A DNA stretch of 35,020 bases from Methylophaga sp. (lineage in GTDB: Bacteria > Pseudomonadota > Gammaproteobacteria > Nitrosococcales > Methylophagaceae), in the NCBI GenBank assembly GCA_030148085.1, contig JASBUF010000028.1, forward strand, positions 1-35,020, written 5' to 3'. Under the pieces are notes generated by a model. The model did no database searches, was not told the DNA's origin, and saw nothing but the letters and a program-made list of their open reading frames with translations. Each line of letters begins with the position of its first letter. Position 1 is the stretch's first letter. Of the stretch, positions 1 to 35,020 are shown piece by piece. The translations under genes and the position numbers were made by a program.

Positions 1-7
1 TAACAAA

Positions 8-12
8 TTCCT
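8..12 (-). promoter_or_regulatory. Ribosome binding site for a gene starting beyond the left edge
   Basis: On the minus strand AGGAA is followed by seven bases to the window edge. This is the right distance for a start codon just outside the window, 25 bases after the gmaS stop. It suggests that the methylamine operon continues leftward. mgsA, the first N-methylglutamate synthase gene, is an obvious guess, but its identity cannot be seen. Confidence 0.4.
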
Positions 13-24
13 ACCAAGGGAGGA

Positions 25-1395
25 TTAATAAAATTCAACGTAACGGTTGATTTCCCAATCGGAGACATGACGCATGTACTCCACCCATTCCATGTGTTTC
101 AGTTCCAGAAACTCTTTAGCGAGTCCTTCACCTAATGCTCCTTTCACGACTTCGTCTTTCTCCAGCGCCAGCAATGCTTCGTGCAGGTTCTGTGGCAGGA
201 TGCCGATGCCGTTCGCTTCCAGCTCGGCCGGGGTCATGTCATACAGGTTGCTGTCGTGACCTTTGCCCGGATCCAATTGGCGTTCCACACCGTCCAGACC
301 GGCAGCAATCGCCGCAGCCGCTGTCAGGTATGGGTTACAGGTGCCATCCGGCAGACGCAGCTCAATGCGGCCGTAAGGAATACGAACCATGGTTGAACGG
401 TTGTTGTTGCCGTATGAGATATAAGCAGGTGCCCAGGTTGCACCTGACAGAGAGCGGCCAACCACCAGACGTTTGTATGAGTTAACGGTTGGAGCAGCAA
501 TCGCTGTCAGTGCAGGAGCATGCTCCAGGATGCCAGCCATAAAGTGATAGGCAAGTTTGGATAAGCCCAGACCATTTGGATCACTGTCATCATGGAACAG
601 ACTCTTCTCACCATCACCAATCGACATGTGCATATGCATGCCATTACCAGGTCGGTTGCTGAATGGTTTCGACATGAATGAGCAGATCATGCCCATTTCA
701 TTGGCGATTTCACTAGCACCCATTTTGAACATGATGTAGTCATCAGCGCTCTTGAGGCAGTCGGCATAGGTGTAGTTGATTTCGAACTGACCGTTGGCAT
801 CTTCGTGGTCGATTTGATAGATGTCCAGACCGACTTCGATCAAGGCTTCTGTCATTCTTTCCAGATAGGGACCCTGACGCTTGATGCCTTTGTAGTCGTA
901 ACACGGTTTTTGCAGGGTATCGGTTACATCACAAGGAGATAACTGACCGGTCACCGGATCTTTTTTCAGCAATGAGAACTCAGGTTCCAGACCGGTGTAC
1001 AAGATCCAGCCTTTTTCTTTCAGGCGTTCGATTTGTTTTTTCAGCACTACGCGGCTGTCATGATCGTAAGGCTTACCATTGACATGACCGTCACAGATAA
1101 TGCGGGCATAACCAGGCTGCCATGGCAGCAGGCTCAACGTGCTCAGATCACCGATCGCCATGTAGTCAGGGCCATTCGGTGCAATACCCATACCCCAGAT
1201 AGCACCACCGGCAAAACCTGCACCATTCTTGAGAATGTCTTCCAGATGTGAAGCGGGAACGGATTTAACCTTAGCAACACCATGAATATCGACAAACTGA
1301 GCCAAAACATATTTGACGTCGTTGTCTTTCAGAAACTTCTTCGCCTGTTCGAGCTGGGCGGATTCCAGAAGTGTGTCGTTGTGTTCGTATTTCAT
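25..1395 (-). CDS. gmaS: Gamma-glutamylmethylamide synthetase
   Basis: 456 aa, a glutamine-synthetase fold enzyme that ligates methylamine to glutamate with ATP, the entry step of the indirect (N-methylglutamate) methylamine pathway in the cytoplasm. Visible glutamine-synthetase hallmarks are the catalytic-domain motif EPEF near residue 139, the [11 protein letters not shown] stretch near 200, GNGMHMHMS near 254, the [11 protein letters not shown] segment and [14 protein letters not shown]. The length matches GMAS and is close to glutamine synthetase III-like proteins. The assignment as GMAS rather than another glutamine synthetase homologue rests mainly on its position directly behind four N-methylglutamate dehydrogenase genes, 37 bases from mgdD. 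The ATG is preceded by AAGGAAAG. It is the last complete gene of the leftward operon in the window. Confidence 0.93.
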
Positions 1396-1432
1396 TTGCT
1401 CTTTCCTTCTGTTTTAAAAACAGCGTTAATAA

Positions 1433-2098
1433 TTAAGCGTTGTAATAGAAATTGAATCCCACAGGCCCACCACCCTGCTCTTCGATAATGCCGAGCAAGG
1501 CTTTCCACAGATAAGGTCCGAAGGTACCGTCACACCAGATGCGATAGACAGATTGGCCATTCAGCGTCTGTTTCAGCAGCGTTGCCGAGACGCCGGCGAT
1601 AACGGTCATAACAAGGCGATTATCTTCAAGTGAGCCGTTATCCAGATCGATCGCACACACTTCTGAAAATAATGCTGGGGTCAGCTCACCGCTGACGATA
1701 AAAGCCGCATCATTGCGTAGTACTTTATGCACACCGCTTTGTTCAACGGCAGTGTCGCTGAGCGTTTTGGCAAGTTGGTTTTCCGGTTTGTCTTCCAACA
1801 GGAATTCGGTATTACCTAAACGCATCACCAGACTGCCGTTCTCCTGCGACGTCCAGCTATTGGTAGTTTCGGGAAGCTTAATTCCTGCTGCCTTTAACCA
1901 GTCCGCTGCCTGCGGACCTTTCACACCAAAACGGTTAAGATTGCTCACATCGCAGATACTCAAGGTCTTGCTGCGTGTGGCTTCTACATCGGCATCTGCA
2001 AAGCTCAAAGCTGTTTGCATGCCATTTACATCGCCGCTCACTGGTTTTTTCAATGCGTGAGCAAAGGCGACCGGACTCATTAATACAGCGTCTTGCAT
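1433..2098 (-). CDS. mgdD: N-methylglutamate dehydrogenase subunit D (sarcosine oxidase gamma-like)
   Basis: 221 aa, homologous to the gamma subunit of heterotetrameric sarcosine oxidase, a small GcvT-like fold that packs against the large subunit. The segment FGVKGPQAADWLKAAGI near residues 60-76 is typical of SoxG. The reading frame is open back to a TTG at 2113, but the ATG at 2098 has a strong GAGGAG ribosome binding site eight bases upstream and begins with MQDAVLMSP, so it is preferred. The mgdC stop lies 11 bases upstream, so the two genes are probably translated from one mRNA. By itself the sequence cannot separate sarcosine oxidase gamma from MgdD; the gmaS neighbour decides. Confidence 0.88.
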   Translation of the reverse strand: MQDAVLMSPVAFAHALKKPVSGDVNGMQTALSFADADVEATRSKTLSICDVSNLNRFGVKGPQAADWLKAAGIKLPETTNSWTSQENGSLVMRLGNTEFLLEDKPENQLAKTLSDTAVEQSGVHKVLRNDAAFIVSGELTPALFSEVCAIDLDNGSLEDNRLVMTVIAGVSATLLKQTLNGQSVYRIWCDGTFGPYLWKALLGIIEEQGGGPVGFNFYYNA

Positions 2099-2109
2099 CT
2101 TCACTCTCC

Positions 2110-5013
2110 TCAACTCTCTAAAAGATGAAAAAACGGGGCGTTACAGGCGGTGGCTGACACCATCGCACCGGAATCGGTACGGATCTGGAATCGGGCACCG
2201 TCGTTGGTTTGCTCAGGTGGCACAAAGGCAAAGCCAATGTGACGATTGAGGTAACGGCTGTAAGAAATACTGGTGACACGCCCCGAAATATTGTTGGCAC
2301 TATCAATCACCAAGTTGCATTCATTTGGCAGTTCACCGTTGAAGCCCTGATCCAGCACAAAGGTGGTCAGTTTCTTATTCAACGGTTTCTTCGCTAGTAT
2401 TTTCAGACTGCGTTGACCAATGAAGAACGGTTTGTCCATCGCCACCAATGAATCGGAATGCGCTTCAAACGGATTGGTCAGACCATCCGTATCATGGCTA
2501 ATGAGGTGGTGCCCCATTTCCAGACGCAGCAGACGTTGAGCATCAGTACCAAATGGACGGATACCAAATGCTTTACCCGCTTCCATCACCGCATTCCAGA
2601 CGTGAAGTCCCGCCTTGTATGGCACATGGATTTCAAACGCCAGGTCAGACACAAAGCTCACCCGCATCAGTCTGGCATCAACACCTGCTACTTTGCCGGT
2701 ACGGAAGGCACCATCAGGCATCGCAGCGGCTGACACATCGATATCGGTCAACTGCTCGACCACTGAGCGTGAAGCAGGACCTGCAACAGTCATCGCAGCC
2801 ATCGCACCAGTTAGGTTGACCAGCGTGACCTGCATTTTCCAGAGCTGCACATTACGTTGCATTTCACGATAAACAGTGGCGGCATTCGATGAGTTGGTTG
2901 ATACATAGAACTGATCGTCGGCCATGCGTACCGCGATGCCGTCATCGAGCATGACACCCGCTTCGTCGAGCAACATTGCGATGCGGCTTTCACCGACTTT
3001 CTGACCAGCAAATTTGCCGGTATAGAAGCGTTCGAGGAACGCGGCAGCATCTGGACCAAATACTTCGATCTTGCCCAGCGTACTGCCGTCGATCATGCCA
3101 ACTTTCTCACGCACAGCCAGTGCTTCTTGTTGCACAGCATCAGCAGCTGACAGCTTGACGCCTGCAGGGGTATAAAAGCCAGGACGCATCCAGATACCGG
3201 CTTCAAACATTTCACCACCATTATCGACATGCCATTGATGCATAGCGGTATAACGGTGAGGATGGAAGCCACGACCACCTAAGTGCCCGATCGGGGTTGG
3301 GTGGAAGAAAGGACGGGCAGTCGTGGTTCCGATCTTTTCAACCGGCAGTTGACGGATACGAGCCAGGATTCGAATCGCATTCATATTGGAATGCTTGCCT
3401 TGGCTTGGCCCCATACCAACGGTGGTGAAACGCTTCATCAATTCAATATTGTCGAAGCCTTCTTTCGCCGCGTTGATGAAATCCTTGACCTGAATATCTT
3501 CGTCAAAATCGACAAAGTTCTTGCCTTTAGGATGATTCACAATCGGGTAAGGATGGCTTGGTGATGAGCTCAAGGACTGCTTGACGCTGTCCACAGCCAC
3601 CACTTTACCCATGTAGTTCATCGCTTCAGCAGCAGCGCGGCGACCATCTTGCATACGTGCTTTCAGCTCAAATACGCCATTGACTTTACCGGCTGCAAAC
3701 ACGCTTTCTGGTAATTGAGCGGGTACAAATTGCTGAATGCTATCGTCGTAACGCATTTTGGTGCCAGCCTGATACAGCAAGGCTGCAGCAGGTGCCCAAC
3801 CGGCGCTCATGGCCACCCCATCACAGGCCAGACGCACACTGCGACTGGTGTCAGCTTCAGCTGTGGTTTCGTCATAAGGACAGACCACGACTTCTTTTAC
3901 ACCCAGCTTGTCTCCAGCAGCGACTGCTTCATAAATGCAGCTGCCTTTATGAACCGCGATGCCTTTGTCTTTCACTTTCTGAGTGATGTCCTGAGCAGCA
4001 CCGTCACGACGCATATCAATAACTGCGACTACTTCGACACCGACAGAAGCCAGATCTAATGCAGTACGGTAACCGTGGTCATTCGCTGTAACCACCACAC
4101 CTTTATTAAAAGGTTTGACGGCATAACGGTGAACCAGACGCTGTGCCGCAGAGCCGAGCATCACACCAGGCAAGTCGTTGTAGCGGAATACAGGCGGTTG
4201 TTCAAATACACCGGCCGCTACAATCACAGTTTGTGCGCGGACTTTAGTGATACCGCTTTTTTCAACGATAGGCACCAAGTTGTCACCATAGTAACCGCCG
4301 GCATAGGCATCAATGATCACGCGAATATTGGCTTGTGACTCAACCGCTGCCTGCAAGGTGCTGAGGGTGTCTGTGGCAGCCGGATCGCCAGCCAGATCAT
4401 AGGTCAGGCTACCGCCGATTTGACGGTTTTCATCAACCAAAATAACGCTAAAGCCTTGCTCTGCTGCTTCCAGTGCTGCTGACAAACCAGAGGCACCGGC
4501 ACCGATGATCAGTACATCACAGTGCGCATAACGCTTCGGTTTGATATGGCGTGGGTAGTTGAAATTGACTTTACCCAGACCCGCTGCTTTACGGATCTTG
4601 TCTTCCCAGAATGGGAACATACGCTTTGGTTTGTAGAAGGTTTTATAGTAAAAACCGACCGGCAGGAACGGTGACAAGTAATCGATGTACTTGTTTTTAT
4701 CTTTGATAACGCCGCCATCGGTGTTGACCGCTTCCAGTTTCATACCATTGCTTACCGGCCAGACGTCGGCACGGATATTGGTGTCTTCGCCATCGGTCAT
4801 CAACGCATTGACGTCATGGTTGGCAAAGCTCAAGATGCCACGAGCACGGTGATATTTGAAGCTACGACCCAATACTTTGACGCCGTTTGCCCAAAGCGCA
4901 CTACTGATAGTGTCGCCTTCGTAGCCCTGAACCTGTTGGCCTTCGTATTCGAATGTCAGTGGCTTGTCGCGGTTGATCCACTCGCCACGTTTTTTGGCAA
5001 TTCGACTGCTCAT
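2110..5013 (-). CDS. mgdC: N-methylglutamate dehydrogenase large subunit C (sarcosine oxidase alpha-like)
   Basis: 967 aa, the usual length of a sarcosine oxidase alpha subunit. Domain order: an N-terminal ferredoxin-like segment (residues about 15-65, with the GDTISSALWANGV and YHRARGI motifs), a dinucleotide-binding region with the GAGASGLSAALEA fingerprint near 172, a middle oxidoreductase part, and a C-terminal GcvT-like domain (about residue 590 onward), which in the relatives binds tetrahydrofolate and accepts the methyl carbon. It would oxidise N-methylglutamate to glutamate together with MgdA, MgdB and MgdD. The ATG has an AGGAGG site and overlaps the mgdB stop by four bases (ATGA), so translation is coupled. 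Confidence 0.92.
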   Translation of the reverse strand: MSSRIAKKRGEWINRDKPLTFEYEGQQVQGYEGDTISSALWANGVKVLGRSFKYHRARGILSFANHDVNALMTDGEDTNIRADVWPVSNGMKLEAVNTDGGVIKDKNKYIDYLSPFLPVGFYYKTFYKPKRMFPFWEDKIRKAAGLGKVNFNYPRHIKPKRYAHCDVLIIGAGASGLSAALEAAEQGFSVILVDENRQIGGSLTYDLAGDPAATDTLSTLQAAVESQANIRVIIDAYAGGYYGDNLVPIVEKSGITKVRAQTVIVAAGVFEQPPVFRYNDLPGVMLGSAAQRLVHRYAVKPFNKGVVVTANDHGYRTALDLASVGVEVVAVIDMRRDGAAQDITQKVKDKGIAVHKGSCIYEAVAAGDKLGVKEVVVCPYDETTAEADTSRSVRLACDGVAMSAGWAPAAALLYQAGTKMRYDDSIQQFVPAQLPESVFAAGKVNGVFELKARMQDGRRAAAEAMNYMGKVVAVDSVKQSLSSSPSHPYPIVNHPKGKNFVDFDEDIQVKDFINAAKEGFDNIELMKRFTTVGMGPSQGKHSNMNAIRILARIRQLPVEKIGTTTARPFFHPTPIGHLGGRGFHPHRYTAMHQWHVDNGGEMFEAGIWMRPGFYTPAGVKLSAADAVQQEALAVREKVGMIDGSTLGKIEVFGPDAAAFLERFYTGKFAGQKVGESRIAMLLDEAGVMLDDGIAVRMADDQFYVSTNSSNAATVYREMQRNVQLWKMQVTLVNLTGAMAAMTVAGPASRSVVEQLTDIDVSAAAMPDGAFRTGKVAGVDARLMRVSFVSDLAFEIHVPYKAGLHVWNAVMEAGKAFGIRPFGTDAQRLLRLEMGHHLISHDTDGLTNPFEAHSDSLVAMDKPFFIGQRSLKILAKKPLNKKLTTFVLDQGFNGELPNECNLVIDSANNISGRVTSISYSRYLNRHIGFAFVPPEQTNDGARFQIRTDSGAMVSATACNAPFFHLLES

Positions 5014-5273
5014 TGTTTTTCCTCCTGACCGGCAATGTAGGTTCGGCTTACTTTGTCAGTCATCGTGTCGCGTTCGGCGATAAACCAGGTGCCGCTCGGG
5101 CCGTGGTACCACCATTCTTTTTTGAGGCCGGGAGCGCCATTGCGATAGTGCACATAGGCCGCCCACTCTTTATCGGTGCATGTATCCGGGTCTGGCATGT
5201 CACGATATTCACCGCCATAGGTGAATTCGCTCAGAGGCCGGATACCGTTGATTGGACATTGAAGTAATTTCAT
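5010..5273 (-). CDS. mgdB: N-methylglutamate dehydrogenase small subunit B (sarcosine oxidase delta-like)
   Basis: 87 aa, the size of the sarcosine oxidase delta subunit, and matching it at the YGGE motif near residue 20, the PDPD and DKEWAAY segments, and a WF...RDT stretch near the C-terminus. In sarcosine oxidase this subunit is a zinc finger with a CPxC motif at the N-terminus and a His plus Cys near residue 60. Here the N-terminal motif reads CPING, so the second cysteine is missing, and the later cysteine is also absent (HGPSGTW). The protein probably keeps its structural place in the complex without the canonical zinc site. It sits 12 bases behind mgdA and overlaps mgdC by four bases. 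Confidence 0.88.
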   Translation of the reverse strand: MKLLQCPINGIRPLSEFTYGGEYRDMPDPDTCTDKEWAAYVHYRNGAPGLKKEWWYHGPSGTWFIAERDTMTDKVSRTYIAGQEEKQ

Positions 5274-5285
5274 CGCCTTACTCTC

Positions 5286-6527
5286 TTAATGGCCGACCGA
5301 CGCAGCGCCTTTCTCGCCGGTCAGTTCGTAGTCTTCAAAACGGGATAAACGGAATGGCTTAATCAGATCTGGCGCCATGTCACGGGCAATGGTTTCTGCC
5401 ATCGTCTTACCGCTGATTGGCGTGGCCTTGAAGCCCCATGTTCCCCAACCGGCATCGAGGTAGAACCCTTCTACTGGTGTCTTACCCATAATCGGCGCAA
5501 AGTCAGGTGTAATATCAGCCATACCCGCCCACTGACGAACCACTTTGACGTTGGAAAGGAACGGGAACATATCCGTGATGTGCGTGGTGAGGCCTTCGAC
5601 GAAGTCGAGTGAGCTACGGGTTGAGTGCACTTCATATGGATCTAAAGAAGAACCCATGACCAACTCACCACGTGAAGACTGGCTCACGTACACATGCAGA
5701 CTGCCTGATACCAGAATGGTGTCGAGCCATGGTTTCATCGGCTCACTGACACAAGCTTGAAGCGGATGAATCACTATCGGTGTTTCCACATCGACCATGT
5801 CAGTGATGCGTGGTGTGAAACCGGCTACGGCTGAAAGCACGCGATTGGTTTCGATGTAACCTTTATTAGTGTTAACACCAACCACCTTGCCGCTTTTGAC
5901 ATCAATGCCGGTCACTTCAGTCATCTGGAAGATTTCGACGCCCATACGATCGGCTTCTTTGGCATAGCCCCAAGCTACGGCATCATGACGTGCCACAGAA
6001 CCCGGCGCATGATAGAGCGCACCCAGGATAGGTGCCTGACCGCTACATTGAATATCCAGTTGTGGACAGGCTTTGGAAATTTCATCTGGGCCAACGACGT
6101 AGCTTTCAACGCCAACATGTTTGTTGACTTCAGCACGCCAGCGCATGGTACGCATTGCAGATTCGGTGTGTGCCAGTGTGAAGTGACCACGAGTCGAGTA
6201 GAACAGGTTTAAATCCAGTTCTTCTGACAGGTCTTCATACATCTTGACGCTGGCGTCGTAGAAATTGACCCCTTCCGGAGTCAGGTAGTTGGAACGAACA
6301 ATCGTGGTGTTACGGCCGGTGTTACCACCGCCGATGTAGCCTTTTTCCAGTACCGCCACATTGGTGATACCAAAATCTTTGGCCAGGTAGTAGGCAGCGG
6401 CTAGGCCGTGTCCCCCACCACCAATAATGACCGCGTCGTAGCTTTTCTTGGGCTGCGTGCAGTCTCTGAAATACCTCGGTGCCGGATATTCACGACTGAG
6501 ACCATATTTCAATAGTCCTAATGGCAT
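5286..6527 (-). CDS. mgdA: N-methylglutamate dehydrogenase subunit A (sarcosine oxidase beta-like)
   Basis: 413 aa flavoprotein of the DadA/SoxB family, the catalytic amine-oxidising subunit. The Rossmann FAD fingerprint IIGGGGHGLAAAYYL lies at residues 34-48, followed by an acidic strand end (VLEKG) and the GGNTGRNTTIVRSNYL segment characteristic of SoxB. The RHDAVAWGYA segment at 180-189 contains His181, aligned by eye with the histidine that carries covalent FMN in sarcosine oxidase beta. A GWGTWGFKATP motif near residue 368 is the usual C-terminal flavin contact. It is the first gene of the operon, with a TGGAGGTT ribosome binding site and a divergent regulator upstream. N-methylglutamate as substrate is inferred from the operon partner gmaS. 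Confidence 0.92.
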   Translation of the reverse strand: MPLGLLKYGLSREYPAPRYFRDCTQPKKSYDAVIIGGGGHGLAAAYYLAKDFGITNVAVLEKGYIGGGNTGRNTTIVRSNYLTPEGVNFYDASVKMYEDLSEELDLNLFYSTRGHFTLAHTESAMRTMRWRAEVNKHVGVESYVVGPDEISKACPQLDIQCSGQAPILGALYHAPGSVARHDAVAWGYAKEADRMGVEIFQMTEVTGIDVKSGKVVGVNTNKGYIETNRVLSAVAGFTPRITDMVDVETPIVIHPLQACVSEPMKPWLDTILVSGSLHVYVSQSSRGELVMGSSLDPYEVHSTRSSLDFVEGLTTHITDMFPFLSNVKVVRQWAGMADITPDFAPIMGKTPVEGFYLDAGWGTWGFKATPISGKTMAETIARDMAPDLIKPFRLSRFEDYELTGEKGAASVGH

Positions 6528-6605
6528 TGTTAACCTCCACTGCCGTGGTGTTGCTTACCGCTCGCTAGGGAGTAGATAAGAACCACCACCTTAATAGTAA
6601 ACATT

Positions 6606-6622
6606 GTTTCATCAAATGAAAC
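6606..6622. promoter_or_regulatory. Perfect inverted repeat, likely operator
   Basis: GTTTCAT, three bases (CAA), then ATGAAAC: a perfect 7-3-7 dyad in the intergenic region between mgdA and the divergent HTH-cupin regulator. It lies just downstream of the predicted mgdA transcription start (about 6625), a position where binding would block transcription. Control by the adjacent regulator is inference. Confidence 0.6.
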
Positions 6623-6631
6623 TTTAGTGTC

Positions 6632-6660
6632 ATTTACGCATGCCTGTTTTTTTCTGTCAA
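6632..6660 (-). promoter_or_regulatory. Predicted sigma70 promoter of the mgd-gmaS operon
   Basis: On the minus strand a perfect TTGACA (6660-6655) is followed after 17 bases by GTAAAT (6637-6632). The weak -10 box is compensated by an upstream TGC, an extended -10 arrangement. The start would fall near 6625, giving a leader of about 100 bases before mgdA. Confidence 0.5.
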
Positions 6661-6677
6661 TACATTTTGTAAACTTT

Positions 6678-6694
6678 TTTTCACTTGATGAATC
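6678..6694. promoter_or_regulatory. Degenerate second copy of the operator dyad
   Basis: TTTTCACTTGATGAATC aligns without gaps to the perfect dyad at 6606-6622 and keeps most of the outer-arm bases. It lies between the two divergent promoters, upstream of the mgdA -35 box and close to the regulator's -35 region, so it could serve autoregulation. It is weaker than the first copy and may be chance. Confidence 0.3.
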
Positions 6695-6724
6695 TTTTGG
6701 TAATAAAAGTGTCAAAATCTCATG

Positions 6725-6730
6725 TATAAT
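6725..6730 (+). promoter_or_regulatory. -10 box of the HTH-cupin regulator promoter
   Basis: A perfect TATAAT lies 40 bases before the chosen GTG start. No good -35 hexamer is found at 16-18 bases (AATAAA at 17), so the promoter may be weak or activator-dependent. Confidence 0.45.
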
Positions 6731-6770
6731 CAAAGCCCTGACAAAGGCTCTATTTGGAGACATTTCAAGC

Positions 6771-7409
6771 GTGAACAATAAAGAACCGCTTGCTGCTGCA
6801 GGGACAGCAGCCCACACACTCGACAAACATCTTGGCAACACACTCCGCCATTTACGGCTTGAGAACGGCTTAACTATCGCCGAAGTGTCCAAACGGGCTA
6901 ACGTCAGCCGAGGCATGTTGAGTAAGATTGAAAACGGACTCACGTCACCGAGCCTCGAAAAACTGGAGCATCTGGCTAACGCCCTCGGCGTCACCCTCTC
7001 CCGCCTGTTCCACGACTACGACACGCCTAAAGCTGGAGCACAGTACGTGCGTCATGGTGAAGGCATGGAAGTCGTCCGCCGTGGAACCAAGAGTGGCCAT
7101 ACCTACCACTTGCTCGCCTATGACACGGGTCCGAAAAAACTGTTTGAACCGTTCCTGATTTCGCTGGAGGAAGAAAGCGAAGTGTTTGATCCGTTTGAGC
7201 ACACCGGTACTGAATTCATTTACATGCTGGAAGGCAAACTGGAGTACTCGGTCGGCAACAATATGTATGTGCTTGAACCCGGTGACTCGCTCACCTTTAA
7301 TGCTGAACAGCCGCACCGGCCGATGGCCAAACTGCAGATGCCAATCCGCTACCTGGCCATCATCTACTACGATAGCCTCGACGATTTTGAGAACGATCAA
7401 CATAGCTAA
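6771..7409 (+). CDS. HTH (XRE) and cupin domain transcriptional regulator
   Basis: 212 aa. Residues about 20-80 form an XRE-type helix-turn-helix (LRHLRLENGLTIAEVSKRA, then SRGMLSKIENG), and residues about 135-205 a small-molecule-sensing cupin with HTGTEFIYMLEGKLEY and LEPGDSLTFNAEQPHRP. This is the PuuR-like architecture; PuuR itself controls a gamma-glutamyl-polyamine pathway, so a gamma-glutamylmethylamide or N-methylglutamate sensor is a reasonable guess. The frame is open upstream to an ATG at 6627, but that would cross the promoter. The GTG at 6771 has GGAGA ten bases before it and gives a protein starting directly before the HTH. It is divergent from mgdA, with operator-like dyads between them. 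Confidence 0.85.
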   Translation: MNNKEPLAAAGTAAHTLDKHLGNTLRHLRLENGLTIAEVSKRANVSRGMLSKIENGLTSPSLEKLEHLANALGVTLSRLFHDYDTPKAGAQYVRHGEGMEVVRRGTKSGHTYHLLAYDTGPKKLFEPFLISLEEESEVFDPFEHTGTEFIYMLEGKLEYSVGNNMYVLEPGDSLTFNAEQPHRPMAKLQMPIRYLAIIYYDSLDDFENDQHS

Positions 7410-7410
7410 C

Positions 7411-7824
7411 TCATGACTGTGATTGCCGGACCAAAATGGCGGCCATGTCAGTAAAGCTTTGCATTAGCTGTTGTTTCAGTTCTGGGGAATAGGAAAGCTT
7501 GTCAAGCGCCATCGACATGCTGGTCAGCCAAGCCTGGCTGACTTCTTCAGTGATATCGACGTGAGCGTGAATTTGACGCACATTGGAATGGCCCCATTTC
7601 TCTGCATAGAGCTTGGGACCACCGAACATGCCTGAAAAGAAATTGAATTGCTCCATGCGGGCATGAGCCATACCATGGCCACGCAGGTGTAGAAGGAACA
7701 CCGGCTTACCGACTTCTGTCGTTTCAAGTATCGTGCAAAACGTCTCGACTAACTGGTTGACACCCTCGGCACCACCAATTTGATCGTAAATAGTTTCGCG
7801 ACGCGTTTTCACCGCTTGTTGCAT
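7411..7824 (-). CDS. Group II truncated hemoglobin
   Basis: 137 aa from the ATG at 7824, which has a GGGGGT site five bases away; an upstream ATG at 7854 lacks any site. The order IYDQIGGAEGVNQLV (12-26), FFSGMFGGPKLYAEKWG (62-78), RQIH with the presumed proximal haem ligand His86, and AWL with Trp99 (the G8 tryptophan typical of group II) identifies a 2-on-2 globin of the GlbO/YjbI type. Such proteins bind oxygen or nitric oxide and are linked to NO or oxidative stress. It converges on the HTH-cupin gene with one base between the stop codons, and a NarL-like dyad lies upstream. The C-terminus is slightly longer than in short family members. Confidence 0.82.
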   Translation of the reverse strand: MQQAVKTRRETIYDQIGGAEGVNQLVETFCTILETTEVGKPVFLLHLRGHGMAHARMEQFNFFSGMFGGPKLYAEKWGHSNVRQIHAHVDITEEVSQAWLTSMSMALDKLSYSPELKQQLMQSFTDMAAILVRQSQS

Positions 7825-7903
7825 GCTTACCCCCACAACGTCAGCAACAATCATGGGTCGATTGTGAGCGGGTTAAAGCGGCAAATAAATACCGATGAGT
7901 GCG

Positions 7904-7919
7904 TACTACTTAGGGGGTA
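7904..7919. promoter_or_regulatory. NarL/LuxR-type 7-2-7 dyad upstream of the globin gene
   Basis: TACTACT, TA, GGGGGTA resembles the NarL/NarP tail-to-tail consensus TACYYMT-N2-AKRRGTA at 12 of 14 positions. It lies about 80 bases upstream of the globin start. A NarL-family response regulator is one reading; the family of the binding protein is inferred. Confidence 0.3.
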
Positions 7920-7975
7920 TAAACACTCTTAATGTGCACGAATTTTTATTTATATCTACCTGATTTTTAACTTTA

Positions 7976-9577
7976 TTATTTATTTACCGCGTATGCTCTT
8001 TGTTCTAATAAAGCTGCACGATTGATGATATGAAACAGTAGATTTTGTTCATTCACTCCGGATACCGCTTCAGCACCGGGGCCGATTGCATACACAGCAA
8101 CATCTTCCCCACCATGCGTTTCCGCTTCAAGCGCTACCAAAGCTTCTTGATGGTAGCCCGGCTTTGTCGTGTCAACATGGCCATGATCATGACGACCAGC
8201 CTGAATGGTATGCTCGTAACGGCTATCGGCATCCGTCGCTTCGCCCGCATAAAAACCTCGACCATTCGCATAGCCTAAGGTCGTGTACGGTAAACCATCG
8301 GCTGCCTTGGCTGTTTTTCCCTCACCGACATTGATGACTTTCCCGAGGATTGGATTTCCTCGTTTCGGGTAGCCTGCCATGGTAAACACATGGCTATGGT
8401 CGGCTGTCACAATAATTAGTGTGTCATCACGCTGAGTTTTCTCTAAAGCCACAGCGACAGCACGAGACAATTCAATCGTGTCATTCAACGCATTGAAGGC
8501 ATTCCCGGCATGATGAGCATGGTCGATTCGTCCGCCTTCAACCAACAGCAAAAAGCCATCCTCATTGTTATCGAGGATATCAATGGCTTTGGCCGTCATT
8601 TCACTTAAAGAAGGCTCACCCTTTTTATCTTTATGTCGATCAGCCTCGTAATGCATATGCGACTCGTCAAACAAGGCTAGCAGCTGTGACGTGTTCGCAG
8701 TGTCAATAAGGTCGAAACCCGCCTGGTCAATTACGTATGTGCCTTGCGGGTAAATCTTATGCCACTCATTAATTAGGTGTCGCCCATCAGTACGGTCACC
8801 CTCAATCTCACTCTGTGCATCAGCAGTATTAAACACCTTATCGGCAGGCAAAAAATGTCGACGTCCCCCGCCCATCACAACGTCAACACCATTAATTGTT
8901 GATGCTTCGGGATAACGCTGTTTCAGCCTTGCTTCAAAACTTATAAGCTGCGAGGCAATATCTTCACAACCTGCTTTCACAGCGGCTTTAGAAAGCTTTG
9001 AGTTATCTTCCCAACTGCGTTCCGGTGCCTTGGCATAGGTCGCCGCCGGCGTAGCATGGGTAACACGTGTGGTCGTAACAATGCCGGTAGCCAGCCCCGC
9101 CATTTCAGCGAGCTCCAGCGCGGTCATTAATTCATTACCCTGAACTGTGCTGCAGTTGCCACGCTCAACATCTTCATCAATAGCGATAATACCGGCATCG
9201 GTTTTGACACCACTTATGATGGCCGTCATCGTCCCCGCCGAGTCCGGCGTCTGGGCATCCACATTGTAGGTTTTCGCTAAACCGGTAAACGGAAAGGTTT
9301 CGAAACTCAGGCTATTTTCCTCACCAGCAAGCCCTTTATTCTGCCCGTCGAGAATGCGCGCCGCGGTAATGGTCGAGACGCCCATTCCATCACCAATAAA
9401 CAGGATCACGTTTTTGGCTTTGTTCTTACTCAGAATCGGCTTGGTAGCCAATCTTGCTTCCGCATCCTGGTACCAACTGTTATTACGTTGCGAGTCTGGA
9501 ATCAGTGGCTGTGTAGCCTGCACCAGGGCGGGAAATATAAATAGTAGAAACGCGATCACGCGGTTTCGGGCTATCAC
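7976..9577 (-). CDS. Alkaline phosphatase, periplasmic, eukaryotic-like subtype
   Basis: 533 aa with an N-terminal signal peptide (hydrophobic run to about residue 20, ending VQA). It hydrolyses phosphate monoesters in the periplasm. Catalytic features: metal ligand Asp63 in IGDGMG, nucleophile Ser113 in DSAGTM, TTTRVTHATPAA near 168-179 with the phosphate-binding arginine, GGRIDHAHH, TADHSH and the late HGGEDVAVYA motif. The TTTRVxHATP and THGGEDVAV motifs are closer to animal and Vibrio-type alkaline phosphatases than to E. coli PhoA. The start is GTG with AAGGAA upstream; a second GTG six codons later is possible. It lies 72 bases after the 173-aa gene and is followed by the globin gene on the same strand. 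A palindrome lies just upstream; a clear Pho box with two direct repeats was not found. Confidence 0.9.
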   Translation of the reverse strand: MIARNRVIAFLLFIFPALVQATQPLIPDSQRNNSWYQDAEARLATKPILSKNKAKNVILFIGDGMGVSTITAARILDGQNKGLAGEENSLSFETFPFTGLAKTYNVDAQTPDSAGTMTAIISGVKTDAGIIAIDEDVERGNCSTVQGNELMTALELAEMAGLATGIVTTTRVTHATPAATYAKAPERSWEDNSKLSKAAVKAGCEDIASQLISFEARLKQRYPEASTINGVDVVMGGGRRHFLPADKVFNTADAQSEIEGDRTDGRHLINEWHKIYPQGTYVIDQAGFDLIDTANTSQLLALFDESHMHYEADRHKDKKGEPSLSEMTAKAIDILDNNEDGFLLLVEGGRIDHAHHAGNAFNALNDTIELSRAVAVALEKTQRDDTLIIVTADHSHVFTMAGYPKRGNPILGKVINVGEGKTAKAADGLPYTTLGYANGRGFYAGEATDADSRYEHTIQAGRHDHGHVDTTKPGYHQEALVALEAETHGGEDVAVYAIGPGAEAVSGVNEQNLLFHIINRAALLEQRAYAVNK

Positions 9578-9617
9578 TTAGTCATTCCTTATTCAGATAA
9601 CGCAAACACACTAGCAG

Positions 9618-9629
9618 TGTCATATGACA
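9618..9629. promoter_or_regulatory. 12-bp palindrome upstream of the alkaline phosphatase
   Basis: TGTCATATGACA is a perfect palindrome in the 72-base gap before the phosphatase gene. It is flanked by ACACT/AGTGT arms (9608-9620, with ACACT again at 9630-9634). The half TGTCAT resembles a Pho-box half-site but is inverted, whereas PhoB sites are direct repeats. Confidence 0.35.
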
Positions 9630-9649
9630 AACACTTTTCACCTACTCTT

Positions 9650-10171
9650 CTAGCCGAACTCAACCTCACCGTAATAGTCACCAAAGACAATTTCGATACG
9701 CAAACGTTGTCCAGTCTGTCGAAGTGAATCAGGATCAGCAACTGCGTCTATCCACTGTTTTGCCTGTTCCGGTTTCACCAGATTACAGATGTCACCTACC
9801 GGCCAGTGGAAATAGACTTCATTTTGTTTTTTTAATGCCAATACATCAGCATCTGTTGTTTCTGGTATTGGAATGTATGAACTGAACAGCTCCAATCCGC
9901 CCTGACGTTCCGTATCGTTGGCAAAATATTCTAGAGACACATCCCAGCCACGAACCAGGCCGTTTGTCTCATCTCCCTGTTCTAGGCTGAAACCATACAT
10001 CGCCAGCGTGCGGTCATTGAGCTTGGGGAGTTTTTCCAGTGCTTTTTGAATGGACTTTACGGCCTCCCTATCCGTATCAGTGAGTGCGTCTTGTCTCAGT
10101 AACCAGTCACCGAGGGAATACGCCGCTTTCAGGAGAAGTTTATGGGATTTATCTAACTGGATATTGGCCAT
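9650..10171 (-). CDS. Hypothetical protein, 173 aa
   Basis: I do not recognise this protein. It has no signal peptide or membrane segment and is predicted cytoplasmic and soluble. The N-terminal half looks helical (residues 1-60, with regular Leu/Ala spacing and the segment LLKAAYSLGDWLLRQDALTDTDR). The C-terminal half is more strand-like and ends with an acidic, aromatic tail (VFGDYYGEVEFG). The start is ATG with only a weak ribosome binding site. It lies upstream of the alkaline phosphatase in the same direction with a 72-base gap, so a shared function is not implied. Base composition is like that of its neighbours. It is real by length, start and lack of overlap with other genes, but the function is unknown. 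Confidence 0.7.
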   Translation of the reverse strand: MANIQLDKSHKLLLKAAYSLGDWLLRQDALTDTDREAVKSIQKALEKLPKLNDRTLAMYGFSLEQGDETNGLVRGWDVSLEYFANDTERQGGLELFSSYIPIPETTDADVLALKKQNEVYFHWPVGDICNLVKPEQAKQWIDAVADPDSLRQTGQRLRIEIVFGDYYGEVEFG

Positions 10172-10359
10172 TTTTAAGTCTTATAGAAGGATGTTTTTCA
10201 CTGTATTCCGACTGATTGCAAATCAATAACAACTGCAACCAAACTCTCATAAGCCCTTAATCAAACTGATAAAAAGTTCACGTTATGGAAAGAAAGGAGT
10301 AGATTAGACACATGGAGCATAGCGTTAAGGATAACACTGGCCACAAAGGAACTAGAATC

Positions 10360-11100
10360 ATGAATATAAAATCATCATTCAGTCTGGCAGGCTCGCTCAT
10401 ATTTCTCGCTTCACTCAGTAACAGCAGCTTTTCTGCCCCAGGCCCCTGCCAAGGCCCTAACAAGAACGACCCCGGTTGTAACGACCCACCGCCTCCGCCC
10501 CCATCGGCAATTGTCGTGAACAGTGCCACTGTGGATTGGTTCAATGAGAAAATCACTATTCGGGGTAACAGCTTAGACACGGCAACAGACTTCATATTGG
10601 GTGGCAGTGTCCCCATCACGCCACTGGATGTCGCGGCCAGCGAAGTTAACCTCCCCTTTGATACCGATGTCGCGAATGCAGTCACCGACAAGGGCAATTA
10701 TCAGCTTAATATCGACGGAACTGATGTTCTCTCGTTATTTGTGAAATCTCAAATAATCGCATCGGATGCCACAGGGTGTCCCTGCGAAGCGGCTTGGAAT
10801 GTTCAAGTCGGTGGGCAGCAAGCACCAGAGTGTCTGCAAATTGTAGGTAATAATTCACCTGATTACGCAGACATTGCAGGAACAATATACACAGACCCGA
10901 CAGATCCTGCTGTGTACCCACAATTTCCTATTGGGGCTTCTTTTAATCCCAACAGCCCTGTCGATTCAGTATGCAGACTGGTCCAAGTGGATGGTGATGG
11001 AACGGTCACCGAACTCACCACATTCAGAATAAATGAAATCCAACAGGAGGATTGTGCCTTCTTGCTGACCAACACCTACTGTGCAACGGTAGTGCCGTAG
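10360..11100 (+). CDS. Secreted cysteine-rich protein with TIG-like domain (paralog 1)
   Basis: 246 aa. The ATG at 10360 is chosen because AAAGGA lies nine bases before it and it directly starts a signal peptide (hydrophobic core to about residue 25, cleavage near FSA-PG); the frame is open to 10312. After the signal come CQGPNKNDPGC, six prolines, a strand-rich stretch of about 75 residues resembling an IPT/TIG immunoglobulin-like domain (ATVDWFNEKITIRGNSL, ending LFV), then a C-terminal domain with six cysteines beginning GCPC and ending DC...YC. Eight cysteines in all would allow four disulfides in the periplasm or outside. The next gene is a diverged copy with the same C-terminal cysteine pattern. 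Function unknown; an adhesin or surface role is only a guess. Confidence 0.72.
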   Translation: MNIKSSFSLAGSLIFLASLSNSSFSAPGPCQGPNKNDPGCNDPPPPPPSAIVVNSATVDWFNEKITIRGNSLDTATDFILGGSVPITPLDVAASEVNLPFDTDVANAVTDKGNYQLNIDGTDVLSLFVKSQIIASDATGCPCEAAWNVQVGGQQAPECLQIVGNNSPDYADIAGTIYTDPTDPAVYPQFPIGASFNPNSPVDSVCRLVQVDGDGTVTELTTFRINEIQQEDCAFLLTNTYCATVVP

Positions 11101-11113
11101 TTGAGATTGAACA

Positions 11114-11806
11114 ATGTCCAGTCAAAACAGACAGTATTCACTCCGTCGTCAAGGTCAGCTAAAGTTAGGCTTGCTGAGGCTCTCATTGGTTTCACCACTA
11201 CTGGTGATAGCATCACAGCTTGGCGCTGCTGAAGTTTACAGCGTTCAGGTTGATAGAGATGAGCAAAAGCTTATCGTCACAGGCACCGACTTTAACAACT
11301 CAACGTCGGTAAGCTTGGGCGGCATCGAAGTGCTCAAAGCTAATGTCAGTGCCGACCAGTTTGACATCCCTTTTGCAACTGCTGTTTACTCAGCAATTCA
11401 GTGGGAAGGCAGTTACAACCTAATTCTGGATGATACTGTTCGTATCTCGGTATATATTGATGCCCCCATAGTGGCACCTCCGCCTCCACCGCCTCCTGGC
11501 GGCCCCGACTGCCCATGTATTACGGGTTGGCAAGCGGCCAATGTGTACCCAGATACCTACCTGTGTGGTGATGGTGAGGATGGCACTCAGTCTTATATCT
11601 ATGGCAGTAGCTTCGTTGATGGCTCTTTCCTATCTGCTGCCTTTGATCCAAACAATATCTACTATGACCCACTAAATCCAAGCAACTCCATTTCTTATTG
11701 TGTTCTTTTAGATAGCAGTAATAACTTCCTCGTATCCGAACCTGTAGTGAACGAAGATCAATACTTGGACTGCTACAGTTGGATGTGGACAAACGCTTGT
11801 TTGTAA
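11114..11806 (+). CDS. Secreted cysteine-rich protein with TIG-like domain (paralog 2)
   Basis: 230 aa, 13 bases behind paralog 1 and probably co-transcribed. An N-terminal signal with an arginine-rich n-region (residues 1-22) and a hydrophobic core ends near LGAA-EVYS. A TIG-like domain follows (VDRDEQKLIVTGTDF, then LILDDTVRISVYI), then seven prolines, then a six-cysteine C-terminal domain (CPC, LC, YC, DC, and a final AC two residues before the end). Compared with paralog 1 the proline run has moved from before the TIG-like domain to between the two domains, and the extra N-terminal cysteine pair is missing. The six C-terminal cysteines match in order. No catalytic motif was recognised. 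Confidence 0.72.
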   Translation: MSSQNRQYSLRRQGQLKLGLLRLSLVSPLLVIASQLGAAEVYSVQVDRDEQKLIVTGTDFNNSTSVSLGGIEVLKANVSADQFDIPFATAVYSAIQWEGSYNLILDDTVRISVYIDAPIVAPPPPPPPGGPDCPCITGWQAANVYPDTYLCGDGEDGTQSYIYGSSFVDGSFLSAAFDPNNIYYDPLNPSNSISYCVLLDSSNNFLVSEPVVNEDQYLDCYSWMWTNACL

Positions 11807-11975
11807 GTTGCCGAGTCACTCGTATAGCTATCAAGATTTGATCAAGTCATTTAGTGAAGCAAATATCAGCTTTTAACTTTACTTTCGATGATAGAAAAAG
11901 GACCTGAGTGATATTCAGCTTACACAAACTACCAGCGAAGATAGTCAGTCAAACTAACTCATCAAAATAGTTTCA

Positions 11976-12944
11976 CTACACAAAAACGGTAGTGACCAAA
12001 TAACCGGTATAGGCAACGTAGGCTGCCAGTAGCAGCGATGCCTCAACACGGTTGATACGTCCTTGACCACGAAAGCCATAACCAAAGAGAAACAATGAAA
12101 TTGTGAGGGCCAACATTACCAGCACATCACGATAGATGACTTCGGCCCCCACTACCATCGGCGAAATGCTGCCAGCAATACCGACCACGGCAAGCGTGTT
12201 AAATAAGTTCGAACCGAGAATATTACCCAAAGCGAGATCGTGCTCACCTTTACGCGCCGCAATCAACGACGAAGCCAGTTCCGGCAGTGATGTACCCACC
12301 GCCACAATGGTTAAGCCAATAATTAAATCACTGACGCCCAGTGCATGGGCTATCTCAACCGCACCCCAGACCAACAAACGCGAGCTGAGAATCAGCACGA
12401 GCAAACCAACAATAAGCCAGAAAATGGCACGTTTTAACGGCATAGGTCGCTGACTCAGCTCGTCTGAGACCTCATCAGCAAAACTATCTTGCGGCTTGTT
12501 CCGACCTTGTACTATGGTCCAGCCCATCAAACCAGCAAATACCAGCAGTAACACAACGGCATCCCAGCGTGATAAAAATCCGTCCCACATCTGCCAGGCA
12601 GCAAAGACAGTGATTAACGTCAAAATAGGTAATTCGCGCCGCAACACTTGTGAATGAACCACAATCGGGCTGAGTAATGCTGTCAGGCCCAGTATCAAAG
12701 CGATATTAGTAATGTTCGAGCCATAGGCATTACCCAAGGCAATACCGGGATTACCCTGCGAGGCCGCTAGCGCTGATACCACCATCTCTGGTGCCGAGGT
12801 GCCGAAGCCGACAACCACCATACCTATTAATAATGCAGACATCCCGAGATAACGTGCCGTAGCCGCCGCCCCCTCCACAAAACGATCTGCACTCCACACC
12901 AGTACCACCAGACCGACAATAATCGATACAAAAGCCAAGCTCAT
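11976..12944 (-). CDS. Na+/Ca2+ exchanger family (CaCA) inner-membrane antiporter
   Basis: 322 aa, close to E. coli YrbG (325 aa), with about ten membrane segments. The two inverted alpha repeats that form the ion path are clear: GFGTSAPEMVVSALAA...LGNAYGSNITNIALILG near residues 47-86 and AVGTSLPELASSLIAA...LGNILGSNLFNTLAVVG near 213-253, each with the conserved acidic residue after the proline. A hydrophilic loop of about 30 residues (NKPQDSFADEVSDELSQ region) separates the halves. It would exchange a cation, probably Ca2+, for Na+ or H+; ion choice cannot be read from sequence. The ATG is preceded by GGAG. It stands alone behind the smpB terminator. Confidence 0.9.
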   Translation of the reverse strand: MSLAFVSIIVGLVVLVWSADRFVEGAAATARYLGMSALLIGMVVVGFGTSAPEMVVSALAASQGNPGIALGNAYGSNITNIALILGLTALLSPIVVHSQVLRRELPILTLITVFAAWQMWDGFLSRWDAVVLLLVFAGLMGWTIVQGRNKPQDSFADEVSDELSQRPMPLKRAIFWLIVGLLVLILSSRLLVWGAVEIAHALGVSDLIIGLTIVAVGTSLPELASSLIAARKGEHDLALGNILGSNLFNTLAVVGIAGSISPMVVGAEVIYRDVLVMLALTISLFLFGYGFRGQGRINRVEASLLLAAYVAYTGYLVTTVFV

Positions 12945-12989
12945 ACACTCACTCCACGAGCAACGGTAAACATTGATTCATACAGGCAT

Positions 12990-13012
12990 AAAAAACCCAG
13001 CAATGCTGGGTT
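12990..13012 (-). terminator. Rho-independent terminator downstream of smpB
   Basis: On the minus strand AACCCAGC, a three-base loop, GCTGGGTT and then a run of T (plus-strand A run 12990-12995). It lies about 105 bases past the smpB stop and separates smpB from the exchanger gene. No gene was found in the 100 bases between the smpB stop and this hairpin. Confidence 0.85.
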
Positions 13013-13116
13013 AGTTTAGTGTATTTCTTGGGACAGCGAGAGTCGAAGCAGGCCGACCCCGAAGCTGTGTTCAACTGACGTTATAGAGAAAGATGTATTC
13101 CCCGGCCAGCCGATAC

Positions 13117-13596
13117 TTATTTGATTTTCATGATGCGGGCTTTGTCACGACTCCAGTCGCGTTCTTTTTCAGTCGCGCGTTTATCGTGTAGCTGTTTACC
13201 TTTAGCAAGCGCAATTTGCAGTTTTGCCATGCCTTTAACCCAATACATGCTCAATGGCACGAGAGTATAACCTTTACGCTCTACGGCACCGATAAGCTTG
13301 TTGAGTTCACCACGATGAAGTAACAGCTTCCTGTCTCGTTGTGGCTCAGGCTTGATGTGCGTCGAGGCCGTCTTTAATGCAGTGATTAACGCATTCGCTA
13401 ACCACGCCTCACCGTTACGTATATGAACGTAACTGTCATTTAACTGCACTTTGCCGTCACGCAGACTTTTGACTTCCCAACCTTCTAGCACCAGTCCTGC
13501 CTCGAATTTTTCTTCAATGAAAAACTCGTGACCGGCTTTGCGGTTCATCGCGATGGTGTTGTCGTTGGAAGGTTTCTTTTTGCTCTTATTTGCCAT
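13117..13596 (-). CDS. smpB: SsrA-binding protein SmpB
   Basis: 159 aa, the normal length. SmpB binds tmRNA and brings it to stalled ribosomes for trans-translation. Visible family signatures are [35 protein letters not shown], and the basic C-terminal tail ([26 protein letters not shown]) that mimics the mRNA in the ribosome. The ATG at 13596 is preferred over an in-frame GTG at 13602. There is no ribosome binding site, and a TATAAT ends seven bases before the ATG, which would make the mRNA leaderless. The gene is divergent from the NSS transporter, and ratA and rnfH follow beyond it, a usual smpB neighbourhood. No ssrA gene is visible in the window. Confidence 0.95.
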
Positions 13597-13602
13597 CGGC
13601 AC

Positions 13603-13608
13603 ATTATA
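13603..13608 (-). promoter_or_regulatory. -10 box of smpB, possible leaderless mRNA
   Basis: A perfect TATAAT on the minus strand ends six bases before the smpB ATG, so transcription would begin at or next to the start codon. The -35 region (ATGAAT at 17 bases) is poor. Confidence 0.4.
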
Positions 13609-13664
13609 GAGAGTTTGTCCGTGGTATTCATTATTTATGCGTAATATCAGCTAAACCAGCTTAT

Positions 13665-13694
13665 TTGTTGAATTCATTCAATTTTGGTTACAAT
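13665..13694 (+). promoter_or_regulatory. Predicted promoter of the NSS transporter
   Basis: TTGTTG (13665-13670), 18 bases, TACAAT (13689-13694). A start near 13701 would leave a leader of about 27 bases before the ATG at 13728. Confidence 0.4.
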
Positions 13695-13727
13695 CGAGAC
13701 AATTTACGCGCAATCTGGGAACACAAC

Positions 13728-15098
13728 ATGGCAAGACCGACAAAGTCGATACACGGTGAGTGGACATCTCGATGGGCTTTTATACTCGCAGCCACGGGAT
13801 CGGCAGTTGGTCTTGGCAATATCTGGAAATTCCCCTACATCACCGGTGAAAACGGTGGCGGTGCCTTTGTTCTGGTCTATCTGGCCTGTATTGCGGTGAT
13901 CGGTATTCCGGTGATGATGGCAGAAGTGCTGATTGGCCGACGCGGTCGCCAGAACCCAATCAACAGCCTGAAATCACTGGCTGAAGAAGAAGGCCGGCCA
14001 AAGGCCTGGCGCTGGCTGGGCGCGATGGGGGTGTTAGCTGGTTTCTTAATTCTGTCCTACTACAGCGTGATTGCCGGTCAGGCGCTTGCGTATATCCCCC
14101 GCCTCTTTTTTGGCGTGTTTGAAGGTGTAACGCCTGACGGTGCTGCCAGTATTCACTCAGCTTTAGTCAATGACCCGGAACGGCTACTCGCATGGCATAC
14201 TATCTTTATGCTGATTACGATGTTTGTGGTTACTCGTGGCGTTCAGCATGGGCTGGAAAAGTCCGTACGTTTTATGATGCCCACCCTGTTTATTATTCTG
14301 GTTATGCTGGTCGGTTATGCGGCCAATACCGGCGAAGCCTTTGACCGCGCCTTGCACTTTCTGTTTGACCCTGACTTTTCCAAACTCTCAGCCAACGCCA
14401 TCTTAACGGCGATGGGCCATGCCTTCTTCACTCTGAGTCTGGGTATGGGCGCCATCATGGTTTACGGTTCTTATCTGCCGAAGAAGACCTCTATCTTTAA
14501 AGTCTCGGTAACGATTTCGTTGATGGATACCGGTGTTGCTCTGCTGGCCGGTCTGGCGATTTTCCCGCTGGTCTTTGCCAATGGTATGGAGGCTGGTGCT
14601 GGCCCCAGCCTGATTTTTGAAACCCTGCCTATCGCCTTTGGCCATATGGCAGGCGGTGCATTCTTCGGCGGCATATTCTTTCTGCTTCTAGTGTTTGCCG
14701 CGTGGAGCTCGGGTATTTCTCTGGTCGAGCCGATTGTGGCTTGGATGACGGAAAATCATGGCCTTAGCCGCCGTAATGCGACCATGCTCTCTGGCGGTAT
14801 TATCTGGCTGCTTGGTCTGCTCACGGTGTTCTCTTTTAATATCGGTCAGGAGTGGACGCTGTTCGGTATGACGGCGTTTGGCTTGCTTGACTATCTCACT
14901 GCGAATATCATGTTGCCTTTGGGCGGGTTACTGATTGCGCTGTTCGCTGGCTGGATGATGAATAAAACCAGTTCGGCAGAAGAATTAGCTCTCGGTAACG
15001 GGGTGCTTTATCACATATGGCTGATCTTGATTCGCTTTATCTCTCCGTTGGCAATCCTGCTGGTTTTTGCCAACCTGATCGGTCTGCTGAACATATAA
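13728..15098 (+). CDS. Neurotransmitter:sodium symporter (NSS/SNF) family transporter
   Basis: 456 aa, inner-membrane Na+-dependent symporter of the LeuT/MhsT family, probably for an amino acid or related small solute. The start at 13728 (MARPTKSIHGEWTSRWAF) gives the typical short N-terminus; the frame is open to 13590, but that would add 46 residues overlapping the smpB start. TM1 carries the signature AATGSAVGLGNIWKFPY, with the unwound Na+ and substrate site, followed by NGGGAFVLVYL in TM2 and a GYAANTGEAFDRALHFLF stretch near TM5-6. A site rich in small residues, TLSLGMGAIMVYGSY, marks TM6-7. Eleven or twelve hydrophobic segments are present. It lies between smpB and ratA, which are often close neighbours. 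Substrate cannot be read; with no partner gene it appears monocistronic or leads into ratA 17 bases later. Confidence 0.92.
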   Translation: MARPTKSIHGEWTSRWAFILAATGSAVGLGNIWKFPYITGENGGGAFVLVYLACIAVIGIPVMMAEVLIGRRGRQNPINSLKSLAEEEGRPKAWRWLGAMGVLAGFLILSYYSVIAGQALAYIPRLFFGVFEGVTPDGAASIHSALVNDPERLLAWHTIFMLITMFVVTRGVQHGLEKSVRFMMPTLFIILVMLVGYAANTGEAFDRALHFLFDPDFSKLSANAILTAMGHAFFTLSLGMGAIMVYGSYLPKKTSIFKVSVTISLMDTGVALLAGLAIFPLVFANGMEAGAGPSLIFETLPIAFGHMAGGAFFGGIFFLLLVFAAWSSGISLVEPIVAWMTENHGLSRRNATMLSGGIIWLLGLLTVFSFNIGQEWTLFGMTAFGLLDYLTANIMLPLGGLLIALFAGWMMNKTSSAEELALGNGVLYHIWLILIRFISPLAILLVFANLIGLLNI

Positions 15099-15115
15099 AA
15101 ACGTAAACCAATTCA

Positions 15116-15556
15116 ATGACAACCATTACACGAAGTGCACTGGTCATGTATACGCCCGACCAGATGTTTGATCTGGTCAATGATGTTGAAGCCTATCCAC
15201 GCTTCCTACCATGGTGTCGAGGCAGTCGCATCATCAGTAAAAATGAAGATGTGATTTGTGCTGCGCTGGATATCGCCAAGGGCGGCATTCATCATGAGTT
15301 TTCCACCCGCAATATGCTCGATCATGGCAATGCTATTCGCATCGAGCTGATTGACGGCCCGTTCCGCCACCTTGAAGGTCACTGGCAGTTCAAGCCGATT
15401 GGTGACAACAAAGGCTGCCGGGTACAACTGGATATGGATTTCGAGTTTTCCACCCGCTTGCTGGATCTCGCCTTGGGGCCAGTCTTTACCCAAATCTCCG
15501 GCTCGCTGGTCGATGCCTTTTGTAAACGCGCTCAGGAAATCTATGGAAAACGCTGA
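15116..15556 (+). CDS. ratA: RatA/Coq10-type START-domain protein
   Basis: 146 aa SRPBCC/START-domain protein of the COQ10 and E. coli RatA family. The typical N-terminus (ITRSALVMYTPDQMFDLVNDVEAYPRFLPWC) runs to about residue 35, followed by FSTRN, IELIDGPFRHLEGHWQF and the C-terminal helix GSLVDAFCKRAQEIYG. In mitochondria and many bacteria this family binds ubiquinone or its precursors and supports respiration; RatA was also described as a toxin that blocks 70S assembly. The respiratory role is the better guess. The final bases overlap rnfH by 14 bases, the conserved ratA-ratB (rnfH) arrangement. Confidence 0.9.
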   Translation: MTTITRSALVMYTPDQMFDLVNDVEAYPRFLPWCRGSRIISKNEDVICAALDIAKGGIHHEFSTRNMLDHGNAIRIELIDGPFRHLEGHWQFKPIGDNKGCRVQLDMDFEFSTRLLDLALGPVFTQISGSLVDAFCKRAQEIYGKR

Positions 15557-15851
15557 ACATATCGTGGTCGAAGTGGCCTATGCCCTGCCCGATGAACAAC
15601 TGATTCTGGAAATTGAAGTACCGGCCGACTGCACCGTTGAAGATGCCATCAAACGGTCAGGGATGTTAGAGCGTTATCCGCAGATTGATTTAGCCACCGA
15701 CAAGGTCGGCATCTTCGGCAAGATGTGTAAGCTGAACGCCAGCCTTAATGCAAAAGACCGCATTGAAATCTACCGTGCCTTAATTGCTGATCCGAAAGAA
15801 TCACGCAGACAAAAAGCCGAAATGGAGAAAAAGAAACAAGCTGACAGCTGA
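15543..15851 (+). CDS. rnfH: RnfH/RatB family ubiquitin-like protein
   Basis: 102 aa, beta-grasp (ubiquitin-like) fold protein of the RnfH family. The start at the ATG 15543 gives MENAEHIVVEVAYALPDEQ, the family N-terminus; the frame is open upstream, but that part is a shadow of ratA. Other matches are VEDAIKRSGML, VGIFGKMCKLNASLNAKDRIEIYRALIADPKESRRQKAE, the most conserved stretch of the family (about residues 57-95), and a lysine-rich tail. Translation is coupled to ratA by the 14-base overlap, with AGGAAA before the start. The exact role is unknown; an association with the Rnf complex and with RatA comes from gene context only. The stop abuts that of the convergent DUF455 gene (TGATCA). 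Confidence 0.9.
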   Translation: MENAEHIVVEVAYALPDEQLILEIEVPADCTVEDAIKRSGMLERYPQIDLATDKVGIFGKMCKLNASLNAKDRIEIYRALIADPKESRRQKAEMEKKKQADS

Positions 15852-16673
15852 TCAGGCCCGTTTTTTATAGACGGCCTGCGATTCCAGCAGCGCCATTTCA
15901 TCATCGGTGAACCCCGCTTCCAGACGTGCTTCCGTATGAAACGGACCGCGGATTTCACCGTTGAAATAGGTTTCCAGCAACTCTTTGAATGTGGCGTATG
16001 GTTCCATGTCGCGCTGCTCACACAGGTAGTTAAACCAGCGGCTGCCGACTTTTACATGACCGACCTCTTCCCGCAGGATCAGTTCTAAAATCTCAACCGC
16101 ACGTAAGTCACCTGACTTACGCAGTTTATCCATCATTTTTGGGGTGACATCTAACCCTCTCGCCTCCAGCACTCTCGGCACTAAAGCCATCCGTGTAAGC
16201 GGGTCGTGATGAGTTTTACGTGCCATTTCCCACATGCCGTCATGCGCAGAAAAGTCACCATACTGAAAGCCCATTGATCCTAGATGCTCATTAAGCATCT
16301 GAAAGTGTGTGGATTCCTCGTAGGCGACCTGCAGCCAGTCTGAGTAATAGACGTCTGGCATATCAGCAAAGCGAGCCAGTGCATCCAGAGCCAGATTAAT
16401 GGCATTGAACTCGATATGGCAGATGGCATGAATCAGCGTCGCATGACCGGTTTCCTGATTATTGCGTCGACGTGGTAAATCGCGCGGTGGAACCAGTTCG
16501 GGTTTGTCAGGTCGTCCCGGTATTTCAGGTACGTCTAAGACTTCAATTGAAACAGTAAAACCCTTCTCTTGCACCTGTTGGTAAAGGCTTTGTGTCGCCT
16601 CGGCTTTTTGCCACGGGTCGCTGATTATCAGGCAATTTAAGGCCTGCTCACGTAACGCAACTGAACTAACCAT
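15852..16673 (-). CDS. DUF455 family ferritin-like protein
   Basis: 273 aa, a member of the uncharacterised DUF455 (COG2833) family with a ferritin-like four-helix bundle. Candidate metal ligands are visible in order: His82, His86 and Glu88 (IHAICHIEF), Glu119/Glu120 and His123 (EESTHF), Glu170 (RVLEARG), and Glu202/Glu203 with His206 (REEVGHV). The motif GRPDKPELVPPRDLPRRR at 53-70 is the usual family start region. Such an ExxH helix pattern suggests a di-iron or similar redox site, but no reaction is established. Its ATG overlaps the end of the permease gene by eight bases, so it is likely translationally coupled. The stop is adjacent to that of rnfH on the other strand. Confidence 0.85.
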   Translation of the reverse strand: MVSSVALREQALNCLIISDPWQKAEATQSLYQQVQEKGFTVSIEVLDVPEIPGRPDKPELVPPRDLPRRRNNQETGHATLIHAICHIEFNAINLALDALARFADMPDVYYSDWLQVAYEESTHFQMLNEHLGSMGFQYGDFSAHDGMWEMARKTHHDPLTRMALVPRVLEARGLDVTPKMMDKLRKSGDLRAVEILELILREEVGHVKVGSRWFNYLCEQRDMEPYATFKELLETYFNGEIRGPFHTEARLEAGFTDDEMALLESQAVYKKRA

Positions 16674-17646
16674 CCAGACGTACCCGCGGGTCTACCAAGG
16701 TGTAGGAAATATCAGTCATCACTAGACCCACGATATAAAGCACAGAACCTAAGAACACCATGGCTCGGACTATGGCGAAGTCCTGTGCGTGAATCGCATC
16801 AATGGTGTAGCTGCCCAGCCCCGGAATACCGAAGAACGATTCCAGAATCAGACTGCCCATAAACAACGTCGGCAACACCACCACGGCACCGGTCAGAATT
16901 GGAATCATCGCGTTTTTGAGCACATGCGAGAATAAAACACGAACCTCTGACAGACCTTTAGCACGGGCGGTACGCACATAGTCTTTGGAGACTTCTTCGA
17001 GGAACAGAGTGCGATACCAGCGCGAGCCACTGCCAATACCTGAAATAATGCCAATAGCGACAGGCAGGATCAGAAACTTGGCGGCGTCAAAGCCGTCGGC
17101 ATAACCGGAAATTGGCACCAGTTGCATCGTCTTACCGACCAGAAACTGTCCGCCTATGATATAGAACAGTCCCGATATCGACATCAGCACCACACACAAT
17201 ACTACCCCGCTTAGATCGACATAGGTCGCACGGAAAAACACCATCAGCATGGCAAAGGTGATATTGACCATCAGGCCGATGATAAAGATGGGCAACGCTA
17301 TCGCCAGACTCGGCCACATGCGGGTTTGAATATCCTGACCGATATCACGGCCATCATCGGCCTGGCCGAATTCAAAGACAAACAGCGATAGGGATTTGGC
17401 AAAGAAGATAGTGTCAGTGACCTTTTCAGTGCCTTCGACCTCACTGTTCCAGATAAGCGGTTTGTTGTAGCCGCGTTCTTCTTTCCAGCTTTCAATCGCA
17501 GACTCGGTGACGTGCTTATTGCCGAGATGCATGCGCGCCATATCGTCCGGTGTGTTCACCATAAAGAACAACACAAAGGTCAGTGCATTCACCCCGAGCA
17601 GAATCGGGAACGCATACATGATTCGTCTGACAATATAAGCAAGCAT
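16666..17646 (-). CDS. ABC transporter permease, DppB/OppB family, partner genes absent
   Basis: 326 aa inner-membrane permease. It starts MLAYIVRRIMYAFPILLGVNALTFVLFFMV, the typical N-terminal segment of dipeptide/nickel importers, then a periplasmic part of about 85 residues (to about 115), and five further membrane segments. The cytoplasmic EAA loop that contacts the ATPase is clear (DYVRTARAKGLSEVRVLFSHVLKNA, near 219-243). The C-terminus (GLVMTDISYTLVDPRVRLDG) is that of DppB. Normally this gene stands next to dppC, an ATPase pair and a binding protein. None is in this window: upstream is a 157-base gap and a divergent gene, downstream is DUF455, with which it overlaps by eight bases. 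It could use partners encoded elsewhere or be a remnant. Confidence 0.88.
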   Translation of the reverse strand: MLAYIVRRIMYAFPILLGVNALTFVLFFMVNTPDDMARMHLGNKHVTESAIESWKEERGYNKPLIWNSEVEGTEKVTDTIFFAKSLSLFVFEFGQADDGRDIGQDIQTRMWPSLAIALPIFIIGLMVNITFAMLMVFFRATYVDLSGVVLCVVLMSISGLFYIIGGQFLVGKTMQLVPISGYADGFDAAKFLILPVAIGIISGIGSGSRWYRTLFLEEVSKDYVRTARAKGLSEVRVLFSHVLKNAMIPILTGAVVVLPTLFMGSLILESFFGIPGLGSYTIDAIHAQDFAIVRAMVFLGSVLYIVGLVMTDISYTLVDPRVRLDG

Positions 17647-17803
17647 GGCCTGAATTTACCTATAAGCAAAAGGTCAGATTAATGACCGGATGGCACTGCA
17701 TCAAGTTTCATAAACGCGTATTGTAACAGCATACACATAGGTAGCCTGTGAGGATGCATGGCAGGCTCATACATAACCATTCCTTTATTGGAGACACCAG
17801 ACC

Positions 17804-18556
17804 ATGAAAAAACTGCTTCTCAGTTTCTTGCTGCCACCACTGTTCCTGTTCAGTGCCACCACTATAGCCGAGCCAACGCAGGTGATGGTTCGAGCCAAAG
17901 CCGTCGATGCCAAATACATCGGTACCAGTGTCGGTGGTGTGCGTGTGGTCGTTGAAGACACGGAAACCGGCGAGATCCTCGATGAGGGCTGGATTAATGG
18001 CGATACCGGTGATACCGATACCCTTATCAAAAACCCGATCAAACGAGGCCAGATATTGACGGATGACAAGACTGCTGGTTTCCTTGCCAATGTTGATATC
18101 GACGCCCCTCGCCTGCTTCGTTTTAAATTGATTGGTCCCTATGGCTACCGTCAAGCCTTGCAGGAAGCCAGTGTCACCTCATGGGTCATACCAGGTAAAC
18201 ATTTGCTCGGTGATGGCATCACCTTGACCATGACCGGCTTTGTTGTCGATGCCTGGACGCAAGTACTGGAAGGCGGCAAAGTCGAGTTCTACACCAAAGC
18301 CTCATTGCTATGCGGCTGCCCGATAACCAAAGACGGTCACTGGAAACCGGATAACTATGAAGCTAAGGCTATTTTGATGCAGAACGAGGAAAAAGTGGGC
18401 GAGATCCCACTGCAATTCACGGGACCGATGGGCATGTTTTCCGGTAAGACCACGCTCAGCGAGTCAGGGCATTACAAAGCGATTGTCTATCTTGTCGATC
18501 AAACTACAGGCAATGTCGGTGTTGACCGCACCATGTTTGAAATTGCCTTGGATTAG
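17804..18556 (+). CDS. Secreted protein with CGC motif, next to MNIO genes
   Basis: 250 aa with a clear signal peptide (MKKLLLSFLLPPLFLF, cleavage near IAE) and no other membrane segment, so periplasmic or secreted. The body looks beta-rich, with a repeated DTGDTD-like acidic loop near residues 67-72. It has only two cysteines, Cys170 and Cys172 in LLCGCPITKDGHW. No family was recognised with certainty. The ATG has GGAG ten bases upstream. It lies 60 bases before a DUF692 enzyme and its DUF2063 partner, the place where the small precursor gene (bufA-like) usually sits. It is therefore a candidate substrate or helper, but it lacks the many cysteines of bufferins; this is inference from position only. 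Confidence 0.68.
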   Translation: MKKLLLSFLLPPLFLFSATTIAEPTQVMVRAKAVDAKYIGTSVGGVRVVVEDTETGEILDEGWINGDTGDTDTLIKNPIKRGQILTDDKTAGFLANVDIDAPRLLRFKLIGPYGYRQALQEASVTSWVIPGKHLLGDGITLTMTGFVVDAWTQVLEGGKVEFYTKASLLCGCPITKDGHWKPDNYEAKAILMQNEEKVGEIPLQFTGPMGMFSGKTTLSESGHYKAIVYLVDQTTGNVGVDRTMFEIALD

Positions 18557-18616
18557 CTTGTAACAAACCGCTCTCTAACGCGTCTTAAGCCTTATAGTGA
18601 CTAACAGGAGTTTCAG

Positions 18617-19474
18617 ATGAGTACTTCATCCTGTCCAATTCAGGGTGCCGGATTAGGTCTGCGTCGCAGCTTTATCGATGACCTCGACAAGCTGGACGAG
18701 ACCAATATCGACTTTATGGAAGTGGCACCGGAAAACTGGATGGAAATGGGCGGTACCTATGGCCGTAAGTTTACCGCTATGGCAGAACGTTTTCCGATGT
18801 TGTGCCATGGCCTCTCGCTGTCTATCGGCAGCCCTGCCCCGCTGGATGAACACTTTCTGCAACGCCTGAAAAAGTTTTTCGATAAGCACAAGATTCGTTG
18901 CTATAGCGAGCACCTGAGCTATTGCAGTGATGATGGTCACCTTTACGACTTGATGCCGATTCCGTTCACTGAGGAAGCCGTGCATTACGTTGCCGACCGT
19001 ATCAAGCGCATTCAAAACATTCTGGAACGGCGACTAGTGATTGAAAACGTCTCTTACTATGCCGCGCCCGGTCAGGAATTAAAGGAGGTCGACTTTATCA
19101 CCGCGATATTGCAGGAAGCTGACTGTGATCTGCTGCTGGATGTGAATAATGTTTTTGTGAACAGCATCAATCACCGCTACGATCCGATGGACTACATCAA
19201 GGCCATGCCAACCGATCGCGTTGCCTATATGCATATCGCTGGTCATTACAATGAAGATGAGGATTTAATTGTCGATACTCACGGCGCCGACGTGATTGAT
19301 CCCGTCTGGGACTTGCTCAACAAAACCTACGCCCATCATGGTGTGCTTCCAACCTTACTGGAACGTGACTTCAATATTCCGCCGCTGCCGGAGTTACTCA
19401 GCGAAGTTAGTACCATCCACCGCTACCAACAACAGCATCAGTCGAAACATGTCACACACGCCAGCCAGCTTTAA
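18617..19474 (+). CDS. bufB: DUF692 multinuclear non-heme iron oxidase (MNIO), BufB-like
   Basis: 285 aa TIM-barrel enzyme of the DUF692 family. Members (MbnB, TglH, BufB) use an iron cluster to modify cysteines of peptide precursors. Conserved metal-ligand positions are visible: Glu39 in EVAPENWME, His64 in CHGLSL, Glu98-His99 in YSEHLSY, Glu143-Asn144 in IENVSYY, Asp175 and Asn177 in LLLDVNNV, His206/His210 in HIAGHY, Asp220 and His222 in DTHG, and Glu249. The ATG has an AGGAG site. Its partner overlaps its end by 26 bases. The symbol is by family resemblance to BufB; the substrate is unknown because no bufferin gene is nearby. Confidence 0.85.
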   Translation: MSTSSCPIQGAGLGLRRSFIDDLDKLDETNIDFMEVAPENWMEMGGTYGRKFTAMAERFPMLCHGLSLSIGSPAPLDEHFLQRLKKFFDKHKIRCYSEHLSYCSDDGHLYDLMPIPFTEEAVHYVADRIKRIQNILERRLVIENVSYYAAPGQELKEVDFITAILQEADCDLLLDVNNVFVNSINHRYDPMDYIKAMPTDRVAYMHIAGHYNEDEDLIVDTHGADVIDPVWDLLNKTYAHHGVLPTLLERDFNIPPLPELLSEVSTIHRYQQQHQSKHVTHASQL

Positions 19475-20207
19475 ACACACTCAGTACCAGTTTGCGGCGC
19501 ATATCCGCGATCCAGAGCATCAGCCTGCTCCCAGTAATCTTGAAGATCGACGCATGGCGATTTACCGCGACCTGTTCTTTAACAATATCAACGGCACATT
19601 GAAAAATGCCTTTCCGGTTATCCGCAGCCTAATGAACGAAGCACGGTGGGAAACCATGGTCAGGGACTTTATGATCACGCACCGCTGTAAAACACCGCTG
19701 TTTGTGGAAATTGCGCGTGAATTTATTGCTTACCTAGAAACTGAACGTCAGGCTGAATCCGACCCGCCGTTTCTGCAAGAACTCGCCCACTATGAATGGG
19801 TGGAACTGGCACTAAGTATTGCTGAGCCGGAATATACCTCTACGCCCGTGACAGAAAATGAAGATGTGCTTGCACTCTACTTCGACCAGTCACCTCTTGC
19901 CTGGCTATTGGTCTATCAGTACCCAGTTCATCAAATCAGCGCCGAAAATCAACCTGAAACCCCGTCAGACATACTAGTGTGTTTATTGGTGTACCGTAAC
20001 CACGAAGATAAGATTAAATTTATTGAGCTCAATTCTGTGAGTGCAAAACTGCTTGAGCTAATAGCGCATGGCCAGACAGGCTATGAAGCCGTTGATGAAC
20101 TTGCTAGAGCCATGCAGCACCCTGATCCGCTGGTTGTCGCCAATGGCGCTATCGGCTTGATTCGGGACTGGGCTGAGCGCGGTGTTTTGCTAAAACAGCA
20201 GGCATAA
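19449..20207 (+). CDS. bufC: DUF2063 family partner of the MNIO enzyme, BufC-like
   Basis: 252 aa. The N-terminal domain (residues 10-100) matches DUF2063 by the segment AIYRDLFFNNINGTLKNAFPVIRSL and the following WETMVRDFMI and PLFVEIAREFIAYL. In other MNIO systems this protein (MbnC, TglI or BufC type) binds the enzyme and presents the precursor. The remainder (about 130-252) looks like a second alpha/beta domain without recognised motifs and ends AERGVLLKQQA. The ATG at 19449 lies inside the end of bufB, without its own ribosome binding site, so translation is coupled. It is closed by a strong terminator 20 bases on. Confidence 0.82.
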   Translation: MSHTPASFKHTQYQFAAHIRDPEHQPAPSNLEDRRMAIYRDLFFNNINGTLKNAFPVIRSLMNEARWETMVRDFMITHRCKTPLFVEIAREFIAYLETERQAESDPPFLQELAHYEWVELALSIAEPEYTSTPVTENEDVLALYFDQSPLAWLLVYQYPVHQISAENQPETPSDILVCLLVYRNHEDKIKFIELNSVSAKLLELIAHGQTGYEAVDELARAMQHPDPLVVANGAIGLIRDWAERGVLLKQQA

Positions 20208-20236
20208 AAAAACCGGGCCTGGCCCGGTTTTTTTTT
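20206..20236. terminator. Bidirectional terminator between bufC and eda
   Basis: A run of A, then CCGGG, loop CCTGG, CCCGG and a run of T, so the hairpin has a T tract on both strands. It serves bufC (rightward) and eda (leftward), which converge here. Confidence 0.92.
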
Positions 20237-20252
20237 AACGTTCTATAAACGC

Positions 20253-20885
20253 TTATGCTGTTGCCAGCTCAATCGCTTCCGCTGAAAGACGAGTGATTTC
20301 ATCCCAGTTTTCAGCATCAACCAGGTTGGCTGCACACATCCATGAGCCACCAACACAGCCGACATTAGAGAGCTTGTAGTACTCGTTGACGTTCTTCTGG
20401 CTGACACCACCGGTTGGGCAGAAGGTAATTTGTGGAATTGGCGCACCGATTGATTTCAGCATCGGCACACCACCCGCTGCTTCTGCCGGGAAGAATTTCA
20501 TCGCGGTGATACCTTTTTCCAGCAACGCCATAGCCTGGCTAGGATCAGCAACACCCGGCAGCAGTGGTACACCGGTTTTAAGGGCGGCATCGATCAGCTT
20601 TTCGGTAGTACCCGGGCTGACGATAAATTCCGCACCAGCATCAATCGCTGCATTCAGCGTTTCAACATTGATAATAGTACCAGCACCAACGATAGCTTCA
20701 GGTACTTCAGCCTTGATGCGACGGATAGATTCCAGAGCCGCATCGGTACGCAGGGTAATTTCCAGAACTTTCAGACCACCTTTCACCAATGCTTTAGCTA
20801 AAGGTACGGCATGCTCAACGTTGTTGATGACCATCACCGGCACGACCGGCGATACTTTCATAATCTCATGAATTGTTTTTGACAT
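20253..20885 (-). CDS. eda: 2-dehydro-3-deoxyphosphogluconate (KDPG) aldolase
   Basis: 210 aa class I aldolase that splits KDPG to pyruvate and glyceraldehyde 3-phosphate. Glu42 (LEITLRTDAAL, corresponding to the catalytic glutamate) and Arg46 are present, and the Schiff-base lysine is Lys130 in ITAMKFFPAE. PGVADPSQAM and the CPTGGVS loop complete the active site. It is the second gene of an edd-eda operon, 27 bases behind edd. In RuMP methylotrophs this step regenerates triose phosphate and pyruvate from hexose phosphate; its use here fits the methylamine genes, although the RuMP enzymes are not in the window. Confidence 0.95.
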   Translation of the reverse strand: MSKTIHEIMKVSPVVPVMVINNVEHAVPLAKALVKGGLKVLEITLRTDAALESIRRIKAEVPEAIVGAGTIINVETLNAAIDAGAEFIVSPGTTEKLIDAALKTGVPLLPGVADPSQAMALLEKGITAMKFFPAEAAGGVPMLKSIGAPIPQITFCPTGGVSQKNVNEYYKLSNVGCVGGSWMCAANLVDAENWDEITRLSAEAIELATA

Positions 20886-20912
20886 GGTTAATGCTATTCC
20901 AGATTGTTGTGA

Positions 20913-22736
20913 TTATTCGACGTTGAACATGTTGATGGCGCCGGTTTCAGCGGTCGAGACACCCTGACGGAAGCTGTCAAACAGCTCACGGCCCATACCA
21001 TAGTGATGTTCAGTGTTAGCCATCACGCAGGCGATACGTGAGTTCAATTCTTCTTCGCTTACCATAACGTTGAGTTCACCTTTTACGGTATCGAGACGAA
21101 TGATGTCACCGTCACGGACTTTGGTCATCAAGCTGCCATCAACACATTCCGGCCACAGGTGGATTGCAGACGGGACTTTACCTGACGCGCCTGACATACG
21201 GCCATCAGTGACCAGCGCCACTTTGAAGCCTTTATCCTGCAATACGCCCAGAGGTGGGGTCAGTTTATGCAGTTCCGGCATACCGTTGGCTTTTGGCCCT
21301 TGGAAGCGCAGAACAACGATAACGTCTTTATTCATTTCACCACGTTTGAAAGCTTCGACCACGTGATCCTGATGATCAAAGACCATCGCCGGCGCTTCCA
21401 CAATCTGATGTTCAGCTGCAACCGCAGAGATCTTCGACATACCGCGGCCCAGGTTACCTTTAATCAGGTGCAGACCACCGCCAGCGGCAAATGGTTTTTC
21501 AACGCTACCAATGACGTCGGTGTCCAATGAAGCTTCTGGACCTGCCTGCCAAGTCAGCTTGCCTTCTTTGAGGGTCGGCTCTTGCGTGTACTGCTCCATA
21601 CCTTTCTCATCACCAACGGTGAGAATGTCAGTATGCATCAGACCATGTTTAGAGAGTTCAGCAATCAACACGCCCATACCTCCAGCAGCCTGGAAGTGGT
21701 TAATGTCAGCAGTACCGTTCGGGTAAATGCGGGTAACCAAAGGAATCACTTTCGACAGACGGTCAAAGTCATCCCAGTTAATGATGATGCCAGCAGCACG
21801 TGCAATAGCGACTAGGTGCATAGTGTGGTTGGTTGAACCACCGGTTGCCAGCAGGCCAACCAGTGCATTAAGGATAGCTTTCTCATCGATCATATGACCG
21901 ATAGGACGGAAGTCCTTACCCAGCGAGGTAAACTTGAGTACTTGCTCAGTTGCCCGCTTAGTCAGCTCATCACGCAGTGGTGTGTTCGGGTTGATGAATG
22001 AGCTACCTGGCAGGTGAAGACCCATCATTTCAACCATCATCTGGTTACTGTTAGCGGTACCGTAGAAAGTACAGGTACCCGGGCTGTGATAAGACTCAGA
22101 CTCGGCTTTCAACAGTTCTTCACGACCCACTTTGCCTTCCGCATACAACTGACGGATACGGACTTTCTCCTTGTTGGGCAGGCCGCTTGGCATCGGACCA
22201 GCAGGGACAAAGACCGCGGGCAGGTGACCAAAGCTTAATGCACCGATCAACAGACCCGGTACGATTTTGTCACACACACCTAAATATAGAGCGGCATCAA
22301 ACATGTTGTGGCTCAGGCCAACCGCGGTTGCCATCGCGATAACGTCACGGCTGAACAAAGACAGTTCCATACCAGGCTGGCCTTGGGTAATACCGTCACA
22401 CATGGCTGGTACACCACCTGCAAACTGGGCAATACCACCCGCTTCATCAGCGGCTTTTTTGATAATCGCCGGAAAATCTTTAAACGGCTCATGCGCCGAC
22501 AACATATCGTTGTAGGAAGAAATAATGGCGATATTGGCTTTCTTATCAGCAGCCAAATCAGCCTTTTCTGTCATCGAGCAGGCCGCAAATCCGTGAGCCA
22601 GGTTACCGCATCCTAATACTGCACGATGAGGGCCTTTGCCGACCGCTTCATCGATTCGCGCGAGGTAAATCGAGCGCGTTTTTTTACTTCTTTCGATTAC
22701 GTCATTAGTGACGGATTCTAATACTGGATGAACCAT
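20913..22736 (-). CDS. edd: Phosphogluconate dehydratase
   Basis: 607 aa, iron-sulfur dehydratase of the IlvD/Edd family (E. coli Edd has 603), converting 6-phosphogluconate to KDPG. Cysteines that can hold the cluster lie at 43 (LGCGNLAHG), 113 ([14 protein letters not shown]) and 155 ([10 protein letters not shown]). The motifs [10 protein letters not shown] and [17 protein letters not shown] are typical of the family. The length and C-terminal domain point to Edd rather than the slightly shorter IlvD. The ATG is preceded by AAGGAAAC. A TATAAT on the minus strand at 22828-22833 probably marks the promoter, giving a leader of about 85 bases with two small inverted repeats. Confidence 0.95.
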
Positions 22737-23146
22737 AGTTTCCTTCTCTCTTTAATGCTTTGCCTGATTGATTTGCAAAGGATTGCCGGGCTAGGAAAGC
22801 CCATAGGATTTCGTGTAAAGACCTTCCATTATACCTCGTATCGTGTTGTTTGGCATATGGAGAATTGTTTTTGTATCAGCTTACACGCGCCTGAAAGCCA
22901 GACAGTATCAGAGTCTACAGCTGAACCGCCCTGACTGCTTACGCTGTTGAAACAGCTTGTTTTACGCTAGCTAAACTATAAGACCTTGCTTACGCATGTG
23001 ACTCCTCAGTCCTGAATTGATTTATTCTTTATTATTGATCGTAACCCTGCCGCCATGACGATACAAGAGATCCTAGGTAACAATCCGACTGGTCATTCAG
23101 GTATCATTTTGCGTCAATTTGATTTTATTGTAAGTGAAGCGCGACC
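22737..23146. other. 410-base intergenic region between edd and trmB
   Basis: No credible gene. On the minus strand there is a TATAAT (22828-22833) for edd, without a good -35 box. Inside the edd leader are two short inverted repeats (22758-22780, CTTTGC/GCAAAG; 22788-22802, GGGCT/AGCCC). A TGTA-N6-TACA element lies at 22872-22885. In the half nearest trmB no convincing promoter was found. A start codon at 22728 gives only a short low-complexity open frame. Confidence 0.5.
22828..22833 (-). promoter_or_regulatory. -10 box of edd-eda
   Basis: Minus-strand TATAAT, about 92 bases before the edd start codon. The matching -35 region is poor (TGCCAA at 17 bases), which suggests dependence on an activator or another promoter. 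Confidence 0.35.
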
Positions 23147-23833
23147 ATGACAGAAACCCGAGTTATGCGAACCATACGCAGTTTTGTACGCCGTGAAGGC
23201 AGACTGACGCCCGGTCAACAAAAGGCACTGGATGAACTCTGGCCACTGTACGGTATTGATGAGGCCTCTACCCCGCTAGATCTGGACATACTATTTGGTC
23301 GCAATGCGCCACGGGTACTGGAAATTGGCTTCGGTAACGGAGCATCGCTGGCTGAAATGGCCAAAAACCAGCCGGATCATGACTTTATCGGTATTGAGGT
23401 ACACCGTCCCGGTGTAGGGCAATTACTGAATGCTATTCAGACCGAAGAACTACAGAATGTGCGTGTTGCCTGCACTGATGCGGTAGAACTGATTAAACAC
23501 CGCATCGCGGATAAATCACTGGATCGCGTGCAAATTTACTTCCCCGATCCATGGCATAAAAAACGTCATCACAAACGCCGAATTATTCAGCCAACCTTTG
23601 TCAACGTATTGGCTGACAAGCTCCGTCATGGCGGTCATCTGCATCTGGCCACCGATTGGCAGGACTATGCTGAACAGATGCTGGTTGATGTGTCCGAAAA
23701 TAAACGCTTTATCAATTGTGGGGATGACTCTGGCTATATCGAACGCCCGTCATACCGCCCTGTGACCAAGTTTGAACAACGTGGTCATCGGCTTGGCCAT
23801 GGCGTATGGGATCTGCTTTTTAAACGAGTATAA
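23147..23833 (+). CDS. trmB: tRNA (guanine-46-N7)-methyltransferase
   Basis: 228 aa, close to the usual size. It methylates N7 of G46 in the variable loop of many tRNAs with S-adenosylmethionine. The N-terminal RTIRSFVRREGRLTPGQQ is typical of TrmB; the SAM-binding motif is VLEIGFGNGASLAEMA (residues 64-79) followed by FIGIEVHRPGVG. The signature YFPDPWHKKRHHKRR near 131-145 and the C-terminal TKFEQRGHRLGH complete the family pattern. Two Met codons are possible (23147 and 23165); the first is used because its residues fit the variable family N-terminus. It appears to be a single gene. Confidence 0.95.
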   Translation: MTETRVMRTIRSFVRREGRLTPGQQKALDELWPLYGIDEASTPLDLDILFGRNAPRVLEIGFGNGASLAEMAKNQPDHDFIGIEVHRPGVGQLLNAIQTEELQNVRVACTDAVELIKHRIADKSLDRVQIYFPDPWHKKRHHKRRIIQPTFVNVLADKLRHGGHLHLATDWQDYAEQMLVDVSENKRFINCGDDSGYIERPSYRPVTKFEQRGHRLGHGVWDLLFKRV

Positions 23834-23853
23834 ACCGAATCATAGTCATAAAA

Positions 23854-23913
23854 ACTTGCGTCTACTGATCGCTTAATATAGCTTAGACACTTATTTAAGA
23901 ACCTGACGCAAGT
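23854..23913. repeat. 9-bp inverted repeat in front of fadL
   Basis: ACTTGCGTC (23854-23862) and GACGCAAGT (23905-23913) form a perfect inverted pair with 42 bases between. The right arm ends eight bases before the fadL ATG. In RNA it could hold the weak ribosome binding region, and in DNA it could be a pair of operator arms. Which one applies depends on the transcription start, which cannot be located with confidence. Confidence 0.5.
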
Positions 23914-23921
23914 GATTGACT

Positions 23922-25214
23922 ATGAACTCGAAACTAAAAAACATTTCACTATCAGTACTGTTAGCCACTGCGAGTAGTTCTGCTTCGGCTGCCGGCTTTG
24001 CCATTATGGAGCAAAGTATCACCAACCTGGGCCGCGCATTTTCCGGAAGCGCAGCTGTCGCTGAAGATGCCAGCACTATTTTCTTCAATCCCGCCGGCCT
24101 GACCTACCTTGATCGTACCGAAGTGGCTATGGGGCTCAACTACATCAAGCCAAAGTCTGAATTTCATAATGATGGTTCAGCAGTACCAGACTTCGGCGGT
24201 GCTGGCGGTTTTTCTGGCCAAGCTTTGACAGGTGGTGATGGGGGTGATGCAGGTCATGAAGCTTTCGTTCCTAACTTCTACTTAGCTCATCCTATCAGCG
24301 ATAAAGTCAGTGTTGGTTTTGGCATCACTGCCCCCTTTGGTCTAAAAACCCAATATCGAGACGATTGGGTGGGCAGATATTTTGCCATTAAATCAGAATT
24401 GCTGACTGTCAATTTCAACCCTAGCATTGCTATTCAGGCTACAGAAAAGCTCTCTCTGGGCTTTGGTATCAGTGCGCAATACGCTGATGCGAAACTGACT
24501 CAGATGGCTGATTTAGGTGCCTTAGGTGGTTTCCCACAAGCTGCCGATGGTAAGGTCAAATTGGGAGCTGATGATTGGGGCTATGGCTACAACCTCGGTT
24601 TAATTTATCAAGCTACCGACAATACACGCGTAGGCCTCGCCTTCCGCTCAAAAATTTCACATTCACTCAAAGGTGATGGCACCCTTAAAGACGCTAGTGG
24701 AAATACACTCATTGCGGACGATATTGAAGCTGATCTCGACATGCCGGAGACATTTTCTTTAGCTATTCATCACAAGATCGATAGTAAGTGGGAAGTCATG
24801 GCAGATGCCACGTTGACCCGTTGGAGTCGCTTCCAAGAATTAAGTATTCAGTCTGATGGTGGTGGTTTAAGCTCCATCAAACCTGAAGACTGGGAGAACA
24901 GCATGCGCTACGGACTTGGCCTGAACTATAACCACAGCGACAAGTGGCAGTTTAGAGCCGGTGTGGCCTATGATGAAACGCCGATTCCAAGCAGTGGAGA
25001 ACGTACAGCAAGAATTCCCGGCAATGACCGCAAATGGGTCGCTATCGGCGCCAGTTACCACTATTCTGATAATATAGTGATAGATGCTGCCTACGCGCAC
25101 TTATTCATTGATGATCCCAAAATTAATGAAACGAGTGAAACTGGTTACAACCTGAAGGGCAGCTACGATGCCAGTGTGGATATTGTCGGACTTCAGCTCC
25201 GTTGGCTGATGTAA
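23922..25214 (+). CDS. fadL: FadL family outer-membrane long-chain fatty acid transporter
   Basis: 430 aa beta-barrel protein. The signal peptide ends SASA-AGFAIMEQ, and the mature N-terminus carries the FadL hatch signature, LGRAFSGSAAVAEDASTIFFNPAGLTYL, with the NPAG motif. The rest alternates short polar and aromatic strands. The C-terminus LQLRWLM lacks the usual terminal aromatic residue but has Trp three from the end. FadL proteins bring hydrophobic compounds (fatty acids, some aromatics or alkanes) across the outer membrane. The acyl-CoA synthetase begins five bases after the stop, so the two appear to act together in fatty acid uptake and activation. The ATG at 23922 is chosen over an in-frame TTG at 23916. 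Confidence 0.9.
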   Translation: MNSKLKNISLSVLLATASSSASAAGFAIMEQSITNLGRAFSGSAAVAEDASTIFFNPAGLTYLDRTEVAMGLNYIKPKSEFHNDGSAVPDFGGAGGFSGQALTGGDGGDAGHEAFVPNFYLAHPISDKVSVGFGITAPFGLKTQYRDDWVGRYFAIKSELLTVNFNPSIAIQATEKLSLGFGISAQYADAKLTQMADLGALGGFPQAADGKVKLGADDWGYGYNLGLIYQATDNTRVGLAFRSKISHSLKGDGTLKDASGNTLIADDIEADLDMPETFSLAIHHKIDSKWEVMADATLTRWSRFQELSIQSDGGGLSSIKPEDWENSMRYGLGLNYNHSDKWQFRAGVAYDETPIPSSGERTARIPGNDRKWVAIGASYHYSDNIVIDAAYAHLFIDDPKINETSETGYNLKGSYDASVDIVGLQLRWLM

Positions 25215-25219
25215 AAAAT

Positions 25220-27019
25220 ATGGCGAAAGCAGGTACAGACTACATTTCCGCTGAACAGGCTGGCACCTTATATGGTCTGTTTCAGGAACGTTTGTCCCGC
25301 TCGCCTGATCATCTTGCTTATCGCAGCTACTCTGCACAAACTCATGACTGGTACGACACTACCTGGCGCGAAGTCGCACAGCAGGTTGCCCGTTGGCAGC
25401 AAGCCCTTTCAGAGGAAAAACTGGAACCCGGTGACCGGGTCGCCCTAAACCTGAGAAACTGCAAGGAATGGGTTTTTTTCGATCAGGCTGCAATGGGGCT
25501 GGGGTTAGTGGTTGTGCCACTTTACCCTGATGACCGCCCGGATAATGTTGCCTACATTCTGCAAGATGCAGATGTGAAATGTCTGTTTCTGCAAAATGCC
25601 AACCAGTGGAACCGTCTGCAGCCCTCCATCACCGACGAACATTGTTTAAGCAAAGTAATTATCTGCAATGACGATGATGAAGCTTTAACAGACCCGGCAG
25701 TCTACGCCCGTGATTGGTTGCCTGCCAATGCTGAACTCCGAGAGTGGGATGCCGACCCGCATCAGCTCGCCTCGATTATTTATACCTCCGGGACCACGGG
25801 TAAACCGAAAGGCGTGATGCTCAGTCATCACAATATGCTGTCCGTCGCTGCTGGCTCATTGCAGTATTTCGATATCCTAGGTGATGACCTTTTCCTGTCC
25901 TTTCTGCCGCTTTCACATACGCTTGAACACACCGCGGGCTATTATCTTCCTATCATGGCTGGTGCCAGCGTGGCTTATTCTCGCGGTATTCCACAACTCG
26001 CCGAGGATATTCTGCAGGTCAAACCGACGATCCTGATTGCCGTTCCACGTATCTTTGAGCGGATTTATTCGCGCCTGCAGGCACAACTGTCTGAAAAAGG
26101 CGGATTGAGCCGTTTGCTGTTTCAGGCGAATGTCCGTATCGGCTGGAAACACTTTAACTACCGTCAGGGCCGTCAGCGCTGGCGTCCCGGCTTTTTACTC
26201 CTACCCATTCTGAACAAACTAGTGGCCTCTAAGGTGTTAGATCGTCTGGGCGGACGTATGCGGCTTGCCGTCAGTGGCGGCGCTCCCTTACCGGAAAGCG
26301 CCGCTAAATTATTTATCGGTCTCGGTCTCAATTTATTGCAGGGTTACGGGCTGACAGAAACCAGCCCTGTTATCAGTGTCAATGAGCCGGACAATAACTA
26401 CCCCGACAGCGTCGGCCGAGCTATTCCTGGTGTCGCCGTTAAGGTAGGTGAGAACGATGAGTTACTCACACGTGGTCCAGGCAATATGCTGGGCTACTGG
26501 AACAACCATAAAGCCACGGCGCAGACCATTGATGCTGAAGGCTGGTTGCACACCGGTGACCAGGCCAGAATCAGTGAGACAGGCCATATCTATATTACAG
26601 GTCGTCTTAAAGACATTTTGGTTTTGAGTAACGGCGAAAAAGTGCCGCCAGCAGATATCGAGTCAGCCATCCAGAGTGATGAACTGTTTGACCAGGCCTT
26701 GCTCATCGGTGAAGGTGAATCCTACCTGTCAGCGCTGTTGGTTTTAAACAGTGATAAATGGTTCAGTCTGGCCAAGCAACTCAAACTGGACGCGATGGAT
26801 AGCCAAAGCCTATCCAGTAAACCGCTACAGCAGTTTGTAGTCCAGCGGTTGCGTACGTTGCTGCATGATTTCCCGGCCTACGCCAAAATACGCCGCGTCA
26901 GTCTCACACTGGAGCCGTGGACAGTAGAAAATGGCTTATTGACGCCAACGATGAAGGTAAAACGGGCAAAGGTGATAGAGCATCACCAGAAAGATATTCA
27001 CGCCATGTACCAGGCGTGA
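25220..27019 (+). CDS. Long-chain acyl-CoA synthetase (AMP-forming)
   Basis: 599 aa, adenylate-forming enzyme that activates fatty acids to acyl-CoA. The core motif A3 is IIYTSGTTGKPKGVMLSHHNM (near residue 190), with YGLTETSPVISVN (near 383), HTGDQARI and the A8 hinge GRLKDILVLSNGEKVPP (near 471). The length and the long linker between the domains place it with the larger long-chain synthetases (FadD15/FAA-like) rather than short acyl ligases. The ATG at 25220 follows the fadL stop by five bases; a TTG at 25202 overlapping fadL is less likely. It probably works with FadL. It has no beta-oxidation neighbours here, so direct use of the acyl-CoA in lipid synthesis is as likely as degradation. 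Confidence 0.92.
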   Translation: MAKAGTDYISAEQAGTLYGLFQERLSRSPDHLAYRSYSAQTHDWYDTTWREVAQQVARWQQALSEEKLEPGDRVALNLRNCKEWVFFDQAAMGLGLVVVPLYPDDRPDNVAYILQDADVKCLFLQNANQWNRLQPSITDEHCLSKVIICNDDDEALTDPAVYARDWLPANAELREWDADPHQLASIIYTSGTTGKPKGVMLSHHNMLSVAAGSLQYFDILGDDLFLSFLPLSHTLEHTAGYYLPIMAGASVAYSRGIPQLAEDILQVKPTILIAVPRIFERIYSRLQAQLSEKGGLSRLLFQANVRIGWKHFNYRQGRQRWRPGFLLLPILNKLVASKVLDRLGGRMRLAVSGGAPLPESAAKLFIGLGLNLLQGYGLTETSPVISVNEPDNNYPDSVGRAIPGVAVKVGENDELLTRGPGNMLGYWNNHKATAQTIDAEGWLHTGDQARISETGHIYITGRLKDILVLSNGEKVPPADIESAIQSDELFDQALLIGEGESYLSALLVLNSDKWFSLAKQLKLDAMDSQSLSSKPLQQFVVQRLRTLLHDFPAYAKIRRVSLTLEPWTVENGLLTPTMKVKRAKVIEHHQKDIHAMYQA

Positions 27020-27024
27020 ATATA

Positions 27025-28323
27025 TTAAACGGCTTGTGGAACCGGTTGCTGACACTCTGGTATCAACAACATAGCTGCTTCCACGGTATGGAAAGAGCCA
27101 AAAATCAATAGCCGGTCGCCAGTAACTGACTTTGCCATTGCTGCCTTATAGGCATCAGCAACGGTCGTATGCGCATCGATATTATCGGTCGATAGAGAGG
27201 CAGAGAGATTCTGCGCCAACTCTTGACCGCTCATACCACGCTCTCCATCCAGCCCTGCCACAAACCAGTGATCAATCACGTCGTTAAGCGCTGTCGCTAC
27301 AGCATTACTATCCTTATCCTTCAGCATACCCAATACTGCATAGGTTCTGCCTGAGGATGGTGTATCCAGCAGTAATTGGCGCAAATTCTCCGCACCTTGC
27401 TGGTTATGCGTCACATCGAGGATACGCGTTACGCTGCCGGGTATAATCTGAAACCGTCCGGATAAGCAGACCGATTCTAGCCCCTGGCGAACCGCCTGTT
27501 CTGAAATCACTAAACCCTGTTGTTGTAATAACTGACAGACCTGAATAACAGCGGCACTGTTCTGCAATTGATACTTACCGGCAAGTGCAGGAAAAGGTAA
27601 ATCTGTCAGGCTGACATCCTGATTTTGCCAGTGCCAGCCGTTTTCGCCATCTTCGTAACTAAAGGCTTTATTACGCTGGTAACTGGGGGCACTCAGAGAG
27701 TCGGCATATGCTGTGACGCTCTGTGGTGGATCCGCTTCGGAGCACACGACCGGCTTACCTGATCGCATAATACCTGCTTTCTCACGTCCTATCTGTTCTC
27801 GGTTATCACCCAACCAAGCGGTGTGATCCAGACCGATGGGGGTAATCAGTGCAACGTCTGTATCAAACAGGTTGACGGCATCCAAACGACCGCCCATACC
27901 CACTTCAAGCACCGCCACATCGACTGCCTCACGACAGAAAGTATCGGCGGCAGCCAGAGTTGCAAACTCAAAATAGGTCAGGGAAACGTCTGCCCTCGCC
28001 TCATCTATCCGTTGAAACGCAGCGCAAATAGTTGCATCGTCACATGGCACGCCATTAATGCTTATTCTCTCGTTATAACGAAGCAGGTGCGGCGAAGTGT
28101 ACGTCGCCGTTTTATAGCCCGCCGCCTGCAGTATGGAGGCCGTTATCGCGACTGAAGAACCTTTACCGTTGGTACCGGCCACTGTGACCACTTTAAACGG
28201 CAGGCGTGACGTACCGCCCATGCGCTGCCAGACGATGCCAACACGTTCTAAGCCAGGATCAATATCCCTAAAGTGGAGTTGCTCCTGCCACGCCAACCAC
28301 TGCGCCAATGATGAGAAACGCAT
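27025..28323 (-). CDS. folC: Dihydrofolate synthase / folylpolyglutamate synthase
   Basis: 432 aa Mur-ligase family enzyme that adds glutamate to dihydropteroate and to reduced folates. The P-loop GTNGKGS lies at residues 50-56; further signatures are YTSPHLLRYNERI, VLEVGMGGRLDAVN, IGLDHTAWLG and the C-terminal LDVTHNQQGAENL. It follows accD by nine bases, the usual gammaproteobacterial accD-folC order. In a methylotroph its products also serve as C1 carriers. Downstream the usual dedD-cvpA-purF genes are missing; it instead converges on the acyl-CoA synthetase with five bases between. Confidence 0.95.
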   Translation of the reverse strand: MRFSSLAQWLAWQEQLHFRDIDPGLERVGIVWQRMGGTSRLPFKVVTVAGTNGKGSSVAITASILQAAGYKTATYTSPHLLRYNERISINGVPCDDATICAAFQRIDEARADVSLTYFEFATLAAADTFCREAVDVAVLEVGMGGRLDAVNLFDTDVALITPIGLDHTAWLGDNREQIGREKAGIMRSGKPVVCSEADPPQSVTAYADSLSAPSYQRNKAFSYEDGENGWHWQNQDVSLTDLPFPALAGKYQLQNSAAVIQVCQLLQQQGLVISEQAVRQGLESVCLSGRFQIIPGSVTRILDVTHNQQGAENLRQLLLDTPSSGRTYAVLGMLKDKDSNAVATALNDVIDHWFVAGLDGERGMSGQELAQNLSASLSTDNIDAHTTVADAYKAAMAKSVTGDRLLIFGSFHTVEAAMLLIPECQQPVPQAV

Positions 28324-28332
28324 TACGCGAAA

Positions 28333-29190
28333 TCAAATAGCAGGGCGTTTTTGTAACATCGTCAGCACATTAGTCAGGCGATCACGCATATCACGGCGAT
28401 CAACAATCATATCAACCGCACCGTGGTCGAGCAGAAATTCTGCTCGCTGGAAGCCTTCCGGCAACGTTTCACGCACTGTTTGCTCGATAACCCGTGGACC
28501 GGCAAAACCAATCAATGCATTCGGCTCAGCCACGTTGATATCACCCAACATCGCCAAACTCGCCGACACACCACCCATGGTTGGATCGGTCATGACAGAA
28601 ATAAACGGAATACCGGCATTACTCAGCTGCGTCAAAATCGCACTGGTTTTCGCCATTTGCATCAATGAGAACAAGCCTTCCTGCATACGCGCGCCACCGC
28701 TGGCAGAGAAGCAGATCAAAGGCATATTGTTTTTCAGGGCAACTTGAGCGGCACGGACGAATTTTTCACCCACCACGGACCCCATTGAGCCGCCCATAAA
28801 ACTGAAGTCGAAGGCGACAACAACAACCGGCAGACCGTTAATTTTGCCCTGCATGGCAATCAAGGCATCATTTTCACCGGTACTTTTTTGTGCCTGAGTG
28901 ATACGGTCGCGATAGCGTTTGCTGTCTTTAAACCGCAAGGTATCAACCGGTTTAACATCGGTTGCAATTTCTTTACGGTCATCGGTATCAAGAAAATGTT
29001 CCAGACGGACTCTGGCACCGATACGCTGGTGGTGCTCACATTTCGGGCACACCATCAGATTACGTTCCAGTTCTGCGCGGTACAGCACACTGTCACAGCT
29101 CGGGCATTTACACCAGACACCTTCCGGTACCGAACGGCTACGTACTGTAGTACGAATCTTTGATGGAATAATTCTTTCTAACCAACTCAT
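28333..29190 (-). CDS. accD: Acetyl-CoA carboxylase carboxyltransferase beta subunit
   Basis: 285 aa. With AccA it transfers the carboxyl group from biotin to acetyl-CoA, the first step of fatty acid synthesis. The N-terminal zinc ribbon has four cysteines in order (CKCPSC near residues 28-33, then CPKC near 52), and the carboxyltransferase core shows [39 protein letters not shown] and [20 protein letters not shown]. The ATG has AAGGTGA upstream. It is embedded between trpA and folC in a continuous leftward operon. Confidence 0.96.
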
Positions 29191-29208
29191 TTTGTCACCT
29201 TACAATTA

Positions 29209-30030
29209 TTAGGCACTGGCCAGGTCGCGTGCATTGATCGCATGACGCATTTCGGCCAACAAACCGGCCACCGCAGCAGGCAGCTCATCCATTCGATCGG
29301 CATGTTCTTCAATACAACGAACCAGTGTACTGCCAACCACAACGGCATCAGCAACGCCTGCAACAGCCGCTGCTGACTTGCCGTCACGAATACCGAAACC
29401 GACACCTAAAGGCAGGTTGGTCTTCTCGCGCAATTGGCTCAATTTTTCGGCCACTTCATCGACTTGTAGTGCAGCAGCTCCCGTAACCCCCTTAATGGAA
29501 ACGTAATAGATAAAGCCACGAGCATAACTGGCGATGGTTTCCATACGTTCCGGCGAAGTAGTCGGTGCCACCAGGTAAATGGTATCAATTCCATGATCAT
29601 CCATAATCTGACGGAATTCGTCAGACTCTTCAGGCGGCACATCGACTGTCAGTACACCATCGACACCAGCGTCTTTGGCTTGCTCAGCGAAGTTCTGATA
29701 GCCGATCGCTTCAATCGGGTTGGCATAGCCCATCAGTACAATCGGCGTTTCCTTGTTCTTATCACGGAACTGTTTGACCATTTTCATCACGTGTTTGATG
29801 CTGACATCATTCTTCAGCGCACGTTCACAGGCTTTCTGAATGACAGGGCCATCGCACATCGGATCGGAAAAAGGAATGCCCAATTCAATAATATCAGCGC
29901 CGGCATCGACCAAGGCATGGAGTAAAGGCACGGTTACCCATGGCTCCGGGTCACCTGCCGTCACATAAGGGATCAGCGCGGTCTGCCCGTCTGCTTTCAA
30001 GTTTTCAAAACACTGGCTAATTCGACTCAT
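29209..30030 (-). CDS. trpA: Tryptophan synthase alpha subunit
   Basis: 273 aa TIM barrel that cleaves indole-3-glycerol phosphate to indole and glyceraldehyde 3-phosphate. Catalytic Glu49 (DIIELGIPFSDP) and Asp60 (DGPVIQ) are at canonical E. coli numbering. The flexible loop 6 region is present (YYVSIKGVTGA), and the phosphate-binding GFGIRDGKSA segment follows. It begins ten bases after the trpB stop. Indole passes through an intramolecular tunnel to the beta subunit. Confidence 0.96.
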   Translation of the reverse strand: MSRISQCFENLKADGQTALIPYVTAGDPEPWVTVPLLHALVDAGADIIELGIPFSDPMCDGPVIQKACERALKNDVSIKHVMKMVKQFRDKNKETPIVLMGYANPIEAIGYQNFAEQAKDAGVDGVLTVDVPPEESDEFRQIMDDHGIDTIYLVAPTTSPERMETIASYARGFIYYVSIKGVTGAAALQVDEVAEKLSQLREKTNLPLGVGFGIRDGKSAAAVAGVADAVVVGSTLVRCIEEHADRMDELPAAVAGLLAEMRHAINARDLASA

Positions 30031-30040
30031 CGTTGTTCCC

Positions 30041-31261
30041 TCAGAACTTCAGGCCGGCCATCGCGGCAACAGTATGCATATCTTTATCACCACGACCGGA
30101 CAGGTTCACGACGATTGTCTGTTCAGCAGACATTGTAGGAGCCAGCTTGTTGACGTAGGCCAAAGCATGACTGGATTCCAGTGCCGGGATAATGCCTTCG
30201 GTACGTGTCAAGTCATGAAAAGCAGCCAGCGCTTCGTCATCGGTCACTGAAACGTAGTTGGCACGACCGATGTCTTTCAGCCAGGCGTGTTCAGGCCCTA
30301 CACCCGGGTAGTCGAGACCAGCTGAAATCGAGTGGGTTTCGATAATTTCACCATTCTCATCTTGCATCAGATAAGTACGGTTGCCATGCAAGACACCAGG
30401 CTTCCCTGCACATAACGGCGCAGAATGCTCACCGGTCTCAATACCATGACCCGCACCTTCCACACCGTACATAGCGACTGTGCGATCTTCAATGAAGGGA
30501 TGGAACAAACCGATGGCATTAGAGCCGCCGCCAATACAGGCGACCAAGGCATCCGGCAGTTTGCCGGTTATTTCCATCATCTGCTGTTTGGCCTCACGAC
30601 CGATAATGGTTTGAAAGTCGCGCACCATTGCCGGATAAGGATGCGGCCCAGCAACTGTACCGATAATGTAGAAGGTATCATCAACATTGGTGACCCAGTC
30701 ACGCAGCGCTTCATTGAGAGCGTCTTTCAAGGTCCGTGAACCGGACTCAACGGGTACGACTCGTGCCCCGAGGAGCTTCATACGGTAGACATTCTGTGCC
30801 TGACGCTGAACATCTTCAGCGCCCATATAGACAACACATTCCATACCCATACGGGCTGCTACGGTTGCCGTGGCTACACCGTGCTGACCAGCACCGGTCT
30901 CAGCGATAATACGGTTCTTACCCATACGCTTGGCCAAAAGAGCCTGACCAATGGTGTTATTCACCTTGTGCGCACCGGTGTGATTAAGATCTTCACGCTT
31001 GAGGTAGATTTGCGCACCACCCAGCTTCTTGGTCCAGTTTTCAGCCAAATAGAGTGGCGAAGGACGGCCAACGAAGGTACTCAGGTCCTTATCCATTTCG
31101 GCCAGAAAATCAGGATCGTTACGATATTGCTGATAGGCTTGTTCCAGCTCATAAATGGCGCCCATAAGGGTTTCACCTACAAATCGGCCACCATAAGGGC
31201 CGAAATGTCCCCGCTCATCAGGGAAAGTCTTAAAATAATCTTGAATATGCTGTTCAAGCAT
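30041..31261 (-). CDS. trpB: Tryptophan synthase beta subunit
   Basis: 406 aa PLP enzyme joining indole and serine. The PLP lysine is Lys99 in HTGAHKVNN, the phosphate loop is GGGSNAIG, and the N-terminal [15 protein letters not shown] matches the TrpB1 type, the form that pairs with TrpA. Its start overlaps the trpF stop by eight bases, so the two are coupled. The trpF-trpB-trpA order without trpC, trpD or trpE is the split arrangement common in gammaproteobacteria. Confidence 0.96.
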
Positions 31262-31868
31262 TCGCTACCTCTCTCATAAAAGCGCTGATCTTGTCATGAC
31301 TTTTTATTCCCTTTTCGCTCTCGACACCACCACTGACATCGACGGCGAAAGGTCGCACTTGTTGGATCGCTTGTTGTACATTGTCTGCATTGAGTCCGCC
31401 AGCCAAAATCAACGGCATACCAACGTCAGCAATCATTGACCAGTCAAAGCTTTGTCCAGTTCCCCCCGGTACGCCCGGCTGGTAGGCATCCAGTAATAAG
31501 GCTTTCGCAGACGCATATTGCTGGGCCAGTGCAATCAAATCTGTACCCGGCTTCATCCTGATGGCTTTGACATACGGCTTACCGAACTGTTCGCAGAATG
31601 AAGCCGGCTCATCACCGTGAAACTGAATTATATCAATCGCTAAGGCATCGAGGCAGTCGAATACCAGCTCCGGAGCCGGATCGACGAACAAGGCCACTAC
31701 AGATACGAACGGTGCCAAACCATCAACGACTTGCTTTGCCTGCGCAATGCTGACTGCACGAGGGCTGGGCGGATAAAAAACCAGACCAATCGCATCAGCA
31801 CCACTTTTAGCAGCAAAATCAGCATCTTGACGGCGAGTCATGCCGCAAATTTTGACACGGGTTCTCAT
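31254..31868 (-). CDS. trpF: Phosphoribosylanthranilate isomerase
   Basis: 204 aa TIM barrel for the Amadori rearrangement in tryptophan synthesis. The catalytic cysteine lies in [12 protein letters not shown] (residue 8), and the catalytic aspartate region is [10 protein letters not shown]. The phosphate-binding loops LAGGLNADN and [12 protein letters not shown] complete the pattern. It is monofunctional, not fused to TrpC. No strong ribosome binding site is visible; the gene follows truA by 36 bases in the same direction. Confidence 0.95.
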
Positions 31869-31904
31869 TCAGCTTTGAAATATAAGTGTAATCGTTGTGT
31901 TACT

Positions 31905-32684
31905 TTACCAGAGCACCGGGAAACCCGACACTGCCGGAAAAGAATATTGCTCAGGGTAACGCACATCAACCAGATATAAGCCCTCAGCAGGTGCCGTAAT
32001 ACCGCCACGACTACGGTCCGCACTTCGCAGCACTTCCCCCGCCCACTCCACCGGCTTACTGCCATCGCCGATGGTTGCCATCACGCCGACTAAATTACGT
32101 ACCATGTGGTGCAGAAAGGACTTGGCTTCTATATCGACCGCGATAATGTCCTGCTGTCGACTCACAACGATTTTATCTAAAGTTTTAATAGGGCTATTCG
32201 CCTGACACTCACTGGCACGGAATGCAGAAAAGTCATGCCTGCCGACGAGTTGATCAGCCGCTGCCTGCATTCGTTCTATATCAAGTGGATGATAGTGCCA
32301 CCACATACGCTGGTGATGAACTGAAGAACGGCTCAGGCGATTAAGAATCAGGTAACGGTAACTACGCTTGATGGCCGTAAAGCGAGCATGGAAGTCATCA
32401 TCAACCGGTTGTACCCAGGTGACATTTACATCTTTCGGTAGGTTGGCATTAATACCCAGTAACCAACCCCGCTGTTCTCGCACAGAATCAGTGTCAAAAT
32501 GCACCACTTGATTCAGTGCATGCACACCAGTATCAGTACGACCAGCGGCATAGACTTCTACCGTATGGTTCGCGACTTTGGACACTGCCTGTTGCAGGGA
32601 GCCCTGCACATTTCTCGCATGAGGCTGATATTGCCAACCACAGAAATCCGTACCGGCATACTCTATGCCGAGCGCAATCCTCAC
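31905..32684 (-). CDS. truA: tRNA pseudouridine(38-40) synthase TruA
   Basis: 259 aa, usual length. It converts U38-U40 of the anticodon stem to pseudouridine. The catalytic aspartate is Asp51 in AAGRTDTGVHALNQV; further matches are FHARFTAIKRSYRYLI and the AKSFLHHMVRNLVGVM segment near 190-205. The start is GTG, 12 bases after the fimV stop, with a weak ribosome binding site; no better in-frame start lies near. fimV-truA-trpF is a standard gammaproteobacterial order. Confidence 0.95.
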   Translation of the reverse strand: MRIALGIEYAGTDFCGWQYQPHARNVQGSLQQAVSKVANHTVEVYAAGRTDTGVHALNQVVHFDTDSVREQRGWLLGINANLPKDVNVTWVQPVDDDFHARFTAIKRSYRYLILNRLSRSSVHHQRMWWHYHPLDIERMQAAADQLVGRHDFSAFRASECQANSPIKTLDKIVVSRQQDIIAVDIEAKSFLHHMVRNLVGVMATIGDGSKPVEWAGEVLRSADRSRGGITAPAEGLYLVDVRYPEQYSFPAVSGFPVLW

Positions 32685-32696
32685 CTCTGCGTCCGT

Positions 32697-35020
32697 TTAG
32701 CTGAGCGATTCGAGCAATTCGTGTGCTCGGTTTTTCTGCTCATCACTACCTTCAACCAGCACTTCATTCAGGATACTGCGAGCGCCATCAGGGTCACCCA
32801 TGTCGATATAGGCTGAAGCCAAATCAAGTTTGGTTTCGGCTTCATCGATGTCATCCAGATCACCAATATCAAACTCAAGATCTGGCGTATCGCTGTTTGC
32901 TGTTGTGTCAGCTGCATCGAGTTCAAAGCTGTCTGCTGCTACAGTTGCTTCGTCTATAGTGTCAAACGACAAGCTATTATCGTCCTGTTCACTGTTGTTG
33001 ATATCAACATTCAGGGATGCTTCATCGTCTGAATCCACACGACTGATGTTAGTATCAAACGACAACAGATCATCTTCCACCTCTTTGGTGGTGGTAGACT
33101 CTACCACGTCCTCGTTGCTGTCCGCTTTGTCATCGTCTGTAGTTTTACTTGTGGCAAAGTCATCCAGATTAAACTCAATATGGCCGCTATCTGCCTCGGC
33201 AGCTTCAGTGACGTCAGCATCAAGCTCAAGGTCAATATCATCTGATGACGACTGGGTTTCAGCGTCTGTTGCTGACTCCAGATCGTTAAACGCCAAATCT
33301 GTAGTATCCGCTTCTTCCGTCGCAAAGGAAGATGAACCGACCTTGTCGGCAAATAAAGCATGGCCAGGGGCTAACTGTTTACCCCACTGACTGATTTCAG
33401 ACCATTCAAAGCTGTCTGTTTCAAATTCAGTCTGTTCTGCAAGTTCGACAAACTCATCGGCCTGATTCAACTTGTAGAGGACAAACAGGGTCTTGTACGC
33501 AACCAACGTATTCGCTGGCTCCAGTGCGATAGCTTGTTCCAATGACGATTTGGCCTGAACATAATCGGCATAGCCGACAAACATGTCTGCCTGCTCAACT
33601 AGCTCTGCAGCCGTTTTTTCTTCAGTCGGCTGCTCATCAGCCGCTGGGGCGTCAGTTAAATCATCAACAATCTCAGGCGTGACGACAGCCATAGTTGCCT
33701 TGCTAGTATCGGTCTTGTCCAACTTTTTGACAGCTTCGTCCCAGGTCACTTCCCGGTTACTTCGGCGGGCAATCAACCAGAGGACTAATAACACTAACAG
33801 CAGACCTAATATAGTCGGCATTTTATTGTCAGCGATAAACTGCTTCACTTTATCGAAAGTAGTCTGGACCTGAGCTTCATCCAGGTTCAGTGCCTGAGCA
33901 ACTTTGGTCACTACAGACGCATCCTCTTCGCTAGCTGAGTTTGGCTCCTCTGCTGATGCAGCCTGTTCAGCATCGCTTGCCTGCTCGGCCGCTGCCATCT
34001 CAGTTTCTTCTTCAGCACTGTCGCTTTGCGCTGAGCTTGCTTCAGCTTCGGCTGGCATGTCTGTCTGCTGTGCGCTATCGCTCGGCGCAGTGGCTGACTC
34101 TTCCTCGAGCATGGCCTGCATACGTGCCAGATCAGTATCTTCGACAGAAAGCATGCGACGCATGGTTTCGATCTGCTCTTCAAGCAGTGCCATACGCTCT
34201 TGTAAATCTATATTTTCCTGTGCCTGAGCCTCTATGGTTTCCTGCGCCAGCGTGAGCTGTTCTGTCAGTTTATTGAGCTGATTATCACCCTGCAGGTTTG
34301 GAGACGCATCCTGTTGCGTGCTGACCTCGTCTTCCGGTGCAACCAGTTGCAAACGAGCTTCTGTCGACGCTGTGCTGGTTTCAGGTGTTTCAACAGGGCT
34401 TGTCGCTTGAGCAGGTTCAGACTGTTCTGTATTCTCGGCGACAGGGGCAACCGTCTCTGCAGCCGCAGGCTCAGCCGCAACTTGCGCCACTTGTGTTGCC
34501 ACAAGTCGATTACGGTTTTTCCATGCTTCGTTTTGCTCAGCAAAGGCTTGGCGCGCTGCCGAGCTGGATAAGGCTTCAATCTCACTGCGGGATGGTATCT
34601 GCAGAGTGACCCCCGCTTTCAAGCCATTTACATTGTCGTTAGTGAATGCCGATGGGTTACGTTTTTGTAACGCCATCATCATCTGATGCACGGTTAGATC
34701 ATCGGCTGGACGTGTCTCTAAGGCGACATTCCACAGCGTGTCACTGCGTTTGACCTTATAGCTGCTGCCACTAAAGCCACTGCTACTGTCAGCGTACTGA
34801 TAACGAGTCGTGGATGGGTTTGTTGTTTCTACCGGCGCAGATTGTGTCGGTGCTGGTCGTGTAGTGGCCGGACGTGTCTCAGCTAAAACGTATTCTGGCG
34901 GGTCCAGCAGCACGGTGTATTCACGCAGCATGATGCCAGCCCCCGCAGTGGCCGTAACCAGAAAATCCAGGAAGGGTTCTTTAATCGCCTGTTTGCTGGT
35001 GATGAGGATTTTATGCTGTC
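32697..35020 (-). CDS. fimV: FimV-like peptidoglycan-binding polar hub protein, 5' end cut
   Basis: Partial: at least 773 codons, open through the right edge, so the window lacks the signal peptide and part of the N-terminal domain. The ATG at 34931 is internal; the residues before it (ITSKQAIKEPFLDFL) belong to the conserved FimV N-terminal domain that continues to LREYTVLLDPP. A LysM domain (YKVKRSDTLWNVA to LQIPS) follows, then a coiled-coil region, an acidic Ala/Ser-rich linker, one membrane segment (MPTILGLLLVLLVLWLIARR), a TPR-like cytoplasmic part and the C-terminal FimV domain (KLDLASAYIDMGDPDGARSILNEVL). In Pseudomonas it organises polar type IV pili and cAMP signalling. The usual WPSGR-like stretch before LREYT reads TAGAGIM here. 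Confidence 0.92.
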   Translation of the reverse strand, partial: QHKILITSKQAIKEPFLDFLVTATAGAGIMLREYTVLLDPPEYVLAETRPATTRPAPTQSAPVETTNPSTTRYQYADSSSGFSGSSYKVKRSDTLWNVALETRPADDLTVHQMMMALQKRNPSAFTNDNVNGLKAGVTLQIPSRSEIEALSSSAARQAFAEQNEAWKNRNRLVATQVAQVAAEPAAAETVAPVAENTEQSEPAQATSPVETPETSTASTEARLQLVAPEDEVSTQQDASPNLQGDNQLNKLTEQLTLAQETIEAQAQENIDLQERMALLEEQIETMRRMLSVEDTDLARMQAMLEEESATAPSDSAQQTDMPAEAEASSAQSDSAEEETEMAAAEQASDAEQAASAEEPNSASEEDASVVTKVAQALNLDEAQVQTTFDKVKQFIADNKMPTILGLLLVLLVLWLIARRSNREVTWDEAVKKLDKTDTSKATMAVVTPEIVDDLTDAPAADEQPTEEKTAAELVEQADMFVGYADYVQAKSSLEQAIALEPANTLVAYKTLFVLYKLNQADEFVELAEQTEFETDSFEWSEISQWGKQLAPGHALFADKVGSSSFATEEADTTDLAFNDLESATDAETQSSSDDIDLELDADVTEAAEADSGHIEFNLDDFATSKTTDDDKADSNEDVVESTTTKEVEDDLLSFDTNISRVDSDDEASLNVDINNSEQDDNSLSFDTIDEATVAADSFELDAADTTANSDTPDLEFDIGDLDDIDEAETKLDLASAYIDMGDPDGARSILNEVLVEGSDEQKNRAHELLESLS

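Follow-up and report, generated by a model that had tools for sequence, protein, structure and literature searches.

Two described systems come closest to the genes studied here; their papers, like PMC12452194 below, are cited from the available parts of the texts. The oxazolin system of nontypeable Haemophilus influenzae has HvfB, HvfC, HvfX and a precursor with EGKCG-type motifs and a signal-peptide-like start (PMC13419390), and fontiphorin (FonABC) and other captophorins combine an RR/F enzyme signature with a DUF2063 partner and EGKCG-like repeats (PMC13097082). The conversion of cysteine to 5-thiooxazole considered below is taken from both papers. Bufferins (Buf1/DUF2282 and Buf2) likewise have an MNIO, a DUF2063 maturase and a signal peptide. 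Sigma factor genes have been found in Buf1 clusters, and sizeable proportions of the Buf1 and Buf2 precursors are not encoded beside MNIO genes; that an MNIO encoded at another locus modifies these precursors has been suggested and left open (PMC12452194). The same source, in its available text, places Adjamnio and other MNIO-adjacent proteins just before the MNIO gene and notes that small numbers of the EGKCG clusters contain oxidored_molybd and ferric-reductase genes.

The features named for oxazolin and the captophorins recur in Methylophaga sp. (assembly GCA_030148085.1), where an MNIO and its partner lie in the window, the 35,020-nucleotide stretch of contig JASBUF010000028.1 that was analysed. 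The arrangement differs. The H. influenzae system forms one operon and the captophorins are described as a gene cluster (PMC13097082, available part), whereas the Methylophaga genes are split: the precursor half lies on another contig together with MsrPQ and an ECF sigma factor gene and, unlike in H. influenzae, the two halves have a promoter-like element in common upstream. Bufferins differ in other respects: the Methylophaga MNIO scores under the BufB cut-off and carries F instead of D at its specificity site, and no DUF2282 (PF10048) bufferin was matched in the genome.

Starting from the observed gene identities, layout, co-occurrence, shared element and enzyme active-site class, we consider it highly probable that this is a split copper-peptide system of the oxazolin/captophorin type, with hvfBC in the window and hvfA-hvfX-msrP-msrQ on contig C4, and with the exported protein encoded in front of hvfB (P1) standing outside the unit. 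Both halves are probably under one ECF sigma factor, judging by their upstream sequences. In a literature search whose coverage left most subscription journals outside, we recognised no description of hvfA and hvfBC lying apart under a common ECF promoter. MNIO genome mining mostly seeks the precursor beside the enzyme. In this genome the adjacent gene resembles a decoy; a better precursor candidate lies far away and was found via co-occurrence and a shared promoter-like element, which suggests a general way of pairing orphan MNIO genes with distant precursors.

Three co-directional genes lie on the forward strand of the window: P1 (17804–18556), coding for a predicted exported CGC-motif protein of 250 aa; hvfB (18617–19474), coding for the MNIO (DUF692, 285 aa); and hvfC (19449–20207, ATG at 19449), coding for the DUF2063/RRE partner. 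The overlap of hvfB and hvfC is 26 bp, and the gap between P1 and hvfB is exactly 60 bp (18557–18616). The MNIO matches PF05114 with 359.8 bits (cut-off 25) over positions 1–262 of 263; among solved structures, its best relative by sequence is 3BWW (E 2.3e-77). It passes the NCBIfam HvfB model NF003818 (451.6 bits, cut-off 360) and fails the BufB model NF050167 (279.9 bits, cut-off 310). Its partner passes the HvfC model NF050145 (308.4 bits, cut-off 142), with the DUF2063 and NGO1945_C domains both above cut-off. These open reading frames, domain scores and overlap agree with the preliminary description, which had reported a complete DUF692 enzyme with an overlapping DUF2063 partner and, 60 bases upstream, an exported 250-aa protein with just two cysteines (170 and 172), in LLCGCPITKDGHW; that protein, too, was recovered. 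The MNIO is the only one in its genome, an assembly of 95 contigs that is 89.92% complete.

Residues Arg15, Arg16 and Phe250 of FonB have been tied to Lys-Cys substrates; an Asp in the position of this Phe has been tied to Cys-Lys substrates (PMC13097082, available part). The window MNIO has Arg16-Arg17 and Asp251-Phe252, the FonB numbering being matched by motif and not by alignment to FonB. Regular expressions picked 48 distinct MNIO sequences from the loci, leaving out those that did not fit, and 45 of the 48 have RR together with F; the exceptions are L032 (RT/D), L033 (RK/D) and L233 (RE/A). Among the 13 sequences listed, all seven MNIOs whose locus contains an EGKCG gene have RR and F. 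By its sequence, the window MNIO bears the signature of EGKCG-type (oxazolin/captophorin) enzymes.

The small precursor had initially been regarded as absent. This stands for the locus, where none adjoins the enzyme pair, and falls for the genome, where profile A1, built from seven HvfA-like proteins of relatives, gave one match at about 90% completeness (G000:C4:6585–6854). The gene (C4, 6516–6860, minus strand) codes for a 114-aa peptide that begins like a signal peptide and contains seven cysteines (positions 56, 61, 72, 77, 88, 99 and 110) set in EGKCG, EAKCG and EGTCG motifs. A strict GKCG-x-GKCG pattern found nothing in this genome because the second motif is EAKCG. The peptide passes the repeat-domain model NF050137 (60.7 bits, cut-off 19.5) and fails the narrow HvfA equivalog NF050188 (32.1 bits, cut-off 95), and therefore counts as HvfA-like, not as a strict HvfA. 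We count this shortfall against the split-system reading.

HvfX (DoxX) adjoins the precursor gene on C4 (5827–6447; NF050144, 235 bits, cut-off 80), and MsrP (466 bits, cut-off 207) and MsrQ (183 bits, cut-off 130) are encoded behind hvfA. Divergent from hvfA is the ECF sigma factor gene, followed by a 79-aa ORF whose zf-HC2 match stays under its cut-off (E 0.013) and which possibly encodes an anti-sigma factor.

In 58 genomes, the own genome included, we scored HvfA as present at E ≤ 0.001 and HvfC as present when over its cut-off. Both occur in 37 genomes, HvfA alone in 3 (G001, G019 and G047, 55–85% complete), HvfC alone in 2 (G044 and G045) and neither in 16 (phi 0.80). G044 was scored HvfA-negative despite a GKCG pattern match on the contig of its HvfC. 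In the 48 genomes that are at least 90% complete, the corresponding counts are 33, 0, 1 and 14 (phi 0.95). P1 homologues are present in 35 of the 58 genomes: with HvfC in 28 and alone in 7, while HvfC occurs without P1 in 11 and 12 have neither (phi 0.34); in the 48 more complete genomes the counts are 24, 3, 10 and 11 (phi 0.45). Since the genomes are related, all these phi values are descriptive.

In the own genome, the hvfA-like gene and hvfBC are on different contigs. The same holds more widely: in 31 of the 37 genomes with both (30 from Methylophagaceae and G038), hvfA and hvfC are on separate contigs or at least 48 kb apart, and in the other 6, from other families, they are 1.2–1.8 kb apart. 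In the sampled genomes, the split between hvfA and hvfBC is a lineage trait.

The regions upstream of hvfA in the family contain TGTAACA-N16-GTCTA-like elements. A matching element, TGTAAC-N17-GTCTT, occupies 18559–18586 on the forward strand of the window, in the gap between P1 and hvfB. When both strands of the own genome were searched for TGTAACAW-N15-GTCT, two sites were found, one before hvfA (C4:6926) and one before hvfB (18559), and the reversed control pattern gave none. Across 12 genomes of the genus (own included), the pattern has 35 matches: 12 before hvfA, 10 before hvfB, 6 on the other strand about 0.5 kb from the hvfA site and 7 elsewhere. The reversed pattern gave 6 matches in the same set.

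In an exact test we looked for TGTAAC-N17-GTC within 120 bp upstream, counting distinct regions. It is present before 41 of 55 MNIO genes and 30 of 37 hvfA genes, and before none of 85 P1 genes. The control genes were likewise empty (oppB 0/43, Eda 0/37, HvfC 0/50, DUF455 0/32, RatA 0/26). The 14 MNIO misses comprise L010 (one base off), L032 (a family member with a bufferin-type MNIO) and 12 loci outside Methylophagaceae; of the 7 hvfA misses, 6 are likewise loci from outside and one is L045, again a single base off. As the misses are mostly from outside, the element is carried by 41 of 42 family hvfB genes and 30 of 31 family hvfA genes. Four hvfB genes of the family whose loci contain no P1 (L035–L038) have the element as well. 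It is worth stressing that the motif was recognised in these same sequences, which leaves the count across the genome and the control genes as its only checks.

A looser score (at least 10/12) recognised the element before 43 of 47 MNIO and 31 of 37 hvfA genes, with oppB at 1/42 and HvfC at 0/8. It also lit up P1 in 25 of 59 cases (shuffles 17%) and Eda in 8 of 41 (shuffles 8%). In 19 of the P1 rows, from truncated P1 fragments (L111–L139), the stretch examined reached the hvfB element; the other P1 rows are TGCAAC- or TGAAAC-type runs that look as if they belonged to the coding part of the gene ahead of P1. The window itself has an isolated TGTAACA 82 bp before P1, with no GTC at the right distance. 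These P1 and Eda signals, the 7 of 35 genus-wide matches that lie elsewhere and the 6 matches of the reversed pattern were counted against the split-system reading. The sigma-70 scan found 1 site, compared with a mean of 3.7 in shuffles. A terminator scan of the P1–hvfB gap found no site on the forward strand, so read-through from P1 into hvfBC is possible; this, too, was counted against the split-system reading. From the sequences we infer that the C4 ECF sigma factor reads the TGTAAC-N17-GTCT element.

By analogy with the described systems, HvfBC would modify the HvfA encoded on C4, with 5-thiooxazole chemistry and a copper function. Once freed, the ECF sigma factor would transcribe hvfA-hvfX-msrP-msrQ as well as hvfBC (compare PMC13097082, available part) from the matching TGTAAC-N17-GTCT promoters at both halves. 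HvfC may then present HvfA to HvfB, which would oxidise the cysteines of the EGKCG-like motifs to 5-thiooxazoles before Sec export. Outside the cytoplasm, the exported modified HvfA would bind copper. With an enzyme pair and a distant peptide gene joined by an apparent shared switch, the secreted protein encoded next to the pair is probably not its target.

What, then, is P1? Cys170 and Cys172 are its only cysteines, and it has a signal-peptide-like start. P1 had no match in Pfam or NCBIfam at E ≤ 1; Pfam searches over 33 members gave weak Ig-like and stray matches (best E 0.0033), and no relatives were found in viral contigs. Searched against the PDB by sequence, P1 and its alignment each gave one match at chance level, which was set aside. 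An AF2 model from 33 sequences (pLDDT 93.6, pTM 0.85) is mostly beta, and the best 50 Foldseek matches with it are Ig-like proteins with TMq ≤ 0.35. A wider contig scan gave 114 P1 relatives, and 80 loci were kept. Loci L151–L188 and L190 were assigned to Methylophagaceae by at least 60% identity and, mostly, shared neighbours.

In 33 of these 39 family loci an MNIO gene lies behind P1, and the arrangement is therefore not due to chance. In L154 the distance is about 2.3 kb. As for the six loci without an MNIO, Eda is the next gene in L167 and L190, the sequence of L159 stops about 0.1 kb behind P1, and no MNIO appears in L170, L174 or L179; in the genome of L174 (G030) the MNIO is 49 kb from P1. 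Outside the family the picture is reversed, with an MNIO in none of 41 P1 loci, 34 of which have at least 5 kb on both sides. PF05114 was undetected in 36 of the 40 outside genomes searched (that of L205 was left out, and completeness was not given). The co-occurrence of CGC homologues with MNIO genes, proposed as a check in the preliminary description, is thus seen inside the family, whereas outside it the homologues are mostly away from MNIO genes, which that description had named as speaking against P1 as a substrate.

The conserved P1–hvfB neighbourhood would be explained if P1 were a partner of the hvf system rather than its substrate, for instance in periplasmic copper handling together with modified HvfA. 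A partial match of the P1 model to the copper-resistance protein CrdA (9ll2; rank 17, E 1e-3, 105 columns, TMt 0.53) would weakly favour such a role, but the fold in question is the common Ig-like sandwich. P1 also does not have the promoter-like element, most of its relatives outside Methylophagaceae come without an MNIO, and three family genomes that are 99% complete (G026, G028 and G033) have hvfBC without P1. We regard the partner role as unlikely. The strongly conserved neighbourhood of the 33 family loci counts against the split-system reading, which treats it as inherited order; we judge P1 to be a conserved neighbour with a history of its own rather than part of the hvf unit.

It was also proposed from the sequence that HvfBC modifies the CGC segment of P1, which would make P1 a new, protein-size class of MNIO substrate. 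The position 60 bp ahead of hvfB, the MNIO in 33 of 39 family loci and the signal-peptide-like start all speak for this, as do the invariance of C170, G171 and C172 in alignments A2 and A3 and the Cys-Gly dyad, which FonB prefers (PMC13097082, available part). Of the 274 genomes in a class-wide sample, moreover, 9 have P1 and 170 an MNIO; all but one of the 9 P1 genomes (own genome and a congener included) have an MNIO too, an overlap that we count against the split-system reading. For three of them (G047, G115 and G219), P1 and the listed MNIO are on different contigs; for three more (G149, G247 and G278) the listing gives no position for the MNIO.

However, CGCP is kept in all 41 P1 loci outside the family, where no MNIO is in the locus and 36 of 40 genomes have none detected. 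One of the two seed patterns of the scan contains CGCP, so this conservation is partly selected, but the 7 outside loci without a match to this seed have CGCP as well, and the P1 search of the 58 genomes was not seeded on it. Three genomes that are 99–100% complete (G037, G039 and G040) have P1 with CGCP and no MNIO, and hvfBC persists without P1 in the three genomes named above. Furthermore, the promoter-like element of hvfB lies after P1, none of the 85 P1 upstream regions carries it, and the NPF...GYM stretch conserved in HvfA-like proteins is absent from P1. P1 also differs from Adjamnio in having two cysteines only and in that most of its relatives outside the family belong to genomes where no MNIO was detected. 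P1 is probably not a target of HvfBC, and we find its being the substrate very improbable, which argues against one proposed class of MNIO substrates. The other option of the preliminary description, a precursor encoded elsewhere, is supported by the HvfA-like gene with HvfX at G000:C4 and the promoter-like element common to it and hvfB; co-regulation of a bufferin-type gene elsewhere, also considered there, is seen at the level of shared promoter-like sequence only.

HvfBC might instead serve another precursor, with the C4 HvfA left unmodified. Precursors are diverse (PMC12452194, available part), and another one could be missing from an assembly of 95 contigs at about 90% completeness or have been missed by the models. 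We hold this to be very unlikely, given that HvfA is found in 33 of the 34 HvfC genomes at least 90% complete and in none without HvfC, that hvfA and hvfB have the element in common, and that the enzyme signature fits EGKCG substrates. There is also very little likelihood that P1 was recruited within the family as a second, protein-size HvfBC substrate with its CGC loop oxidised alongside HvfA, although, if true, one maturase would serve a folded neighbour as well as a distant peptide.

The split-system reading leaves P1 as a family in its own right. Judging by its sequences, this uncharacterised family, which the analysis has brought out, is exported and widespread, and its CGC is invariant. 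Our guess is that the CGC has a thiol or metal role. The residue that follows it is less strictly kept, as three P1 proteins of Methylophagaceae have CGCK instead of CGCP.

The genes of an Opp-type ABC transporter are divided between two loci of the Methylophaga sp. genome. In the window, oppB (16666–17646, minus strand) is the divergent neighbour of P1, the gene for the exported CGC-motif protein, and on contig C4 oppC-like and oppDF-like genes (8072–11514, minus strand, within locus L140) adjoin the genes for the ECF sigma factor and the HvfA-like precursor. Because genes resembling oppB, oppC and oppDF lie together, close to P1, at loci L142–L145 of genomes G037–G040, both hvf loci may share one ancestral neighbourhood.

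The CGC motif is invariant in the P1 family (loci L151–L230), whose members occur in records with titles that include Flagellimonas, Muricauda, Caulobacter, Marinobacter and Idiomarina. A Pfam scan of 33 members gave no convincing match, and P1 represents an uncharacterised family.

Directly 3′ of the ECF sigma gene in L140 lies a Cys-containing ORF of 79 aa (7577–7816, plus strand), which matches zf-HC2 below the model cut-off. This ORF may encode the anti-sigma factor of the adjoining ECF sigma. In six genomes (G002, G007, G012, G014, G022 and G023), an additional copy of the promoter-like element occurs on the opposite strand, about 0.5 kb from the hvfA copy and, going by its coordinates, close to where the sigma gene ends.

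In two relatives, the HvfC matches, at 715686–716402 of G016 contig C7 and at 47084–47800 of G020 contig C3, each contain one in-frame stop. One family member, G033, carries a second MNIO, which is of bufferin type (L032), adjoined by two Cys-rich ORFs with 10 and 11 Cys, both with signal-peptide-like starts.
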